Source: Myxococcales bacterium
Lineage (GTDB): Bacteria; UBA10199; 2-02-FULL-44-16; JAAZCA01
Direction: 5' to 3'
Length of the DNA: 64,000 nucleotides
Assembly: GCA_012513515.1 (NCBI GenBank)
Contig: JAAZCA010000019.1
Location: forward strand, 62,001 to 126,000
Part shown: positions 1 to 64,000 of the stretch, piece by piece
Layout: every line of letters begins with the position of its first letter
Numbering within the stretch: the stretch's first letter is position 1
Notes under the pieces: model-generated
What the model was told of the DNA's origin: nothing
Database searches by the model: none
The model's input: the letters and a program-made list of their open reading frames with translations, nothing else
Made by a program: the position numbers and the translations under genes

Positions 1-107
1 CTGTCGCTGCGGTGTACCACCATCATTCGCGATTCGTCACGAGCCGCGAGGGGGTGCTGCGCGATGAGCTCTTTTGGATATTCGTAATCGAAATCTGATA
101 AGTTCAT
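1..107 (-). CDS. queA: S-adenosylmethionine:tRNA ribosyltransferase-isomerase, N-terminus (partial)
   Basis: Reading the minus strand from an ATG at 107 gives an open frame that runs off the left edge. It begins [20 protein letters not shown] and continues with [10 protein letters not shown], which is the characteristic start of QueA. The enzyme moves the ribose of S-adenosylmethionine onto preQ1-modified tRNA and isomerises it to epoxyqueuosine. Only about 35 residues are inside the window, so catalytic parts cannot be checked. The gene starts 3 bases after the stop of the SpoIID-like gene, so the two are probably co-transcribed, with a ribosome site overlapping the end of that gene. Confidence 0.9.
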
Positions 108-110
108 GTT

Positions 111-1244
111 TCAGTAGGCCCTTTTGATAACGGCGTCCGGATAGTAGTGGAAGAGAATTTCCTTGTAGTGTTTTCCCGCCTCGGCCATCGCTTTTGCGCC
201 CCATTGACACATTCCGACGCCATGCCCGTACCCATTTCCAGTGAAGCTGATCTTTGCTTCGGAAAGAGATGCGTTGAACCATGTGCTCTTGATATTTTGA
301 TATCCGAATATTTTTCTAAGCTCCCGTGCCTCCACCATCTGCAGACCGTTTTCATCCTCTATGACCAATAAATCGACTCTGGGAGAATCGGGAAGGGGTA
401 TCGTCTCGACTGCCGATATCTCACCTATTGTCTTGCCGCTGTTTCTCAAGGCGCTTCGAAAAGAGGAGAGCGATACCTCGTAATTCCACTTCGCCTTGGG
501 AGATTTTTTGCAGAAGCTGTCGGCGATTGCGGGGCCGCCGCGTTCTCCGTCCCAGACGTTGTGGGCATGCTCAGTGAGTCCGCCGCAGCAGCTGTGATAA
601 TATGCCGGGAATATCGCCCCGTTTCTGTAGAGCATCTCGCCCCGCGTTTCATCCACGGCGGCGACGGCCCGCGGATCTTCGACGTGCGATCCGTGGTAAA
701 CCTGCGCAAGAACGGTTGCCACTATGTCGTAAGGTTTTTGCGAATGGGTTTTTTTCATGGCTTGTATCTTGTTCATGGCGTAGGTTCTCGCAGCTACGAC
801 CTGCGCCTTCATCGCCTCGATCGGCCATCTCGGCGAAATTTCACTTCCTACTATCCCTACCAGGTATCTTTCGATCGGCAACCGATTGATCACCTTGAGC
901 AAACCTCCGTCGTTTCGATGAAGTTCCAGTGATCCGTGAAATGTTCGATCGCCTATCGAATAAGTGCTCCCCCTGTTTGTCAGAACGGTTCCGTCCGGAT
1001 AGGGCTTATCGTCGATATAAATGCCGGAGCTGTCGGATTTCACGAGCAGGCGCTTGCCGAGGGCAGCCCCTTTTTTCGACTGGCTGAAGGCAGCCGATAT
1101 TTGGGAATTCCCTCCCGATATGGTTATAGGTCCGGACCCGTCTATCACGAGCACTCTTATCTCAGGGGGAGGCGATGCAAAGGAGGACATCGGAAGCGCC
1201 ATGGTGACAGCTGCGATCAACAAAATTGCCCATTCCCTGATCAT
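111..1244 (-). CDS. SpoIID/LytB-domain protein (putative exported lytic transglycosylase)
   Basis: This 377-residue protein starts with a signal peptide (residues 1-23, cleavage near SFAS-PPP). It then carries a SpoIID/LytB domain, the family that cleaves denuded glycan strands of peptidoglycan. Visible motifs are GSEISPRWPIEAMKAQ (E135 at the position of the SpoIID catalytic glutamate), VVAARTYA, the YYHSCCGGLTE block and the C-terminal GYGHGVGMCQWGAKAMAE block. In non-sporulating deltaproteobacteria such proteins act in envelope remodelling, and nothing here suggests sporulation. It sits directly before queA and is divergent from the diguanylate cyclase at 1290, with only about 45 bases between the two starts. 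The family call is firm and the exact substrate is inferred. Confidence 0.87.
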   Translation of the reverse strand: MIREWAILLIAAVTMALPMSSFASPPPEIRVLVIDGSGPITISGGNSQISAAFSQSKKGAALGKRLLVKSDSSGIYIDDKPYPDGTVLTNRGSTYSIGDRTFHGSLELHRNDGGLLKVINRLPIERYLVGIVGSEISPRWPIEAMKAQVVAARTYAMNKIQAMKKTHSQKPYDIVATVLAQVYHGSHVEDPRAVAAVDETRGEMLYRNGAIFPAYYHSCCGGLTEHAHNVWDGERGGPAIADSFCKKSPKAKWNYEVSLSSFRSALRNSGKTIGEISAVETIPLPDSPRVDLLVIEDENGLQMVEARELRKIFGYQNIKSTWFNASLSEAKISFTGNGYGHGVGMCQWGAKAMAEAGKHYKEILFHYYPDAVIKRAY

Positions 1245-1289
1245 AGCCGTGAATATGGTACAGAATACAAATCTGAGTCAATAAAATAA

Positions 1290-2975
1290 ATGATTGAAAT
1301 TACAGGGCTTTTCGTCTTAAAAATGAAGCAACATTTTTCTGTTTCAGACGATAACCACTATGGGTTAAGGGATTATTCCAGAATGGGTAAACTCGGAAGA
1401 TCATTCATGCGTCATATCTCGGTCCCGGTGAAGGTGATATCCTTCACTGCGATCGTCTATCTCTGCGTGTGGTCTTTGGAAATCTTGCTTTTGAAGCTCG
1501 GAGTGGTCGATGCGGGCGTTTCCTTCCTTGGAATATCCATCGAGCATATTTTCTTCGCTGTAGAGATACTCTCCGTGGCCCTAGCCGCCTCAGTGGGGAT
1601 GCACCTCTTTCTCGAAAGGCCGATGGAGCGGCTTACGGCTGTCATGAAAAAAGCGAAAGAGGGAGACTTTCTCGTGCGTGCCCCCGTCACTTCGGAGGAC
1701 GAAATCGGCGATCTCGCTAGGGCATTCAACCAGATGCTTTCGAAGATGACCGACCTTTCAGCCAATAAGATCCAGTCCGACCAGGATGTAGCGATGATTC
1801 AGGAACAGCTCAGGCTTCAGAGCAGGCTCGAAGAGAAGAGCGCGATCATAGAGAGGACAAATAGGACGTTGGAACATCTAGTCAAAGACCTCTCGCTCAT
1901 CTACGAGATAGGTCAGGAGGTTAACTCCATCGTCGACATAGACGATCTCTATGCAAATATAACCGAAACCCTGAAGAGATATCTTCGAATAAGCGAGTTT
2001 GCGATTCTAGTCTTCGATGAGAAGAGGGAAGAACTCTTGATCAAAGTTGCGCACGGCTTTGCGGATATGGAGAGCGTTTTCAAGACCTCGTTCCGCTTGG
2101 GCGAGGGGGTGACCGGGCTTGTGGCCGAGACCGGCAAGAAGATATACATCAAGGATACCACGCGCGAGACGAGATTTTTGAATTACAAGTGCGAGAAACC
2201 TTCCGAGCCTTCCTCCTTTCTTTCCATTCCGCTGATGTACAAGGAAGAGGTGATGGGGGTAATCAATTTTGCGAGGGGAGGCACCAGCAGCTTCTCATAT
2301 CAGGATGTGAAGATGCTCTCCCTCGTTGCAAACCAGGTAGCGCTGGCGATAGCCAATTCGAAGCTGTATACAAAAACAAGGGAGCTGTCGGTGCGCGACG
2401 AGCTCACCGGCATCAACAACAGGCGTTACTTTCAGCAGATGCTCAACATGGAGTGGAAGAGGGCGATACGTTTCAAACGCGATCTTTCCCTGATCATGAT
2501 AGATGTGGATCATTTTAAGAGTTACAACGATACCTTCGGGCATCTCGAGGGAGACCGCGCCCTCAAACAGATCGGACAGACTCTTCGCAAACACCTGCGC
2601 GAGGTCGACACGGTTGCCAGGTTTGGCGGCGAGGAATTCGTTCTCCTTCTTCCGGATACCGATAAGCGCGGTGCCATCGCCGTCGCCGAAAAGGTCAGAC
2701 TACTGGTGGAGGGCCATTCGTTCCTCTCCGCTGAAAATCGCGAAACCAGGCAGATGACTATCTCGGCGGGCATCTCGACCTATCCTGACGATGTCGACGA
2801 TATAGATGACCTGATAGATCACGCCGATATAGCGCTGTATCGTGCAAAGGAAAATGGCAGAAACAGGATAGAGTGTTATGAGTCCAAGAAGGAAGAGGAT
2901 GCGGGAGATGTTGTTCTTGAAGCCGCAAAGAAAGATGGAATACGCGAAAAGAAATCCGCCGGTGTAGTCCACTGA
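1290..2975 (+). CDS. Membrane diguanylate cyclase, HAMP-GAF-GGDEF
   Basis: This predicted inner-membrane signalling enzyme makes cyclic-di-GMP from two GTP. Two hydrophobic segments (about residues 46-65 and 80-103) are followed by a HAMP segment containing DEIGDLARAFNQM, a coiled coil, a GAF domain (about 215-355) and a GGDEF domain. The active-site motif is GGEEF at residues 446-450. An RxxD motif (REVD) lies exactly five residues before it, so the inhibitory I-site is intact and product feedback is likely. There is hardly any periplasmic loop, so the signal probably acts through the GAF domain. The first ATG has no good ribosome site; the ATG at 1384 (MGKLGRSF) is an alternative start. It ends 7 bases before the convergent glycosylase gene. 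Confidence 0.93.
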   Translation: MIEITGLFVLKMKQHFSVSDDNHYGLRDYSRMGKLGRSFMRHISVPVKVISFTAIVYLCVWSLEILLLKLGVVDAGVSFLGISIEHIFFAVEILSVALAASVGMHLFLERPMERLTAVMKKAKEGDFLVRAPVTSEDEIGDLARAFNQMLSKMTDLSANKIQSDQDVAMIQEQLRLQSRLEEKSAIIERTNRTLEHLVKDLSLIYEIGQEVNSIVDIDDLYANITETLKRYLRISEFAILVFDEKREELLIKVAHGFADMESVFKTSFRLGEGVTGLVAETGKKIYIKDTTRETRFLNYKCEKPSEPSSFLSIPLMYKEEVMGVINFARGGTSSFSYQDVKMLSLVANQVALAIANSKLYTKTRELSVRDELTGINNRRYFQQMLNMEWKRAIRFKRDLSLIMIDVDHFKSYNDTFGHLEGDRALKQIGQTLRKHLREVDTVARFGGEEFVLLLPDTDKRGAIAVAEKVRLLVEGHSFLSAENRETRQMTISAGISTYPDDVDDIDDLIDHADIALYRAKENGRNRIECYESKKEEDAGDVVLEAAKKDGIREKKSAGVVH

Positions 2976-2982
2976 AAACCCG

Positions 2983-3717
2983 TTACAGCTCCTCCAGCTT
3001 TTTCATCACTACCTGCATATCTTCCCACACCGGGCGTTTCATATTCGGATTTCTGAGCAGGAAAGCTGGGTGATATGTAGGCATTACGGGGATCCCCTGC
3101 CAGCTTGTGAATTTTCCGCGCATCGTTGTTATCTTTTCTTCGGTTCCGAGAAGGTTCTGCGTGGCGACGCTTCCGAGACAGACTATGACCTTCGGCTTGA
3201 TTAGCTCCGCCTGACGGATCAGGAAAGGTATGCAGGAAGCGACCTCATCCGGTTCAGGGTTCCTATTTTCAGGGGGCCTGCATTTAGTTATGTTAGCTAT
3301 ATAGACATCCTCTCTCTTGAAATTCATGGCCTCGATGATCTTTGTGAGGAGTTGTCCCGCGCGCCCGACGAATGGCTCGCCCTTTATGTCTTCGTCGCGC
3401 CCCGGTGCCTCACCTATGAAAACGAGATCGGCATTTGGGTTGCCAACGCCGAACACTATGTTCTTGCGGCCGAAACAGAGTTTGCATCTTGTGCAGTTGC
3501 CCATCACTTTTCGTATGTCGGCCAACTCCATGGCATCTGCGAGCCCTTCGACTGGTGCCTCCAAGCTCTGTGTTTTTGCAGTTTTTGGAGCTGTATTTTT
3601 ACTGGATTTTGCGGCTTTCTTTGCGTCCTTCGGGATAGAGACCTCTTTCATTCCCAGGGACTTGGCGTATTCGAGAAGGGTTTTGATATCTTTTATCGGA
3701 TCGTTTGTTTCAGCCAT
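2983..3717 (-). CDS. Family 4 uracil-DNA glycosylase (iron-sulfur)
   Basis: The protein removes uracil from DNA as the first step of base-excision repair. At 244 residues it is longer than the usual roughly 200 because of a Lys/Ala/Thr-rich N-terminal stretch of about 65 residues. The core shows the family 4 signature: the [4Fe-4S] ligands C75 and C78 (CTRC) and C146 and C162, the GEAPGRDED motif near residue 102, and the C-terminal HPAFLLRNP motif. A ribosome site (AAAGGTG) precedes the ATG. The extension resembles one seen on phage-polymerase-like family members, but its role here is unknown. It is convergent with the GGDEF gene and divergent from the phospholipase-like gene. Confidence 0.93.
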   Translation of the reverse strand: MAETNDPIKDIKTLLEYAKSLGMKEVSIPKDAKKAAKSSKNTAPKTAKTQSLEAPVEGLADAMELADIRKVMGNCTRCKLCFGRKNIVFGVGNPNADLVFIGEAPGRDEDIKGEPFVGRAGQLLTKIIEAMNFKREDVYIANITKCRPPENRNPEPDEVASCIPFLIRQAELIKPKVIVCLGSVATQNLLGTEEKITTMRGKFTSWQGIPVMPTYHPAFLLRNPNMKRPVWEDMQVVMKKLEEL

Positions 3718-3740
3718 TTTTCACCTTTAATTTGTTTGCG

Positions 3741-4688
3741 ATGAGTATGCCGCGGACTATAATGAGCGCCATGACGCTTGTCCATTTCATATTGACCTTT
3801 GTCGCTATCTCGCTGATATCGCGCGGTGCCGAAGCCTGGGGGCCGGGGATGCACTTGGATCTGGCAATCGATCTTATAGGTAGCGTAGGAATCATATCCC
3901 CAGTTATCCGCGAGTTGGTGAAAAGGTATCCCCAGGCTTTTTTGTACGGTTCCACCAGTCCTGACATAATAGTGGGGAAGAAATATGCCGGCTATCTGCA
4001 CCATTGCCATAACTGGCGAATCGGCTGGCTGATACTTCATGAAGCCGAGAGTGATATTCAGCGTTCGGCCGCCTACGGCTACCTGATGCACCTTGCCGCC
4101 GATGTAGTGGCGCACAACTATTATATCCCAGCCAAGATCATTCGAAGTTACAACACCAAGCTTCTTACTCACACGTATTGGGAAATGCGCTTTGATTTGG
4201 GAGTGCCTGAAAAGGTGTGGGATGAACTCACCAAAATCACCGAGATGGAGATAAAGGAGTTCGATGACCTGCTCGAGAGGGTTATAAGAAAGACGCTCTT
4301 TTCTTTTTCGACCAACAAAAAAATTTTTAGCACTATCCTGATGCTTCAGAAGATGCACGGTCTTCGCGCGAGTCTAGCTGCCTATGCAAAGAGATCCAGG
4401 TTTGATCTGGTGGAAGAAAACAGGAATCACTATAGGGATCTGGCTGTAGAGTCTGCGCATGATTTTTTCGCTAGGCCCGAGAGTGCGGCCTGTCTTGAGG
4501 TCGATCCGGCGGGGATCGCCAAGCTCACATACGCAAAAAATCTTCGTCGTCGCATAGCCGAGATGACTGCGAAGGGGATAATGTCCCGCGAACAGGCCGA
4601 TAGGCTGGTGGACCTGGCCAAGGAGGCCCTCGCGGTGGGGATATACAGGCCGGATATGGCGCTGCCGGATGTTATGGACGTTTTGTAG
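3741..4688 (+). CDS. Zinc-dependent phospholipase C-like protein
   Basis: About 315 residues. A hydrophobic N-terminus looks like a signal peptide ending near EAWG, so the mature protein would begin with Trp-Gly, as in bacterial zinc phospholipases C where the N-terminal Trp binds zinc. Further candidate zinc ligands are in the H-rich stretch HHCHNWR and in YLMHLAADVVAHNYY, which matches the helix pattern of the zn_dep_PLPC family. The second half is helical and unremarkable. The start at 3741 is chosen because earlier ATGs overlap the divergent glycosylase start; ATGs at 3762 and 3771 are also possible. Substrate is unknown and phospholipase activity is inferred from the family only. Confidence 0.72.
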   Translation: MSMPRTIMSAMTLVHFILTFVAISLISRGAEAWGPGMHLDLAIDLIGSVGIISPVIRELVKRYPQAFLYGSTSPDIIVGKKYAGYLHHCHNWRIGWLILHEAESDIQRSAAYGYLMHLAADVVAHNYYIPAKIIRSYNTKLLTHTYWEMRFDLGVPEKVWDELTKITEMEIKEFDDLLERVIRKTLFSFSTNKKIFSTILMLQKMHGLRASLAAYAKRSRFDLVEENRNHYRDLAVESAHDFFARPESAACLEVDPAGIAKLTYAKNLRRRIAEMTAKGIMSREQADRLVDLAKEALAVGIYRPDMALPDVMDVL

Positions 4689-4769
4689 CGAAAAAGTCCT
4701 TTTAGTATTGCATTTACGCCGACTTGGAGTAAATAGCCGAGCGATCATGGGAACATCCGAAGGTAATTT

Positions 4770-6044
4770 ATGTTCATATTCTTCACCGAGATCCTCAAGA
4801 AGGACGTCGTCGATCGTCGAGGGCGCTATGTCGGCCACCCGTACGATTTTATAGCCAACCTCGAGGAGTCGTATCCCCGTGTGCTTTCCATGGTGATATC
4901 CCGCGGCAGGTTCAGAAAAAAATATTATGTGATTCCCTGGAAGGATGTCCATCAGGTGGGCGAAAATTTCCAGCTCAAGACTGCATCAGACACGCTCGTC
5001 GCTGTTGGTGACTATGCCTCGGGGGAGGCCATGAGTTTTCGCAACAGCGTCCTCGATCAGCAGATAGTTGATACCTACAACAGAAAGGTTGTCCGCGTGA
5101 ATGACCTGCATTTTCTTCGCGTGGACGATGATCTGAGGCTTGCACACGTCGATATCGGTATTAGGGGTTTGGTGAGAAGGCTCGGTTGGGAGGGCTTGGT
5201 CGATTCCGTAGTCCGTTTTTTCAACAAGCATGCCGACTACCTTTCCGACGAACGGTTGATCTCATGGAAGTATGCGCAGCCCGTCACGGTCCAAAGGGCG
5301 ACGGGCAAAATACAGCTGAGTGTCGATATCGAACAGCTGAAAAAGATTCCTCCTTCGGATATCTCCAGCATGATGATGGACCTGGATCCGTATCAGCGCG
5401 CTGCGCTTCTCAAATCGATGGATGTGCAGAGCCAGGTCGATATTATAACCGAGCTGGAGCTAAAGTGGCAGAAAGATCTCGTCGAAGAGCTCGACGGCCC
5501 TACGCTTCTTAAGCTGTTTGAAAAGATGCCGGCCGATGAAGCCACAGACCTCCTTGCTGAACTTTCCCAGAAGGATTCGGACAGGATTCTCGGGATGCTC
5601 AGTGCGAAAAAAGCCAGGGAACTCGTAGGGCTTATGGAGCACGAGTCGGACTCCGCCGGCGGAGTTATGACCACGGAGTATATAGCGCTTCGCGAGGGGA
5701 TGACTGTCGGTGAGGCGATAGACCATATAAGGACTATAGAGATCCAAAAGGCCGAGACGATCTATACAGCTTACGTCGTCGATGACGACAGGAAGCTTAT
5801 AGGCTCGGTCTCTTTTAAGACGCTCTTGCTTCAGCCGATGGAGGCCAGAATAGGGGATGTCATGCTGACCAATCCTCCGGCGATAAACGTCGAGGAATCG
5901 GTCGAAGATGTTGCAAGGGAGATGGATAAATATAATCTTCTCGCTCTTCCCACCGTCGATGACAACGGGCTCCTCGAAGGGATAATCACGATCGACGACG
6001 TTTTGCATGTGGCGGTCGATAAGGCATGGGGCAGGCGGGGTTAG
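4770..6044 (+). CDS. PRC-barrel / MgtE-N / CBS-pair protein
   Basis: A 424-residue soluble protein with no membrane segment. An N-terminal PRC-barrel-like region (about residues 1-80) is followed by an MgtE_N-type helical repeat (about 190-300, for example KLFEKMPADEATDLLAELSQ) and two CBS domains (about 305-420). In the MgtE channel the N and CBS domains sense intracellular Mg2+ and gate the pore. Here the pore is absent and an NRAMP-family transporter gene follows 18 bases downstream, so this protein is plausibly the metal-sensing partner of that transporter. A GAAGG ribosome site precedes the ATG. The domain calls are strong and the regulatory role is inferred from domain logic and the gene pairing. 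Confidence 0.87.
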   Translation: MFIFFTEILKKDVVDRRGRYVGHPYDFIANLEESYPRVLSMVISRGRFRKKYYVIPWKDVHQVGENFQLKTASDTLVAVGDYASGEAMSFRNSVLDQQIVDTYNRKVVRVNDLHFLRVDDDLRLAHVDIGIRGLVRRLGWEGLVDSVVRFFNKHADYLSDERLISWKYAQPVTVQRATGKIQLSVDIEQLKKIPPSDISSMMMDLDPYQRAALLKSMDVQSQVDIITELELKWQKDLVEELDGPTLLKLFEKMPADEATDLLAELSQKDSDRILGMLSAKKARELVGLMEHESDSAGGVMTTEYIALREGMTVGEAIDHIRTIEIQKAETIYTAYVVDDDRKLIGSVSFKTLLLQPMEARIGDVMLTNPPAINVEESVEDVAREMDKYNLLALPTVDDNGLLEGIITIDDVLHVAVDKAWGRRG

Positions 6045-6062
6045 AAATAAAAGGTTTTTGTC

Positions 6063-7331
6063 ATGTTCAAACTCAAGTCCAGCGATTCGGTGGAAAGCAT
6101 GGGCAGGTTCCGCAGGCTCATAAAGGGGCTCGTGCTCTTTTTTGCTGTGCTCGGTCCGGGAATTATAACGGCCAATGTCGATAATGACGCAGGCGGGATA
6201 GCAACCTATTCGATAGCCGGTGCCGATTTCGGATACACCTTCCTGTGGGTCGTGGGGCCCGTGATATTCGTGCTCATGATCATACAGGAGATGAGTGCGC
6301 GCATGGGAGCGGTGACGGGGAAGGGGCTTGCTGACCTGATCCGCGAGAACTTCGGCGCGAAGGTTACCTTCTACGTCATGTTGGCGCTCCTCATCTCGAA
6401 CCTCGGCAATACGATGACCGAGTTTTCAGGCGTGGCGGCAAGCCTCGAGGTATTTGGCATATCTAAATACGTCAGTGTTCCGATATCGGCAATTTTGGTT
6501 TGGCTGCTCATCGTCAAAGGAAACTACAAGGTGGTAGAGAAGGTATTTCTCGCCGCCTGCCTCTTCTACGTTTCATATATCGTATCCGGCTTCATGGCTG
6601 GGCCAAAGTGGGATGAAATCGGTAAAAATCTCATCAGCCCAAAGATAGGTTTCGATACCTCATATCTCTATATGTTGATAGGTGTGATCGGAACCACCAT
6701 AGCGCCGTGGCAGCTCTTCTTCATGCAGAGTTTGATCGTGGAAAAGGGTGTGGGAATAGATGAACTCGGCCACTCCAGATGGGATTCTGCGCTCGGCTGC
6801 ATGATGGCCGGGCTCGTGGTCTTCTTCATTATAATAGCCTGTGCGAGTACCATACATCCGGCGGGAATAAAGATAACGACCGCCAAGGATGCGGCGCTCG
6901 CGCTCGAGCCATTGGCGGGAAGATACTGCACGATACTTTTTTCCTTCGGCTTGCTCAACGCCTCACTTTTTGCGGCCTCAGTGTTACCGCTTTCGGTGGC
7001 ATATTATGTTTGCGAAGGACTGGGCTTCGAGGCGGGGGTGGATAAGAGTTTTTCCGAGGCTCCGCATTTTTATTGGCTTTTCACGTTGACTATAGCTTTC
7101 GGGATGGCTGTGGTGTTGATTCCGGGTTTTCCTCTATTCAAGATGATGTTGCTATCGCAGGTTGTAAATGGAGTTCTGCTGCCGTTCATACTCGTTTTCA
7201 TGATCCTCATAATAAACAAGAAGGGGATCATGGGCGAGTTCGTAAACGGCAGAGTGTGGAACTTGGTGCTCTGGATTTCAATTGCAGGTCTGATAGCCCT
7301 GAGTCTTTCGATGTTCCTGACCTATATATAG
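6063..7331 (+). CDS. NRAMP-family divalent metal transporter, NRMT-like (possibly Mg2+)
   Basis: A 422-residue integral membrane protein with about 11 hydrophobic helices. The first helix shows GPGIITANVDNDAGG, where D42-A43-G44-G45 occupies the place of the DPGN metal-binding motif of MntH/DMT1. D42 is kept and the Asn is replaced by Gly. In helix 6 the usual A-x-x-M-P-H is T211-T-I-A214-P-W216, so the soft-metal-binding methionine is lost. Loss of that Met together with Ala-to-Thr is what I recall for NRAMP-related magnesium transporters, which fits the MgtE-N/CBS gene just upstream. The two genes are probably one operon. The family is certain; Mg2+ selectivity is an inference from these residues. 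Confidence 0.9.
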   Translation: MFKLKSSDSVESMGRFRRLIKGLVLFFAVLGPGIITANVDNDAGGIATYSIAGADFGYTFLWVVGPVIFVLMIIQEMSARMGAVTGKGLADLIRENFGAKVTFYVMLALLISNLGNTMTEFSGVAASLEVFGISKYVSVPISAILVWLLIVKGNYKVVEKVFLAACLFYVSYIVSGFMAGPKWDEIGKNLISPKIGFDTSYLYMLIGVIGTTIAPWQLFFMQSLIVEKGVGIDELGHSRWDSALGCMMAGLVVFFIIIACASTIHPAGIKITTAKDAALALEPLAGRYCTILFSFGLLNASLFAASVLPLSVAYYVCEGLGFEAGVDKSFSEAPHFYWLFTLTIAFGMAVVLIPGFPLFKMMLLSQVVNGVLLPFILVFMILIINKKGIMGEFVNGRVWNLVLWISIAGLIALSLSMFLTYI

Positions 7332-7393
7332 ACAGGCTGTGCAAACTGTAAAGGCCGGCCAAACCCTCGGGGTCCAACTATCGATGTTCGCTG

Positions 7394-9031
7394 CTACTGC
7401 GGCATCTGCGCAGGATCTATCGCGACTACGGAAAATTCCGGGGTCTCGCCGGAGGTGTCGGATATCGAGGCATAGAGGATCCCGTCGTCATCGACGCATA
7501 TCGACCCGACCCTTCCTTCGATTTCGATAACCTTCCCGATAATTGGGTTTTTGGGATCGACGAGATCGTAGGTGCGAATCGAATCCCCCGTGGATAGGTA
7601 GAGCATCCTTCCCTTGATACGGGCGTCGGCTATATCGGCGAGCTTGACCGCAGGATCCTGAAGAACGGATGCCACGCTGGCATTTTCGATACTCGCTATG
7701 ATGATCTGGCCATCCGCAACAAATGCTGCCGTTTTACCATCGGAAGTGATCGGCATTTTCTTAAGCGGAGCCACTTTAGAGAGGCCGAGATCTATCGTTC
7801 GAAAGGGCGAATAGTTATCGAGAAGTGGCTTGCCTATTCTCACAATGTCGACGCTTGCATTTGCGAGGCCATGGGGCTGCTCTCCTGCGGCGAAGCCGCG
7901 GCTATTCAAAACCGCTGCAAAGCGGTCATCCACCCTTATCGAATCGAAGAAGTTGGGAATTTCCGCTATCGCAGAGCTTCTCTTGCCCTTCAGAAGTACC
8001 GGGAGCTCACTCTGGTAGAACGGGAAAATTGTCGGGTCGAGGTCGAACTCGTAAGGCATGGACTGATCCAACATATACGACTTCAGGATCCCGATTTCCC
8101 CTTTGCTCGTATTTAGCGAACTCGGGAATGAGATCGAATACATTCCCCCGTGAAGTGATATGAGCGCCGAGCTGACCCCTGAAGCCCTCAGCATCTTTTC
8201 ATCTTCGGAAAGACCCGAAAAATCGAAGGGACGAAGGAGATTCATGGCAAATCCTTCGCCGAAGAAGATGGAGGCTCCGGAAAGACTGGAATTTCCGTCT
8301 CTGCATGTGAACGGGATCAGGTAGTCGCCGTTGTAAATGCCGACGCTTGCCTGCGTAATTGCGGCCGGGACGACTTCGCATTCGGATTTCTTGCCGGTCA
8401 ACGTGTGAATCATCCTTCCGCTGGCGACGCGCGTGGTCTTGAAGCTCTGAGGTTTCAGCGGATCATCCACCTTTACCTCGAAGCGTTCGATGTAATCGCG
8501 TCCCGCAAGCGGAGCGCCGAAAAGGCCGTACAGATATCCGGCGTTGCATTCGAGGTCTACCGCCTGGGCGGGGATGGAAAGAAAATCCGAATTTTGCCAA
8601 ATCGTTTCCTGAAATGTGTCCGCAATCTCTGCCTCTGCGATATCCAGGTCCATTCCGTTGTCGCCGTCAGAGGGATCGTCGGCTGGGACATCCATCTCTA
8701 CGTAGTCTTTGTATGTATCCTGATCCAGAGCGATATATGGACCATCAGAATCGCCGCCGCAGCCTATCAGCAAGCCGTCCCCCACGAACAACGGCTTGCG
8801 CTTAACCCTGAAATCGCACGCATATTTTCCGGCGTCCATTTTGCAGTCGAGAAAAAAGCTGCGGCCATCGCGATCTTTGAAGGCTATGATATTTTCCTCC
8901 GGCGCGCCGCCAAGCGAGGGCCATAAGCTGACATCGGTGACCATCCTGCACTCGTCTGTGGAACTTTTGCCCTGACAATATCTCTCGATAGCCATGCTTA
9001 TTAGCTGAAATTTGTTCGCCTCGATTCCCAT
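7394..9031 (-). CDS. Orphan Asp-rich, propeller-like protein
   Basis: A 545-residue protein that I do not recognise. It starts at an ATG with a GGAGGG ribosome site and has no signal peptide or membrane segment at this start. An Asp-rich stretch lies near residues 95-145 (DSDGPYIALDQD, then ADDPSDGDNGMDLD), which could bind calcium. The C-terminal 200 residues have the repeating short-strand pattern of a beta-propeller, including TYDLVDPKNPIIG, which is typical of LVIVD-type repeats. Several cysteines lie in the N-terminal half. It is convergent with the NRAMP-like gene and divergent from the activase operon, so it is probably a single-gene unit. Confidence 0.75.
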   Translation of the reverse strand: MGIEANKFQLISMAIERYCQGKSSTDECRMVTDVSLWPSLGGAPEENIIAFKDRDGRSFFLDCKMDAGKYACDFRVKRKPLFVGDGLLIGCGGDSDGPYIALDQDTYKDYVEMDVPADDPSDGDNGMDLDIAEAEIADTFQETIWQNSDFLSIPAQAVDLECNAGYLYGLFGAPLAGRDYIERFEVKVDDPLKPQSFKTTRVASGRMIHTLTGKKSECEVVPAAITQASVGIYNGDYLIPFTCRDGNSSLSGASIFFGEGFAMNLLRPFDFSGLSEDEKMLRASGVSSALISLHGGMYSISFPSSLNTSKGEIGILKSYMLDQSMPYEFDLDPTIFPFYQSELPVLLKGKRSSAIAEIPNFFDSIRVDDRFAAVLNSRGFAAGEQPHGLANASVDIVRIGKPLLDNYSPFRTIDLGLSKVAPLKKMPITSDGKTAAFVADGQIIIASIENASVASVLQDPAVKLADIADARIKGRMLYLSTGDSIRTYDLVDPKNPIIGKVIEIEGRVGSICVDDDGILYASISDTSGETPEFSVVAIDPAQMPQ

Positions 9032-9231
9032 ACACCCTCCATCCTGTTATTGATACATGAGCCCCCAGCTTATCGAACATTTTATTATTCGACGCAAGCT
9101 ATTTATATGGGATGCGAGTGGTGACTCTCTCCCATTTGCCCCACTTATAGAGGACCTTCTAGTATAACAATATGATAATAAAGGTCTTTTTCTGGAGAGA
9201 CAAACGGTTTGCTTCCTCAGAAGAGCGGGGC

Positions 9232-9258
9232 TTGACAAGATTTACAGGTGGGTATAGG
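9232..9258 (+). promoter_or_regulatory. Putative sigma-70 promoter of the activase operon
   Basis: A perfect -35 box TTGACA (9232-9237) is followed after a short 15-base spacer by TATAGG (9253-9258). The expected transcription start falls inside the palindrome at 9262-9277, which would let a repressor block initiation. The short spacer suggests a weak basal promoter. Confidence 0.5.
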
Positions 9259-9261
9259 CGC

Positions 9262-9277
9262 GACTGACATGTCAGTC
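9262..9277. promoter_or_regulatory. 16-bp perfect palindrome, probable TetR-family operator
   Basis: GACTGACATGTCAGTC is a perfect palindrome immediately after the -10 box and 16 bases before the activase start codon. TetR-family repressors commonly bind such TGAC/GTCA dyads, and the second gene of this operon encodes a TetR-family protein, so autoregulation is the simplest reading. No second copy of the site was noticed in the window. Confidence 0.6.
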
Positions 9278-9293
9278 TAGCTTTGGAGAAAAA

Positions 9294-12200
9294 ATGATGA
9301 GGGCAGAACAAAAATGCAAAGGTCTGGGAATTGATATCGGCGCGCTCGCGGTGAAGATCGTCTGGGTGGATGAGAGCAGCAACTTCCGAGCCCGATACAG
9401 GTTTCATAAGGGGCATCCCGAAAAAGTGTTGTCGGAGATGATATCCGAGTTCGGGATAGAATCCGAAAGCACCGCCATCACCGGCAGCGGCGGAAGAAAG
9501 ACCGCCGAAAAAATAGGCGCTCTCTATGTAGATCCCGCCGTCTGCCTTATAGCGGCGACGCAAGGTACGGAAGGGATCCGCCACATCATGGATATCGGCG
9601 GCGGCAGCCTCTCGATCGTCGATCTCGATTCCGAGGGAAGATTTTCGGGATTTCGAAGCAATTCGCTGTGTGCGGCCGGAACGGGATCCTTCCTCGACGA
9701 ACAGGCGGTCAGGATGAAGCTCTCTCTCGAAGAGATGGCCAAAGAGCGCGATATCGTAGAACCTCCGAGGATCGCCGCCCGCTGCGCAGTTTTTGCAAAG
9801 TCAGACCTGATACACCGCCAGCAGGAGGGATTCACCATCCCCGAGATGTGGTCCGGCCTCTGCCGCGGCATGGTATCGACCGCGCTCTCTACCCTGTTTC
9901 GCGGACGCAAGCCGGTCGGAAAAATTCTTCTGGCAGGCGGAGTTGCAAAAAATCACGAAGTGGTGAGATGGCTTAGGTCCGAACTTTCCGCTGAACTGAT
10001 CCTTCCAGAAAATCCTGAAACATTTTCCGCGCTCGGCGCTAGCGAGATGGCGAAAAAATCTTCGCACAAAGCCGATTTCTGCAAGCTCGGCGAGGAAGTT
10101 TTGGATTCCTGCGAACCTCGCAGAGAGGAACTTCGCCTCGACCTTTCAAAATATCCGAATTTTGAATGCAGGGATAGCTACATCGATGATGAAACGGAGG
10201 TAAGAATTCACGCGCCGCTGCAAGGTAAAGTAGCGGTCGGGCTGGATATCGGCTCTACCAGCACGAAGGCCGCGATTCTGGATGAAAATGGCTTCGTCCT
10301 CGCCGATCTCTACAGGAGGACAGCGGGCGATCCGATATCCGCGACGAAAAAGATCTTCGCATCGATCGAGCGCGCCTCTAAAGGTGCACCGTTTGAGATA
10401 GCCGGAGTCGCTACCACGGGTTCGGGGAGAAAGATGATCGGATCGATCATCGGCGCGGACAGAATAATAAATGAAATTACGGCACACGTGAGCGGTGCGG
10501 TGGCTGACGATCCCGATGTGGAAACCATATTCGAAATCGGCGGACAGGATGCAAAGTTCATCTCGCTAAAAGAAGGTGTGCCGCATGATTCCAACATGAA
10601 CTACGTCTGCGCCGCCGGAACGGGATCTTTCGTTGAGGAACAGGCCGGAAAGCTCGGATTCAAGCTCACCGAGATAGGCGATTCCGTGATGGGCACCAAG
10701 CCGCCATTTTCCACCGACCGCTGCACCGTATTCATGGAGCAGGATGTTCACGCGCTGATCAGGCAGGGATACGAAAGGCGCGAGGTGATGGGGAGCGTGC
10801 TCTACTCCGTCGTTCAGAATTACCTGAACCGCGTCGTTGGCCGCCATGCATTTTCAAAAAAGAAAATCTGTTTCATGGGAGCAACGGCCCGCAACAAGGG
10901 GCTCGTAGCCGCATTCGAAAAGCTGGTTGGCGCACCGATCTCCGTTTCGCCGTATTGCCACGTAATGGGGGCCTATGGCGTGGCGAGAATAGCGCTTAAT
11001 GAGGTTATTCTGAAAAATGAAAAAACAGATTTCGTCGGACTCAAAATAGTTCAGGGTCCGGTAGAGCTGAGGCGCGATGTGTGTGAGCTGTGCGCCAACA
11101 AGTGTTCGATCACCTTCGCGCTCGTGGGAGAAAATGCCACGGCCGAGAATGCGCCAAGTTGGGGATATCTGTGCGGCCGCGAGCCTGATGAAAAAGGCGT
11201 AAGGGTGAATCACAATTTTGACTTATTCAGGCAGCGAGACCGCATCTGGAGAAAGGCCGGAGAAGTTTCCTCTCTTCCAAAAAATGCCCCTGTCGTGGGA
11301 ATTCCGCGTGCGCTCCTCATGTACAGCTATCTTCCGATGTGGCGCAGATTTTTCGGCGAACTCGGAATCAGAGTTGTCCTGTCCAGACCGTCGAGTGACG
11401 AAACTCTCGCAATAGCCGAGGAGTTCATAAGCAGTGACTACTGCTACCCGGTGAAGCTGGCCCACGGACATGTGAGGGACCTCGCTGCCAACGGTGAGGT
11501 GCAGAAGATATTTTTCCCGTACATGGTGCAGGGCGAGCCGCATGACGACAAATTCGCAAGAAGCGTATTTTGTCCATACAACATATCCTTTCCATCTATA
11601 GCGAAGACAGCAGGGCTGGAAAATCCCGAGGGCAAAGAGATAATCTCCGCGGTCGTGAACCTGCAATACAAGACCGAAACGATAGTTCGCGACCTGATGG
11701 ATGGAGTAGGGAAGGGCTTCGGCCTCAAAAAAGATGACGTAAAGCGCGCGTGGCTCCTCGCAGTTGAGGAACAATCAAAATTTGTTGCCGACGTTGAAAA
11801 GATAGGCGCGACAGCTCTTGCCAAACTCGAAAAGGATGGCAGTCGGGGAGTGGTGCTTCTGGGTAGGTCCTACAACGTATGCGATCTCGGCGTTAATTTG
11901 AACCTTCCGCAGAAGATAGCGGACCTAGGCCTTCTCGCTTTCACGGTTGACATGCTTCCCCTGTCGCACATACGGATAGATCCCCTCTTCAAAAATATGT
12001 ATTGGAAATACGGGAGGAAGATGCTGCAGGCGGCCACTCTGGTGGCAAAGCACGAGGGTCTTCACGCCGTCTTTATGACAAACTTCAGCTGTGGTCCGGA
12101 CTCATTCTTGCAATCGTATGTGGAAAAGATCATGCGCGGAAAGCCGATGCTGATGCTGGAGATGGACGAACACAGCGCGGACGCCGGATATATTACGAGG

Positions 12201-13538
12201 CTCGAGGCCTTCAGGGATGTCATCTGCCGGGGAGAGAGCAGCGCGGCAACTCATCATTCCGGCGAATGCGGCAATCCAGAAAAATCATTGGATCCCCGCT
12301 TGCAACACGCAGGGACGACAACTGTTTCGGAAAACAACGGCGCATCCCCCGCAGGAAAGGATGTGAGAACCATCTGGCTTCCGCCGATGCACCCGTATGG
12401 AGCACCACTTTTGGCAGCGGCGATGCGCAGCAAGGGAATGCCGGCCAGGGAGCTTCCTTCGGAAACGCTCGAAACGTTTGAGATGGCGAAGCGCTACTGC
12501 CGCGGAACGGAATGCGTCCCGGCACCCTCCACGATAGGCGCATTTCTGGCGATGCTGAAAAAATCCGACGCGCCGGAGCGCGAATGTTTCTTCATGCCAA
12601 CGGCCAAAGGGCCGTGCAGGTTCGGACAGTATCACGCCCTTCATAGAATGATACTCGACGAGGCTGGCTACAAAAATACCCCGATCGAATCGTGGGACGA
12701 TGGGACCGGCGATTTCGGCCTTGACCTGGATACCAGCAAGAGAATCTACAGCACGATACTGTCGTCCGATCTTCTTTACAAAGCGCGCTGCAGGCTGCGT
12801 CCGTACGCGTATGACCGAATCGCATTCGATTCGCTCATGGAGAAACAGGTCGAGTTTATGTCCGAAAAAATAGAACGAGGCGAAAACATAGATGATGCCT
12901 TGGGACGGGTTGCCTCCGTTCTTTCAAAAGTTGATATCTCACGCGAGAGAAAGCCTCTGGTGGGAATAGTGGGCGAAATCTACGTCAGGGTAAATCCGTT
13001 CACCAATGGAAGGCTGGTCGAAACGGTTGAGGCGGCCGGTGGTGAGGCATGGCTTTCCCCTCTCACGGAATGGTTTCAGTACCTAGCCTACATGGATAAC
13101 CGAATGGCCAAGGATCGCGGGCGCACTTTTGGGGATAGAATAAAAAAATCGCTAAAAAATTCCTACATGATGATGAAGGAACGAAAGCTCACTAAGATAA
13201 TGGATCCCATAATCGGAGATAGAAGGGAGCCTTCGATAAAAAGCACCGTCTCGGCGGGAGCGCAGGTCTTTCCAGTTCAATTTGACGGTGAATCGATTCT
13301 CACTGTGGGTCGCGCAATAGAATTCGCACATCAGGGAGTGGATCTTATAATCAACTGTGCCCCCTTCGGATGCATGCCTGGAACGCTTACGTCCGGAATA
13401 TTCCAGGGGCTGGAGCAACGGATGGGGGTTCCCATAGTGAGTATGTTCTTCGACGGCGAAACCGATCTAAGCCACCTAGTGAGGACGTATCTGGAAAATA
13501 TCAAGCAGAGAAAGTCGACGTTGGAGAACAGGTCATGA
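9294..13538 (+). CDS. 2-hydroxyacyl-CoA dehydratase activase, two-ATPase fusion (BadF/BadG/BcrA/D + DUF2229 + HgdB-like)
   Basis: A 1414-residue cytoplasmic Fe-S protein of the activase family that uses ATP to drive electrons into 2-hydroxyacyl-CoA dehydratases or benzoyl-CoA-reductase-like partners. Two ASKHA ATPase domains are visible. The first (about 1-260) has a weakened phosphate motif, GLGIDIGALAVK. The second (about 313-575) has intact GLDIGSTSTK, IGGQDAK and CAAGTGSFVEEQA plus a cluster cysteine in RCTVFMEQD. A Cys-rich DUF2229 region (about 600-985) and a HgdB-like region (about 1020-1390) follow. Physiological substrates of this large subfamily are not known. Start: GGAGAA lies 6 bases before the ATG. 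The stop overlaps the TetR start (ATGA). A repeat-derived segment interrupts the linker near residue 985. Confidence 0.9.
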   Translation: MMRAEQKCKGLGIDIGALAVKIVWVDESSNFRARYRFHKGHPEKVLSEMISEFGIESESTAITGSGGRKTAEKIGALYVDPAVCLIAATQGTEGIRHIMDIGGGSLSIVDLDSEGRFSGFRSNSLCAAGTGSFLDEQAVRMKLSLEEMAKERDIVEPPRIAARCAVFAKSDLIHRQQEGFTIPEMWSGLCRGMVSTALSTLFRGRKPVGKILLAGGVAKNHEVVRWLRSELSAELILPENPETFSALGASEMAKKSSHKADFCKLGEEVLDSCEPRREELRLDLSKYPNFECRDSYIDDETEVRIHAPLQGKVAVGLDIGSTSTKAAILDENGFVLADLYRRTAGDPISATKKIFASIERASKGAPFEIAGVATTGSGRKMIGSIIGADRIINEITAHVSGAVADDPDVETIFEIGGQDAKFISLKEGVPHDSNMNYVCAAGTGSFVEEQAGKLGFKLTEIGDSVMGTKPPFSTDRCTVFMEQDVHALIRQGYERREVMGSVLYSVVQNYLNRVVGRHAFSKKKICFMGATARNKGLVAAFEKLVGAPISVSPYCHVMGAYGVARIALNEVILKNEKTDFVGLKIVQGPVELRRDVCELCANKCSITFALVGENATAENAPSWGYLCGREPDEKGVRVNHNFDLFRQRDRIWRKAGEVSSLPKNAPVVGIPRALLMYSYLPMWRRFFGELGIRVVLSRPSSDETLAIAEEFISSDYCYPVKLAHGHVRDLAANGEVQKIFFPYMVQGEPHDDKFARSVFCPYNISFPSIAKTAGLENPEGKEIISAVVNLQYKTETIVRDLMDGVGKGFGLKKDDVKRAWLLAVEEQSKFVADVEKIGATALAKLEKDGSRGVVLLGRSYNVCDLGVNLNLPQKIADLGLLAFTVDMLPLSHIRIDPLFKNMYWKYGRKMLQAATLVAKHEGLHAVFMTNFSCGPDSFLQSYVEKIMRGKPMLMLEMDEHSADAGYITRLEAFRDVICRGESSAATHHSGECGNPEKSLDPRLQHAGTTTVSENNGASPAGKDVRTIWLPPMHPYGAPLLAAAMRSKGMPARELPSETLETFEMAKRYCRGTECVPAPSTIGAFLAMLKKSDAPERECFFMPTAKGPCRFGQYHALHRMILDEAGYKNTPIESWDDGTGDFGLDLDTSKRIYSTILSSDLLYKARCRLRPYAYDRIAFDSLMEKQVEFMSEKIERGENIDDALGRVASVLSKVDISRERKPLVGIVGEIYVRVNPFTNGRLVETVEAAGGEAWLSPLTEWFQYLAYMDNRMAKDRGRTFGDRIKKSLKNSYMMMKERKLTKIMDPIIGDRREPSIKSTVSAGAQVFPVQFDGESILTVGRAIEFAHQGVDLIINCAPFGCMPGTLTSGIFQGLEQRMGVPIVSMFFDGETDLSHLVRTYLENIKQRKSTLENRS
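12247..12325 (+). repeat. Palindromic dispersed repeat inserted in frame in the activase gene
   Basis: This stretch has the arms of a common bacterial intergenic palindromic repeat, TCATTCCGGCGAATGCGG on the left and TGGATCCCCGCTTGC on the right. Here it is translated without frameshift as HHSGECGNPEKS-LDPRLQHAGTT (about residues 985-1010). It lies exactly in the linker between the DUF2229 part (ending EAFRDVI) and the HgdB-like part (starting IWLPPMHPYG), where extra residues should do little harm. Its unusual Gly/His/Pro composition differs from the flanks. Confidence 0.7.
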
Positions 13539-14134
13539 AGCCGGAGGAAAGAAAACGGGCTATCGTCGAGGCTGCGGTGGAATGCTTTTCAAAAAAGGGA
13601 TACCATGCCACCTCGATAAGCCACATAATAGACGCAGCGGGGATAGCGCGGGGCACATTCTATCTCTACTTCAAAAGTAAGCACGAGATATTCCAGTTTG
13701 TCCTCGATGATCTCATTTCGAAAATACGATCGCAGATACGCACTATAGACCTAAACATCGACGAGAGTCCGGCGGCGCAGATGCGCGGAAACGTGGAACG
13801 TGTTGTTCTGGCAATAACATCGAGTCCAGAAGTGGCTCAAATACTTTTCAACGAAGCCGTCGGCCTCGACAAGGAGACGCAGGAACGCCTCAAAAATTTC
13901 TACGCTGAGTTTATAGAAATAATACAATCGGCTATAGAGAGAGGAGCATCCTTCGGTCTTATACGAAATGTGGATCCATCTGTTGCGTCCTGCATAGCAC
14001 TCGGCGGGGTCCGCGAGATTGTGATTCAAACGAAAATTTTCCAAAATACGAATATCGACAGCAAATCCATGATAGACGGGCTCATAGACGTTTTATTCGG
14101 AGGCATCGGCCCCAAACTTTCCGAAGGATATTGA
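13535..14134 (+). CDS. TetR/AcrR-family transcriptional regulator
   Basis: A 199-residue regulator with a canonical N-terminal TetR DNA-binding domain: ECFSKKGYHATSISHIIDAAG then ARGTFYLYFKSKHEIF. This is followed by a helical ligand-binding half without recognisable ligand specificity. The start at 13535 overlaps the activase stop as ATGA, which argues for translational coupling and against longer in-frame starts inside the activase gene. The perfect palindrome upstream of the operon is its likely operator. In other bacteria TetR proteins beside activase-type genes often respond to acyl-CoA or lipid signals; here that is only a guess. Confidence 0.92.
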   Translation: MKPEERKRAIVEAAVECFSKKGYHATSISHIIDAAGIARGTFYLYFKSKHEIFQFVLDDLISKIRSQIRTIDLNIDESPAAQMRGNVERVVLAITSSPEVAQILFNEAVGLDKETQERLKNFYAEFIEIIQSAIERGASFGLIRNVDPSVASCIALGGVREIVIQTKIFQNTNIDSKSMIDGLIDVLFGGIGPKLSEGY

Positions 14135-14192
14135 CCTCTTGTCTTTTAAACTATCCCCTGTTAGTCATTTCGCCTCAAACATGGGAGGAAAT

Positions 14193-15509
14193 ATGACGGC
14201 AAAGCGGGTTCTAATAATGGGCGCAGCTGGCAGGGATTTCCATAACTTCAACACCTTTTTCAAGGACAATCCGGAATACGAGGTGGTCGCTTTCACCGCC
14301 ACGCAGATACCCAACATCCACGGAAGGATCTATCCTTCGGTGCTCGCGGGAAAGATGTATCCGGATGGAATTGAAATACTCCCTGAGGAAGATCTCTCCA
14401 AGATCATAAAAGAAAAAGATGTCGATCTGGTCGTGTTCTCCTACAGCGATGTCGAGCACAAGTACGTCATGGAAAAAGGTTCACAGGTCTTGGCCGCCGG
14501 AGCCAACTACATGCTTCTCTCACCGACCAAGACGCAGATCAAGGCGAAAGTTCCGGTCATATCTGTTTGTGCGGTAAGAACCGGCTGCGGAAAGAGCCAG
14601 ACGTCCAGAAAAATTGTTTCACTACTCATAGAATCGGGCAAAAAGGTGGTCGCCATCCGCCATCCGATGCCTTATGGCGATCTCGCAAAACAGGCGGTCC
14701 AGCGCTTTGCATCGTACCAGGACCTTGATGATCACAACTGCACGATCGAAGAACGCGAGGAGTATGAACCATATATCGACAAAGGCCTCGTCGTGTACGC
14801 TGGCGTAGACTATGAAGCGATAACGCGCCAGGCGGAAAAAGAGGCCGACATTATAATATGGGACGGCGGCAGCAACGACATGCCTTTCCTCAAATCGGAT
14901 CTGGAGATAACGGTTCTCGATCCGCTTCGCGCAGGGCATGAGCGTAGCTATTTTCCTGGGGAGACGAATTTTCTTACCGCCGACGTTCTGGTCATCAACA
15001 AATATCAGCAGGCGAGCGCCGAACAGCTGAATACGCTGCTCGACAATATTAAAAAGTTCAACCCCGATGCAAAAGTAATCAAGGGCGATTCCAAGATACT
15101 TGTGGATGATCCTAAAAAGGTGAAGGGCAAAAAGGTTCTCGTGGTGGAAGACGGTCCGACCCTGACGCACGGCGGAATGAGCTTCGGTGCCGGCATGGTA
15201 GCTGCCGACGAATTCGACGCACAGGAAATCGTTGATCCGAGACCATACGCAGTCGGTTCCATAAAGGACGCCTATACGAAATACCCCAATCTCGGCAAAT
15301 TGATTCCTGCTCTTGGTTACTACGACGACCAGCTCGTCGATCTTGAAAAATCCATAGCCGCGACTCCGTGCGATCTGGTCCTGATCGGCAGCCCGATCGA
15401 CATCCGCCGTGTTATCAATCTCGATAAGCCGGCGATGCGCGTTTACTACGAACTTGAAGAGATGGGCGAGCCAACGCTCAAGAGCGTGCTCAAAGATTTT
15501 GTAAAGTAA
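14193..15509 (+). CDS. COG2403 predicted GTPase, cyclic 2,3-diphosphoglycerate synthetase-like
   Basis: About 438 residues from the ATG at 14193, which has a strong GGGAGG site. An earlier in-frame start at 14139 lacks one. The N-terminus KRVLIMGAAGRDFHNFN is a Rossmann-type nucleotide motif. The middle holds a P-loop-like VCAVRTGCGKSQTSRK followed by RHPMPYGDLAKQAVQRF and IIIWDGGSNDMPF. This layout is that of the COG2403 family, which includes the archaeal cyclic 2,3-diphosphoglycerate synthetase, but most bacterial members are uncharacterised. It is the last gene of the TetR-controlled operon and is followed by a strong terminator, so its role is probably linked to the activase. Confidence 0.82.
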   Translation: MTAKRVLIMGAAGRDFHNFNTFFKDNPEYEVVAFTATQIPNIHGRIYPSVLAGKMYPDGIEILPEEDLSKIIKEKDVDLVVFSYSDVEHKYVMEKGSQVLAAGANYMLLSPTKTQIKAKVPVISVCAVRTGCGKSQTSRKIVSLLIESGKKVVAIRHPMPYGDLAKQAVQRFASYQDLDDHNCTIEEREEYEPYIDKGLVVYAGVDYEAITRQAEKEADIIIWDGGSNDMPFLKSDLEITVLDPLRAGHERSYFPGETNFLTADVLVINKYQQASAEQLNTLLDNIKKFNPDAKVIKGDSKILVDDPKKVKGKKVLVVEDGPTLTHGGMSFGAGMVAADEFDAQEIVDPRPYAVGSIKDAYTKYPNLGKLIPALGYYDDQLVDLEKSIAATPCDLVLIGSPIDIRRVINLDKPAMRVYYELEEMGEPTLKSVLKDFVK

Positions 15510-15534
15510 AAGCTTAGCTTCCGATGAATTGCAA

Positions 15535-15566
15535 AAGGCCTCCGACGAGGAGGCCTTGTGTTTTTT
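15535..15566 (+). terminator. Rho-independent terminator of the activase operon
   Basis: A perfect 9-bp stem, AAGGCCTCC and GGAGGCCTT, encloses a 5-base loop. It is followed by GTGTTTTTT and starts 25 bases after the COG2403 stop. Confidence 0.9.
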
Positions 15567-15603
15567 CCAAAAACCAGGACATCTGAAGTCCGCCGCTTTG
15601 GCG

Positions 15604-16446
15604 CTACTTCTTCTTTTCCGATTCAATTTTGAGCCTTCGCATCTCGCTTTCAGCCTCTTCCATCTGCCTTTTGGCCGCCTCTATTTTTTCCTCAAGGGCT
15701 TCGAGTTTATCCTGTTCGGTTGCCGGAGGACGTTCAGGATCTATGATGCTGGCCTTTTTAAGTTTTATTGTGTCGTCTGAAAAAGACTCTTTTGAAGCAT
15801 CAGCTTTCTCTTTTTCTTCTGTGGTGGCCATATCCTCATCCAGCGCAAGTTCTGTAGCCATCTCTGCCTTGACCTTGGCACCATACTCCTTCGCACTGTT
15901 TTCATTATCGAATGGTTCTAACCACTCCTTTATTCCATCTATAACGGCTTTGGCATCATCGGATTTAAAAACAGCAGAATCGAACTTAAAACCTGGCATG
16001 CATGTAACACGCGAATGGCGTTTTTCGTTATCTACAAGAAGAGGAAAATAGACATCGACCGATATCAGTCTAAGATAAACGGCGTTGTTGAAATATTTTA
16101 TCCCGGCAACAGCCATGACATCTCCGGGCTGAAGATATGTGTAGGGCTTTCCTCTTCTGCCAACAATCCTGCCGTCTTTCATGTGTATCACCGAACCTCG
16201 ATAGTCATATTCCTGCCACTCGATAAAAAACCTCGCCCTGTCTGCCGGAATTCCGCCGCGCTTTACGACCACAAATCCTCGCAGCGCACCTTTATTGAGC
16301 TCATAGTGAGCGGTGTCCAGAGATTTATTATGAACGGCAGGGGGAAAGTTGCTGGCGACCGCAGCCTCTATATTTTGTCTCAATTTAGCTTCGGCAACGA
16401 AGGGAATTGCGAACAACACCGCCACGAATAAAAAAGTTTTTCTCAT
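15604..16446 (-). CDS. Exported orphan protein with C-terminal coiled coil
   Basis: 280 residues from the ATG at 16446, preceded by GAGAGGTG. A signal peptide (MRKTFLFVAVLFAIPFVAEA) is followed by a globular beta-rich part of about 170 residues and then a long charged coiled coil (EALEEKIEAAKRQMEEAESEM region, last 80 residues). No family was recognised. The general plan, a signal peptide plus globular part plus helical tail, resembles the SHOCT protein at 31892, but no clear sequence match was seen. It follows the RuBisCO-like gene by about 20 bases and may be the last gene of that operon. Confidence 0.75.
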   Translation of the reverse strand: MRKTFLFVAVLFAIPFVAEAKLRQNIEAAVASNFPPAVHNKSLDTAHYELNKGALRGFVVVKRGGIPADRARFFIEWQEYDYRGSVIHMKDGRIVGRRGKPYTYLQPGDVMAVAGIKYFNNAVYLRLISVDVYFPLLVDNEKRHSRVTCMPGFKFDSAVFKSDDAKAVIDGIKEWLEPFDNENSAKEYGAKVKAEMATELALDEDMATTEEKEKADASKESFSDDTIKLKKASIIDPERPPATEQDKLEALEEKIEAAKRQMEEAESEMRRLKIESEKKK

Positions 16447-16465
16447 AATATACACCTCTCAAGAT

Positions 16466-17767
16466 TCAATCTGATTTACCGAAAGCTTCTATCGCCCTTT
16501 GTAGCTCCCTATGGGTCCTCGAATATTCCTCGATGCTGACTCCGGATGATATCGCATTCCACGCCTGTCTAAGGCTCATGGCGCCCGCCGCGGCCCCATC
16601 GGGATGACCGAAGACGCCGCGTCCTGGAACCATTGCGAAATCAATGCTACCCACCTTCTCGTATATCGAAGGGAGAGTGCCCGCCCAGTCGCTTCCTCCT
16701 GGGACCGGAAGTGACCTCTTTATATCGCAGAGATCGATGCTGCATTCGCGCACGTTTTCCAAAACCTCCGAGGAGGAGGTCTTCATGCGCTCTCCGAAAC
16801 CGGGCATTATTATCGCGTCGCAGCCGCATATCCTCTGAAGCTTCGTCATGACTCTGCTGGAAACTCCGAACCAAGGGTGCATCGACATCGGCGCGATGCA
16901 GTCGAAGTGCGCTACGATGGGAAGGTCCGTGTTCTTCCTGAGAACCCTTACGGGTGAAAGCCCGAGCGCCATGACATTGACCATCACAGCGTTGATTCCG
17001 TTTTCCCGTGCGATATCGCACAGCTTCAAAATTCTATCCGATTCGTCGGTGACGTTGGCGACAAAACACTTTTTCTCACCCGTCAGGTCCTGCGCGTGGC
17101 GGAGGGCATCGCCAACCATCCGCATGCGTTTTTCGAACGGTGAATAGTCAGGATCGGCGAGCATCTCGTCATCCTTGGCGACATCTAGCCCCCCGCGCCA
17201 TCCTTCGAAGGCGAGTTCTGCAAAGCTCTTCGGGTCGAGACCGACGTTGGGCTTTACCACCCCGAAAAATATCGGGCGATCGTGGATCTGGATCATGGTT
17301 CGAAAACCTTCAGTCCCGTGCAAGGGCCCCTGAAAATCGGCCAGAAATTCCGGAGGGAAGCGGATGTCTTTCAACTTTATTGCAGTTATTCCATGGCTGA
17401 AAAAAGCTCCCTCACCCATTGCGACGGTTAGAAGGTTGGGAATTCTCGTTCCAAAATTTCTATATGGATGTGCTATTTTCGCGCGGACCTTCAGATATGA
17501 AGAAACCCCTTCTTGGTCGCTGTAGAAGGCAGAAAAACCGGACTCGTCGAGAACATCGAGCGCAATCACCTTGGCCGCATGTCTGATGCGAAAATCCTCA
17601 TCGACTCCGGGGCGTTTCCACTGTGCGGTGGAGGTTTCCTGACAAAGCCTGGCTGCTGCTTCAAGAGGATCAAGGGAGGTTTCGAATACGTAGTCGAAGA
17701 TGACACACGAGGCCATATCTATCTCAGATTCCTTCGCGAGAAACCCCTGTATCGCTTCTCTTTTCAT
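16466..17767 (-). CDS. RuBisCO-like protein (form IV large-subunit homologue)
   Basis: A 433-residue RuBisCO superfamily protein. It keeps K172 (RuBisCO K175, in VVKPNVGL) and the metal-site block K198-D199-D200-E201 (K201, D203 and E204 in spinach numbering). The second Lys of KPK is N174, and loop 6 reads MPGFGERM instead of GKLEG, so K334 is missing. These losses rule out CO2 fixation and place it with RuBisCO-like proteins, which catalyse enolisation, isomerisation or decarboxylation of sugar phosphates. It overlaps the YjbQ gene by 4 bases in the xseA-xseB-ispA operon. Substrate is unknown; a link to methylthio-pentulose phosphates and isoprenoid precursors is possible (see findings). 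Confidence 0.88.
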   Translation of the reverse strand: MKREAIQGFLAKESEIDMASCVIFDYVFETSLDPLEAAARLCQETSTAQWKRPGVDEDFRIRHAAKVIALDVLDESGFSAFYSDQEGVSSYLKVRAKIAHPYRNFGTRIPNLLTVAMGEGAFFSHGITAIKLKDIRFPPEFLADFQGPLHGTEGFRTMIQIHDRPIFFGVVKPNVGLDPKSFAELAFEGWRGGLDVAKDDEMLADPDYSPFEKRMRMVGDALRHAQDLTGEKKCFVANVTDESDRILKLCDIARENGINAVMVNVMALGLSPVRVLRKNTDLPIVAHFDCIAPMSMHPWFGVSSRVMTKLQRICGCDAIIMPGFGERMKTSSSEVLENVRECSIDLCDIKRSLPVPGGSDWAGTLPSIYEKVGSIDFAMVPGRGVFGHPDGAAAGAMSLRQAWNAISSGVSIEEYSRTHRELQRAIEAFGKSD

Positions 17768-18192
17768 CTTGATTCGCCCAGGATTTTTACGATTACCTTG
17801 CGGCTATCGCGCGGACCGTCGAGCTCCACGAAAAATATTGACTGCCAGCTGCCGAGAATCATCTCGCCGTCTTTAACGGGAATCGTTTCAGAGGCGTTCA
17901 TGAAAAGCGACATGATATGCATCCTGGCATTTTGTCTGTTATCGACGGTATGCTCATCGTGGCGGTATGCTGCCTTAGGGACTGCATCCTTGAGATAGTT
18001 GATCATATCCATCTGCAGTCGCTTGCAGTTCTCGGTGATTCTGACCGACGCTGTTGTGTGGTTGCTGAAAATTACGACGAGCCCATCTTTCACCCCAGAC
18101 CTTCGGAGAGCATCATTCACTCGATCGGTGATATCGATAAATTGGATATCGCTGGAGCTGTCTATTAAAATTTCCGACTGAAAACCTGTCAT
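17764..18192 (-). CDS. YjbQ/UPF0047 family protein
   Basis: A small 142-residue protein of the UPF0047 family. Visible family motifs are VVIFSNHTTASVRITEN and the C-terminal SIFFVELDGPRDSRKVIVKI, plus the conserved RHDE and HIMSLFM-type segments with His residues. Members form trimers, and some have weak thiamine-phosphate synthase activity, but a true function is not settled. Its start overlaps the ispA stop by 4 bases, and its stop overlaps the RuBisCO-like start by 4 bases, so the three proteins are translationally coupled. Confidence 0.9.
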   Translation of the reverse strand: MTGFQSEILIDSSSDIQFIDITDRVNDALRRSGVKDGLVVIFSNHTTASVRITENCKRLQMDMINYLKDAVPKAAYRHDEHTVDNRQNARMHIMSLFMNASETIPVKDGEMILGSWQSIFFVELDGPRDSRKVIVKILGESR

Positions 18193-19070
18193 TTATTCCT
18201 CTCGATGATATATCTCGCTATCAGCGCAAGAGGTTCTGCGCCGTTTCCAAACGGCGCCAGAAGTGAAACAGCCTCGTCGATGAGAGAGGCCGCTCGCCGC
18301 TTCGATTTTTCCATTCCGAGGACCAAAGGGTATGTAGATTTCTGATTGTCCTCGTCGCTGCCGATGTTCTTGCCCAGAAGAGCTTGGTCCCCTTCGATAT
18401 CCAGGATGTCATCAGCGATTTGAAAAGCCAGCCCGATGTTCATTCCATATCTGTCGAAAAGGGCGACGTGTTCATTCGACGCGCCTGAAAGCTTTGCTCC
18501 AGAGGTGACAGAAGCCCTCAGCAGCGCTCCGGTCTTCATCATGTGAAGCTCGTCGAGCTTGTTCTCCGAAACGTTTCTGCCTGTGGATTCTATATCGATG
18601 ACCTGTCCGCCGGTCATGCCGCGCGCTCCTGTGGCTGACGCGATATCGCCAATAACCTCGACTACCAGCTCCGGAGCGAAACGTTTAAGCCCTCTGGCCA
18701 TGACATAAAAAGCCTCTGCGAGTAGTCCATCTCCAGCAAGGATAGCATTGGCTTCGCCGAAAATCTTGTGATTGGTCGGCTGTCCACGCCTTAACGAATC
18801 ATCATCCATGGCTGGCAGGTCGTCATGGATGAGCGAGAAGGTATGTATCATTTCCATCGCGACGGCCACCGGAAGAACGCTCTGCGCATCTCCGCCAACC
18901 GCTTCGGCCCCCGCCATGACAAGCACCGGCCTGATGCGTTTGCCACCGGCATCGAGGCTGTACTGCATCGCTCTCCTGAGGGTTTCCGGGATATCCTTAT
19001 CGCCGATCGATTTACACATGTGCGCTTCGACCAATGATTTCTTTTCGCTTAGGTATGACTTGATATCCAT
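18189..19070 (-). CDS. ispA: Farnesyl/geranylgeranyl diphosphate synthase
   Basis: A 293-residue trans-prenyltransferase that condenses isopentenyl diphosphate with allylic diphosphates to give C15 or C20 precursors for quinones and cell-wall lipid carriers. The first Asp-rich motif is DDLPAMDDD and the second is IADDILDIEGD. GGKRIRPVLVM and GQVIDIEST are also typical. Length is normal for IspA. It sits between xseB (6 bases upstream) and the YjbQ gene (4-base overlap). In many proteobacteria dxs follows here, and in this genome it does not. Product chain length cannot be fixed from sequence alone. Confidence 0.95.
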   Translation of the reverse strand: MDIKSYLSEKKSLVEAHMCKSIGDKDIPETLRRAMQYSLDAGGKRIRPVLVMAGAEAVGGDAQSVLPVAVAMEMIHTFSLIHDDLPAMDDDSLRRGQPTNHKIFGEANAILAGDGLLAEAFYVMARGLKRFAPELVVEVIGDIASATGARGMTGGQVIDIESTGRNVSENKLDELHMMKTGALLRASVTSGAKLSGASNEHVALFDRYGMNIGLAFQIADDILDIEGDQALLGKNIGSDEDNQKSTYPLVLGMEKSKRRAASLIDEAVSLLAPFGNGAEPLALIARYIIERNK

Positions 19071-19076
19071 TTTGAA

Positions 19077-19307
19077 TTACTCCTTGATCTCGAAGGAGAC
19101 GGATCTTATTCCTCCCGATGCGTCATTTATGAGCTGTTCTACCTTGCCCTTCGCTTCATCGAGTTTTTTTTCGCAATCCCTAAGAAGGGAGACGCCCTTT
19201 TCAAACTCAGAAAGTGAATCGTCCAGCGATATATCCCCAGCCTCCAGCTTTCGCACTATCTTTTCGAGATCCGCCATCGATTCTTCAAAACTTTTCTTGG
19301 CACTCAT
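19077..19307 (-). CDS. xseB: Exodeoxyribonuclease VII small subunit
   Basis: A 76-residue helical protein with the XseB pattern KSFEESMADLEKIVRKLEAGDISLDDSLSEFEKGV. It binds the large subunit and is needed for exonuclease VII, which degrades single-stranded DNA from both ends. The ATG has a GGAGGAAT ribosome site. It is located between xseA and ispA as in most proteobacteria. Confidence 0.96.
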   Translation of the reverse strand: MSAKKSFEESMADLEKIVRKLEAGDISLDDSLSEFEKGVSLLRDCEKKLDEAKGKVEQLINDASGGIRSVSFEIKE

Positions 19308-19372
19308 TTCATTCCTCCGTTATAAAGCTTGCCCGCATATGCGGCAAAACTAGAACAAGCAATAAGATGGCG

Positions 19373-20839
19373 TCAACGTCCAACTTTTTCGACGCGCGTA
19401 TTGGCAAAACCATCTACAAAGCGGATTTTTAAGGAATCTCCGCATTTGAGAGATCCGGCGCTTCGCACTATCCTGCCATCGGAACTCTCAACTACGGAAT
19501 ACCCCTTTCCAAGCACAGCAAGCGGCGAGAGGTGGTCGAGATTGCTGGCGAGCTTGGCGACGGATTGCAAACGCCTTTCCATAAGCCTTTCCACGGCTAT
19601 CAACATTGAACGACGAAGTGAGTCTGTGGCTCGAAGCATATCAGGGAATCTTCTGCGAAGATCGGGAATTCTTTGCGCGAGTTTCGCCAGCTCCTGTGTT
19701 CTGCGTTCGAGAGACTGCCTGAGGGCAAATGAGAGCTGCCTCTTTTTTTCCTCGAGCATCGCTATGAGCTCGGCTTTGACCGGGATGGCGATCTCGGCCG
19801 CAGCGGAAGGCGTTGCAGCTCTGACATCGGCTACCATATCAGATATCGTCGTGTCTATCTCGTGTCCCACAGCGGAAATAACAGGTATTCTGGAAGCGGC
19901 AATCGCCCTGGCTACGACTTCTTCATTGAAGGCCCAGAGGTCCTCTATGGACCCTCCGCCGCGCCCCACTATCATGACATCTATGTCGTCGCGTTCGTTT
20001 AGCGTCGATATTCCTTCGGCTATCTCCGCAGCAGAGCCTTCGCCCTGAACCTTTACCGGCTTGAGCAATATTTCTACGTTAGGGAAGCGCCTCGTCAGTA
20101 CGTTGATGATATCCCTTACCGCTGCTCCGGTTGACGAAGTAACCACCCCGATTTTTTTGGGCAGAAACGGTATGCGCTTTTTTCTCTCGGAGCTGAAAAG
20201 CCCTTCGGCGAGGAGTTTTTTCTTCAACTGTTCGAAGGCGAGCTGTAGAGCGCCTATCCCCTTTGGTTCGCAGAAATCTATCAATATAGAATAATACCCG
20301 CCTGGACCGTAGACGTCTATGTCGCCGCGGCATACGAGTTCCAGACCGTCCTTGAGTTCAAATGGAATCTTTCTCGAGGCGGCGTTGAAAATTATCGCCC
20401 GTATTTTGTTTTTTTGTTCGTCCTTGAGCGAAAAATAAAAATGTTTTCCGCTTTGATTCTTGAAGTCGGTAACTTCGCCAGAGATCCATATCTCGCGGCA
20501 CGGCTCCTCTACCAGCGACTTTATTTTTCTCGTGATCTCGCTAACAGTGTAAATTTTTTTGGGAGGAGTTTTCTCCAGCTGGGGGGCGGATGATACCGTA
20601 AGACCTCTTGAAGATTCCACCGCAACGGCCGAATAGCGAGCTGTGACCTCGAAAAGGGTTTTAGCTGGGGGCTTTGCGGTCCCGCCTGCGGAGGCGTCGT
20701 AGGAATCGATGAGCATCGGAGCTTTTTTTGCCCCGCGTCTCTTTTTCGCCCCTCCCTTTTTGTTCTTCGCTTTCTTTTTCTCCTTTTTCGTCGGAGAAAA
20801 ATCGCCGGCGCCGAATATGTCAATTTGCTTGGGTGTCAC
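19373..20839 (-). CDS. xseA: Exodeoxyribonuclease VII large subunit with basic N-terminal extension
   Basis: A 488-residue nuclease subunit. After an unusual N-terminal extension of about 100 residues, which includes a Lys/Arg-rich run near residues 17-40, comes the OB-fold (YTVSEITRKIKSLVEEP, then EIWISGEVTDFK). This is followed by the catalytic region with VVTSSTGAAVRDI, VGRGGGSIEDLWAFNEE and SAVGHEIDTTISD, and the coiled coil that holds XseB. The start is a GTG overlapping the patatin stop as GTGA, consistent with coupling. A start after the extension was considered but lacks a better ribosome site. The extension is not part of the usual XseA and could add DNA affinity. Confidence 0.95.
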   Translation of the reverse strand: MTPKQIDIFGAGDFSPTKKEKKKAKNKKGGAKKRRGAKKAPMLIDSYDASAGGTAKPPAKTLFEVTARYSAVAVESSRGLTVSSAPQLEKTPPKKIYTVSEITRKIKSLVEEPCREIWISGEVTDFKNQSGKHFYFSLKDEQKNKIRAIIFNAASRKIPFELKDGLELVCRGDIDVYGPGGYYSILIDFCEPKGIGALQLAFEQLKKKLLAEGLFSSERKKRIPFLPKKIGVVTSSTGAAVRDIINVLTRRFPNVEILLKPVKVQGEGSAAEIAEGISTLNERDDIDVMIVGRGGGSIEDLWAFNEEVVARAIAASRIPVISAVGHEIDTTISDMVADVRAATPSAAAEIAIPVKAELIAMLEEKKRQLSFALRQSLERRTQELAKLAQRIPDLRRRFPDMLRATDSLRRSMLIAVERLMERRLQSVAKLASNLDHLSPLAVLGKGYSVVESSDGRIVRSAGSLKCGDSLKIRFVDGFANTRVEKVGR

Positions 20840-22233
20840 GATCGTTTCGCTTTCCTAGAGGAACTTTTCATCCTGGAGATAGCCCTTTTGACGCGCATCT
20901 TCCCTGGGCTTCTAACCTTTTTTCTGTTTCCTTCGAGAAGAAGTTGAATCGCTTTGGGGCTCGAAGAACCGCCCGAGAGTATCTTCAGCTTATTTTCGAC
21001 GCCGTCGCGGGAAATCTCTATGCCGTATTTTTGCAGTATTGCTTTGACTTCGTCGAACTTCTCTTCAACCGAATTTCTAACGGACAAGAAACCTAGCTTA
21101 GCAGCTTCTATCCTGTTTTTGAATGAAAGCGGGTTTAGGGCAAAAAAGGCCTCATCATCCGCTTGCGGCTCGATGAGTATGATGTCCCCATTGAAGTCCG
21201 GACTTCGTCGGTAGTAGTCTATGGCGGCCTTCAGGCGTGAATGAAAGAAGGCTCTCATGATCTGATTGAGCACCGTCATGATTCCGCTGGAAGAAAGATA
21301 TCTGCCTTCCTTGCGCCTTTTGTTGAAATCATCCACGAAACCCTTGGGCTCGAACGGCCTGAAAGGGTTATAACAGATTATCAGCTTCGCCCCCTTGTCG
21401 ATGGCTATGTCGATATTGGCAGTGCGCTGAACTCCGCCGTCCACGTAATCGACGCCGCCTATCCGTGCGGGCTTATAAAAGCCGGGAACCGCGGTGGAGG
21501 CCTGGATAGCCTCGGAGAGAGTTATGGAGTTGTTCTCGTCGGGACCGAAGATCACCCTTTTACCATCGTCGAGACGCATCGCCGAGATATAAATCAACTT
21601 CCCGGATATTTTCTGGATTTCCCTGAAGTCGTTGGTCAGCCCGTTGCGCTCTATATTTTTTCTGACGTAGAGTTCTATTGCGCTGTTGTCAAAAACGCCC
21701 GACGGCAAAATTTCCAAAAAGGAGGGAAAATCTTCCATGCTTCCAAGGATGGGTTTGACCATCGAGTCATAATTCGCCGCGGTCGGATTTTCGAGAAATG
21801 AGATCACATTCTTGAAGAGGCCCTTCGACCAGTCGGGATACCTGCTGACTATTCCCAGGAGCTTGCCTGGAAGCATAGCTGCGAGCTTCGCCGCAAAATG
21901 CAGCGGTTTAATTAGCATCTCGGCAAAATTAGGCTTGTAATAATGCCAGGCGCTGAGTGGGGAAAAATGCCCGGAGGTTCCATCGAGGCTTTTAAGAATC
22001 GACTCGGGAGAAATTCCTCCGACAAGCGGTGCAGCTATAAGGCTTCCAGAACTTATTCCCACATAGAGATCGAAATTGTTTACACTGAAATTTCCAAAAT
22101 AATCATTCAGGGCCTTGAGCCCGCCGGCCTTGAACGAGGCGCCTGTTACAGCCCCTCCGGCCATGATAAGCGCCTTTTTGCCGGCGATGACCTTGTGCGA
22201 CGGCGCGCTCCTTTGTACGATAGTTATGCCCAT
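20836..22233 (-). CDS. Patatin-like phospholipase
   Basis: A 465-residue patatin-fold acyl hydrolase. The oxyanion region is MAGGAVTGASFKAGGLKAL. The nucleophile elbow is GISSGS with Ser as catalytic residue, and the Asp partner is in VDGGVQRTANID. So the Ser-Asp dyad is intact and lipid acyl-ester hydrolysis is likely. No signal peptide is seen, so it is probably cytoplasmic or peripheral to the membrane. The C-terminal 35 residues are strongly basic (KVRSPGKMRVKRAISRMK), which could bind acidic lipids. It is the gene before xseA in the operon. Confidence 0.9.
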   Translation of the reverse strand: MGITIVQRSAPSHKVIAGKKALIMAGGAVTGASFKAGGLKALNDYFGNFSVNNFDLYVGISSGSLIAAPLVGGISPESILKSLDGTSGHFSPLSAWHYYKPNFAEMLIKPLHFAAKLAAMLPGKLLGIVSRYPDWSKGLFKNVISFLENPTAANYDSMVKPILGSMEDFPSFLEILPSGVFDNSAIELYVRKNIERNGLTNDFREIQKISGKLIYISAMRLDDGKRVIFGPDENNSITLSEAIQASTAVPGFYKPARIGGVDYVDGGVQRTANIDIAIDKGAKLIICYNPFRPFEPKGFVDDFNKRRKEGRYLSSSGIMTVLNQIMRAFFHSRLKAAIDYYRRSPDFNGDIILIEPQADDEAFFALNPLSFKNRIEAAKLGFLSVRNSVEEKFDEVKAILQKYGIEISRDGVENKLKILSGGSSSPKAIQLLLEGNRKKVRSPGKMRVKRAISRMKSSSRKAKRS

Positions 22234-22249
22234 CTGCGGATGCGGAAAA

Positions 22250-22750
22250 TCATCTTCCCGCCATTACCTCAAATTTTGTGTTCATCGATTTTAAAAAAAT
22301 CTCGACAGTGGTGAACTTTTCGAGGTCCAAAGTTTCGGGGACAAAGAGATCTATGACATCGCGCGCGCCTATCGGAAGTAGCAGCGGATAACCGATTACA
22401 TCCTTTACGCGCGGCGGAAGCGCAGACCATGCTTTGGGATCCTGCCCCCTCAGGTTGTGCAGCGCCTTGATCGGAGAGCTCTTGCCATCGACTTTTATGG
22501 ACCATTTATCCCTCTGCGGATCGAGACCTATTATATTGAAGGATGAATTAGCGATGACGACGTTGATCAGCTTATAGCCGGGAACCAGGTTATCCAAGCG
22601 CGGATCGTAGCTAGCGTCTATCACCAGACCATAGCCCTGAATGGGGACGCCTCCGTTAACCTGGACCTTATTTATCTTTGCGCAAAAGGCATGCGAATAG
22701 AAAGTCACCGATAAAATAAAAACGGCGACCATCATGAGTATGCGCTTCAT
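22250..22750 (-). CDS. Exported orphan protein
   Basis: 166 residues from the ATG at 22750, which has a GGGAGG site 6 bases upstream. A clear signal peptide (MKRILMMVAVFILSVTFYSHAFC-A) leads a beta-rich domain with the segment VVIANSSFNIIGLDPQRDKWSI, an immunoglobulin-like strand pattern. No family was recognised. It lies 16 bases upstream of the patatin gene and is probably the first gene of the exonuclease VII/isoprenoid operon. Confidence 0.75.
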   Translation of the reverse strand: MKRILMMVAVFILSVTFYSHAFCAKINKVQVNGGVPIQGYGLVIDASYDPRLDNLVPGYKLINVVIANSSFNIIGLDPQRDKWSIKVDGKSSPIKALHNLRGQDPKAWSALPPRVKDVIGYPLLLPIGARDVIDLFVPETLDLEKFTTVEIFLKSMNTKFEVMAGR

Positions 22751-22886
22751 AAATCCTCCCTCGATCAAGATTTGAATGCGGATCGTAGCCTCACCAAATG
22801 GCGTTGTAAAGCATGGAATGGCGGGGACATGGTGAATTTTCGAAGTGTTTCAAGTAGTTACAAAGAAAATGAATTCCGATCTGTTT

Positions 22887-23052
22887 AAGGAACCTCTGAA
22901 AAGCTAGCTGTAAGCGCCTCTAAAAGCTATCTTATGAAAGCCGTCTGCCATCAGTCACGGTTGTTGCTGGATCCCCGATAGAACCATTCGGGGATGACAA
23001 GCGCATAGTTCTTAGAGGTGCCCTGAATTTGCTGATTTTTCGGAGGTTACTT
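22887..23052. mobile_element. MITE-like element, copy 1
   Basis: A 166-bp non-coding unit with imperfect terminal inverted repeats. The left end AACCTCTGAAAAGCTAGC pairs with the right end GCTGATTTTTCGGAGGTT, and an inner pair GCGCCTCTAAAAGCTAT / ATAGTTCTTAGAGGTGCC extends the arms to about 45 bp. Its centre (22951-23007) holds one unit of the dispersed palindromic repeat (CAGTCACGGTTGTTGC, then GGATCCCCGAT and ATTCGGGGATGAC). The right end overlaps the last codons of oppF and provides its stop. The second copy is at 36751. Confidence 0.65.
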
Positions 23053-24021
23053 AAATTCATCTATAAAATGACATGCGCCTGTGCGGCCTGGGAGGTACTC
23101 GCGGAGAGCGGGTTCCTCGGTTTTGCAGATATCCCTGCTGTGCGGGCATCTCGGATGAAAGGGGCAGCCCGTCGGAGGGTTGATTGGTGAAGGGACATCC
23201 CCTTCAAGAAGTATCCTCTCCCGCTTGATCGCGGGATCCGGCACCGGTACTGCCGAGATGAGAGCGCGGGTGTAGGGGTGGGAGGCCTGTGATATCGACT
23301 CAGCGGGAAACAATTCCATGATCCTGCCGAGATACATAACTGCTACGCGGTCGCTGACGTGCTCCACGACCTTGAGATCGTGAGAGATGAAGAGGTAGGT
23401 CAGCGAAAGCGAGCTGCGAAGATCGGAGAGAAGATTAAGTATTTCTCCCCTTATCGAAACATCCAGCGCCGAAACCGGTTCGTCGGCGATAACGAAATCG
23501 GGATTCATCGCTATCGCTCTGGCTATCCCTATCCTCTGGCGCTGGCCGCCGGAAAACTCGTGCGGATATTTTGAATATGCTGACTCAGGGAGCCCGACCT
23601 TGGAAATCAGATCTAGCACTCGCTTACGCCTCTCAGCCCTATCGCCCATTTTGTGAATGACCAGAGGCTCGGCGATTATTTCGCCCGCTTTCATCCTCGG
23701 GTTTAGTGATGCGTAGGGATCCTGGAAGACTATCTGCATACGTTGCCTGAGCCGACGTAGCTTGGGCTGGGAAACTGCGGTAATATCGGTTCCATCGAAT
23801 ATTATTTTTCCCGAATCGGAATCTATCAACCTCAACATCAGCATTCCGAGAGTGGATTTTCCGCATCCGCTTTCTCCGACAAGGCCCAAGACCTCGCCTC
23901 TTTTTATGCAAAGGGATATGCCACGCACCGCATGGACCCTGCCAATTTCACGGCCGAAAAAGCCTCCGCGTATCGGGAAGCTTTTTTTTAAATTCTTTAT
24001 CTCAACGAGAGTTCTTTCCAT
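23047..24021 (-). CDS. Oligopeptide/dipeptide ABC importer ATPase (OppF/DppF type)
   Basis: 324 residues from the ATG at 24021, chosen for its GAGGTG site and the family-like start MERTLVEIKNLKKSFPI; a longer frame reaches 24141 but would overlap the upstream ATPase gene. Walker A is GESGCGKST, the signature is FSGGQRQRIGIA and Walker B is FVIADEPVSALD. The C-terminal oligopeptide extension with CPFHPRCPHSRDIC binds a cluster in this subfamily. With the OppD-like partner it powers uptake through the OppB/OppC pore. The last codon and stop (AAG TAA) are supplied by the inverted end of the adjacent MITE-like element. Confidence 0.95.
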   Translation of the reverse strand: MERTLVEIKNLKKSFPIRGGFFGREIGRVHAVRGISLCIKRGEVLGLVGESGCGKSTLGMLMLRLIDSDSGKIIFDGTDITAVSQPKLRRLRQRMQIVFQDPYASLNPRMKAGEIIAEPLVIHKMGDRAERRKRVLDLISKVGLPESAYSKYPHEFSGGQRQRIGIARAIAMNPDFVIADEPVSALDVSIRGEILNLLSDLRSSLSLTYLFISHDLKVVEHVSDRVAVMYLGRIMELFPAESISQASHPYTRALISAVPVPDPAIKRERILLEGDVPSPINPPTGCPFHPRCPHSRDICKTEEPALREYLPGRTGACHFIDEFK

Positions 24022-24031
24022 CCAAAACACC

Positions 24032-25015
24032 TCATTTTTGTGAAGCGTAAAAACATCTGACAAGCCTTCCGACCCCGCAGGGATCATCTGGAACGTCGCG
24101 GCCGCGGCAATCGTTGTGAACCTTTTCGCATCTGTCGGCAAAAGCGCACCCGGCAGGCATATCTATCAGGCTTGGGATCATTCCCGGAATCGTCGGGAGC
24201 CTGGAGTCGGGCGGGGCCTTCTTGAGCGGCGGAATGGACCTAAGAAGGCCCTGGGTATATGGATGCATCGCCGATCCGAAGATCTCTTCCGTGTTCCCCT
24301 TCTCGACAAACCGGCCCGCATACATGACATGAACCCTGTCTGCCATCTCTGCCACAATGCCGAGGTCGTGCGTGACGAGGATCATCGACATGCCGAGCTC
24401 GGATTGAAGTTTTCTCATGAGATCGAGTATCTGAGCCTGAATCGTCACATCGAGTGCAGTGGTTGGCTCATCGGCTATGAGAATGTCTGGAGTGCACGAA
24501 AGAGCCATCGCTATCATGGCGCGTTGCCTCATGCCTCCGGAAAGCTGGTGGGGATATTCATCCGCACGTCGCTCCGGAGCGGGCATGCCAACCATATCGA
24601 GCATCTGGATTACGCGTCTTCGAAGAGTTGCCCCTCTTATATTTTCATGAAGCGAAAGAGCCTCGCCTATCTGGTTGCCTATCGTATAGACGGGATTTAG
24701 CGATGTCATTGGCTCTTGGAATATCATGGCTATCTTTTTACCGCGGATCTTTCTCATATCGGATTCATCGAGCTTGAGAAGATCGACCGAGCTGCCTCCC
24801 GATCCAAAAAGAACCTCGCCGGAAACTATCCGACCGGGGCGTCCTATTAGCCGCATGATCGACATCGCCATAACGCTCTTGCCGCATCCGCTTTCGCCGA
24901 CTATGCAGAGCGTTTCCCCTCTGGAGAGATCGAAGGAGAGGTCGTTCACCGCGCGGACTTCGCCCTCGTCGGTGGAAAACTGCGTCGTGAGATTTCTGAC
25001 TGAAATAATAGTCAT
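24032..25015 (-). CDS. Oligopeptide/dipeptide ABC importer ATPase (OppD/DppD type)
   Basis: A 327-residue ATPase. Walker A is GESGCGKSV, the signature is LSGGMRQRAMIAMAL and Walker B is ILIADEPTTALD, followed by the switch His in VTHDLG. The C-terminal segment CAFADRCEKVHNDC carries the Cys pattern of the oligo_HPY extension. It lies 24 bases after the OppC gene and 10 bases before the OppF gene, whose ribosome site overlaps its stop. Confidence 0.95.
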   Translation of the reverse strand: MTIISVRNLTTQFSTDEGEVRAVNDLSFDLSRGETLCIVGESGCGKSVMAMSIMRLIGRPGRIVSGEVLFGSGGSSVDLLKLDESDMRKIRGKKIAMIFQEPMTSLNPVYTIGNQIGEALSLHENIRGATLRRRVIQMLDMVGMPAPERRADEYPHQLSGGMRQRAMIAMALSCTPDILIADEPTTALDVTIQAQILDLMRKLQSELGMSMILVTHDLGIVAEMADRVHVMYAGRFVEKGNTEEIFGSAMHPYTQGLLRSIPPLKKAPPDSRLPTIPGMIPSLIDMPAGCAFADRCEKVHNDCRGRDVPDDPCGVGRLVRCFYASQK

Positions 25016-25039
25016 CGTAAGACCGTCCCGATTTTTTGC

Positions 25040-26005
25040 TCAGGCATCCCTACCGCCAGATTCGGAGATTCTCTCTCCGATAGAATGATATGCCATGACC
25101 GCGATGAAAATCGCAGAGCCCGGCGCCAAAGTCAACCACCACCCAAAACCGGAATAGCGCTGGGCATCCGAGAGCATGCTACCCCAGCTTGCAACCGATG
25201 GAGGAACTCCAAATCCCAGAAATGAAAGCGCTGCCTCGGCGAGTATTGCGCCTCCCATCGCAAAGGAGGCCGAGACTATTACCGGCCTCAGCGTGTGAGG
25301 AAGCAGGTGCCGTAGCATTATCCTCAAATCGCTGGCGCCGGAGGCTCGCGCGGCATCGATGAATGGAAGCTCCCTTATCCTCATGCCTTCCGCGCGAACT
25401 AGCCTTGCAACCTGGGTCCACCCCGTCAGTCCCACCGCTATCATGATGTTGTAGATCGACGGACCGACGAAAGCCAGTATGGTTAGTATCAGGAAGAATG
25501 CCGGAAAGCACATCACCGCTTCTATGAGGCGTGATACGGCCCAGTCGACTATGCCTCCGAAATATCCGGCTATCGCTCCGAAGATGCATCCGAGCGCTAT
25601 CGCTATTCCAACCGCCACTATACCAACGCTCATGGAAACCCTGGCTCCCCAGACCAGCTTCGACGCGACATCGACCCCATCCCCATCGGTGCCCAGGATA
25701 TGCCTTTTGCTGGGCGGTGAAAGCACAGCCTCAAAATCGAAGGATGAGGGGGAATATGGAATCGGCGGCATCACGAGCCAAGCTCTCTTGGATTTGAGCT
25801 CATCTATCTTTTCATCCGAGATCGAATCGGAGAATGCAGGAAAAAAAACTTCACCATCGCAGTACATCGCTATCGGTCTGTCCCCTGCTATAATGGGGGC
25901 GAACATGGCAAGTGCCGCCAGAAATGCTATGGCAAAAATGGCGGCTCTGGGGGAAAATCCTTGAAATATCACAGCCGATTTTTTCTTCAGTGAGGAATGT
26001 CTCAT
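25040..26005 (-). CDS. Oligopeptide/dipeptide ABC importer permease (OppC type)
   Basis: A 321-residue membrane protein. One N-terminal helix is followed by a periplasmic stretch of about 70 residues with no close match in DppC, then the conserved permease core. The ATPase-contact motif is IDAARASGASDLRIMLRHLLPH. The periplasmic insert makes it more like OppC/YejE-type permeases than short DppC ones. It overlaps the OppB gene by 4 bases. Confidence 0.94.
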   Translation of the reverse strand: MRHSSLKKKSAVIFQGFSPRAAIFAIAFLAALAMFAPIIAGDRPIAMYCDGEVFFPAFSDSISDEKIDELKSKRAWLVMPPIPYSPSSFDFEAVLSPPSKRHILGTDGDGVDVASKLVWGARVSMSVGIVAVGIAIALGCIFGAIAGYFGGIVDWAVSRLIEAVMCFPAFFLILTILAFVGPSIYNIMIAVGLTGWTQVARLVRAEGMRIRELPFIDAARASGASDLRIMLRHLLPHTLRPVIVSASFAMGGAILAEAALSFLGFGVPPSVASWGSMLSDAQRYSGFGWWLTLAPGSAIFIAVMAYHSIGERISESGGRDA

Positions 26006-27009
26006 CGATTCCTCCCCTCTATGGAAATTCTGGGATCCACCGCAGCGCAGAGAATATCGGAGAGAAGCGTTCCAAGAAGCGTAAGCAGTGCCGAGATGAA
26101 TGCTATGGCCATGATCACCGGATAATCCCTCGAAAGAACGGATTCAAAACCGAGCCTCCCCATTCCGGGGATGGAAAATATCTCTTCGATGATAACGCTG
26201 CCGCCTATGAGCGCGGGCAGAAGCGTGCCGATCAAAGTCACAAAAGGAATCAGCGCGTTGCGCATAGCGTGTTTCACTAGAACTTTCCATTCAGAAAGCC
26301 CCTTGGCACGAGCTGTCACGATGTAATTTTGATCGATCGTGCGAAGCATGGAGCTCCTTGCGAACCTGGACAGAAAAGCGAAGCCGCCGTAGGTGAGGCA
26401 CACCACCGGCAAGACCATGTGCCACAATACGTTAAAGATCTTGCCATGCCACGGAAGAGAGCCGATGCCATCGGATGCTATACCGGCAATGGGAAACCAG
26501 TTGAGGTATTCTCCTCCCCCAAAGAAAGATATGAGAACTATAGCCGCCCAAAAACTGGGAATCGAATAAAGAACCAGTGTCGAGGCGAGTGAAAACCTGT
26601 CGAAAAGCCCTCCTTTTTTGGATGCGGAAATCACCCCGACCGGTATCGATATGATATAGACCACCATTATGGCGGTGATGTTCAGAAGCAGCGTAACAGG
26701 AATCGCCTCCATGATCTTATCCATCACTGGGCGCTTGTCTTTGAACGACACGCCGAAATCGAGGCGTGCAGCTCTGGATATCCACATTAAAAACTGTCGA
26801 TGCGCAGGTTTGTCGAGGCCGTAGAAGGCGCGCGTTTCCTCAACTATCGCCTTGGCCTGCTGAGCTGAAACCGATGATGCGGCTGCAGACTGAAGCTGGA
26901 GCTGAGCAGGGTCTCCCGGTGCCAGATGCACAACCGCGAATGTTATGATCATGATAGCGACGAGAGTCGGTATCATGAATAAAATTCTTTTGATCACATA
27001 AGCGAACAT
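26002..27009 (-). CDS. Oligopeptide/dipeptide ABC importer permease (OppB type)
   Basis: A 335-residue membrane protein with the start MFAYVIKRILFMIPTLVAIM and ITFAVVHLAPGDPA typical of OppB/DppB, about six helices, and the ATPase-contact loop TARAKGLSEWKVLVKHAMRNALIP. It forms the pore together with the OppC-type subunit. It lies 23 bases after the binding-protein gene in the same operon. Confidence 0.95.
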   Translation of the reverse strand: MFAYVIKRILFMIPTLVAIMIITFAVVHLAPGDPAQLQLQSAAASSVSAQQAKAIVEETRAFYGLDKPAHRQFLMWISRAARLDFGVSFKDKRPVMDKIMEAIPVTLLLNITAIMVVYIISIPVGVISASKKGGLFDRFSLASTLVLYSIPSFWAAIVLISFFGGGEYLNWFPIAGIASDGIGSLPWHGKIFNVLWHMVLPVVCLTYGGFAFLSRFARSSMLRTIDQNYIVTARAKGLSEWKVLVKHAMRNALIPFVTLIGTLLPALIGGSVIIEEIFSIPGMGRLGFESVLSRDYPVIMAIAFISALLTLLGTLLSDILCAAVDPRISIEGRNR

Positions 27010-27032
27010 CTCAAACGCCTTTCAAATATAAC

Positions 27033-28631
27033 TCACCACTCATAAAGCGGCTTCCAGGTATTAACAGTCCACTGGTTGACATCTACGCCGACTTTGTAAT
27101 TTTCCACATTTCCGAAGCGATTTGATACCGAGAGAAGGGTCGGAAAGGTGAAAAGAAACGTCGAAGGCTGCTGCAAAGCTATGCGACGATGGATTTCCTT
27201 CATTACCCTGGACCTATTGTTCTCGTCGAACTCGTCCATCGCCCTCTCTATCAGGCTGTCCACCTCGGGATCGGAAAGCCCCATGAAATTGGAGCCGGAG
27301 TCGGATTGTGAGGAATGCCACACCGAATACGGGTCTTCCAAAAGAGGAAGGGCGAATGCGAAATGAGCTGCGTCGAAATCTCTCTGGATTATGCGGCCGA
27401 CGAGGCTCCCCCATTCAAGCGCTGAAATATTCATCTCGATTCCGATGCGCGCAAGCTCCTTTTTGAGAAATACGGCTATGCTCCTGCCGGTGCGATCTCC
27501 GGAGGCCATAAGGATCTCGAAACGAAATGGAACGCCATCTCTTTCCCTGATTCCGTCCCCATCCTTATCGACCCATCCGGCCTTCTCGATGAGTCGAAGC
27601 GCCTCGCTAGGGTCGAAGGGGAGGGGGTTCACTGATGAGTCATAGTTTTTACCGAAGCGGTAGAACGGTCCGGTGACGGCTTCACCATTTCCGAAAAAAA
27701 TCTTGGCGAGAATTTCGTTTCGGTTAACCAGCATCCCCATTGCCCTTCTCACATTCGCGTCGTCGAAAAAAGCGCGGCGCATATTCCAAGCTATCATGGA
27801 ATAATTTGGGGGATAGTATTTTGTCTTCATGAAATTTTGGGCAAAATTTTCAGAGGTACTCTGAAAGTGCCACTGGAAATTGGATAGATTCAACTTGTCC
27901 AGGGCGCCCTTTTTAAGAAGAGCAAATGCGGTCACATCGCTTGGAACTATGTTGTATTTTATCCCTGAAATTTTCGGAAGAGTTCCAAAATAACGGTCGA
28001 ATCTGCGGAGTTTTACATAGCTTCCCCGTTTCCAGTTTTCAAAATAGAAAGGTCCCGATCCTACGGGGGCATCGTTGGCCGGGCTGGAGTTGAAGGAATC
28101 GATATCGCCATACACGTGCCTTGGGAGTATTTTCACGAGCCCCAAAATAGCCATCATCTTGAAGTTCGGCTTTGAAAACCTGAAAATCACATCTCGCTCT
28201 CCAATTTTATCAACGGAAACCAAAGAGTCGAAATATGATCGGGTCACCGCGGCATCGACGCGCTTATCCCTGATGGCAGAAAAAGTGAACACAACATCAT
28301 CAGCAGTCAAAGGGACTCCATCGTGCCACAGGACGTTTTCCCTTATCGTAAATTCATACGACAGACGGTCGTCCGAAATTTTCCAAGAACTCGCAAGCAG
28401 CCCTTTGAGTTCCAGCGACTCGTTGTCATATTCAAGGAGAGAGCTGAAGATGGCGCTGGTAACCGTATGGGCGCTCATCTCTGCGGCTAGGATCGGATTC
28501 AGGGTAGTCGGATCGCTAACCAGCCTGTCGGAAAGAAAGCCCGGGTCCCGTTCCACCATGAAGTTGCAGGCTGGGAAAAGAAAGGCCGCGAGAAGAATCG
28601 CAAAAAGCCTTTTGCACCCCACTTTGCTCAT
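27033..28631 (-). CDS. Family 5 extracellular solute-binding lipoprotein
   Basis: A 532-residue substrate-binding component of the OppBCDF-type importer. A lipoprotein signal ends in FPAC, with Cys as the lipid-attached residue. The SBP_bac_5 core is visible from SDRLVSDPTTLNPILAAEMS through WKISDDRLSYEFTIRENVLWHDGVPLTADDVVFTF, and the C-terminal part shows KAGWVDKDGDGIRERDGVPFRF. The ligand could be peptides, nickel complexes or other small molecules and cannot be chosen from sequence. It overlaps the LolB-like lipoprotein gene by 4 bases (ATGA). Confidence 0.93.
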   Translation of the reverse strand: MSKVGCKRLFAILLAAFLFPACNFMVERDPGFLSDRLVSDPTTLNPILAAEMSAHTVTSAIFSSLLEYDNESLELKGLLASSWKISDDRLSYEFTIRENVLWHDGVPLTADDVVFTFSAIRDKRVDAAVTRSYFDSLVSVDKIGERDVIFRFSKPNFKMMAILGLVKILPRHVYGDIDSFNSSPANDAPVGSGPFYFENWKRGSYVKLRRFDRYFGTLPKISGIKYNIVPSDVTAFALLKKGALDKLNLSNFQWHFQSTSENFAQNFMKTKYYPPNYSMIAWNMRRAFFDDANVRRAMGMLVNRNEILAKIFFGNGEAVTGPFYRFGKNYDSSVNPLPFDPSEALRLIEKAGWVDKDGDGIRERDGVPFRFEILMASGDRTGRSIAVFLKKELARIGIEMNISALEWGSLVGRIIQRDFDAAHFAFALPLLEDPYSVWHSSQSDSGSNFMGLSDPEVDSLIERAMDEFDENNRSRVMKEIHRRIALQQPSTFLFTFPTLLSVSNRFGNVENYKVGVDVNQWTVNTWKPLYEW

Positions 28632-29452
28632 AGTCCCCCGGAAGAGGCGTCCAGATCGGTGATTTTTTTGAAACCGTGTTCGTTTGGACTGAAGATATAA
28701 TCATCGATAGGCCCGCCGAATGAAACGTCCTTGTAGGAAATCACTATCTGTATCCCCCTCGAAGGGAAATGGAGGGTTATGTGGAATGGAAACTTAACCT
28801 TCCCAACCCATCTGTGATCATCAAACTCGGCAATAAAATCTATCCTTCGTCCTCCGTCGCCGTATCGCACGAGTTTTCTGACGAACCCCCCTTTTTCGGT
28901 GGTCCAAAGGTGGAGTTCCCCGCCGTAGGCCACGAAATGATAGGCGTTTCTGCCTTCCAGTTGGGTAAAACCGGAATGTTTGCCCGTGGTGGGAAATCCG
29001 CTGATAATAGCTATCAGGTCGGTTACATCGAGCTGGAAATCTATAAGGCGCTGCAAATTTTTTCTAACGGAACGACCTTTGTAAAGCCTTCCCTTTGCGG
29101 GAAGGTCGAGCCAAACCTGATCGCCGCTCGAACCGGTCCGGGCCCAAACATCTGCCAGAGAGTCGATAGCGTCTATCCTGATTTTATCAGGACGATGGAT
29201 GAGCAAAACCGCATCCGTCTTTCGCTCATTATCTCCGTCGGAGATGTCGAATTTGACCAGCGCTTTGAGAGAAGCAGTTTCGGACTCAAACTCCTTCAGG
29301 TGCGTCTCAAGCTTTTGTGAAGCTTCGCTGTTCCTTCCTATTTCTCCACGGATCACGTGCGGCGGGCGCTTGGCGCATCCTGTAAGGTACAGAAGGGGAG
29401 CGACCATGAGAAGGAGTGCAGCGCATTTTTTAAAATCAGGAATACTCTTCAT
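28628..29452 (-). CDS. LolA/LolB-like outer-membrane lipoprotein (DUF4292-like)
   Basis: A 274-residue lipoprotein with lipobox LTGC. The mature part has the LolA/LolB-type half-barrel strand pattern: LKALVKFDISDGDN, AVLLIHRPDKIRIDAIDS, RTGSSGDQVWLDLPAKGRLYKG and VRYGDGGRRIDFIAEFDDH. Such proteins shuttle or anchor lipoproteins at the outer membrane. The fold call rests on pattern only. It sits between a TPR lipoprotein and the binding protein with 4-base overlaps on both sides, so it is in the same transcript. Confidence 0.72.
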   Translation of the reverse strand: MKSIPDFKKCAALLLMVAPLLYLTGCAKRPPHVIRGEIGRNSEASQKLETHLKEFESETASLKALVKFDISDGDNERKTDAVLLIHRPDKIRIDAIDSLADVWARTGSSGDQVWLDLPAKGRLYKGRSVRKNLQRLIDFQLDVTDLIAIISGFPTTGKHSGFTQLEGRNAYHFVAYGGELHLWTTEKGGFVRKLVRYGDGGRRIDFIAEFDDHRWVGKVKFPFHITLHFPSRGIQIVISYKDVSFGGPIDDYIFSPNEHGFKKITDLDASSGGL

Positions 29453-31047
29453 TTTTCCAACTCCTCCAACTTCTTGCCGAGCCTTTCGACAGTCTCATCG
29501 TCATGATTTTCCTTTGAACTTTCAAGATCCAAAGCCTTTTGAAAATATTTCTTTGCTTCCTTTCGGTCGCCGGTTGCCAGATATGTATCTGCTATGTGTT
29601 CCAGTATGGCAGGTTCTCCGGGGGCCATGGAATTCGCCTTGAGAAGAATTTTCAAGGCCTTCTCGTATTCGCCCTTCTTGAAAAACAACCATCCGAGGCT
29701 GTCGGTTACAAAGCCGTCATCAGGCTTCAGATGCAAGGCTCGTTCTATCATCTCCTGTGCTTTGTCGAGCTTTTCGCCTCTATCGGCATATGTGTAACCG
29801 ATGTAGTTTAGAGCGCTGGCGCTGTTCGGGTTAAGGCGCAAAAGGCTCTTCATGGATTCAAGGGCCTTCTCCTTCATCTTTGCGCGCTCATAGAGGAGGG
29901 CGAGGAGAAAGAACATCCTTTCATCATTGGGAAGCTCGGATGTCCCTTTCTTGAGAGTGCCAATCGCATCCTGGAGTTTGCCCTGCTCTTCGTATATCGC
30001 CGCCAGATACTCGTACATCTCGGCTATGTCACCGCGTTTAGCGATTCCATTCGACAGAGACCTCTCCGCCTCTTCGTAATTACCGGAGGAGCGATGTATC
30101 GTAGCAATCATCAGGCGTGATTCCTTGTAAAAGCCGGAGCTGGGGGGAACTCTCTCAAAAGACTTCAGAGAGCCTTCAATATCTCCAACGCTCTCGTAGA
30201 GAATTCCTAGATAGTAGGTGATCTTGTCCGCATCGGGATTGAGGGTAAGTATCCGTTCAAAGGTATCGATCGAATTTTCGTATTCCTTCAGCTCGTAGTA
30301 GATGAGAGCAAGGCGAAGCATCGCCGACAGATCGTCCGGGTCGACATTTGTTATCTCCTGATACAGCTCGAGCGCTTTGCGCAAATCCTTTTTGTCTATG
30401 TAGATCTGCGCAAGTTCGGTCATGGCTCCTACGCTGGAGGGCTCTATAGCGAACGCCTCGCTGTAGGATTTTATGGCGGAATCTTTATCTTTGAGATAGT
30501 TAGAGTAGATCGAGCCCATCATGAAATGCGCTATGAAGGAATCAGGGTTGATCTTTAAAAGTTCCCTGAGAGGTTGAAGGCCTGCACGATAGTCGTTGCT
30601 GGCCAAATACTGCCTTGAGAGCATCGTGTACGCATTCTCTTTTTTAGGGTCCTTCCTGATCACGCTTTGCAGCACCTTGATCGACGCTTCGTAATTCTGC
30701 ATTGAGGAATAAAGATCGGCGAGAAGAAGTTCTGCGTCCAAAAGACCGGGATCGAGCTGAACCGCTCTTCTGGCTTCATCTATCGCTTCTTCTATTTTTC
30801 TGTCCTGAGAAAGATTGTAGGCAAGAAGGTAGTGGAAGAAGGCAACGTCGGGCTCTTTGGCTATAAGTTTCCTCAGAGTCGCTGTGGACTTTCTTAGATC
30901 CCCCTCCAACATCAGGATATCTGATTTGAGAAATTCGAAATACGGATCGTACCCATCATCGATCTTTGCAATGCGGGGCTCCTTCTTGGCCGCACAGCCA
31001 AAAAGCATGAGCGAAACTAGAGCGATTGATAAAATCCTGAAATGCAA
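29449..31047 (-). CDS. TPR-repeat lipoprotein
   Basis: 532 residues from a TTG start at 31047, which follows a GGGGGG ribosome site and yields a proper lipoprotein signal (FRILSIALVSLMLFGC). A longer frame from 31104 would bury that signal. About 13-14 tetratricopeptide repeats fill the rest, for example AIDEARRAVQLDPGLLDAEL, ALELYQEITNVDPDDLSAML and MIERALHLKPDDGFVTDSLG. TPR lipoproteins serve as scaffolds in envelope assembly. The partner may be the LolB-like lipoprotein encoded next, since the genes overlap by 4 bases. Confidence 0.87.
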   Translation of the reverse strand: MHFRILSIALVSLMLFGCAAKKEPRIAKIDDGYDPYFEFLKSDILMLEGDLRKSTATLRKLIAKEPDVAFFHYLLAYNLSQDRKIEEAIDEARRAVQLDPGLLDAELLLADLYSSMQNYEASIKVLQSVIRKDPKKENAYTMLSRQYLASNDYRAGLQPLRELLKINPDSFIAHFMMGSIYSNYLKDKDSAIKSYSEAFAIEPSSVGAMTELAQIYIDKKDLRKALELYQEITNVDPDDLSAMLRLALIYYELKEYENSIDTFERILTLNPDADKITYYLGILYESVGDIEGSLKSFERVPPSSGFYKESRLMIATIHRSSGNYEEAERSLSNGIAKRGDIAEMYEYLAAIYEEQGKLQDAIGTLKKGTSELPNDERMFFLLALLYERAKMKEKALESMKSLLRLNPNSASALNYIGYTYADRGEKLDKAQEMIERALHLKPDDGFVTDSLGWLFFKKGEYEKALKILLKANSMAPGEPAILEHIADTYLATGDRKEAKKYFQKALDLESSKENHDDETVERLGKKLEELEK

Positions 31048-31118
31048 ATCCCCCCCTGTTTCCAAAAACGCCGGAAATATATGCGCACCCCCCTTTAAAT
31101 GCAAGGATATCAGGAGGT

Positions 31119-31871
31119 TCAGGGTTCGGATCCCACCTGAAAAAAAACCAAAAATTCGATATTTCCTTTGGCCCCTTTGATGGGGGATTCCATCAGACCG
31201 GCTACCCTCCAGCCTAATTCCTCCCCGGCATTTAAGACCTTTCGTGCTGCATCTCTCCTTGCAGTGGGGTCCCTGACTATTCCCCCATCACCAACCATAG
31301 AGGGAACGACTTCGAATTGTGGCTTGATTAGTGCGACTACGTCGGAATGCCGCGCCATAAACCTGTTCACTTCCGGGAGAACCACCTCGAGGGATATGAA
31401 AGAAACATCCACGACTGCGAGATCGATATCCTCTTGAATTTCGCTTTTTTCCAGTCGCCTTATATTCATCCTGTCGATGACCACGACCCTTGGATCGCGC
31501 GAAATTCTGTGATCCATCTGGCCGCGCCCTACGTCGACCGCATAAATTTTTGATGCCCCGGACTGCAAAAGGCAGTCTGAAAATCCGCCGGTAGAAGCCC
31601 CGATGTCCATGCATATTTTCCCGGATGGATCGATGCCAAAATTCTTCAGTGCGCTTGCGAGCTTAAGCCCGCCGCGGCTGACGTAAGGGCACTTATCGCC
31701 GCGCAGTCGAATATTTGCATCTGCATCGACGCGGGCGCCGGCCTTATCCACCGGGACGTCATCCACCAAAACGTCGCCGGCCATGACTGTAGCCCTGGCG
31801 TGATTGATATCGGGGACGAATCCGAGTTCGACGAGAAGATCGTCGATTCTCTTTTTGGATTTTTTGGACAC
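31119..31871 (-). CDS. tlyA: TlyA-family rRNA 2'-O-methyltransferase
   Basis: 250 residues from a GTG at 31871 with GGAG 8 bases upstream. An N-terminal S4 RNA-binding domain (RIDDLLVELGFVPDINHARATVMAGDVLVDD) is joined to an FtsJ/RrmJ methyltransferase domain with the SAM motif CMDIGASTGGFSDCLLQ and VYAVDVGRGQMDHRI. TlyA methylates the ribose of rRNA cytidines; in some bacteria it also has haemolysin-like effects, which here should not be assumed. In deltaproteobacteria it is more often beside ispA/dxs, but here it is about 12 kb away next to an orphan SHOCT gene. Confidence 0.92.
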   Translation of the reverse strand: MSKKSKKRIDDLLVELGFVPDINHARATVMAGDVLVDDVPVDKAGARVDADANIRLRGDKCPYVSRGGLKLASALKNFGIDPSGKICMDIGASTGGFSDCLLQSGASKIYAVDVGRGQMDHRISRDPRVVVIDRMNIRRLEKSEIQEDIDLAVVDVSFISLEVVLPEVNRFMARHSDVVALIKPQFEVVPSMVGDGGIVRDPTARRDAARKVLNAGEELGWRVAGLMESPIKGAKGNIEFLVFFQVGSEP

Positions 31872-31891
31872 GAGGAGTGCTCCCTGATGGA

Positions 31892-32869
31892 TCAAAGGTC
31901 CTTTAGGATCTCCTTCTTCTTCTGGGAATATTCCTTCTCGGTGATGAGTCCTTCTTTCTTCAGATCGTCGAGCTCCTGGAGGCGTCCTTTCACACCGCCA
32001 GCGGGGGCCGTCTGAACCGTAGCCGGGGCAGGGGCGGAAAGCGAATCTGAGGACTCAATAGCTGGGCCCTTCTTACGAGAGTTCTCGTAGCCTACTTCGT
32101 CCTTTTGGCTTTTCCGGCTTTTCGAGATGCCCTTTGTTTCCTGTTTATCGGTCGCTGGGTCGTTGATCTCAGATGTTTCTTCGAGCGGGGTTGGGGAGAT
32201 GAGCGGTTTTTTCTCGCCCTTCATTGTTACGCCCTGAGTCGGCTTCGCATCGGGCTTTGGCGCTTCGACGTAATTATAGTCCAGATCCAGGATGATCTCG
32301 CTCGTGTCGTCTATTCCAAATTTCTGTCCTGGCTGCAGCTCAAGATCGACCCTGAGGCCGCGAGCCTTGCTGGCAGCCTTAGCCTCATTGCCACGCTTAT
32401 CGACATCCCCGCTTATCTTGGCAAAGAGCTTGTTGAACTTAACGTGCAACTCGTTTCCGGAAATCCAACAGGTGGCTATATTCAGGGTGTCATTTCTGAG
32501 GATGAAGAAGGGATTTTTAGAGAGATATGACACCACGATTTCTTCAATCGGCGTTGCCCTGCTAAAAGCCGTCGTCATATTCGGTGCCAGGAAGTTGATG
32601 GCGGATTCGTCGAATACCTGCTGGTTCTCCGCTTCTTTCTTTATTATGTAGCGCTTCGAAAGTTTTATCGATGCAAGCGCGGCTTTCAATCCATCGACGT
32701 CGATGTTCACAGGATGTGTCATATTTCGCCCTTCGGCAACGCCGCCCTTAACCTCCTTTAGTTTGACGTAGTTGAAACGTTTGTTCGTTATTATGTAGGT
32801 GGTCTTGGCGGCAGTTGCCTCCGCAGATACAAAAACAAAAAGAACCACCAGTAGAAATATCCGCTTCAT
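31892..32869 (-). CDS. Exported protein with C-terminal SHOCT motif
   Basis: A 325-residue protein with signal peptide MKRIFLLVVLFVFVSAEATA and a beta-rich N-terminal half of about 190 residues that I do not recognise. A low-complexity Lys/Ser/Pro linker follows (about 205-285), then a C-terminal SHOCT motif (LQELDDLKKEGLITEKEYSQKKKEIL). SHOCT is a short helical oligomerisation or binding motif often found at protein ends. A strong GGGAGGGA site precedes the ATG. It is probably the first gene of the long minus-strand transcript running through tlyA to the ABC importer. Confidence 0.82.
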   Translation of the reverse strand: MKRIFLLVVLFVFVSAEATAAKTTYIITNKRFNYVKLKEVKGGVAEGRNMTHPVNIDVDGLKAALASIKLSKRYIIKKEAENQQVFDESAINFLAPNMTTAFSRATPIEEIVVSYLSKNPFFILRNDTLNIATCWISGNELHVKFNKLFAKISGDVDKRGNEAKAASKARGLRVDLELQPGQKFGIDDTSEIILDLDYNYVEAPKPDAKPTQGVTMKGEKKPLISPTPLEETSEINDPATDKQETKGISKSRKSQKDEVGYENSRKKGPAIESSDSLSAPAPATVQTAPAGGVKGRLQELDDLKKEGLITEKEYSQKKKEILKDL

Positions 32870-32926
32870 TCATCCCTCCCTTTTTGTGGGTCGCAATCTA
32901 TAACATACTCAAATGCATATCAAAGC

Positions 32927-32965
32927 AAAAAAGCCGTTCGAGGGTCGGCCTCGAACGGCGATTTT
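32927..32965 (-). terminator. Bidirectional-looking rho-independent terminator
   Basis: The 11-bp perfect stem GCCGTTCGAGG / CCTCGAACGGC with a 5-base loop is flanked by A6 on the left and ATTTTT on the right. It ends the minus-strand gene at 33007 (T-run after the stem on that strand) and insulates the SHOCT operon promoter. Confidence 0.9.
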
Positions 32966-33006
32966 TAGCGGCATCAGTAAAAGTCGATATTTAAGCGATG
33001 AACCCG

Positions 33007-34074
33007 TCAGCCATGGGACTTCATTTTCTCCTGCAAAAGCTCATTGAGCTCGTGAAGTTTCTCATTTGATACGGAGGAGCGCATTAACAAGTTACTTTGG
33101 AAAATGCTCGTGGCGGCCTTAAATGCGAGCGATGCACTGTTATAATCCGGCGTCTTGAGATACGCCCAAGTGGACCTCAGCTGGTATCTGACCGCCTCAT
33201 CCACTTCCGCGATAGAAGCCATGTCTCCGTAGTTGCGTGCCAGAAGGGCAAAATCTTTTCCAACGCAAGCCCCTCTGCAGGATCTGTGGAATGCGTTACT
33301 CTTGTCGGCATTTCCCGATAATTCCTTGAGGGCGGCCAACCTCCAAGAGTTTGCAGCTCTCAACTGAAACTGATTGGCATCCGCTATAAGTAAGTCTCTC
33401 CCCTCTTTAAATTTTCGGTGAATTCTTTCACGGGTCTCGGTTATATCTCGTTCGCTTTCGCCCTCCGCCAGAAGACAACAGGCATGACCCGCTGCATCGA
33501 GAGAGTTCATGTCCATATCCAGGGCACTTGCCTCCTCAAAAAATGCCTTTGCTTGGACTTCCTGAAACAGAGCGGCGGACAGATTCGCGTAAGGATATTC
33601 CAGTTTCTCCAGAGACTCAACAAACGAATCGATCGCCCTGCTCATCGGAACGATTTTGTTCGACTGATATAAGAAAGTGACCTCCCTCAAGGCCCGCAGC
33701 GATGACTTCCACGAATGATCCTCTTTGAAGGCAGCTTTTTTGGTTCTGGCGCCAGACAACCACCTTGCGATAGCGATTTTTTCAGATCTCTCGAGCGAAG
33801 CGACAAAGATAAGTCCCTGGAACATATTGGCCACAGTCTCTGTCAAGTTAGGGGAAATATCTGTCGATCTCATAGATGGCACAGGGGGATGAAAAGTCGA
33901 ATGTCTCAGAGCATGGGATGACATATTCAGCACAGGAGATGGAGGGAAGATCGGCTGGGACCTGCTCTGAAAAGTTCCCACTGAAGCAGCTGGAACCACC
34001 ATCGTGGCTGTACTAGCAAGTATCGAATCAAACAGCTGGGGAATTCTAGGGCCTATGGAACTGGGATAAAGCAT
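33007..34074 (-). CDS. Orphan helical protein with disordered N-terminus
   Basis: 355 residues with a strong AAGGAGAT site before the ATG. The first 75 residues are rich in Ser, Pro and Thr with no signal peptide. The rest is predicted helical with repeats of about 35-40 residues in TPR-like spacing (for example ALFQEVQAKAFFEEASALDMD and YQLRSTWAYLKTPDYNSASLAFKAATSI). No family was recognised. Its build, disordered leader plus helical repeats without an export signal, resembles the large orphan at 53779. It has its own terminator. Confidence 0.72.
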   Translation of the reverse strand: MLYPSSIGPRIPQLFDSILASTATMVVPAASVGTFQSRSQPIFPPSPVLNMSSHALRHSTFHPPVPSMRSTDISPNLTETVANMFQGLIFVASLERSEKIAIARWLSGARTKKAAFKEDHSWKSSLRALREVTFLYQSNKIVPMSRAIDSFVESLEKLEYPYANLSAALFQEVQAKAFFEEASALDMDMNSLDAAGHACCLLAEGESERDITETRERIHRKFKEGRDLLIADANQFQLRAANSWRLAALKELSGNADKSNAFHRSCRGACVGKDFALLARNYGDMASIAEVDEAVRYQLRSTWAYLKTPDYNSASLAFKAATSIFQSNLLMRSSVSNEKLHELNELLQEKMKSHG

Positions 34075-34456
34075 TACGATCTCCTTGGTATGGGTTATTA
34101 CACTGCTCGTACTTATCGCATTTCGCGGAAAAGTGTTGCTAATTTTTTACATATTTTTCCCCTCGAACGATGCGTATCCTAAATTTCGGAATAGGGGAAG
34201 GGTTTCAGTTTAAGTATATGATTTTAAATGATTTTATCTATCGCACGAATTTCATCTGACCCCGGAGATCCTATTCCACCCGCTTTTATCCCCCGGATGA
34301 ATCAGAAATAGATGGGCGGCACGGCGGCAGGTGTCAGAGGAAATCTCACCACGCTCGCACCGATGACCATGTCTTTGACACTTCTCCTCTCCCTGATTCG
34401 CACCCCTATAAAATCGAAATTGCCAAGGAGTTCTTTTTCCACTAACTGCCCTGTGC
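34075..34456. other. Intergenic region between divergent genes
   Basis: 382 bases that must hold the promoters of the orphan gene on the left and of rsmD on the right. The middle part (about 34130-34250) is A/T-rich. No RNA gene, repeat or convincing hairpin was seen. Confidence 0.5.
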
Positions 34457-35002
34457 ATGAGAGTCATCTCTGGAAAAGTCAAGGGACGCAGGCTAAAGGC
34501 GCCGAACTCCGATAAGGTGCGGCCAGCGCTCGATCAGGTCAAGGAGGCGATCTTCAATATCCTGTTCGATGTCGAAGATCTCTCCGTCCTCGATCTCTTC
34601 GCCGGCTGCGGCTCGGTTGGAATAGAGGCGCTATCACGCGGCGCAAAGTCCGTCGTTTTCGTCGAAATATGGGACAAGGCGGTCGAGTCGATCCGCGAAA
34701 ACCTTGAGCACTGCAAACTCTCGGAATCAGCCACCGTAATGAAGATGCCGGTCAGCAGGGCCATAGATGTCCTTTCGCGGCGCGAAGCCTCGTTCGAACT
34801 GATCTTCGTTGATCCTCCGTATCTTCAGGATCTCGTCAATCCGACGCTGGAACAACTGTCACATTCCGGAATAGCGCATAAAAATTCGATCATCGTCGTG
34901 GAACACCATCCGAAGGAGCCCGTATCTGTGCCGGCAAGCCTTATCTTGACCGACAGCCGCAAATATGGTCAAACGCGCGTCTCGTTTCTAAAGCCTGCTT
35001 AG
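34457..35002 (+). CDS. rsmD: 16S rRNA (guanine-966-N2)-methyltransferase
   Basis: 181 residues with the RsmD pattern: MRVISGKVKGRRL at the start, RPALDQVKEAIFNIL, the SAM motif VLDLFAGCGSVGIEALSRGA and the catalytic motif FVDPPY. It methylates G966 of 16S rRNA on the assembled small subunit. As in many proteobacteria it is followed directly by coaD (23 bases). The ribosome site is weak. Confidence 0.95.
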   Translation: MRVISGKVKGRRLKAPNSDKVRPALDQVKEAIFNILFDVEDLSVLDLFAGCGSVGIEALSRGAKSVVFVEIWDKAVESIRENLEHCKLSESATVMKMPVSRAIDVLSRREASFELIFVDPPYLQDLVNPTLEQLSHSGIAHKNSIIVVEHHPKEPVSVPASLILTDSRKYGQTRVSFLKPA

Positions 35003-35025
35003 AAATTACGAATGCGAGGTACGCC

Positions 35026-35517
35026 ATGCTGCACCAGGCGATATGCGCCGGAAGTTTTGATCCGCCTACCGACGGACACATCAATATAGTATCCAGAGGG
35101 CTAAAGATGTTTGACAAGGTGATAGTCGCGGTTGCGATGAACACTTCGAAGGACACGCTATTTACCGTGCATGAACGCGTTGAGATGCTGCGCGAAATTT
35201 TTGCCGATTATCAAAACGTAGAGATAGACGCCTTCGAAGGTCTTCTCGTCGAATATGCAAAAAAACGCGGCGTCCACACCATCCTTAGGGGACTGCGAAC
35301 CATAGGTGATTATGATTACGAATCCCAAATGGCGCTCGCCAATAAGACTCTCGATCCGGATATAGAGTTTCTCTATATGATGACAGAAGGAAAATATGCG
35401 CACATAAGTTCGTCGGTGATAAAAGAGGTTATCAGATTCGGCGGAAGCGGCTGCGGAATGATTCATCCACTGGTTGCAAGGCGGTTGAAGGAGAAACTCC
35501 TTCGGAAAGGAAGTTGA
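35026..35517 (+). CDS. coaD: Phosphopantetheine adenylyltransferase
   Basis: 163 residues, the normal length. It transfers AMP to 4'-phosphopantetheine, the fourth step of coenzyme A synthesis. The nucleotidyltransferase motif is GSFDPPTDGHINI, followed by RGLRTIGDYDYE and the C-terminal HISSSVIKEV. It is co-directional with rsmD and ends 4 bases before aspC. Other coenzyme A genes (coaC, coaB) lie 3 kb downstream. Confidence 0.97.
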   Translation: MLHQAICAGSFDPPTDGHINIVSRGLKMFDKVIVAVAMNTSKDTLFTVHERVEMLREIFADYQNVEIDAFEGLLVEYAKKRGVHTILRGLRTIGDYDYESQMALANKTLDPDIEFLYMMTEGKYAHISSSVIKEVIRFGGSGCGMIHPLVARRLKEKLLRKGS

Positions 35518-35521
35518 TGCC

Positions 35522-36709
35522 ATGGCTATCAAAATATCCAAACGCGCACAGCATATGGGGCAGTCGGCGACGCTGGCGATGTCCAGCGAGGCCAAGAAGA
35601 TGCGCGACGAAGGAATAGACGTGATAAGCTTCGCCACCGGCGAACCCGACTTCGCGACTCCCCAAAACATATCGAACTCTTCCATCATCGCCATAGAAAA
35701 AGGGCTTACAAAATATCCGCCAAGCGCCGGCCTTCCCGAACTCAGGAATGCGATCGCTGTCAAGCTCAAGAGGGAAAATTCCCTTTTCTACGACCCCTCG
35801 CAGATAGCGGTCACGTGCGGCGGTAAACACGCCATCTACAACGCGCTTCAGGTGATACTCGATCCAGGAGATGAGGTCGTGATACCTGCGCCGTTTTGGG
35901 TCTCCTACCCGGATCAGGTAAAGCTTGCCGATGGCAAGCCCGTCATAGTCGAGACCGGACCTGAGACCTCGTACAAGATAACCTTGCCGATGCTCAAACA
36001 GGCGATCACCGACAAGACCCGCGCTTTCATACTGAACTCCCCTTCCAATCCCACCGGCAACGCCTACGCGGAATCCGAGCTGCGGGAGATCGGGAATTTT
36101 CTGGCCGATCGCGGCATCGTAATAATTTCTGACGAGATTTACGAAAAGCTGGTCTACGACAACTTCACACATACATCGATCGCAGCCGCCGCGCCGGCAT
36201 GCAAGGATCTGACAATTCTCGTAAACGGCGTCGCGAAGGCCTATGCCATGACGGGGTGGAGGATGGGATATGCCGCGGGCCCAAAGGAGATCATAGCAAA
36301 GATGATTACCATGACCGGCCAGCAGATCACCGGCATTCCTCCGTTCGTTCAGATGGCCTGCGTCGAGGCACTCGAAGGGCCGCAGGATGAAATCGGACGG
36401 ATGAAGGAGGAGTTTAAAAAGAGGCGCGACTACATGCTCTCCCGCATGATCGAGATTCCTCGCCTCCATTGCGAAAAACCGCAGGGCGCATTCTATCTTT
36501 TTCCGGATATAAGCGCTTATCTTGGGAAATCGAACGGGATAAAAACATCGGATGATCTCGCAATGCACCTTCTGAAAAATGCTCATATCGCCACCGTCAG
36601 CGGTGCATCATTCGGGGCTCCAATGAACATAAGATTTTCATATGCTACCTCGATGAAAAATATCGAAGAGGGGATGAACAGATTTTCCAAGGCGCTGGCT
36701 GGGTTGTGA
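35522..36709 (+). CDS. aspC: Class I aminotransferase, aspartate aminotransferase type
   Basis: A 395-residue PLP enzyme of the Igamma aspartate aminotransferase type. It shows the typical N-terminus ISKRAQHMGQSATLAM, SFATGEPDFATP, SNPTGN and IISDEIYEKL, and the PLP lysine within NGVAKAYAMTGWRMGYA. The C-terminal substrate arginine is in MNIRFSYAT. It exchanges the amino group between aspartate (or similar acids) and 2-oxoglutarate. Its natural terminator appears to be at 37177, displaced by an inserted MITE-like element. Confidence 0.93.
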   Translation: MAIKISKRAQHMGQSATLAMSSEAKKMRDEGIDVISFATGEPDFATPQNISNSSIIAIEKGLTKYPPSAGLPELRNAIAVKLKRENSLFYDPSQIAVTCGGKHAIYNALQVILDPGDEVVIPAPFWVSYPDQVKLADGKPVIVETGPETSYKITLPMLKQAITDKTRAFILNSPSNPTGNAYAESELREIGNFLADRGIVIISDEIYEKLVYDNFTHTSIAAAAPACKDLTILVNGVAKAYAMTGWRMGYAAGPKEIIAKMITMTGQQITGIPPFVQMACVEALEGPQDEIGRMKEEFKKRRDYMLSRMIEIPRLHCEKPQGAFYLFPDISAYLGKSNGIKTSDDLAMHLLKNAHIATVSGASFGAPMNIRFSYATSMKNIEEGMNRFSKALAGL

Positions 36710-36820
36710 AATTCCGGAAGAATCCCTAGTCGACGAGTCTCAAACTAATTAAGTGACCTCTGAAAAGCTAGCTGCAACAATAACTTCGACCATGGACGAT
36801 TGACCATCGACCAAAACATC

Positions 36821-36900
36821 AAGAACTAGAATCTAGAAGTGAGAAGTGGGATTTCTAATTTCCCGCTTTTTCTAGCTTCTAGCCTCTCGCTTCTAGTTCT
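36821..36900. repeat. 80-bp imperfect inverted repeat, copy 1
   Basis: A stretch rich in CTAGAA/TTCTAG with arms AGAACTAGAATCTAGAAG and CTTCTAGCCTCTCGCTTCTAG around a TCCCGC centre. It matches the copy at 39584-39665 at all but about 4 of 75 positions. Short open frames over it are repeat artefacts. Confidence 0.75.
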
Positions 36901-36907
36901 GTTTTTC

Positions 36908-37098
36908 CCAGTCACGGTTGTTACGGGATCCCCGATTACACCACTCGGGGATGACGAACACACTGTCATTCCCGTATGCTGTAAGCGGGAATCTCGTTCC
37001 GACCGCTCACTACTCACCAGTCACGGTCGTTACGGGATCCCCGATAAAAGCACTCGGGGATGACGACCTTCTCGTCATTCGGGGATGACAAGCGCATA
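36908..37098. repeat. Tandem cluster of dispersed palindromic repeat units
   Basis: Two full units (36908-36957 and 37018-37067) read CAGTCACGGT(T/C)GTTACGGG, then ATCCCCGAT and CACTCGGGGATGACGA. Two partial units, GTCATTCCCGTATGC (36964-36996) and TCGTCATTCGGGGATGACA (37072-37098), lie beside them. The same order recurs inverted at 56691-56790. Confidence 0.75.
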
Positions 37099-37176
37099 GC
37101 TTTTAGAGACCCCCTGAATTTGCTGATTTTTCAGAGGTTACTTGTGAGGTTATTCAGGCAGTTACGAATCACCCTT

Positions 37177-37220
37177 AAAGCAAAGGCTTTCATCTTGACG
37201 CATCCGGCCTTTGCTTTTTT
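37177..37220 (+). terminator. Rho-independent terminator, probably of the rsmD-coaD-aspC unit
   Basis: An 11-bp perfect stem AAAGCAAAGGC / GCCTTTGCTTT with a 19-base loop is followed by a T run. It lies downstream of the MITE-like insertion and about 90 bases before the small gene at 37314, so it may originally have closed the aspC transcript. Confidence 0.7.
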
Positions 37221-37313
37221 GCATCAGGAAGGGGAAAATACACCTCAATTCGCAACTCAAGCTGCCATTGCAACCGACAATGCCCGGTCAAAAGAAGGGA
37301 TAACGGAGGGAAG

Positions 37314-37604
37314 ATGGAGGCTTTCAGGATCGAACCAAAGGGTGGAAAGACCGACAAGGTTATTTTGGAATTGGTTTTGATATCGGCCAAACTCGGTTTA
37401 AGCGAAGCGGAACTCTTCGAACTGATCGACTCAGCTGTCATATTGGGTGGAAGCGGAAAAAGGTGTGACGGATGGAGCTCCGTGTTCAACATCGCACAGC
37501 CGGCTGGAGAACTTCTGCTTTACTGTGATGAAGACGAGGATATCGTTCCTAATGAGTACATCTGTATCACGAAGGGGATGAACCTCTTTTTCTCTATCGA
37601 TTAA
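37314..37604 (+). CDS. Small orphan protein
   Basis: 96 residues with a strong GGAGGGAAG ribosome site 1-2 bases from optimal spacing. It is acidic at the C-terminus, has a helical N-terminal half (VILELVLISAKLGLSEAELFELIDSA) and a beta C-terminal half, and has no signal peptide. No family was recognised. It lies between a terminator and the convergent AMMECR1 gene, so it is probably transcribed alone. Confidence 0.65.
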   Translation: MEAFRIEPKGGKTDKVILELVLISAKLGLSEAELFELIDSAVILGGSGKRCDGWSSVFNIAQPAGELLLYCDEDEDIVPNEYICITKGMNLFFSID

Positions 37605-37619
37605 AAGGGAACGAGAATC

Positions 37620-38213
37620 TCACGCGCCGTCATTCTCACGCGTTTCAGGCCACAGCCCCTGTTCCTTTTCACCGAAGACATCGGCGGAAAATATCTCTAT
37701 ATCGGTCTCAGGATCGCGCCAGGCGTCGCCGGGCAACCCCGCCTTATAGCAAGTATTCTCGAGAAATTCCTCGCGATTCCAGCCAAACTCCGTGGCCACC
37801 TGCGGCAGGAGTACTCCCTGTGAATATCCTCGCTTCATGAGTATGCCATGCTCACCTACAACTATTTCGGAAAGATCCGATATCCTTTTAAGCGTGCTGA
37901 GAACGGATATCTCGATGTCTATATCGGGAATCTCCCTTTCCGAGAGGCGATTGAATCTAGGATCGCCGGTGGCGGCGGCTATGGCCATTTCTCGGATTGT
38001 CTCAGCAAGAGGGCGGATTCCGACCATGTTGCCTATGCAGCCGCGAAGCATCCCTCTCTTGTGAATAGTAACGAAGGCGCCGCGCATCTCCCCGAAAATC
38101 CCCTCTGCAGGGGGGAGTCCGATTCTCTTCCCTTCGGTGACAAACTTGACGATGGCATCACGTGCAAGCTTAAGAAGTACGGATTTGTCCTCGGCAGTGA
38201 GATTTTTTTCCAT
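37620..38213 (-). CDS. AMMECR1-domain protein (AmmeMemoRadiSam system protein A)
   Basis: 197 residues from the ATG at 38213, which has a GGAGGG site; an in-frame start at 38243 lacks one. The family hallmark LRGCIGN is present, with GAFVTIHKRG before it and DPRFNRLSEREIPDIDIEISVLS after it. AMMECR1 proteins are widespread and often occur with Memo and a radical SAM enzyme, but neither partner is in this window. The reaction is unknown. It is divergent from coaC. Confidence 0.92.
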   Translation of the reverse strand: MEKNLTAEDKSVLLKLARDAIVKFVTEGKRIGLPPAEGIFGEMRGAFVTIHKRGMLRGCIGNMVGIRPLAETIREMAIAAATGDPRFNRLSEREIPDIDIEISVLSTLKRISDLSEIVVGEHGILMKRGYSQGVLLPQVATEFGWNREEFLENTCYKAGLPGDAWRDPETDIEIFSADVFGEKEQGLWPETRENDGA

Positions 38214-38281
38214 AAACCCTCCGCTTGACTTTTTATCACCCATCTAACATAGCGGTCGCAAAGGTAAAGCGGAGTCTTCAT

Positions 38282-38818
38282 ATGAGCGGAAGGATTCTTT
38301 TTGGCATCTGCGGCGGAATAGCCGCTTATAAGTGCTGCGAACTTGTGCGCATGATGGTGAAAGACGGGTTCGACGTTCACTGCGTTCTAACGTCGGCGGG
38401 CGCGAAATTCGTCACCCCGCTGACGCTTCAGACTCTATCCGGAAACGTCGTGCATACCGATATGTTCGATCTGATGCGGGGAAAAAAGGTGAATCATATA
38501 TCTCTCGCCAGGGACTCGGATATCATCCTGATAGCACCGGCAACCGCCGACATAATCGCCAGGACGGCCTGCGGCATATGCGACGATCTGCTATCTACGG
38601 TGATATGCGCTACGAAATCACCTGTACTTTTCGCCCCATCGATGAACAACAACATGTGGGAAAACAGGATAACCCAGTCAAACGTGACAAGACTTCGCGA
38701 GTTCGGATACAACTTTATCGAACCGGAGAGCGGTGAGCTCGCCTGCGGCGATTCCGGATCGGGAAGGCTCCCCGATCTCGAAAAAATACTCCACGCAGTA
38801 AAAGAAATTCTCAGATGA
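38282..38818 (+). CDS. coaC: Phosphopantothenoylcysteine decarboxylase, separate protein
   Basis: 178 residues from the ATG at 38282. This flavoprotein decarboxylates 4'-phosphopantothenoylcysteine in coenzyme A synthesis. It shows FGICGGIAAYKCCELVRMM, the HISLARDSDIILIAPATADIIA segment with the active-site His, and PSMNNNMWEN, the substrate-clamp motif. In most bacteria this is the N-terminal half of a fused CoaBC; here it ends with its own stop, which overlaps the coaB start by 4 bases. Confidence 0.94.
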   Translation: MSGRILFGICGGIAAYKCCELVRMMVKDGFDVHCVLTSAGAKFVTPLTLQTLSGNVVHTDMFDLMRGKKVNHISLARDSDIILIAPATADIIARTACGICDDLLSTVICATKSPVLFAPSMNNNMWENRITQSNVTRLREFGYNFIEPESGELACGDSGSGRLPDLEKILHAVKEILR

Positions 38819-39450
38819 AAAAAAGAATAAAAATGCTCGTCACCGCAGGGCCGACGCGGGAATACATAGACCCCGTTCGTTACATCTCCAACGATTCCAG
38901 CGGAAGGATGGGCTTTGCGATCGCAGCTGCAGCTGCAAGGCTTGGGATGGATGCGATGCTCATCGCGGGGCCAGTATCGATTGAAACTCCAAAATCCGTC
39001 AGGAGGATAGACGTAATCTCGGCCAAAGAGATGCTGGCGGCAGTCACCAAACACGCTGCAAAATCCGATCTGATAATCATGTGCGCGGCGGTAGCCGATT
39101 TTTCGCCGGAGAAAATTTCGAAGAAAAAAATAAAAAAGAAAGACGGAGGCTCTTCAAGAGTCACTCTGAAGTTGAAGAAAACCCCCGACATTCTCGCTGA
39201 GGTCTGTAAAAATAAAAAATCCGGCCAGGTGGTGGTCGGCTTTGCGCTGGAAACTGAAAATATGGAAAAAAATGCAATTTCGAAACTTTGCGGGAAGGGG
39301 TGTGACTGGATAGTTGCCAACATGGTATCTGCAATAGGGGGCAGAAAGAGTTCTGCCGTGATGATCAGCCGTGATGGGAAAAAGATACGCCTGCCGAAGA
39401 TGGACAAAAATGATTTGGCCGTACTGCTGCTATCACATCTGATGTGCTGA
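38815..39450 (+). CDS. coaB: Phosphopantothenate-cysteine ligase, separate protein
   Basis: 211 residues. It joins cysteine to 4'-phosphopantothenate with a nucleotide triphosphate. The start MKKRIKMLVTAGPTREYIDPVRYISNDSSGRMG is exactly where the CoaB half of a fused protein begins. FALETE with the conserved Lys further on and WIVANMVS are also present. It is coupled to coaC through ATGA at 38815-38818, and a run of seven A follows at once, so occasional ribosomal slippage making a fused CoaBC is conceivable. Confidence 0.94.
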   Translation: MKKRIKMLVTAGPTREYIDPVRYISNDSSGRMGFAIAAAAARLGMDAMLIAGPVSIETPKSVRRIDVISAKEMLAAVTKHAAKSDLIIMCAAVADFSPEKISKKKIKKKDGGSSRVTLKLKKTPDILAEVCKNKKSGQVVVGFALETENMEKNAISKLCGKGCDWIVANMVSAIGGRKSSAVMISRDGKKIRLPKMDKNDLAVLLLSHLMC

Positions 39451-39583
39451 TTTTGTGCCAGCCACAATCCGGGCTGACAATCCGTAACATAATCCGGACG
39501 AAAGGGATAGATCGTTAAATAATGGTTCTGAGCTCTTTAGATGTACAGATCAATGCACAGTCGTATGGGAATTCCGATAAACC

Positions 39584-39665
39584 AAGAAGCTAGAATTTAG
39601 AAGTGAGAAGTGGGATTTCTAATCTCCCGCTTTTTCTAGCTTCTAGCCTCTCGCTTCTAACTTCT
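39584..39665. repeat. 80-bp imperfect inverted repeat, copy 2
   Basis: It matches the copy inside the MITE-like element at 36821-36900 with about 4 differences in 75 positions. Here it stands outside any MITE ends, so it is a repeat in its own right. Confidence 0.75.
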
Positions 39666-39713
39666 GTTTTTTCGGTCAATGGTCCATTGTCGCTGATCTT
39701 TGATCAGCCGTTC

Positions 39714-39755
39714 ACCAGTCACGAGTCGCCAGTCACGGTTGTTGCGGGGGTCCAT
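39714..39755 (+). repeat. Dispersed palindromic repeat, truncated unit
   Basis: CCAGTCACGGTTGTTGCGGG is present, followed by GTCCATTTC instead of the usual GATCCCCGAT, so only the left part of the unit remains. Confidence 0.6.
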
Positions 39756-39821
39756 TTCAGATTGGAAAGAATCGAGAAGGGAGTTGCTTTTATCGCCTGA
39801 CTTAACTAATGGTGCCGCCCT

Positions 39822-41519
39822 ATGGCAAACCAGGAAAACGAACAGCATAAGATAATTTTTTCCATGCACAAGGTGAGCAGGGTGCATCCACCGAAAAAAC
39901 AGGTTTTGAGGGATATCTCGCTTGGTTTTTATTATGGCGCCAAGATAGGGGTCCTCGGATTGAACGGGTCTGGGAAGAGCTCGCTACTCAGGATCATCGC
40001 CGGTCTGGACAGCGATTACAGCGGCGACATCTATTTCGCCAGCGACTACAGCGTGGGCTTCCTCGAGCAGGAACCCAATCTCGATCCGAAAAAGACCGTA
40101 AAGGAGATCGTTTCGGAGGGGGTTCAGGATATCGTCGATGCGCTCAAGGAGTTCGAAGAGATAAATAATTCCTTCGCCAATCCGATGTCGGATGAGGAGA
40201 TGGAAAAGCTTCTCGCCAGGCAGGCCCGTGTTCAGGAAAAGCTGGATAACTCCGGTGCGTGGGAGCTTGACAGCAGGCTCGCCCTGGCGATGGATTCACT
40301 GCGCTGTCCGCCGGACGATGCGCTCATCGAGACTCTATCGGGAGGTGAAAAGCGACGTGTAGCGCTTTGCCGCCTTCTTTTGCAGGAACCTGATATCTTG
40401 CTCCTCGACGAACCGACAAACCACCTCGATGCCGAATCGGTCTGGTGGCTCGAGCGCCATCTACAGCAGTACAAGGGGACCGTGATCGCGGTGACGCATG
40501 ACAGATATTTTCTGGATAATGTCGCGGGGTGGATTCTGGAGCTCGACCGCGGATACGGAATACCTTGGAAGGGGAATTATTCCTCATGGTTGGAGCAGAA
40601 GGAAAATCGCCTGGCGAACGAGGAGAAGGCGGACAGGAAGCGCATTAAAACGCTGGAGCGCGAGCTGGAATGGATACGCCAGTCTCCGTCGGCGCGCCGC
40701 GCGAAATCAAAGGCCCGCATTACAAATTACGAAAATCTCCTCCAGCAGGATCGAAACAGGCTTGACGATGAAATCGAGATCTACATTCCTCCCGGGCCTC
40801 GCCTTGGCGAAGTGGTGATAGAAGCGCGAGGAGTGTCGAAGTCATACGGCGACCGCCTTCTTTTTGAGAATATGAACTTCTTACTTCCACAGGGCGGAAT
40901 CGTAGGTGTCATCGGCCCGAACGGGGCTGGAAAGACAACGCTGTTCAGGATGATAATGGGTTTGGAAAAACCGGACTCCGGGACATTCAAGATCGGTGAT
41001 ACGGTAAAGCTCGGGTACGTGAATCAGGACCGTTTTTCACCGGACGACAGCAGAAGCGTGTGGGAATGCATCTCCGGAGGTTCGGAGGTCATCACGCTGG
41101 GCCAGAGGGAGGTTCCGTCGCGCGCCTACGTGGCGAGATTCAACTTTTCCGGATCCGATCAACAGAAACAGATATCGCTCCTCTCCGGCGGCGAGAGAAA
41201 CCGCGTGCATCTGGCGATGACGCTCAAGGATGCAGGCAACGTTCTACTTCTTGATGAGCCCACAAACGACCTCGATGTGCACACTCTGCGCGCATTGGAA
41301 GTAGCTCTCGAGAATTACGCCGGTTGCGCAGTCGTGATAAGCCACGACCGCTGGTTTTTGGATCGTATCGCTACCCATATACTGGCTTTCGAAGGGGATT
41401 CCAAAGTTACATGGTTCGAGGGAAATTTTGCAGAATACGAGGCCGACCGGCTTAGTCGCCTCGGTGATGCCGCCAAGAGCGTCCATCGAATCAAATACAA
41501 GAAGATGACTCGTGATTAG
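39822..41519 (+). CDS. ettA: ABC-F protein, energy-dependent translational throttle EttA
   Basis: A 565-residue cytoplasmic twin-ATPase protein. It has two Walker A motifs (GLNGSGKSS and GPNGAGKTT), two signatures (LSGGEKRRVALC and LSGGERNRVHLA) and DEPTNHLDAESVWWLE, and it lacks membrane segments. The linker between the ATPases is basic (ESP of about 100 residues with RELEWIRQSPSARRAKSKAR), which fits EttA rather than Uup or YheS. EttA binds the ribosomal E site and gates elongation according to ATP/ADP. It overlaps the next gene by 8 bases. Confidence 0.94.
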   Translation: MANQENEQHKIIFSMHKVSRVHPPKKQVLRDISLGFYYGAKIGVLGLNGSGKSSLLRIIAGLDSDYSGDIYFASDYSVGFLEQEPNLDPKKTVKEIVSEGVQDIVDALKEFEEINNSFANPMSDEEMEKLLARQARVQEKLDNSGAWELDSRLALAMDSLRCPPDDALIETLSGGEKRRVALCRLLLQEPDILLLDEPTNHLDAESVWWLERHLQQYKGTVIAVTHDRYFLDNVAGWILELDRGYGIPWKGNYSSWLEQKENRLANEEKADRKRIKTLERELEWIRQSPSARRAKSKARITNYENLLQQDRNRLDDEIEIYIPPGPRLGEVVIEARGVSKSYGDRLLFENMNFLLPQGGIVGVIGPNGAGKTTLFRMIMGLEKPDSGTFKIGDTVKLGYVNQDRFSPDDSRSVWECISGGSEVITLGQREVPSRAYVARFNFSGSDQQKQISLLSGGERNRVHLAMTLKDAGNVLLLDEPTNDLDVHTLRALEVALENYAGCAVVISHDRWFLDRIATHILAFEGDSKVTWFEGNFAEYEADRLSRLGDAAKSVHRIKYKKMTRD

Positions 41520-42930
41520 AACAATACACAAACCGGGCGGAATGAGAGAGATGATAGCCATCGCAATTCCGATGGTCGTCGCCATGGCCTGCGATACAGT
41601 CATGACATTCACCGACAGGGTTTTTCTGTCGCGCCTTGGCCCCGAGATTATGAACGCAGCGCTTGGAGGAGGTATTGCCTCCTTCATGATATCCACCTTC
41701 TTTACAGGGCTCGTAGGGTACTCCACAGCTCTGGTGGCGCAGTACCTGGGCGCCGGACGAAAGAATTTTTGTGCCAGAGTTGTCGCCCAAGCGCTTTTTA
41801 TCATTGCAGTTGGATATCCTCTGATAATTCTCTGCAGACCATTTGCGCATTTTCTTTTCGAACGATCCGGAATATCGTTTGAGCAGCTCATTCCTCAGAA
41901 ACTCTACTTCAATATACTAATCTTTGGATCTGTCATCGGGCTTTTGCGCATGAGCCTCTCCTCATTTTTTTCCGGAATAGGTCGTACGCGCGTGGTCATG
42001 ATAGCTGCATTTGCTTCGATGGTAGCCAACATATTTTTTAACTACGTTCTGATCTATGGGAAGCTGGGTCTGCCTGCGATGGGGATCGCAGGGGCCGCAT
42101 ACGGAACAATTCTGGGCGGCTGCCTAGGTTTGATCGTTCTGGCAGCTGCGTATTTCAGAAAAAATAATAGAGAGGAATTTTCGGTAGCAGGATCGGCGAG
42201 GTTCGATCGGGAGGTCATGTATAAACTTTTGCGCTACGGATACCCCGCGGGACTTGAGATGTTTCTCAAGATTTTTGCCTTCAATGCCATCGTGATGTTG
42301 TTTCAGTCGCATAGCGCCATGACAGCAACGGCAGTGAGTATAATGTTCAACTGGGACATGGTTTCATTTATTCCGCTGATCGGAATAGGTATTGGGGTTA
42401 CGAGTCTGGTGGGCAGGGCGATGGGATCCGGCAGGCCTGAGCTTGCCGCCGCCTCGGTTATTTCTGGGCTCAAGCTCGGATCGATCTATTCGGCTATAAT
42501 ACTGCTTCTGTTCGTAGGGCTGCCTGATATCTTGGTTGGTGTCTTCAGGCCCTCCGCTGGTGATATCGGAACATTTGTCGAAGCTGCGCCGCTCGCCATC
42601 TTCATGATAAGGGTCGCTTCGCTTTATGTCATGGTAAATGCAGTCATAATAGTTTTTATAAGTGCGCTCAGAGGCGCGGGAGACACATTCTGGGCGATGT
42701 GCCTTACGGTCGGTGTTCACTGGGTGATAGTTGCATCGTTGTTCCTGATGCTCAATCTCTCCGGGGCCTCTCCCAAGTCAGCATGGGTAGTTTTTACGTG
42801 CGTATTCATAGTATTTTCGTTCGTAGTTTACGCTCGATATAGAGGTGGCAAGTGGAGGGATATCAAGCTTGTCGCTCAGAAGGCCGTGCTTCAGCCGTCG
42901 GATTATTTCCACGAGCAGATGGAGATTTGA
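41512..42930 (+). CDS. MATE-family efflux transporter
   Basis: A 472-residue membrane protein with about 12 helices and the MATE repeats (MREMIAIAIPMVVAMACDTVMTFTDRVFLSRLG in the first half, and PLIGIGIGVTSLVGRAMGSGRPELA in the second). It exports cationic or other small compounds using Na+ or H+. The apparent start is a GTG overlapping the ettA stop; the ATG of MREM is another option. It ends directly at the birA ATG (TGA ATG). Confidence 0.92.
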   Translation: MIRTIHKPGGMREMIAIAIPMVVAMACDTVMTFTDRVFLSRLGPEIMNAALGGGIASFMISTFFTGLVGYSTALVAQYLGAGRKNFCARVVAQALFIIAVGYPLIILCRPFAHFLFERSGISFEQLIPQKLYFNILIFGSVIGLLRMSLSSFFSGIGRTRVVMIAAFASMVANIFFNYVLIYGKLGLPAMGIAGAAYGTILGGCLGLIVLAAAYFRKNNREEFSVAGSARFDREVMYKLLRYGYPAGLEMFLKIFAFNAIVMLFQSHSAMTATAVSIMFNWDMVSFIPLIGIGIGVTSLVGRAMGSGRPELAAASVISGLKLGSIYSAIILLLFVGLPDILVGVFRPSAGDIGTFVEAAPLAIFMIRVASLYVMVNAVIIVFISALRGAGDTFWAMCLTVGVHWVIVASLFLMLNLSGASPKSAWVVFTCVFIVFSFVVYARYRGGKWRDIKLVAQKAVLQPSDYFHEQMEI

Positions 42931-43689
42931 ATGGGTTTGTGTACGAGGCCAGTTAAATATATCCATTTCGAAGAAATTTCATCCACCCACATCTACGCGA
43001 TGGCAAATGGCGCTTTCCTGTCGGATTTTACAGTTATAACGGCAGACCACCAAAGCGATGGACGCGGGCGCTTGGGGAGAAAGTGGATATCTTCCGCTGG
43101 CGACTCACTTCTCGCATCTGTTCTGCTCAAGCCGTCTATAACGTTGCAAGAGGCCTCGCTTCTCACTCCTGTTTTATCGGTTGCGATTTGCGAGTATCTG
43201 GATGAATTTGATTTGGCCTGTTCGATACGCTGGCCCAACGATGTCATGGTCGGTGAGCGAAAGATCGCGGGCATTTTATCCGAGGCCTCTTACAGCGACA
43301 AACTGGAATTCGTAGTCGCCAGCTTTGGGTTGAACGTCAGGCAGAAAGAGGGGGCTCTTGCTTTGATAGACCGCCCTGCGACATCGATATATTCGGAGAA
43401 AGGAAGGCTGCTCGATCCTAAATCCCTATGTAGTCCGATGATATCGCATTTTGCATCGCTGTACTTCGACTTTTTAAAATCCGGCGCAGACTCATTTTTC
43501 AACCGATGGGAGAAGAGGATGTCTATGATCGGGCGGGAAGTGTCGATTGATACGGGCAAGGAGAGGATAGATGGAAAGGTGTTGAAATTTTATAAAAATG
43601 GTTCTATCGAGGTTCGCGACTTGGGAGGGGTTTCTCATCGTTTTCATGCTGGCGAGATTTTAAGGGTAGGCCCGCGCGGCCGAGTTTAA
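42931..43689 (+). CDS. birA: Biotin-protein ligase, without DNA-binding domain
   Basis: 252 residues. It activates biotin as biotinyl-AMP and attaches it to a target lysine. The catalytic loop GRGRLGRKW is intact, followed by SLLASVLLKP, RWPNDVMV and KIAGILSE. The N-terminal helix-turn-helix of bifunctional BirA is absent, so it cannot act as the biotin repressor. It immediately precedes the biotinylated decarboxylase operon, whose alpha subunit carries its substrate lysine. Confidence 0.95.
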   Translation: MGLCTRPVKYIHFEEISSTHIYAMANGAFLSDFTVITADHQSDGRGRLGRKWISSAGDSLLASVLLKPSITLQEASLLTPVLSVAICEYLDEFDLACSIRWPNDVMVGERKIAGILSEASYSDKLEFVVASFGLNVRQKEGALALIDRPATSIYSEKGRLLDPKSLCSPMISHFASLYFDFLKSGADSFFNRWEKRMSMIGREVSIDTGKERIDGKVLKFYKNGSIEVRDLGGVSHRFHAGEILRVGPRGRV

Positions 43690-43706
43690 TTGGGTCGGAG
43701 GATTAT

Positions 43707-43934
43707 ATGATCATGGATGGCGTTACGATCACGTTAATCGGGATGCTTATAGTTTTCGTAATTTTGATATTTATAATTGGCGCGGTCAACCTATCCTCCT
43801 GGATCATCAGGCGGATCGAGGGACCGGCTCCTGCAGCATCTCTCCCGCCCTCTGGCGTTGGCGGGGCTAGAAACAACTCAGGCGTTGTTGCTGCGATATC
43901 CGCGGCGGTTGCGAGATTTCGAAAAGGGAAATAG
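43707..43934 (+). CDS. oadG: Sodium-pump decarboxylase gamma subunit
   Basis: A 75-residue single-span protein (helix in GVTITLIGMLIVFVILIFIIGAVNL) followed by a Pro/Ala/Gly-rich hydrophilic tail, the standard OadG build. It links the alpha and beta subunits of the membrane decarboxylase. SD: GGAGGAT. It lies 17 bases after birA and 35 before oadA. Confidence 0.87.
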   Translation: MIMDGVTITLIGMLIVFVILIFIIGAVNLSSWIIRRIEGPAPAASLPPSGVGGARNNSGVVAAISAAVARFRKGK

Positions 43935-43969
43935 CTCATGACAGTCATGCTTCACTAGAGAGGTGGCAG

Positions 43970-45745
43970 ATGGAGTCTTCGAAAAAGAAAATTGGGATAA
44001 CGGAAGTGGCGCTCAGGGATGCGCACCAGTCGCTTCTGGCCACGCGAATGCGCACAGACGACATGATTTCAATCGCGTCGATGATGGATCGCGTCGGATA
44101 TTGGTCGGTCGAATGCTGGGGTGGCGCGACCTTCGATTCATGCGTGAGATTTTTGTGTGAGGACCCGTGGGAGAGAATCAGAAAGCTCAAGGATGCGATG
44201 CCCAATACGCGCTTGCAGATGCTGTTGCGAGGACAGAATCTGCTTGGCTACCGCCACTACGCCGATGATGTTGTCGATAAATTTGTCGAGCGGGCCGCAG
44301 CCAACGGGGTCGATGTTTTCCGTGTCTTTGACGCCCTAAACGATACCAGGAACCTTTCCAGATCGATAACCGCAGTGAAAGCCGCAGGGAAGCACGCGCA
44401 GGGGGCGATTTCCTACACCACCAGCCCTGTTCATACTAACGAGATCTTTGTTGAGCTCGGCGTCGAGCTGGAGTCGATGGGATGTGATTCGATTTGCATC
44501 AAGGATATGGCTGGGCTGATCACCCCTGCTGCAGCGCGCGATCTGATTACCGCTCTCAAGAAGAGAGTGAGAATTCCAGTGTCGCTTCACAGCCACGCCA
44601 CGACGGGAATGGCTACAACAGCGCTTTACGAGGCAATACTTGCTGGGTGCGACATGATAGATACGGCGATATCTTCGCTGAGCCTCGGCACATCACATCC
44701 TCCGACTGAAACGCTCGTCGCGATGCTTTCAGGCAGCCGATACGACGTCGGGCTTGGCCTTGATTTGCTCAATGAAATTGCCGACCATTTTCGAAAGACG
44801 CGCAAGAGCTATTCCGCGTTCGAAAGTTCTTTTTCAGGGGCCGATACGCGCATACTGATCAGTCAGATACCTGGGGGCATGCTTTCCAACCTCGAGAACC
44901 AGCTCAAACAGCAAAACGCCATAGACAGGATGAACGACGTGATGAATGAAATCCCGCGCGTCAGGAAGGAGCTCGGTTATCCGCCTCTGGTTACGCCGAC
45001 TTCCCAGATAGTCGGCACGCAGGCCGTGCTAAACGTGCTTCAGGGGGAGCGCTATAAGACGATAACGGCCGAGACGAAAGCCATACTCGGCGGTTATTAT
45101 GGAAGGACGCCGGCTCCGGTGGATCCTGAAATTCAAAAAAAGGCGATAGGGGATGAAGAGCCGATCGTGTGCCGACCCGCCGACTTGATTCCTCCCGAGA
45201 TGGAAAAACTTTCAAAGGAGACAGAGGGAAAGGCGCAGAACATAGAGGATGTGCTTACGTACGCGCTTTTTCCCAAGGTAGCGCTCGATTTTTTTGACGC
45301 TCGTAAAAATGGACCTGCCAAGCCTGCTTCAAGTGAAGCGCCTTCAGGACCCTCGACCGAGAAGGCGGCTCTATCTCAAGAGCCGAAGGGGAGATCCGGT
45401 ATCTACAAGGTCAAGGTGGATGGTGTTGCGTATCGCGTCGTCGTAGAGGAGGGGGAGGGGAGCGTGATTGAAATTGCCCCTACCACCCATACTCATGCCG
45501 TCACGGAAGGGGTGGTTGAACAGGACAGCGTCACGGTTGTCGATGCTCCGCTGGCCGGGCGAGTCCTTCGTTTTCTGAAGGGGGCGGGGGATAAAGTCGC
45601 CGTAGCGGAAACCGTGCTGGTGATCGAGGCGATGAAGATGGAGACTGAAATAAAGGCTGCTGAGGCCGGTGTTTTCGAAAGATATTTTGTTTCCGAAGGG
45701 GCGGACTTTGCTCAAGGTCAGCCGCTTTATTCGATCAGGAAATAA
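43970..45745 (+). CDS. oadA: Oxaloacetate decarboxylase / carboxyltransferase alpha subunit (biotinylated)
   Basis: 591 residues. A TIM-barrel carboxyltransferase domain starts with ITEVALRDAHQSLLATRMR and shows the metal-site segment SLHSHATTGMA. A helical PYC_OADA domain, an Ala/Pro-rich linker and a C-terminal biotinyl domain with EAMKMET follow, the Lys being the BirA target. It transfers CO2 from oxaloacetate (or a related 2-oxo acid or acyl-CoA carrier) to biotin. The beta subunit then releases it while pumping Na+. A pyruvate carboxylase B role is possible, but the adjacent gamma and beta genes favour the pump. Confidence 0.93.
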   Translation: MESSKKKIGITEVALRDAHQSLLATRMRTDDMISIASMMDRVGYWSVECWGGATFDSCVRFLCEDPWERIRKLKDAMPNTRLQMLLRGQNLLGYRHYADDVVDKFVERAAANGVDVFRVFDALNDTRNLSRSITAVKAAGKHAQGAISYTTSPVHTNEIFVELGVELESMGCDSICIKDMAGLITPAAARDLITALKKRVRIPVSLHSHATTGMATTALYEAILAGCDMIDTAISSLSLGTSHPPTETLVAMLSGSRYDVGLGLDLLNEIADHFRKTRKSYSAFESSFSGADTRILISQIPGGMLSNLENQLKQQNAIDRMNDVMNEIPRVRKELGYPPLVTPTSQIVGTQAVLNVLQGERYKTITAETKAILGGYYGRTPAPVDPEIQKKAIGDEEPIVCRPADLIPPEMEKLSKETEGKAQNIEDVLTYALFPKVALDFFDARKNGPAKPASSEAPSGPSTEKAALSQEPKGRSGIYKVKVDGVAYRVVVEEGEGSVIEIAPTTHTHAVTEGVVEQDSVTVVDAPLAGRVLRFLKGAGDKVAVAETVLVIEAMKMETEIKAAEAGVFERYFVSEGADFAQGQPLYSIRK

Positions 45746-45775
45746 ATTGCGCGTAGTCGATACGGAGATAAAAAT

Positions 45776-47131
45776 ATGAATACCAGGATAACCGTCGTTT
45801 TCTTTCTGTTTCTCTCCATTCTTTTGGCTGTTCCGAGTTTTTCGTGGGCCGAGGATTTCGGAAATTCCGAAACCGTTGCATCTACGGCGCAAGAGGCGTC
45901 ATCGAAAAGCTCATTCGACACATGGACGGTGATCGAGAGGCTCTACAAGAGCACCGGAATATATCAGTTCATATACAGAAAGGTCGGCGATCCGGAGCCG
46001 GCGAGCATGCTCATCCCACAGGTCGTAGAAGATTATCCAACTGCATCCGGCTGGATGAAGCTCGTAATGATAGCGGTGGGATGCCTCCTCCTGTATCTTG
46101 CGATAGTAAAAAAATTCGAGCCCCTGCTTCTTTTGCCGATAGGGTTTGGGACGATACTTACCAACATACCCATGGGGGGAATCGCACAGGAAGGCGGGTT
46201 GCTCAAATATTTCTTCGATATCGGTATTGCCACCGAGGTCTGTCCTTTGCTGATTTTTCTTGGTATCGGCGCGCTGACGGATTTCGGCCCCCTTATCGCG
46301 AATCCCAAGACCGCTCTTTTGGGGGCAGCCGCCCAGATAGGAGTCTTCGGGGCGCTTATCGGGGCGCTTCTTCTGACCAAATACGCAGGATTTAATTTTT
46401 CATTACAGGATGCGTGTTCCATAGGTATTATCGGCGGGGCGGACGGGCCGACCTCGATATTTCTATCCAGCCAACTTTCGCCGAATTTGATGGGAGCGAT
46501 AGCGGTGGCGGCGTATTCATATATGGCGCTCGTTCCGCTGATTCAGCCGCCGATAATGCGACTGCTGACGAACGAGAAGGAGCGCATGGTCGTGATGGAG
46601 CAGCTTCGCCCGGTTTCGCGTGCCGAAAAGATAATTTTCCCTCTCATCATATTGTTCTCATGTATACTCCTGCTTCCTACGGCGGCTCCCCTTATGGGGT
46701 TGCTCGCGTTTGGAAATCTGCTGCGCGAGTCGGGCGTCGTGGAGAGGCTCTCCAAGACGGCTCAGAATGAGATGATAAACCTGGTAACCATCGTACTGGG
46801 GCTCGGCGTCTCCACCAAGCTTTCTGCAGAGAGATTTCTAAGAGTTGAGACCCTCGGCATTATAGTGCTTGGGCTTGTTGCTTTCGCACTTTCAACGGCC
46901 GGAGGAGTTATATTCGGGAAAATAATGTGCAAGTTCACAGGGGGGAAAGTCAATCCGTTGATAGGCGCTGCGGGAGTCTCCGCTGTTCCCATGGCCGCGC
47001 GTGTCGCGGCTGTCGAGGGACAGCGCGCCAACCCGACCAATTATCTCCTCATGCACGCGATGGGGCCCAACGTCGCCGGAGTTATAGGCACGGCGATCGC
47101 CGCAGGCGTTCTCTTGGCTGTTTTTAAATAA
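45776..47131 (+). CDS. oadB: Sodium-pump decarboxylase beta subunit
   Basis: A 451-residue membrane protein. The family core includes TNIPMGG, the signature [20 protein letters not shown] and the C-terminal [11 protein letters not shown]. It decarboxylates carboxybiotin on the alpha subunit and exports Na+. The N-terminus has an additional signal-like helix and about 50 hydrophilic residues (ending near [21 protein letters not shown]) not found in short OadB proteins. SD: CGGAGA. It converges on bioY with 24 bases between. Confidence 0.94.
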
Positions 47132-47155
47132 AATCTGAAATTTAGGGCGATGCTT

Positions 47156-47713
47156 CTACTGCAATAACCTGCTGACCTTGGAAGCCCCGATCGAAGCTGC
47201 GATAGCCTTGATTATGTCCCCGGCCATGAATGGATATGCGCCCATTGCGATCGCCATCTGCCAGCCGGATCCTGATGCGAGTTTTAGATGGGTCACTCCT
47301 GCTATGTATATGGACAGAGTCGCTGCGATATAGATGGCGGCCCTGACGACCGGAGTAGCCTTTTTTGCCGGAGCGAAACCGACTATTCCAGCGGCGATGG
47401 CAAACCCCAGAAGATATCCTCCAGAGGGCCCCATGAGATGGGCCAGGCCGCTTTCTCCGGCAAAGAACGGTGCGCCAGCGATTCCCAGGACCAGATACCA
47501 CCCCACCATCTCGAGCGCGTAGAAACGTCCGAGGATTCCAGCCCCTGCGAGCAGAACGAATGTCTGAAGCGTGAATGGAACAGGGGTCCCCGGGAGCGGG
47601 ATTCTGACTAGGGCGGAAAAACCCAGCAGCACGGCAAATGCGAGGCTTGCTGCCGACATGACGAGCGTCCTGCGAATGCTTGTTGAACCGAGAAGTGCGT
47701 TTTGGATGTTCAT
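47156..47713 (-). CDS. bioY: Biotin transporter substrate-binding protein BioY
   Basis: A 185-residue membrane protein with six helices. Motifs GTPVPFTLQTFVLLAGAGILG and GPSGGYLLGF are typical BioY. It is the S-component of an ECF transporter and can also work alone. No EcfA/EcfT genes are in the window. Together with birA and the biotinylated pump it makes a biotin-centred neighbourhood and suggests the cell imports biotin. Confidence 0.95.
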   Translation of the reverse strand: MNIQNALLGSTSIRRTLVMSAASLAFAVLLGFSALVRIPLPGTPVPFTLQTFVLLAGAGILGRFYALEMVGWYLVLGIAGAPFFAGESGLAHLMGPSGGYLLGFAIAAGIVGFAPAKKATPVVRAAIYIAATLSIYIAGVTHLKLASGSGWQMAIAMGAYPFMAGDIIKAIAASIGASKVSRLLQ

Positions 47714-47741
47714 TTTTAGGCTCCGTTGTTTAGAGCAGGTA

Positions 47742-47769
47742 TCTATACGTCTCTGGCTGATATTGTCAA
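47742..47769 (-). promoter_or_regulatory. Putative sigma-70 promoter of bioY
   Basis: On the minus strand TTGACA (47764-47769) is followed by a 16-base spacer and TATAGA (47742-47747), about 30 bases before the bioY ATG. This implies bioY can be transcribed independently of the cyuA-like gene upstream. Confidence 0.6.
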
Positions 47770-47802
47770 ATCTTCCGGTGCTGTTGATGCTCTATGCCGT
47801 TT

Positions 47803-49074
47803 TTATTTTTTCTTTCTTCTTTCTCTTTTCGACTCCATGATTTTCAGGATCTCTTTGTCGGCGCTGATCATCCCATTGATAGCGATGCGCCCCATGTTGA
47901 CCAGAGATGCAGTTCCATCACCTCCGACTATTCCGTCCTCTTCAGGAATTCCTATTCCGCTCAAGGCGAGGGTTGCCGCTCTGAATGCAGCGTCGACGCT
48001 GGTCATGGTTTTTAGCGCGCAACCTATCTTTGCGCCGTCGCAGATCATTCCGGTTATGTTGCCGACCATGTTGTTGATGGCGAATGAGATCTCCTTTTCA
48101 GAGCCGCCTTTTATATAGACCATGGCGCATGCCAGCCCTATTCCGGCTGCGTTTGAACAGCCGCAGACGGCCGACAGGGTTCCCAGGCTAGAGGTGGTTT
48201 TGGATGTGAACAGAAGCGATATGGCCAGCCCCTCTTCTATCACGCGCGGGGGGACCTTCCATTTCTCTTCCAGAAGCAGGATCGGTACCGTGGATACGAT
48301 CCCTTTGTTGCCTGATCCCGATATCGACATGACGGGATAATCCTCACCCCACATCCTCGCATAGACTCCTGCGCAGACGATGCTCGATATTCCAGTTAGG
48401 GCCTCTCCTCTGAATAGTTCAAAAAAAGATTTTGGAAATAGAGAGAGGCCGTGTTTTGCGATCCTGAGATTCATCTCCGCGCCATTGCGAAGGATGGCTC
48501 GGTCGCTTTGAGAGATCCCCTTTGCCAGCCGGATTATCTTTTTAGGCGAAAGCGTTTCAGCCCACTTTCTGGCGCCAGCATTGGAAGTTTTGCATTTGAC
48601 GGGTTTTCCGGAAAATACCTTTTTGCCGGACGAGTGGATCGATCTCAGATTTGTGTGTGTTTTTTCTATAACGGCCCGCGCGTTTTTTCCATTTTCAGAA
48701 AATACTGTGAAGTCGATATGAAGGTCTTTTTTCTTCCGGTCTATTTGTATTTTTACGGAGTTCGATTTTACAAGCGATGCCGCCTTCTTCAGAACTTTGT
48801 CGTCGATTCCCCTGAAGCAGATGAGGCCGTCTTCGTAATTCTTTAGAAAAGCACCTATGGCGGCCGCCCATGTGATGCCGGTTTTATGGCCGCTGTGAGG
48901 TATTCCTGCGGCATAGCAGTTTTTGTACATCTTCGGATCGACGATGAGTTTGATGGATGATGGCTCGCCCTGCAGGTGTTTTGCCGCGGTCATCCCCGCG
49001 AAGGCGATCGATGCCGGTTCGGTGCAGCCTAGCGCCTGCACCCATTCTTCCCTCAGGAATTTTGTGAAGTTCAT
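47803..49074 (-). CDS. L-cysteine desulfidase family protein (CyuA/YhaM)
   Basis: 423 residues with the CyuA start pattern LREEWVQALGCTEPASIAFA and the later blocks MSISGSGNKGIVSTVPIL and GMICDGAKIGCALK. Family members are [4Fe-4S] enzymes that degrade L-cysteine to pyruvate, ammonia and sulfide, and the conserved Cys residues in these blocks fit cluster ligation. The fold is related to L-serine dehydratase, so serine activity is an alternative. It is transcribed towards bioY. Confidence 0.88.
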   Translation of the reverse strand: MNFTKFLREEWVQALGCTEPASIAFAGMTAAKHLQGEPSSIKLIVDPKMYKNCYAAGIPHSGHKTGITWAAAIGAFLKNYEDGLICFRGIDDKVLKKAASLVKSNSVKIQIDRKKKDLHIDFTVFSENGKNARAVIEKTHTNLRSIHSSGKKVFSGKPVKCKTSNAGARKWAETLSPKKIIRLAKGISQSDRAILRNGAEMNLRIAKHGLSLFPKSFFELFRGEALTGISSIVCAGVYARMWGEDYPVMSISGSGNKGIVSTVPILLLEEKWKVPPRVIEEGLAISLLFTSKTTSSLGTLSAVCGCSNAAGIGLACAMVYIKGGSEKEISFAINNMVGNITGMICDGAKIGCALKTMTSVDAAFRAATLALSGIGIPEEDGIVGGDGTASLVNMGRIAINGMISADKEILKIMESKRERRKKK

Positions 49075-49404
49075 GCGTCACTAATTACATCCAGAAGGGA
49101 AATGAGACAAGGGGAAAGGTGTGAGGTGTAAGTTTCGGCGCAGGATTGTAAGTAGTTGTTATATAAATATTTTATATGAAGATCCCCAGTCCGTCCTTGG
49201 CTCGGGATGTGGACTCCATGCTCCTGACGGAAAATTTTGCTTCCATCCTTCTCTCAATTCATATACAAGCTCGCGCTACAATGATCGATCGTTTGAAGCG
49301 CAGGGAACACCGTAATATTACGGTTTGCCGCATACCGTGAGAGATCGATATTCGGTTTTGCGCTTCCGGCTTCCGGCGACGGCAACAGAAAGGAATGGTA
49401 TTGT
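49075..49404. other. Intergenic leader region of the cold-shock gene
   Basis: 330 bases upstream of cspA without a credible gene. It has an A/T-rich patch near 49155-49180 (TATAAATATTTTATATG) and the perfect palindrome at 49309-49324. Csp genes usually have long untranslated leaders, so much of this may be transcribed. Confidence 0.5.
49309..49324. promoter_or_regulatory. Perfect 16-bp palindrome upstream of cspA
   Basis: ACCGTAATATTACGGT is a perfect dyad about 80 bases before the cspA start. It could be a repressor or activator site. No regulator gene lies beside it. Confidence 0.4.
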
Positions 49405-49608
49405 ATGGCAAGAGGAACAGTGAAGTGGTTCAGGGACGAGAAGGGTTTCGGTTTTATCACTCCCGAGGATGGTGGCGAAGATCTCTTCGTGCACTTCTCC
49501 GCTATTCAGGGCGAAGGCTTCAAATCCCTGAAAGAGGGGCAGGCAGTCGAGTTTGAAGTTACAAAAGGTCCGAAGGGGTTGCAGGCTTCAAACGTCCGTA
49601 CCGCTTAA
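49405..49608 (+). CDS. cspA: Cold-shock family protein
   Basis: A 67-residue single CSD domain with RNP-1 KGFGFI and RNP-2 LFVHFS, the nucleic-acid-binding aromatic motifs. It acts as an RNA chaperone. MARGTVKWF is the typical start. A terminator follows 26 bases after the stop. Confidence 0.97.
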
Positions 49609-50047
49609 CGCTGGCTGATATCTCAAAATCTGAAATCCCCGGTTCGAAAGAATCGGGGGTTTTCTTTTTGCGCGAAACTAAACGTTGATGATTCGAAGTG
49701 AAAATTTAGAATGCAAACTGGAGCTCGTTCATGAATCCTTGCGTTTTGAATGAATTCGGACATTTTTGCTCTCCTTTTCCGATTGTAATTATATCGAATT
49801 TTAAATTTCAACCCGACGCGGGCATGAGAAACATAGGCCAGATCAGAATACAAATCTAATGACGAGGTTCTGGAAGAGCCTCTGTCGTCACTTTGAATAA
49901 TTCAAGCGGTCAATAATACCAATAATTTTAATATTTTGAGCCGAGGAATATTTTTGGCTTGTTAAAACGATCTCTTCCTAATATCGAGACGGCTCATTAT
50001 TCGGGCGTTATCGGCCCTGACAACTTTTGCGAAAGGGAGGATCGTTT
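49609..50047. other. A/T-rich intergenic region
   Basis: 439 bases holding the cspA terminator and a long A/T-rich tract (about 49770-49980) that probably carries the aldolase promoter. A 76-codon minus-strand frame here overlaps the terminator and has no support as a gene. Confidence 0.6.
49634..49670 (+). terminator. Rho-independent terminator of cspA
   Basis: The 12-bp near-perfect stem AATCCCCGGTTC / GAATCGGGGGTT, with a GAAA loop, is followed by TTCTTTTT. Confidence 0.9.
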
Positions 50048-51082
50048 ATGGTTTCTTACAAGGAGCTCGGCCTGGTGAATTCTCGCGAAATCTTTGAAAG
50101 GGCGCTCAAAGAGGGCTTCGCGGTCCCTGCCTACAATTTCAACAATATGGAACAGCTGCAGGCTATAATCACCGCCTGCGTAGAGACGCGTTCGCCGGTG
50201 ATCCTTCAGGTCTCCAGCGGTGCCCGTAAATACGCCAATCAGACGCTGCTTCGCTATATGGCGCAGGGTGCGGTTCAGATGGCGCGCGAGATGGAAAAGT
50301 CTTTCGGCTGCGACAAACAGATTCCGATCGTGCTCCACCTCGACCATGGCGATACCTTCGAACTTTGCAAATCCTGCATCGATACCGGTTTCTCATCCGT
50401 TATGATAGACGGATCGCATCATCCCTACGACAAGAATGTGGAGCTGACCAGGCAGGTTGTCGAGTATGCTCATAAGCACGATGTGACGGTCGAAGGTGAG
50501 CTTGGCGTGCTTGCCGGCATCGAGGATGATGTCGTTGCAGAGCATTCTACCTATACGCAGCCGGAAGAGGTCGTCGATTTTGTCAGCAAGACCGGCGTCG
50601 ATTCGCTCGCTATTTCCATCGGTACTTCTCATGGCGCGAACAAATTCAAGCCGGCTCAGTGTACTCGAGCTGCCGATGGCACCTTGATTCCGCCGCCCCT
50701 TCGCTTCGATATACTGTCTGCGATAGAAAAACAGATTCCCGGTTTTTCCATCGTGCTTCACGGCTCTTCCAGCGTTCCGAAGGAAGCCGTGGAAACTATC
50801 AACAAGTTTGGTGGAGCTCTCAAGGATTCTATTGGAATTCCGGAGGAACAGCTTCGACAGGCGGCGAAATCTGCAGTTTGCAAGATCAACATCGATTCCG
50901 ACGGCAGGCTCGTGATGACCGCTGCTATCCGCAAATGTTTTGTTGAAAACCCTGCGGAATTCGATCCGCGCAAGTATTTGGGCCCCGCCCGCGCAGCGCT
51001 GATCGAGATGTATAAGGAGAAAAACCGCAACGTGCTGGGATCAGCCGGGCGCTATGGCGCGGAAGTAGCCTCGAAGAAATGA
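50048..51082 (+). CDS. fba: Class II fructose-bisphosphate aldolase
   Basis: 344 residues from the ATG at 50048, which has GGGAGG upstream; an in-frame earlier start at 50027 falls within that site. It splits fructose 1,6-bisphosphate into two triose phosphates in glycolysis and makes it in gluconeogenesis. Zinc-site and active-site blocks are HLDHGD, DGSHHPYDKN, EGELGVLAG and VLHGSSS, and NINIDSDGR-type residues (KINIDSDGRLV) end the barrel. It has its own terminator. Confidence 0.94.
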   Translation: MVSYKELGLVNSREIFERALKEGFAVPAYNFNNMEQLQAIITACVETRSPVILQVSSGARKYANQTLLRYMAQGAVQMAREMEKSFGCDKQIPIVLHLDHGDTFELCKSCIDTGFSSVMIDGSHHPYDKNVELTRQVVEYAHKHDVTVEGELGVLAGIEDDVVAEHSTYTQPEEVVDFVSKTGVDSLAISIGTSHGANKFKPAQCTRAADGTLIPPPLRFDILSAIEKQIPGFSIVLHGSSSVPKEAVETINKFGGALKDSIGIPEEQLRQAAKSAVCKINIDSDGRLVMTAAIRKCFVENPAEFDPRKYLGPARAALIEMYKEKNRNVLGSAGRYGAEVASKK

Positions 51083-51106
51083 TTTCATTTGAACTATGAC
51101 TCAATG

Positions 51107-51144
51107 AAAAGTCCCCCTTGCGAAGAGGGGGACTTTTGTTTTTT
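51107..51144 (+). terminator. Rho-independent terminator of fba
   Basis: The 12-bp perfect stem AAAAGTCCCCCT / AGGGGGACTTTT, with a short TGCGAAG-type loop, is followed by GTTTTTT. Confidence 0.92.
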
Positions 51145-51172
51145 CCCAGTCACGGTTGTTGCGGGATCACGC
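51145..51172 (+). repeat. Dispersed palindromic repeat, truncated unit
   Basis: CCCAGTCACGGTTGTTGCGGG begins at the end of the T run of the fba terminator and stops after GATCACGCGG, so it is a left-half fragment. Confidence 0.65.
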
Positions 51173-51238
51173 GGTGTTGGTAAGGATAAAACCTAATCCA
51201 ATATTTTAGGATGTTTTTTCATGGTCTTTCACAAAGTG

Positions 51239-52375
51239 TTAGAGTCTGTTTATGTGCACTATCTTCGCTCCGTCCATGCCGTTGAAACGGGTTGAAGAGG
51301 CGATGCTGTAGGCACCGATGTTCTCGGTATAGAGGCGTTCTCCGATCTTCAGATCGGATGGAAGCTGCTCTGCCAGCGAGACCTTGTCGAAGCTGTCGCA
51401 GGTGGGTCCTACCACCGCGCAGAGTTCTTCCGGTCCTTCGCGGAAGGCTTTGAAATTCGGAACCCAGTGGTCGAACACCACTCCGGAAAAGGTATGATAG
51501 ACGCCATCGTTTATATGGTAGAAGACCTTGCCGTCGCGCCTGGCCTTGCCGATGATTTCCGAAACGAGAGTCGCAGCGGTGCCGACCATGAATCGCCCCG
51601 GTTCTGCTATGATTTCGACATCCTTTGGAAAGAGCCTGTCGCACTCCGAGTTGATTATCTCGGCTAGTTTTTCGAAGTGCGGGACCTGTGCGTCGTATGC
51701 CGCAGGAAAACCGCCGCCGAGATCCAGGATTTTCAAATGGTAGCCCTTGTTTCTGGAATCGTTCATCAGCTTAGCGGAAATCTCAAGTGCGGCGATGTAG
51801 TTGTCGAAGTTCAGACACTGGCTGCCCACGTGAAAACTAAGCCCCTCTACAACGAGCCCCAGATCGAATGCCTCTTTGATGAGCGATGCCGACTCCGATG
51901 GATCGGCGCCGAACTTGGAGCCCATCTCGACCTGAGAACCGATATCCGGAACTCTTAACCTCAGCACTACGCCGGCTGTGTTGCAGTATTCGCGGATCTT
52001 CATAAGCTCGTCGCGATTGTCGTAGGTCATCAGCGGCTTGTAGTGTTTGATCTTCTTCAGCGTCGGGATGTCCTTTATAGTGTTCGAGAAGATGATCTTG
52101 TCCCAGACATAGAAATCTTTATCCTTTTCATCTAAAGAATTGATGTACTCGTAAACCTGCATGAACTCGTTGTACGATGCCACGTCAAAGCTGGCTCCTT
52201 CATGAAAGAGCGTCTTGATTATCTCCTGATTGGAATTTGCCTTTACCGCGTAGTAGGCCTGCACCCTGGGGAGGTGCTTCTTGAAGTTCCTGTAGCTCTG
52301 GCGGATCTTTTCGTGATCGATGATGAAGAGCGGCGTTCCGTGTTCGTCCGCGAGCTTTTGCAGATTTTCTTTCAT
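51239..52375 (-). CDS. Ornithine/lysine-type decarboxylase (alanine-racemase fold)
   Basis: A 378-residue PLP enzyme of the eukaryotic-type ODC fold. The PLP lysine is in YYAVKANSN, the phosphate-binding GGGFPA follows, and the C-terminal active-site motif is GPTCDSFD with the catalytic Cys from the partner subunit. The product would be putrescine (or cadaverine). Carboxynorspermidine decarboxylases share this fold but lack the GPTCDxxD pattern as seen here. A GGAGG site precedes the ATG, and the gene lies 29 bases after a deoxyhypusine-synthase-like gene, a polyamine pairing. Confidence 0.9.
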   Translation of the reverse strand: MKENLQKLADEHGTPLFIIDHEKIRQSYRNFKKHLPRVQAYYAVKANSNQEIIKTLFHEGASFDVASYNEFMQVYEYINSLDEKDKDFYVWDKIIFSNTIKDIPTLKKIKHYKPLMTYDNRDELMKIREYCNTAGVVLRLRVPDIGSQVEMGSKFGADPSESASLIKEAFDLGLVVEGLSFHVGSQCLNFDNYIAALEISAKLMNDSRNKGYHLKILDLGGGFPAAYDAQVPHFEKLAEIINSECDRLFPKDVEIIAEPGRFMVGTAATLVSEIIGKARRDGKVFYHINDGVYHTFSGVVFDHWVPNFKAFREGPEELCAVVGPTCDSFDKVSLAEQLPSDLKIGERLYTENIGAYSIASSTRFNGMDGAKIVHINRL

Positions 52376-52404
52376 CTTTTTATTCCTCCGTGTGAGGCAA
52401 AGAT

Positions 52405-53589
52405 CTATTCGCCGAGTTTTTTAATGAGGCCTCTCAAATGTTCGACCTCTTTGTTGTTCTCAAGATATGACTTGATGAGCTTTTGCCTTAACTCGTCGCC
52501 GCGGTCGTAGAGCCGCTTCAACTTCTTGGGCGAGGTGGTTTGAATCGTGTAGGCCACGAGAAGAGGGAAGGCGAGGGTCACATCCAAATACGCCGTGACG
52601 GTTTCATCGAGCTGAGTTGGATCGATCTTTCCCCAACTCGCCGCTTCCGATGGCGGAGCGCCAGAAAGACCGCCGGTATCGGGGCGCGCGTCGGTTATGT
52701 TGATGTCGTAGTCCTGCCCGGCCTCAGGTATCATGAGAACTTCCTGGATCTGCGGTTCTGTCTGCAGCATGAAATTCTTCGGGCTTCCTCCGCCGACAAG
52801 GATTACGCCGGTCTTTCCCTTTTCATACTGTTTCGCATTGAGGATGATGGCGGTGGAGTCGTTGACGTCGATGCTGGGGTTGATCTTCAATTTAAAGTGA
52901 TCAGTGAGACCGGATGCCTCGGCGAGCAGCTCGACGCCGGCGACGTTCATGCCGATTGTGGAGTCGCCGGGCGATGACGTGAATACCGGTATGCCGTTTC
53001 TGTAGGCCGCCGCAACTATGCTGACCTGACCGGTATTATTTTTGCGTTCGCACTCGTCCAACACCTTTCCGAGGTGGTGGTAGAATTCACGCGTCCCCAT
53101 CTCTTTTTGAAATTCAGGGCGGACGAGTATTTCGCGGAGTTTGCGATCGGTCTCCATCAGGATGTCTTCGTAATCGAAAAGGATGTCATAGATTCTAGTC
53201 ACCCCCTTGTCCCTCAGGTCGGCATCGTTAACGTTATGGCTGCCGCGGAAGAGGGGGAGGTTGAAGGCGTAGTGTATGTCGTGGTACATGTTAGCGCCGG
53301 TTGCGGATATCCAGTCAACGAAGCCGTGGTTCATGAGCGGAATTACAGCAGATGGCCCGAGCCCTGCCGGCGTTAGCGCCCCGGCGAGGCTAAGACCCAC
53401 CGTGACTTCATCCTTGGAATACCTGTCGCGCATCAGATGGCATGCGGCGCGTAACCTACCGCCATTGTAGGCGTCGAGATTGTCGATGACGCTTACTATG
53501 CTGCTGTTTTTCGAGATCGCCTCCGGCAAAATCCTCTTGCCGGAGAGATATTTGGCCTTGCCGGGACAGCATTTATTGTTGTGACCCAT
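52405..53589 (-). CDS. Deoxyhypusine synthase-family protein, probable polyamine synthase
   Basis: A 394-residue NAD-dependent aminobutyl transferase family member. The lysine that forms the enzyme intermediate is conserved in VGGGSPKNF, and DARPDTGGLSGAPPSEAASWGKI matches the NAD-site block. Bacteria lack eIF5A, the protein substrate of the true enzyme, so a free polyamine is the probable acceptor. Homospermidine formation from two putrescines is the best-supported alternative because the decarboxylase gene follows. A GGAGA site precedes the ATG. Confidence 0.88.
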   Translation of the reverse strand: MGHNNKCCPGKAKYLSGKRILPEAISKNSSIVSVIDNLDAYNGGRLRAACHLMRDRYSKDEVTVGLSLAGALTPAGLGPSAVIPLMNHGFVDWISATGANMYHDIHYAFNLPLFRGSHNVNDADLRDKGVTRIYDILFDYEDILMETDRKLREILVRPEFQKEMGTREFYHHLGKVLDECERKNNTGQVSIVAAAYRNGIPVFTSSPGDSTIGMNVAGVELLAEASGLTDHFKLKINPSIDVNDSTAIILNAKQYEKGKTGVILVGGGSPKNFMLQTEPQIQEVLMIPEAGQDYDINITDARPDTGGLSGAPPSEAASWGKIDPTQLDETVTAYLDVTLAFPLLVAYTIQTTSPKKLKRLYDRGDELRQKLIKSYLENNKEVEHLRGLIKKLGE

Positions 53590-53778
53590 CGAAATTCTCC
53601 GATTCCTTGTAAAGTTTAGGGAGGGTGTATAGTGATACCCCGGCTGTAAAACAAGCTAAAATTTAGTTCCGGCCGAGGAGTTTTGAGGGTGAGATTCCTG
53701 CCTTTACGGAGGCGAAAGTCCGGCGCCTCCCTTCGACATGCGTGCATCGGTTGTTCGCATTGTAGTCAAGGCAGGCAA

Positions 53779-56493
53779 TTACTTGGCGGAGGCCTTTCTG
53801 GTGCCAAGGTCGAGGACCTTATCCCCATTCGAAGAACCTTCGTATATGTCAAAGTTTAGGATGAGTTTCTCCTTCTCCCGCCCGCAAGGGGTTACCACTA
53901 ATCCCGTCTGACCCCCCCTCCGCGACGAAGAAAGGTCGTCTGCGCCGTCTGACCAGATTGTCCCCCAACTGGGTCCGGCAAACTCTCTCTGGTCGTCGCT
54001 TAATGCGTGAAAGTGGAAAATAAATACCATCCCCGTCGGATCATGGCGAGATTTCAAATAGGAGCCATCAGAGAAGGAAGTGGAGGTGATATCCTTGAAG
54101 AGAAAACGCCTGCGCTGCGGGTCGTATATGATGACACCTCCATGCTCCGTCCTGGTATCTAGTATATCCCTTTCGACCATTGTATCGACCTCGCTTAGAA
54201 CTGCGTCATCCGCCATCATCCTCAACATGATATAGGCCCTGATGAGGAATGCGTTATCGAAATTATCGATATCCGGACGCTCATTGTAGTATGGTGTTTT
54301 TTCGTAGCTTCTAAGGACCGCGGGATTTCCCACCATCGCACTCTTCACTTTGGAGACAAGCGCCTTTCTATCTCCCACAAGGCGCCCCAGCTCCTCGTCC
54401 TGTGCTATGGCGACAAGGAGGCCGATGTCATTTAATTTGACCTCCCTGCCCAATTGATCCGATATCTTATAGATATCATCCATAGGGACACCGCTCTGAT
54501 AAAGATAGAGGGCGCTTGCCAGAAGTTCGCTGTTTCGAACTTTAAATTTTGACACTAATGACTCTACTATGCTGCTGAACTTTTCGCTTTCAAGGATACC
54601 TCTTATTTTCTCATCCAGCGCAGACCATTCGCTTCGGTCATCCTCTTTCAGACGCCTGACCACATCCTCCTTTTCACCGATGCCGCTGATAAATATCTCA
54701 GAAAGGTACATCAAGTCTGCCTTGTCAACGCGCTCATTGTGGAGCAACTCTTTTACCGCGTATTCTGCGAACCTCCCAAATACCTGACTGCGAAGGATAT
54801 ATTCTCTCTCCTTCAGCGGGACCATCAAGAGGGGGTTATCATATACCACCTCAAGCCCAGCCTTCGCAACGGAATCCAAAGTGGTAAGATCTCCTCCGAG
54901 CGCAACGAACTTCATATATCTGATAAAAAGTTGCGGAGAGAAAACATCCTTTTTGTTCATCACATCAACTATCCTTCGAATGGATGTGTCGTCCTTTAAG
55001 AGGTTGACCAGTATGTCGCTTTCAAAAATTTCACTCAGATGGAGATATTCGAATTGTATCCCGAGTTGAGAAAGCTTTTCGAAGGCATCTTTATTTCGGA
55101 ATATCTTCACAAGGCATGCCATGTCCGACTTTATACTGTGCCATTTCGGTTTCGGCAGTATGCCATCGTCGGAAGCGGAGTTGTACCATTGCGCGAATTC
55201 TTCGCTTGCTACGACCCCTGTCTGCTCGTACGATTTGAGCGACGCTGACAGCAAGACGAGCATACCATTATGATCACTATTGTTTTGGGGCAAATTCATG
55301 CCAAGATGCCTAAGACTTCTAGCGAACATCTCCGGTAGTTTTTCATCCTCATTAAGCATGGCGGCTATGGCATATATAAAACTGTTGATCGTGATTTTAT
55401 CCCCATTTAAATCAACAATGGTGGTTGAATCTGCAAAGGCGCCATTATATTCCGAGTAGATCTTCAGTATGTCGGCGGGGAGTTTAGAAAATTTCCTGAA
55501 AAGGCCCTGCGATATACAATATATTCCGTAAAGATCGTGTACGTTGTCTGGCTTTCTGAAGTCACCGAGTTGGTCGCTCGCCGACAGGATCTTTTTTACG
55601 CCCTCTATGAACTCCTGCTCAAATGTATAGCTCCATGACGATGATGAGGGAAATGCCGTACACACTACATCGTCAGGTTTAATGGACGTCACCCTGAACT
55701 CTCTGAGCATGATCCTGCAATATTCACCCTTCACGAACTTGTTCAGCGGCGCGATGGATCTACTGTAACCCTTGTCTAAAATCACTTTTAGAAGCTTGAA
55801 GCTGGCCAGTGCCCGATATTCCTTGAAAAACTCAAGCACCTTCTTTCCGTCTCTTGTCCCCGCAATCTTCACAACGAGATCAAACGGTACATCATCCGAT
55901 ACACTGTAACCAATCCCGGACTCCCCCAACTTGTTGCCATCAGGAATGAGGGCCGCGAATTCCTCGAGCCATGACGTAGCATCGACATTGCCGTCCACCA
56001 TTGCAATCCTTTCAAGGTCGGAGAAATAGAGGGTTCCTACGCCCGGATGGTGTTTTTTGATCGTTCCAAGGACCCTTCCCACCTCTTCAGAAGAGGCGAT
56101 GACGCGCAGGAGATTTCTATCGATTTTTTGGAGATCCTCTGCGCTGATGGTGGAGAGAGAAAATCCGAGCTCTTTCAACCTTGACTGCGCGTGCGCAAAT
56201 AGTTCGGCATTATCGGGGAGCTGCTGCGCCACCCCGTCGGCGTTAGGCAAACCGTCATTTTCAACGGAGTTGGGCGCGGCGGCCATGGAATCAGCCAGCT
56301 TTCTCAATACCTTATCCTTGTCGCTCAGCGGATGAGTAGAAACCCTCCCCGCATCCCCTTTCGGGACAAACTGTCGGGGAGGGACGAGGGAACTGTCGAG
56401 TTCTTCGACATCCAACCTATCTCCGCTTGAACTCCTAGGGTCCAAGGCTTCGAGCGATTTTCTTGTATCGATCTTACGAACGGATAGGCTCAT
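53779..56493 (-). CDS. Large orphan protein with possible JAMM-like C-terminal domain
   Basis: 904 residues with a strong AGGAGGGGG site before the ATG and no signal peptide. The first 110 residues are disordered and polar. Most of the rest (about 110-770) is helical with no recognised repeats. The C-terminal 130 residues look like a JAB/MPN fold: E783 in TEHGGVIIYD, then H827-F-H829, then GPS with S842. These are in the order and spacing of a JAMM metal site, though the final Asp is not at S+3. It is a single-gene unit with an A/T-rich promoter. Function is unknown; effector or peptidase roles are only guesses. Confidence 0.75.
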   Translation of the reverse strand: MSLSVRKIDTRKSLEALDPRSSSGDRLDVEELDSSLVPPRQFVPKGDAGRVSTHPLSDKDKVLRKLADSMAAAPNSVENDGLPNADGVAQQLPDNAELFAHAQSRLKELGFSLSTISAEDLQKIDRNLLRVIASSEEVGRVLGTIKKHHPGVGTLYFSDLERIAMVDGNVDATSWLEEFAALIPDGNKLGESGIGYSVSDDVPFDLVVKIAGTRDGKKVLEFFKEYRALASFKLLKVILDKGYSRSIAPLNKFVKGEYCRIMLREFRVTSIKPDDVVCTAFPSSSSWSYTFEQEFIEGVKKILSASDQLGDFRKPDNVHDLYGIYCISQGLFRKFSKLPADILKIYSEYNGAFADSTTIVDLNGDKITINSFIYAIAAMLNEDEKLPEMFARSLRHLGMNLPQNNSDHNGMLVLLSASLKSYEQTGVVASEEFAQWYNSASDDGILPKPKWHSIKSDMACLVKIFRNKDAFEKLSQLGIQFEYLHLSEIFESDILVNLLKDDTSIRRIVDVMNKKDVFSPQLFIRYMKFVALGGDLTTLDSVAKAGLEVVYDNPLLMVPLKEREYILRSQVFGRFAEYAVKELLHNERVDKADLMYLSEIFISGIGEKEDVVRRLKEDDRSEWSALDEKIRGILESEKFSSIVESLVSKFKVRNSELLASALYLYQSGVPMDDIYKISDQLGREVKLNDIGLLVAIAQDEELGRLVGDRKALVSKVKSAMVGNPAVLRSYEKTPYYNERPDIDNFDNAFLIRAYIMLRMMADDAVLSEVDTMVERDILDTRTEHGGVIIYDPQRRRFLFKDITSTSFSDGSYLKSRHDPTGMVFIFHFHALSDDQREFAGPSWGTIWSDGADDLSSSRRGGQTGLVVTPCGREKEKLILNFDIYEGSSNGDKVLDLGTRKASAK

Positions 56494-56917
56494 GCTATGC
56501 CCCCTCCTATTTGTATTGTCGGCTGGAGAGAGGGTAAGAGTTGCTAGAAAAATATATAATAATTACAATAAGTTGCCTGGATTTAGCGGCTGCTGAACTG
56601 TCGGCAATGGATTTCCGTTTGCCCCGCAGTAGCGGCGGCTTAGTGCCGCGGGAATGACATTCATGGTGTCATCCCTGAATGGTGAGAAGGTCGTCATCCC
56701 CGAATGACGAGAAGGTTGTCATCCCCGAGTGCTTTAATCGGGGATCCCGTAACAACCGTGACTGGTGAGCGGTCGGAACGGGGATTCCGCTTAGTACCTT
56801 CTTCTTCTTAATCTTAATGATTTGTAAGGTTTTGGACGAATGGACCAAAGCGCGCCTTGCCCGATTACCGCGGGTTTTATAGCATTTTCATCTGCGCTCT
56901 TATCGGTATCGTCCGGG
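56494..56917. other. Intergenic region with repeats
   Basis: 424 bases without a gene. It holds the promoter of the 904-residue gene at its left end and an inverted array of palindromic repeats at 56691-56790. Confidence 0.6.
56691..56790 (-). repeat. Inverted copy of the palindromic repeat array
   Basis: Read on the minus strand, this 100-base stretch matches 36990-37090 almost base for base: GTTCCGACCGCTCACCAGTC, then ACGGTTGTTACGGG, ATCCCCGATTAAAGCACTCG and CATTCGGGGATGACGA. Further partial units extend to 56655. Confidence 0.75.
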
Positions 56918-59176
56918 TCAGAAAATTTTTAAAAATGCTTCCGCCCCTTCGGCTGAATCAGCCCGATCGTTTACTTCGCAGACTCGGATGAAGAATTTGA
57001 CGAAAGATTTCATTCTTCTCCCGAATTCCTTGTCTGCGAGCATCTCCTTAGGGAGTTTTTCGACCGTCTTCATCAGGAGCTCCAGCGGTTCGTACATGAA
57101 ATCGGTAGGACTGCCTTTGCTAAGATCGAATGTTCTATCGTAGAATGCGAGTGCAGTCGTGATAAGCTCTTTGTCGCGGCTCGCCCATGCTGCATGAAGG
57201 GCCAAGAAATTATATTCGGGCATTTTCACCGAGAGGCAGAGATCGCGAAGAAGCGACCAATGTTCCTTTTTCTGCGGCAGCTCGGCCAGATCCCAATATA
57301 AATCGCGGTGCACGTAGGCGTTTTCGGTATTTTCGCCGTTCTCTTTTACTGCCGAACCCCGATGGTTTTTGATCAGCTCGACATAAGCCAATTTTATAAG
57401 CGATGTAAAAGTTAAATCCATTTGATCCGGCCCGTACTTTGTTTTACCGACGACGACCGTTCTTGCATATGCCAAAGGCAGGGAATTGCCGTTTCTATCG
57501 GCCAAGATATCAAGGCATTTGAGGAGGTATTCCCACATATCGAAGCGTTTTGCGAGTGCGATCAGATTTTTGGTATCTTCGAGTGATATCGTTTTTACCG
57601 TCAGCGCGGAAACAAGCAGGTAGCGTTTGAGATATTGCTCCGCCTCATCTTTACGCCCGGAATCCGCGTATAGATTAATTCCTGTGTTCATGATGTACAG
57701 ATTAAAAGGGTTTGCCGATGTATAACGCCTGAGAAACTCTATTGTCTTATCTTTCTGGCCTTCACTCAAGTACAGGTTGAACAGGATGTCATAGGTCGAG
57801 AGTTCGTTGGGGTCTTCAGTTATAGCTAGTTCCAGAGATTCCAGCGCTTCGCCGGTCTTTCCTTCTTTGAAGTAGGATGAAGCGATATGTTGAAGAATCA
57901 TGCCCTTTCCCTCTGCGCCGCCTGTGTATATTTTTCTGAGGATTTCCCTTTCTCCCTCGTAATTCCCCCTTTGGCTTGCCAGTGCAGCGCCCATAATCAA
58001 CCTCTGTATGGAATCCTGAGGCATCTCATTTAGGCATTCCTCAGCTTCATTGAGTCTCGATTGCTGCAGGAGATGTTGGCAATACATAGCCCTCGCAGGA
58101 AACATATACGGATTTTTCGCCAGAACTTCGACGAGCTGTTCCTCCAGTGGTTCGTACTGGCTTGATGCGATTGCGTCGAGCATGTGTTTATAAAAAATCA
58201 TATTTCCACTTGACCATGTGTCCCCCAACAAAAGCCCGCCATCAACCATCCTTCTGGCAGAATCCATATCTTTTGCTTCAATATAGTTTTGAATCAGATT
58301 GCCCATTTCGACTTGTAACATTTCGGTCAGGCTTATATTCTTTGCGTAGTCATCGAACATGTCGCCCATGTGACTAGGTACGTTGGGCTCGAAGTAGAGC
58401 ATCTTCCGGCCTGTCGGTATACCTACGATGATGTGACCCTCGGTATAATCTCTTTCGCTATACGGAGGTTCAATGGGGGTTCCCAAAGCACTGAAGTGAT
58501 CCAACGTGCTCTTTTCGACATCTCTTCCGGTCATGCGAGCAAATACCGGATTGAGTCCTGCTCGTTCGAAGAGGGCGAATATTACCTTGCTTCGCTCCGT
58601 GCAGAGTCCTCTGCCTTTCTGTATGGTCTCCAATGCGGTCGCTTCCAGCTCGGCATCTATGGGGACGATGGGAAGACCGAGGCCTCCACTCGTGATCATG
58701 TCGTCGTAGATCGTAGGCATGCCCATGTAGTAAAATTCATCGCGGAACAGATTGTAACCGCCTCTGTCTTCGCCGTATGCTTTTTCGAACTGTTCCTTAG
58801 TCGGTGTGTACACATAGGCATAGATGGCGTTGGCAAGCGAGGTTTTGTACAGATCATCGGAAGGTTTCAGACCTTGTTGCGTCAACCTGGCCTTCACCTT
58901 TGCCATAAAGGCATCGGCGTCTTCTCTTATTTTTTTGTCGGCGATTGTGGATGGGTCATAGTCGTCCAAAAGCCATGGGATGGATCTGCCAGCTATGGAG
59001 CTTATCTGGCGATGATATTTCTGGGGATATCTTAGCGCGGTTTCCATGATTTCAAAATTGGAGATGCTTCCGTCCCCATCGAGATCGATTTCGGTTTTCT
59101 TGATGCCGTCTTTGATCATCGTGTCCAGCAAAGCGCCTACGGCCGCATTTTCTATTCTTGTAGTAATCATATTCAC
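56918..59176 (-). CDS. Orphan protein: EF-hand loop, transglutaminase-like core, TPR-like repeats
   Basis: 752 residues, no signal peptide. Residues 31-42 (DLDGDGSISNFE) are a perfect EF-hand calcium loop. A papain/transglutaminase-like core follows with C192 in GRGLCTERSKVIFALFERAGLNPVFA, H248 in EGHIIVGI and an acidic residue in YFEPN. The segment before it, GMPTIYDDMITSGG, is shared with the neighbour. The C-terminal 450 residues are TPR-like (ALESLELAITEDPNELSTYD and similar). Its start overlaps the stop of the paralogue at 59173 by 4 bases. Catalytic activity is inferred from pattern. Confidence 0.78.
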   Translation of the reverse strand: MNMITTRIENAAVGALLDTMIKDGIKKTEIDLDGDGSISNFEIMETALRYPQKYHRQISSIAGRSIPWLLDDYDPSTIADKKIREDADAFMAKVKARLTQQGLKPSDDLYKTSLANAIYAYVYTPTKEQFEKAYGEDRGGYNLFRDEFYYMGMPTIYDDMITSGGLGLPIVPIDAELEATALETIQKGRGLCTERSKVIFALFERAGLNPVFARMTGRDVEKSTLDHFSALGTPIEPPYSERDYTEGHIIVGIPTGRKMLYFEPNVPSHMGDMFDDYAKNISLTEMLQVEMGNLIQNYIEAKDMDSARRMVDGGLLLGDTWSSGNMIFYKHMLDAIASSQYEPLEEQLVEVLAKNPYMFPARAMYCQHLLQQSRLNEAEECLNEMPQDSIQRLIMGAALASQRGNYEGEREILRKIYTGGAEGKGMILQHIASSYFKEGKTGEALESLELAITEDPNELSTYDILFNLYLSEGQKDKTIEFLRRYTSANPFNLYIMNTGINLYADSGRKDEAEQYLKRYLLVSALTVKTISLEDTKNLIALAKRFDMWEYLLKCLDILADRNGNSLPLAYARTVVVGKTKYGPDQMDLTFTSLIKLAYVELIKNHRGSAVKENGENTENAYVHRDLYWDLAELPQKKEHWSLLRDLCLSVKMPEYNFLALHAAWASRDKELITTALAFYDRTFDLSKGSPTDFMYEPLELLMKTVEKLPKEMLADKEFGRRMKSFVKFFIRVCEVNDRADSAEGAEAFLKIF

Positions 59177-61152
59177 TCCTCGAACATCATGTGGTCGATT
59201 TCGGTCCAGAGAGCCTTTGCCTCCGCAATTTTGCCCTGCTGAAGCAATATCTCGTGTTTGACTATCATGTGCGCCAACCAGTCTAAATCGTCGCTGATCG
59301 TTATGGCTTTTTCCACTCCGGGAAGAGCCCGTTCCGGTTTTCCGTATTTAAGAAAGAACCTCGAAAGAAGGGCTAACGTATTCATAAATTCCAAGCGGAA
59401 TTCAGGATTTTCATTTATTACCTTGGAATATCTTTCGTTCGAGGAGAGCTTTACGGCATATTTTAACACGGCCTCCATATCTTTCAGATCATCCAAGCCC
59501 GGGCGTTTCTTTTCAATGAATTCCATCAATTCTTTGAGCTGCCTGATTCCACCGTTTCCATCGGATGCCTCGATAAATGCCCAAAGAAGGCAAGCATTCC
59601 CTTTCCAGCAAAGATCATTTTTGTCTGCCCTGAGAATGGAGAGAAGTATTTCCTTGGCTTCTTCCGTGCGACCAGAGTCCTGATAGTGCTCAGCTCTGCG
59701 GAACTGAAGCTTCAAATATAAACTGTCTGAAGAAGGGACGCCATTCAATGCCTTTTTATAGTAATCTTCCTTTGTTGCGGCATCCAGTGTTATGGTTCCT
59801 TCGTAATCCGCATCGAGATATGCGTCGTAGGCCGAGTTGCATGATGGATCGGCATCGATGAGTCTGTCGAGATGGGTTCTTATGACATCCTCCGGGAGTT
59901 TAGAAAACGAAGAACTTATCATGTAGACATAGCTTAGAAACGCGTTATCGGGGATGCCGGTATGTCCCTCCAGCTTTTTCATTGACTCCATAGCGGATAC
60001 GTCGTCTTTGGATGTTGCCATCAAAATTATAGGGTAAAAAATCGGATGGTGTTTTTTAGGGTCCGAACTCAAGGTTCTTGCCAGGGCTTTTTTCCCATCA
60101 TCACTATCATCCTTGATGGCGAGGATGTTTCTGAAAATATAGAACATGGACTTTATGCCATCGGCGCTGGTCTCGGTTTCTGCTAGGACAGTTTTATTGA
60201 ACGGGTCTTCGGTTTTGACTATCTTTTTCGCAAGGTCGCCCATGTTGTTTGTATTCTCAAGGGCCTGCCTATGGCTAAGTGGATAGAAGATCTCTCTTTC
60301 AGGATTGTCCCTTCCCATGATGGGATCGAACACCTTCCAATCTCCGGCAGAGCTTTTTAGCGCGATCCCTGTCCTTGTGATATAGGTCTCATTGCATATC
60401 AGACGGTCTTTCCTCATGCCCGTGAGTTCGACAAAGATCGGTTCGAGGCCGGCTGTATCCATCATGTTATAGAGGAGAAAGATTCCCGTAATGCAAACTA
60501 ATTGAATCTGACAGGAACGTATGGAACTTTGGTAGCTGTTGTCAGGTGCGGGTCTTTCACCATAGCCCCCATTTTCCAAAAGGAAGGCGCAAAGGGTCGG
60601 CATTCCGAGGTCGTCGAATTTAAGCTGCTTTTTAAAATCTTCTATCTGTTTTTTCTCAAAGCGCTCCATCATATTCTTGTTGGGGAATCGGAAGATAGTG
60701 TTTAAGGCGTCGGCGAATTTAAAGCGGTATTCATCCGAGCCCTTGGCAATGCCAAGTCGCTGCAAATCGGATTCTATTATAGAGATTGCCTCGGTAAGGC
60801 GCTCATTCCATAGGTGTTTGTCGCTGAGTGATACCTCCCTCTCTTCTGCGGTTTTCGGGTCGATGTGAAAGGTCTCCAGGGACCAGTACGTTTTCATCCC
60901 GAGAGTTTTTTCTATGACGGGGGCGTATTTTTTCCAGTTTGCCGCAGCGTATTCCAAAACCTCGCGCTTATCTATCCTGAAGTCCTGCGCCCCTTCGACC
61001 GGTCCCCACTCGCCGGGCCTGTAGTAATCGATCTGGCAGAAACCCCGATCTATCTCTTCGTCAGTTACCCCGTCGGCATGCAGATGTTCAAGCAACCTGT
61101 GGTATGGATCATTTCCGTCAAACAAGTATCTGTACGAAGTCAGATCGCTCAT
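59173..61152 (-). CDS. Orphan paralogue with degenerate transglutaminase-like core
   Basis: 659 residues from the ATG at 61152, which has a GGGGGGGAAAG site; a start at 61182 is in frame but has no site. The core matches the neighbour at 56918: DLGMPTLCAFLLENGG, and C220 placed 14 residues before AGLEPIFVELTG, the same spacing as C192 there. At the His position it has I263 (TGIALK), while an Asp (D276 in VFDP) is kept, so it probably lacks catalysis. The C-terminal part is TPR-like (EAKEILLSILRADKND). The EF-hand is not seen. Likely a non-catalytic partner. Confidence 0.75.
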   Translation of the reverse strand: MSDLTSYRYLFDGNDPYHRLLEHLHADGVTDEEIDRGFCQIDYYRPGEWGPVEGAQDFRIDKREVLEYAAANWKKYAPVIEKTLGMKTYWSLETFHIDPKTAEEREVSLSDKHLWNERLTEAISIIESDLQRLGIAKGSDEYRFKFADALNTIFRFPNKNMMERFEKKQIEDFKKQLKFDDLGMPTLCAFLLENGGYGERPAPDNSYQSSIRSCQIQLVCITGIFLLYNMMDTAGLEPIFVELTGMRKDRLICNETYITRTGIALKSSAGDWKVFDPIMGRDNPEREIFYPLSHRQALENTNNMGDLAKKIVKTEDPFNKTVLAETETSADGIKSMFYIFRNILAIKDDSDDGKKALARTLSSDPKKHHPIFYPIILMATSKDDVSAMESMKKLEGHTGIPDNAFLSYVYMISSSFSKLPEDVIRTHLDRLIDADPSCNSAYDAYLDADYEGTITLDAATKEDYYKKALNGVPSSDSLYLKLQFRRAEHYQDSGRTEEAKEILLSILRADKNDLCWKGNACLLWAFIEASDGNGGIRQLKELMEFIEKKRPGLDDLKDMEAVLKYAVKLSSNERYSKVINENPEFRLEFMNTLALLSRFFLKYGKPERALPGVEKAITISDDLDWLAHMIVKHEILLQQGKIAEAKALWTEIDHMMFEE

Positions 61153-61230
61153 CTTTCCCCCCCTGTGATCAAGACTATCCATCTTGACACTTTTGTAAAT
61201 TAATGCGCCTTATATGACTCAGCTGGATTG

Positions 61231-61247
61231 TTGGCAAGCGTCTTGCT
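61231..61247 (+). promoter_or_regulatory. Sigma-54 (-24/-12) promoter
   Basis: TTGGCAAGCGTCTTGCT fits the consensus YTGGCACGN4TTGCW with one mismatch. The GG and GC dinucleotides are exactly 10 bases apart. The start site would lie near 61258, about 30 bases before the ATG of the next gene. Confidence 0.6.
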
Positions 61248-61286
61248 GGCATTATTATAGAGAATGGCAATTTAACGGAGGTTGGC

Positions 61287-61859
61287 ATGGCTGATGAGTC
61301 CAACGGGGTCATAAAGGCTTACAATCCAAGATACCTGTCGTGTGGTTGTCTGATCTGGGATAACGGAATCTTGAAAAACTCGAAGCTGGATAGCGATGCC
61401 TCACTCGAGCTAGGGGTGGCCGCGAATCATGAATTTTTCGATACCCACCGCGGGCTTTCCATGGACTATTCATCCACTCAATTTTTTCTCTCCTTTCTAT
61501 GGCGTTCCAGGGAGGTCGGCCGAGGGGTGAGATTCACCGGAGGAAGCACCATCGACGCGTCGATTGATAATCACAGGCTTGCCGCATTTAGAGCTGATTC
61601 CATAGTTTCGATTTCGCCATTCGTGGGGATAGAAGCGGCAAACGGCCTGAGCGTGCGTTTCTATCCTCAAAACCTCAATTTAAGCCGACTGCTTCACGGA
61701 GTCGTGCCGAGTTCCGGCGTTGGTGTGGAACTGGGCGCCTGCCTCGATAAAACGTGCGCTGCCTGGGCTGGGGTTGGGGCATACATATTCCCGAAGGGCT
61801 CATTCGATGGGGAATCAGACCATGCCAGCAGTGTATTTTTCAGAATAGGCGCCAGGTAG
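61287..61859 (+). CDS. Orphan protein
   Basis: 190 residues with a GGAGG ribosome site. No signal peptide or membrane helix. It is Gly/Ser-rich with alternating short strands (for example GVRFTGGSTIDASID and VSISPFVGIEAANGLSVRFYPQN), compatible with a beta-sheet or barrel fold. No family was recognised. It is preceded by a sigma-54-like promoter, which would make it an activator-dependent gene. The next gene starts 89 bases later on the same strand. Confidence 0.7.
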   Translation: MADESNGVIKAYNPRYLSCGCLIWDNGILKNSKLDSDASLELGVAANHEFFDTHRGLSMDYSSTQFFLSFLWRSREVGRGVRFTGGSTIDASIDNHRLAAFRADSIVSISPFVGIEAANGLSVRFYPQNLNLSRLLHGVVPSSGVGVELGACLDKTCAAWAGVGAYIFPKGSFDGESDHASSVFFRIGAR

Positions 61860-61948
61860 AAATTTTTTCCACGCGCCATCACTGCATCCTCCGTTTCATC
61901 AGATGAATTCTTGTGTAATCTCCTGCCATGTAATAGTATCCCGCCACT

Positions 61949-63094
61949 ATGAAAATAAGAGATCAGCTTTTGGTGTCGGTGCTTCTCCTTTCCGCCTTCG
62001 TGATAAGCTTCCTGATAGCGATCGGGATCATGACCATGAAGGGGCTTCTGGTAAGTCAGGTTGGGGAAAGTGCCAAAAATATGCAAAAATCATACGCTTG
62101 GAAGCTCAACGCCAACATCAAGGCGGCCGAAATGATAGCGGAGGAGATAGCGGTCGCGGTTGAAACTCTAAGGCCTGCGAACGAGGCCGAAATAGCGTCC
62201 CTTATTCAGGCCACCCTCACGGCTCATCCCGAGCTCTGTGGTTCCGCTGTCGCGTTCGAGCCGGGAGAGTTCAGCCAGGAAGAGTTTTTGGTTGCCCAGT
62301 ACTATTATCGTTCCAAAGATGGATACAAACAGTCCGACCTTACGGCTCCGGGTTATAACTATGCCCGCTGGGAATGGTTTACCGTTCCGAGGAAGACCGG
62401 CAGGGGATCATGGGGGATTCCATATGTCGACGAGGGGGGTGGCGGCACGGCCATGGTGACTTTTTCACAGCCCTTCAACAAGGATGGAAAATTTTGGGGG
62501 GTTGCCACAGTGGATTTGGCGATATCCGATCTTACCGATGAGATAGACTCCATATCGGTCGGGGAAGGGGGATATGCGTTTTTGCTGAGCAGTTCCGGCT
62601 CCTTCCTTTCTATGAAAGGGGATGACTGGAATATAGACAGGACGATTTTCGATTTAGCCGCACAAAAAAATGACCAGCAGATCAAGAAGCTTGGCTTGCA
62701 CATGGTTGGCGGGCTTTCCGATTTCATAGCGCTGGTCGATCCCATAACGCTAGAAAAATCCTGGATAGCTTACGGTCCCATACCGCAAACCGGATGGTCG
62801 CTGGGGATCGTCTTCCCTGCCAGTCTTGTGGGGGATCCACTTGAAAGCCTTCACGCTCGCATGATTCTTGTCGGAGTGGTTGGTCTGGCGCTTATGGGCG
62901 TGCTCCTTATTTTTGCCGCCAGGTATATGGTTCGCCCCATAAAGCTTCTTTCATCCAGTGCGCAGAAAATAGCCTCCGGCGACTTCAGCCTTCCTCCTGT
63001 GGGGACCGCACGCAAAGATGAGATAGGAGATCTCGCCCGCGCCTTCATGCAGATGGAGGCCTCACTATCTGACAAAAAGGGCGATTCGGTTTAG
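61949..63094 (+). CDS. dCache-HAMP membrane receptor without output domain
   Basis: 381 residues. An N-terminal helix (residues 5-28) is followed by a periplasmic double-Cache sensor of about 270 residues with the familiar WEWFTVPRKTGRGSWGIPYVDEGGGG and VTFSQPFNKDGKFWGVATVDLAI. A second helix and a HAMP domain (MVRPIKLLSSSAQKIASGDFSLPP to DEIGDLARAFMQM) come next. The protein then ends 15 residues after HAMP, where homologues continue into a PP2C phosphatase, kinase or methyl-accepting domain. The stop is clean and no remaining output domain is seen downstream in any frame. Confidence 0.85.
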   Translation: MKIRDQLLVSVLLLSAFVISFLIAIGIMTMKGLLVSQVGESAKNMQKSYAWKLNANIKAAEMIAEEIAVAVETLRPANEAEIASLIQATLTAHPELCGSAVAFEPGEFSQEEFLVAQYYYRSKDGYKQSDLTAPGYNYARWEWFTVPRKTGRGSWGIPYVDEGGGGTAMVTFSQPFNKDGKFWGVATVDLAISDLTDEIDSISVGEGGYAFLLSSSGSFLSMKGDDWNIDRTIFDLAAQKNDQQIKKLGLHMVGGLSDFIALVDPITLEKSWIAYGPIPQTGWSLGIVFPASLVGDPLESLHARMILVGVVGLALMGVLLIFAARYMVRPIKLLSSSAQKIASGDFSLPPVGTARKDEIGDLARAFMQMEASLSDKKGDSV

Positions 63095-63114
63095 ATTGAA
63101 TCTCCGCCTTTGAC

Positions 63115-64000
63115 CTATCGAGATGTCCTGACCGTCCGCAGTCCGTATCCGGAAGGAAATAGCGGATCGGGGATTCTCGGTATGCCGGGGGCGCCGGCGT
63201 CATAGTCAGGAAAACCCTTTAGCTGTTCCATCCCCCTCATCCAATCGACGGGCAATGTGTTGGCCGAATTTTTTCTGCAGGTGATTCCATCCTCCACTGA
63301 CATTCCATCGCAGAAAAGATATTCGCCGAAGATTGCGTCGGCTATCGCATCCCCTCCGGTGGGCCCGGGGAGAAATGCCGCCAAAAATGCCCCGCTCTTT
63401 TCGAGCGCAGAGTCTATCAGCATCGGCCTTCCGGAAAATAGGACTGTTATCACGGGAATTTCCGGCGCTTTGTTTTTTACCGCGAGCATCACAAGTTCGT
63501 CGAATTCGCTGAAGCCGATTTCAAGCGTGGAGCTCTGCTGATACGGTGCGTACCAGTTGAAGTGCAGGTTATAAAGACATCCGCTTTCGAAGTCTCCATC
63601 GTTATTCCGACAATATGGTACATCTATATCTCCCATAAATTCCGCGTATGGATGCTCCGCTATAGCGGCTACGACAACGGTGTTTTGCGCCGTCATGTCC
63701 GGGATCGAGTTGAGTTTTTCGATGAAGGCGGAGCGCGCCGCCTGTACCTCATCCAAGTCCCCGATCTTCGCATATTGCGGGCGAAGTATCTGGGCCGTAT
63801 CTCCGTTTTTCGATATTATTTTAGAGATTCCATCGAAGAGACTGGCTGCTCCGGAGCTCTTCTTGTTTTCACCGCTCCACAGAACATTCCCCTCTGCTCC
63901 CTGCCAGGTGAGGGTCCATCCGCCGTTTTGGACTCCGATGTTGTCGTAGTTCGTGTAGAGCATCTGCTTCTTGCCGGTTTTGGAAGTCTGGGTCGCTATG
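63115..64000 (-). CDS. Glycoside hydrolase family 3, C-terminal part (partial)
   Basis: The C-terminal domain of a GH3 exo-beta-glucosidase/glucanase. The frame stays open through the right edge (IATQTSKTGKKQ precedes MLYTNYDN), so the N-terminal barrel with the nucleophile Asp is outside. Visible motifs are NIGVQNGGWTLTWQG, PVITVLFSGRPMLI, FLPGPTGGDAIADAIFGEY, TLPVDWMR and LFPSGYGLR. It differs from typical members in two Cys-containing loops (YCRNNDGDFESGC and FCDGMSVEDGITC), which suggest disulfides and export. Confidence 0.88.
   Translation of the reverse strand, partial: IATQTSKTGKKQMLYTNYDNIGVQNGGWTLTWQGAEGNVLWSGENKKSSGAASLFDGISKIISKNGDTAQILRPQYAKIGDLDEVQAARSAFIEKLNSIPDMTAQNTVVVAAIAEHPYAEFMGDIDVPYCRNNDGDFESGCLYNLHFNWYAPYQQSSTLEIGFSEFDELVMLAVKNKAPEIPVITVLFSGRPMLIDSALEKSGAFLAAFLPGPTGGDAIADAIFGEYLFCDGMSVEDGITCRKNSANTLPVDWMRGMEQLKGFPDYDAGAPGIPRIPDPLFPSGYGLRTVRTSR

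Follow-up and report, generated by a model that had tools for sequence, protein, structure and literature searches.

Discussion of palindromic repeats that have become coding sequence usually centres on Rickettsia. A 64,000-nucleotide stretch of the genome of a Myxococcales bacterium (hereafter the window) raises the question of how such a repeat came to be translated within a long acyl-CoA dehydratase activase, and how the protein came to keep it. The gene (9294..13538, plus strand), recognized from its open reading frame and from Pfam and TIGR domain matches, encodes 1414 residues arranged as two BcrAD_BadFG domains, a DUF2229 domain (residues 668-888 in Pfam), an HGD-D-like tail (925-976, also Pfam) and an HgdB-like C-terminal part. 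The protein scores above the cut-off of TIGR00241 (acyl-CoA dehydratase activase), and in structure comparison its ATPase domains are covered by solved relatives; a domain search of curated libraries returned no match for the C-terminal part, from about residue 1028 onwards. Set against its nearest relative, the activase is highly conserved as far as R979 and hardly at all across residues 980-1027, with conservation resuming at W1028. These 48 codons (12231..12374, plus strand) form a hypervariable interdomain linker, and the repeat lies within it. An AlphaFold model built from two sequences had a mean pLDDT of 41, too poor for judging linker disorder.

A preliminary description had assigned a palindrome to positions 12247-12325, as about 26 residues at the exact junction of the DUF2229 and HgdB-like parts. 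Its arms are located where it gave them, and translation confirms that the frame is open throughout, with no stop across the repeat segment. The element itself and its interdomain position hold, with amendments: its limits shrink to 12253-12319, and the site is a point in the variable linker after the HGD-D tail rather than the exact junction. The revised limits come from a dimer model, which delimits an element of 67 nt, corresponding to about 23 residues (987-1009) and read as HHSGECGNPEKSLDPRLQHAGTT. It consists of two hairpin units in inverted orientation. The left unit (12253..12277, plus strand; 25 nt) has the form ATC-ATTCCGGC-GAAT-GCGGCAAT-CC, with an 8-bp stem of which 6 pairs are kept and a 4-nt loop; a spacer of 12 nt (12278..12289, plus strand), the commonest length among related dimers, separates it from the right unit (12290..12319, minus strand; 30 nt), which also keeps 6 of 8 pairs, counted as Watson-Crick, and whose loop carries 5 extra nucleotides.

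Could a diverged linker simply have come to look like a REP? The genome has no second copy of the exact left arm, and plain BLAST with the coding segment gives weak results, both of which would suit such a reading; detection required covariance models. Two were built, both without the coding copy. R1 draws on 22 intergenic hairpin units of the window's genome, R2 on 17 REP dimers of G033 and G023, other genomes of the same class. R1 matches 12290-12319 on the minus strand with 35.7 bits (E 2.3e-6 genome-wide), and R2 matches 12253-12319 over the whole length of the model with 44.4 bits (E 4.5e-10 in 643 kb of the window's genome), where the coding dimer is the top site and the runner-up reaches 28.8 bits. 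Since these values come from models independent of the coding copy, and architecture and the 12-nt spacer agree with them, chance likeness is excluded for practical purposes; we regard it as barely credible.

The family to which the element is related is dispersed, as had been proposed: R1 detects 89 hairpin units in the genome at E<0.02, the coding copy included. Five further units lie in the window at E<1e-9, all intergenic members of the genome's 30-nt family, at 22969..22998 (minus), 36926..36955 (minus), 36965..36994 (plus; of the form TCATTCC...GGAATC), 37035..37064 (minus) and 56718..56747 (plus). Composites built of CCAGTCACGG motifs, GGGATCCCCG hairpins and TCTAGAA-type repeats also occur between genes of the window, at 22.9 kb, 36.8-37.1 kb, 39.6 kb, 51.1 kb and 56.7 kb. 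The suggested search for other coding copies yielded none: the activase copy is the only one of the 89 units inside a gene. Seven others fall in long open frames; five of these precede a likely start codon, 1-38 codons past the preceding stop, and the remaining two, in an open frame at C5:24545-24613, are taken to lie in a shadow frame. The intergenic units belong to a long-loop subtype of 30 nt; the coding element, by contrast, combines units of the 25-nt type into a dimer, the only one of its subtype that R2 finds in the 643 kb sampled. It is no longer an intact palindrome: two of the 8 pairs in each stem are mismatched, and the strand folds no better than its shuffles (z -0.43). The coding copy is thus a decayed palindrome, and the idea of a recent mutation finds no support.

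On its sequence features we assign the coding element to the CGTC-tagged REPs, a superfamily that includes Neisseria dRS3 and Rickettsia RPE-4 and RPE-6 (PMC3733652). Such REPs have a CGTC or TGTC tag, an 8-9 bp stem opening with AT, a loop of 4-5 nt and a CCA tail, form mostly HH dimers, and have no known dedicated transposase (PMC3733652). The likeness extends to the CC(A) tail, to dispersal in many copies, to intragenic copies encoding 20-30 residues and to the lack of an adjacent transposase, and probably also to the 8-bp stem starting from AT, the 4-nt loop, the GTC tag in its TGTC variant and the dimer form. In the coding dimer the tag reads TGTC in the right unit (12290-12320, minus strand) and CATC in the left, and both units finish in CC-A; the units of G033 and G023 are nearly all T-GTC, and most show the 8-9 bp AT-stem and 4-5 nt loop without exception. 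The differences lie in the host lineage, the decay and the 5-nt loop insertion; the related units dispersed through the window's genome, being of the long-loop subtype, have loops of 8-9 nt against 4-5 nt. As in CGTC-tagged REPs, the family does not flank transposase genes: no unit occurs in the 3.3-kb locus of either Y1_Tnp gene of the genome. Mobilization by a RAYT was rejected on this ground, and a RAYT-mobilized GTAG REP also because there is no GTAG tag. One of the two loci is flanked by other repeats: the Y1-type transposase-like gene L090 (G000:C29:25451) stands among arrays of GCTCCGTCTGACG, which are sparser at the second such gene, L089 (G000:C19:40794). The arrangement resembles a REPtron and has no relation to the coding REP.

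Rickettsia palindromic elements are 105-146 bp long and occur in frame within conserved proteins (PMC2229807). The activase likewise contains a tolerated palindrome fused in frame inside a conserved protein; its element differs in measuring 67 nt and in being the one coding copy among 89 in its host. An RPE-1 type, with 105-146 bp and 12-bp terminal inverted repeats, was rejected on size and lineage. Records of coding insertions are fuller than the preliminary description assumed: intragenic REPs outside that genus, with dimers encoding 20-30 residues, have been catalogued (PMC3733652).

Whether the element was inserted into a finished gene can be judged from orthologues. As the alignment proposed in the preliminary description predicted, the REP peptide is missing from the orthologues L017 (68% identical) and L018 (62% identical). 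Between a DEH.ADAG and a PPMHP.G-like motif the window's activase has 79 residues, against a median of 58 in 35 fused orthologues, a set that includes other phyla. With the family dispersed in the genome, this bears out the suggestion of an in-frame capture serving as linker. One might instead suppose that the repeat first lay between two genes and became coding once they fused, and split versions do exist, the C-terminal part being a separate ORF in G023, G033 and G056 and probably in G009. Fused activases with short linkers, however, are found in L017, a close relative, as well as in other phyla, and L018, the other close relative, is likewise fused; the insertion is therefore later than the fusion, and an intergenic origin is very unlikely. 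No sister strain among the relatives searched offered an exact empty site, and the linker sequence on either side has diverged too far for target-site duplications to be defined. Related dimers measure 62, 64 or 68 nt, none a multiple of three, so that flanking changes must have preserved the frame.

The same linker has taken up other repeats elsewhere. It reaches at least 70 residues in 8 of the 35 fused orthologues. In G045 (114 residues) it contains two copies, read in frame, of a 63-nt dispersed repeat (L021 junction), for which the G045 genome has at least 44 matches and which is not inside a gene in any of 8 other loci examined. In the G003 linker (76 residues), GAGGCT-like hexamers come first and then four CCAGTCA heptamers, (CCAGTCA)4; CCAGTCACCAGTCAC occurs 55 times in the G003 genome against once for a reversed control, and the hexamer part too has matches elsewhere in the sampled genome. 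In G306, which belongs to another phylum, the linker (70 residues) includes heptamer runs, AGAAGACAG and GGCTGAAGGCTTAAGG, found again in the sampled genome: the linker has 5 matches, and of 62 further windows of the gene 3 have any, weaker evidence than for G045 and G003. Runs of these heptamers also appear in apparent coding sequence of the G306 genome, in L165 (8680), L168 (11590) and L170 (10020). For the long linkers of G108, G174, G310 and G046, samples of 91-180 kb from the respective genomes gave no repeat, so a captured repeat does not account for every long linker. Different repeats have been captured at one activase junction in at least three lineages, the window's included, and probably in four. 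The REPs at a shared site in orthologous recB genes of Xanthomonas (PMC3733652) are comparable in that repeats inserted recurrently at about one site; those in the activase belong to unrelated classes and to different genera and families.

G033 and G023 carry REPs at other sites. In the G033 activase homologue a REP dimer, read in frame as SSLRKQGSSVYKLDPRFHGDD, lies between the two ASKHA domains (L289, G033:C150, 4478-4541; L026). The corresponding inter-ASKHA linker of G023, GTCATTCTGGGCATTAGCGAAGAATCC, resembles a REP, and 91 kb of the G023 genome contain two near matches to it; BLAST of this linker against a small genome sample found nothing, and the form GTCATTCTG...GAAGAATCC does recur in the G023 genome. 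R1 has at least 34 matches in G033 and at least 30 in G023, lower bounds because 150 candidates per genome were scored, and at least 19 of the 49 sites examined in context lie in ORFs of Pfam families. The genes concerned in G033 are uvrB, cysS, urocanase (hutU), der and those for a histidine kinase, an ADP-forming acyl-CoA synthetase-like protein, an amidohydrolase, an epimerase, a pseudouridine synthase, a tRNA methyltransferase, a TlyA-like FtsJ, TAtT, TonB and the activase; in G023 they are gpmI, gcvPB, tgt, queC and that for an M42 peptidase. In-frame dimers or single units in housekeeping genes are exemplified by L279, L290, L286, L294, L298, L299, L305 and L306. In some cases, such as the epimerase and TonB, the REP is within the ORF yet outside the Pfam match. 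The REP-encoded stretch is missing, wholly or for the most part, from the PDB homologues of UvrB, urocanase, GpmI, Tgt and Der, and insert-free counterparts exist for the M42 peptidase (in G000) and the TlyA-like methyltransferase (in G023 and G000). In two further G033 ORFs, L281 (1774-1931) and L293 (2061; without a Pfam match), a REP unit follows a similar DRIAGK motif; the two are perhaps paralogues duplicated after the insertion. Both the recurrence of unrelated repeats at one linker and the broad coding invasion by REPs in relatives had been missed in the preliminary description.

A single reading frame is shared by 10 of the 12 in-gene dimers and by the dimer of the window; the remaining pair, with spacers of 14 nt, have the LDPRLRGDD-like half in common. 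So uniform a choice of frame, together with the lengthening of one linker by repeats in independent lineages, might suggest that the captured repeat acquired a selected function, for instance in spacing or as an mRNA hairpin. Yet the captured sequences are unrelated to one another, the stems of the coding dimer have decayed to the point of folding no better than shuffles, and most orthologues carry no captured repeat, and we consider selection improbable.

The reading that we hold with considerable confidence is a neutral in-frame capture of a CGTC-type REP dimer into the linker of an already fused activase, where tolerance of length allowed it to persist. A REP would have been moved or copied by some agent into the interdomain linker, in the lineage of the window's genome and after its split from the nearest sampled relatives. 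Insertions that hit a folded domain or fell out of frame would be lost, while those in linkers and loops, in a stop-free hydrophilic frame, would survive and then decay under weak constraint. One frame of the dimer (H-S-R-E-S-G-N-P...L-D-P-R-L-R-G-D-D) is usually stop-free and hydrophilic and may add about 23 residues harmlessly. The REP would thus have been retained because the linker acts as a length-tolerant tether and because this frame can be read through.

In-frame REPs, including dimers of 20-30 residues, are already known, as are the shared site in recB and the RPEs; as far as the mostly open-access literature shows, what appears to be new is the lineage, the density of REPs in G033 and G023, and the arrival of unrelated repeats at one linker. 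At its broadest, the picture would be one in which the interdomain linkers of long activases repeatedly capture the junk repeats of each genome (REP dimers, 63-mers, heptamers) and turn them into linker, and in which, in one branch of the class, a translation-compatible REP dimer spreads in one frame across housekeeping genes, in a Rickettsia-like invasion outside Rickettsia; we put this combined view at slightly less than an even chance. A REP kind related to that of Rickettsia, found in the uvrB, urocanase, phosphoglycerate mutase, tRNA-guanine transglycosylase and other genes of uncultured bacteria, together with the several unrelated repeat classes at a single linker of one protein family, offers natural replicates of how often selfish DNA turns into protein sequence and of where proteins tolerate it.
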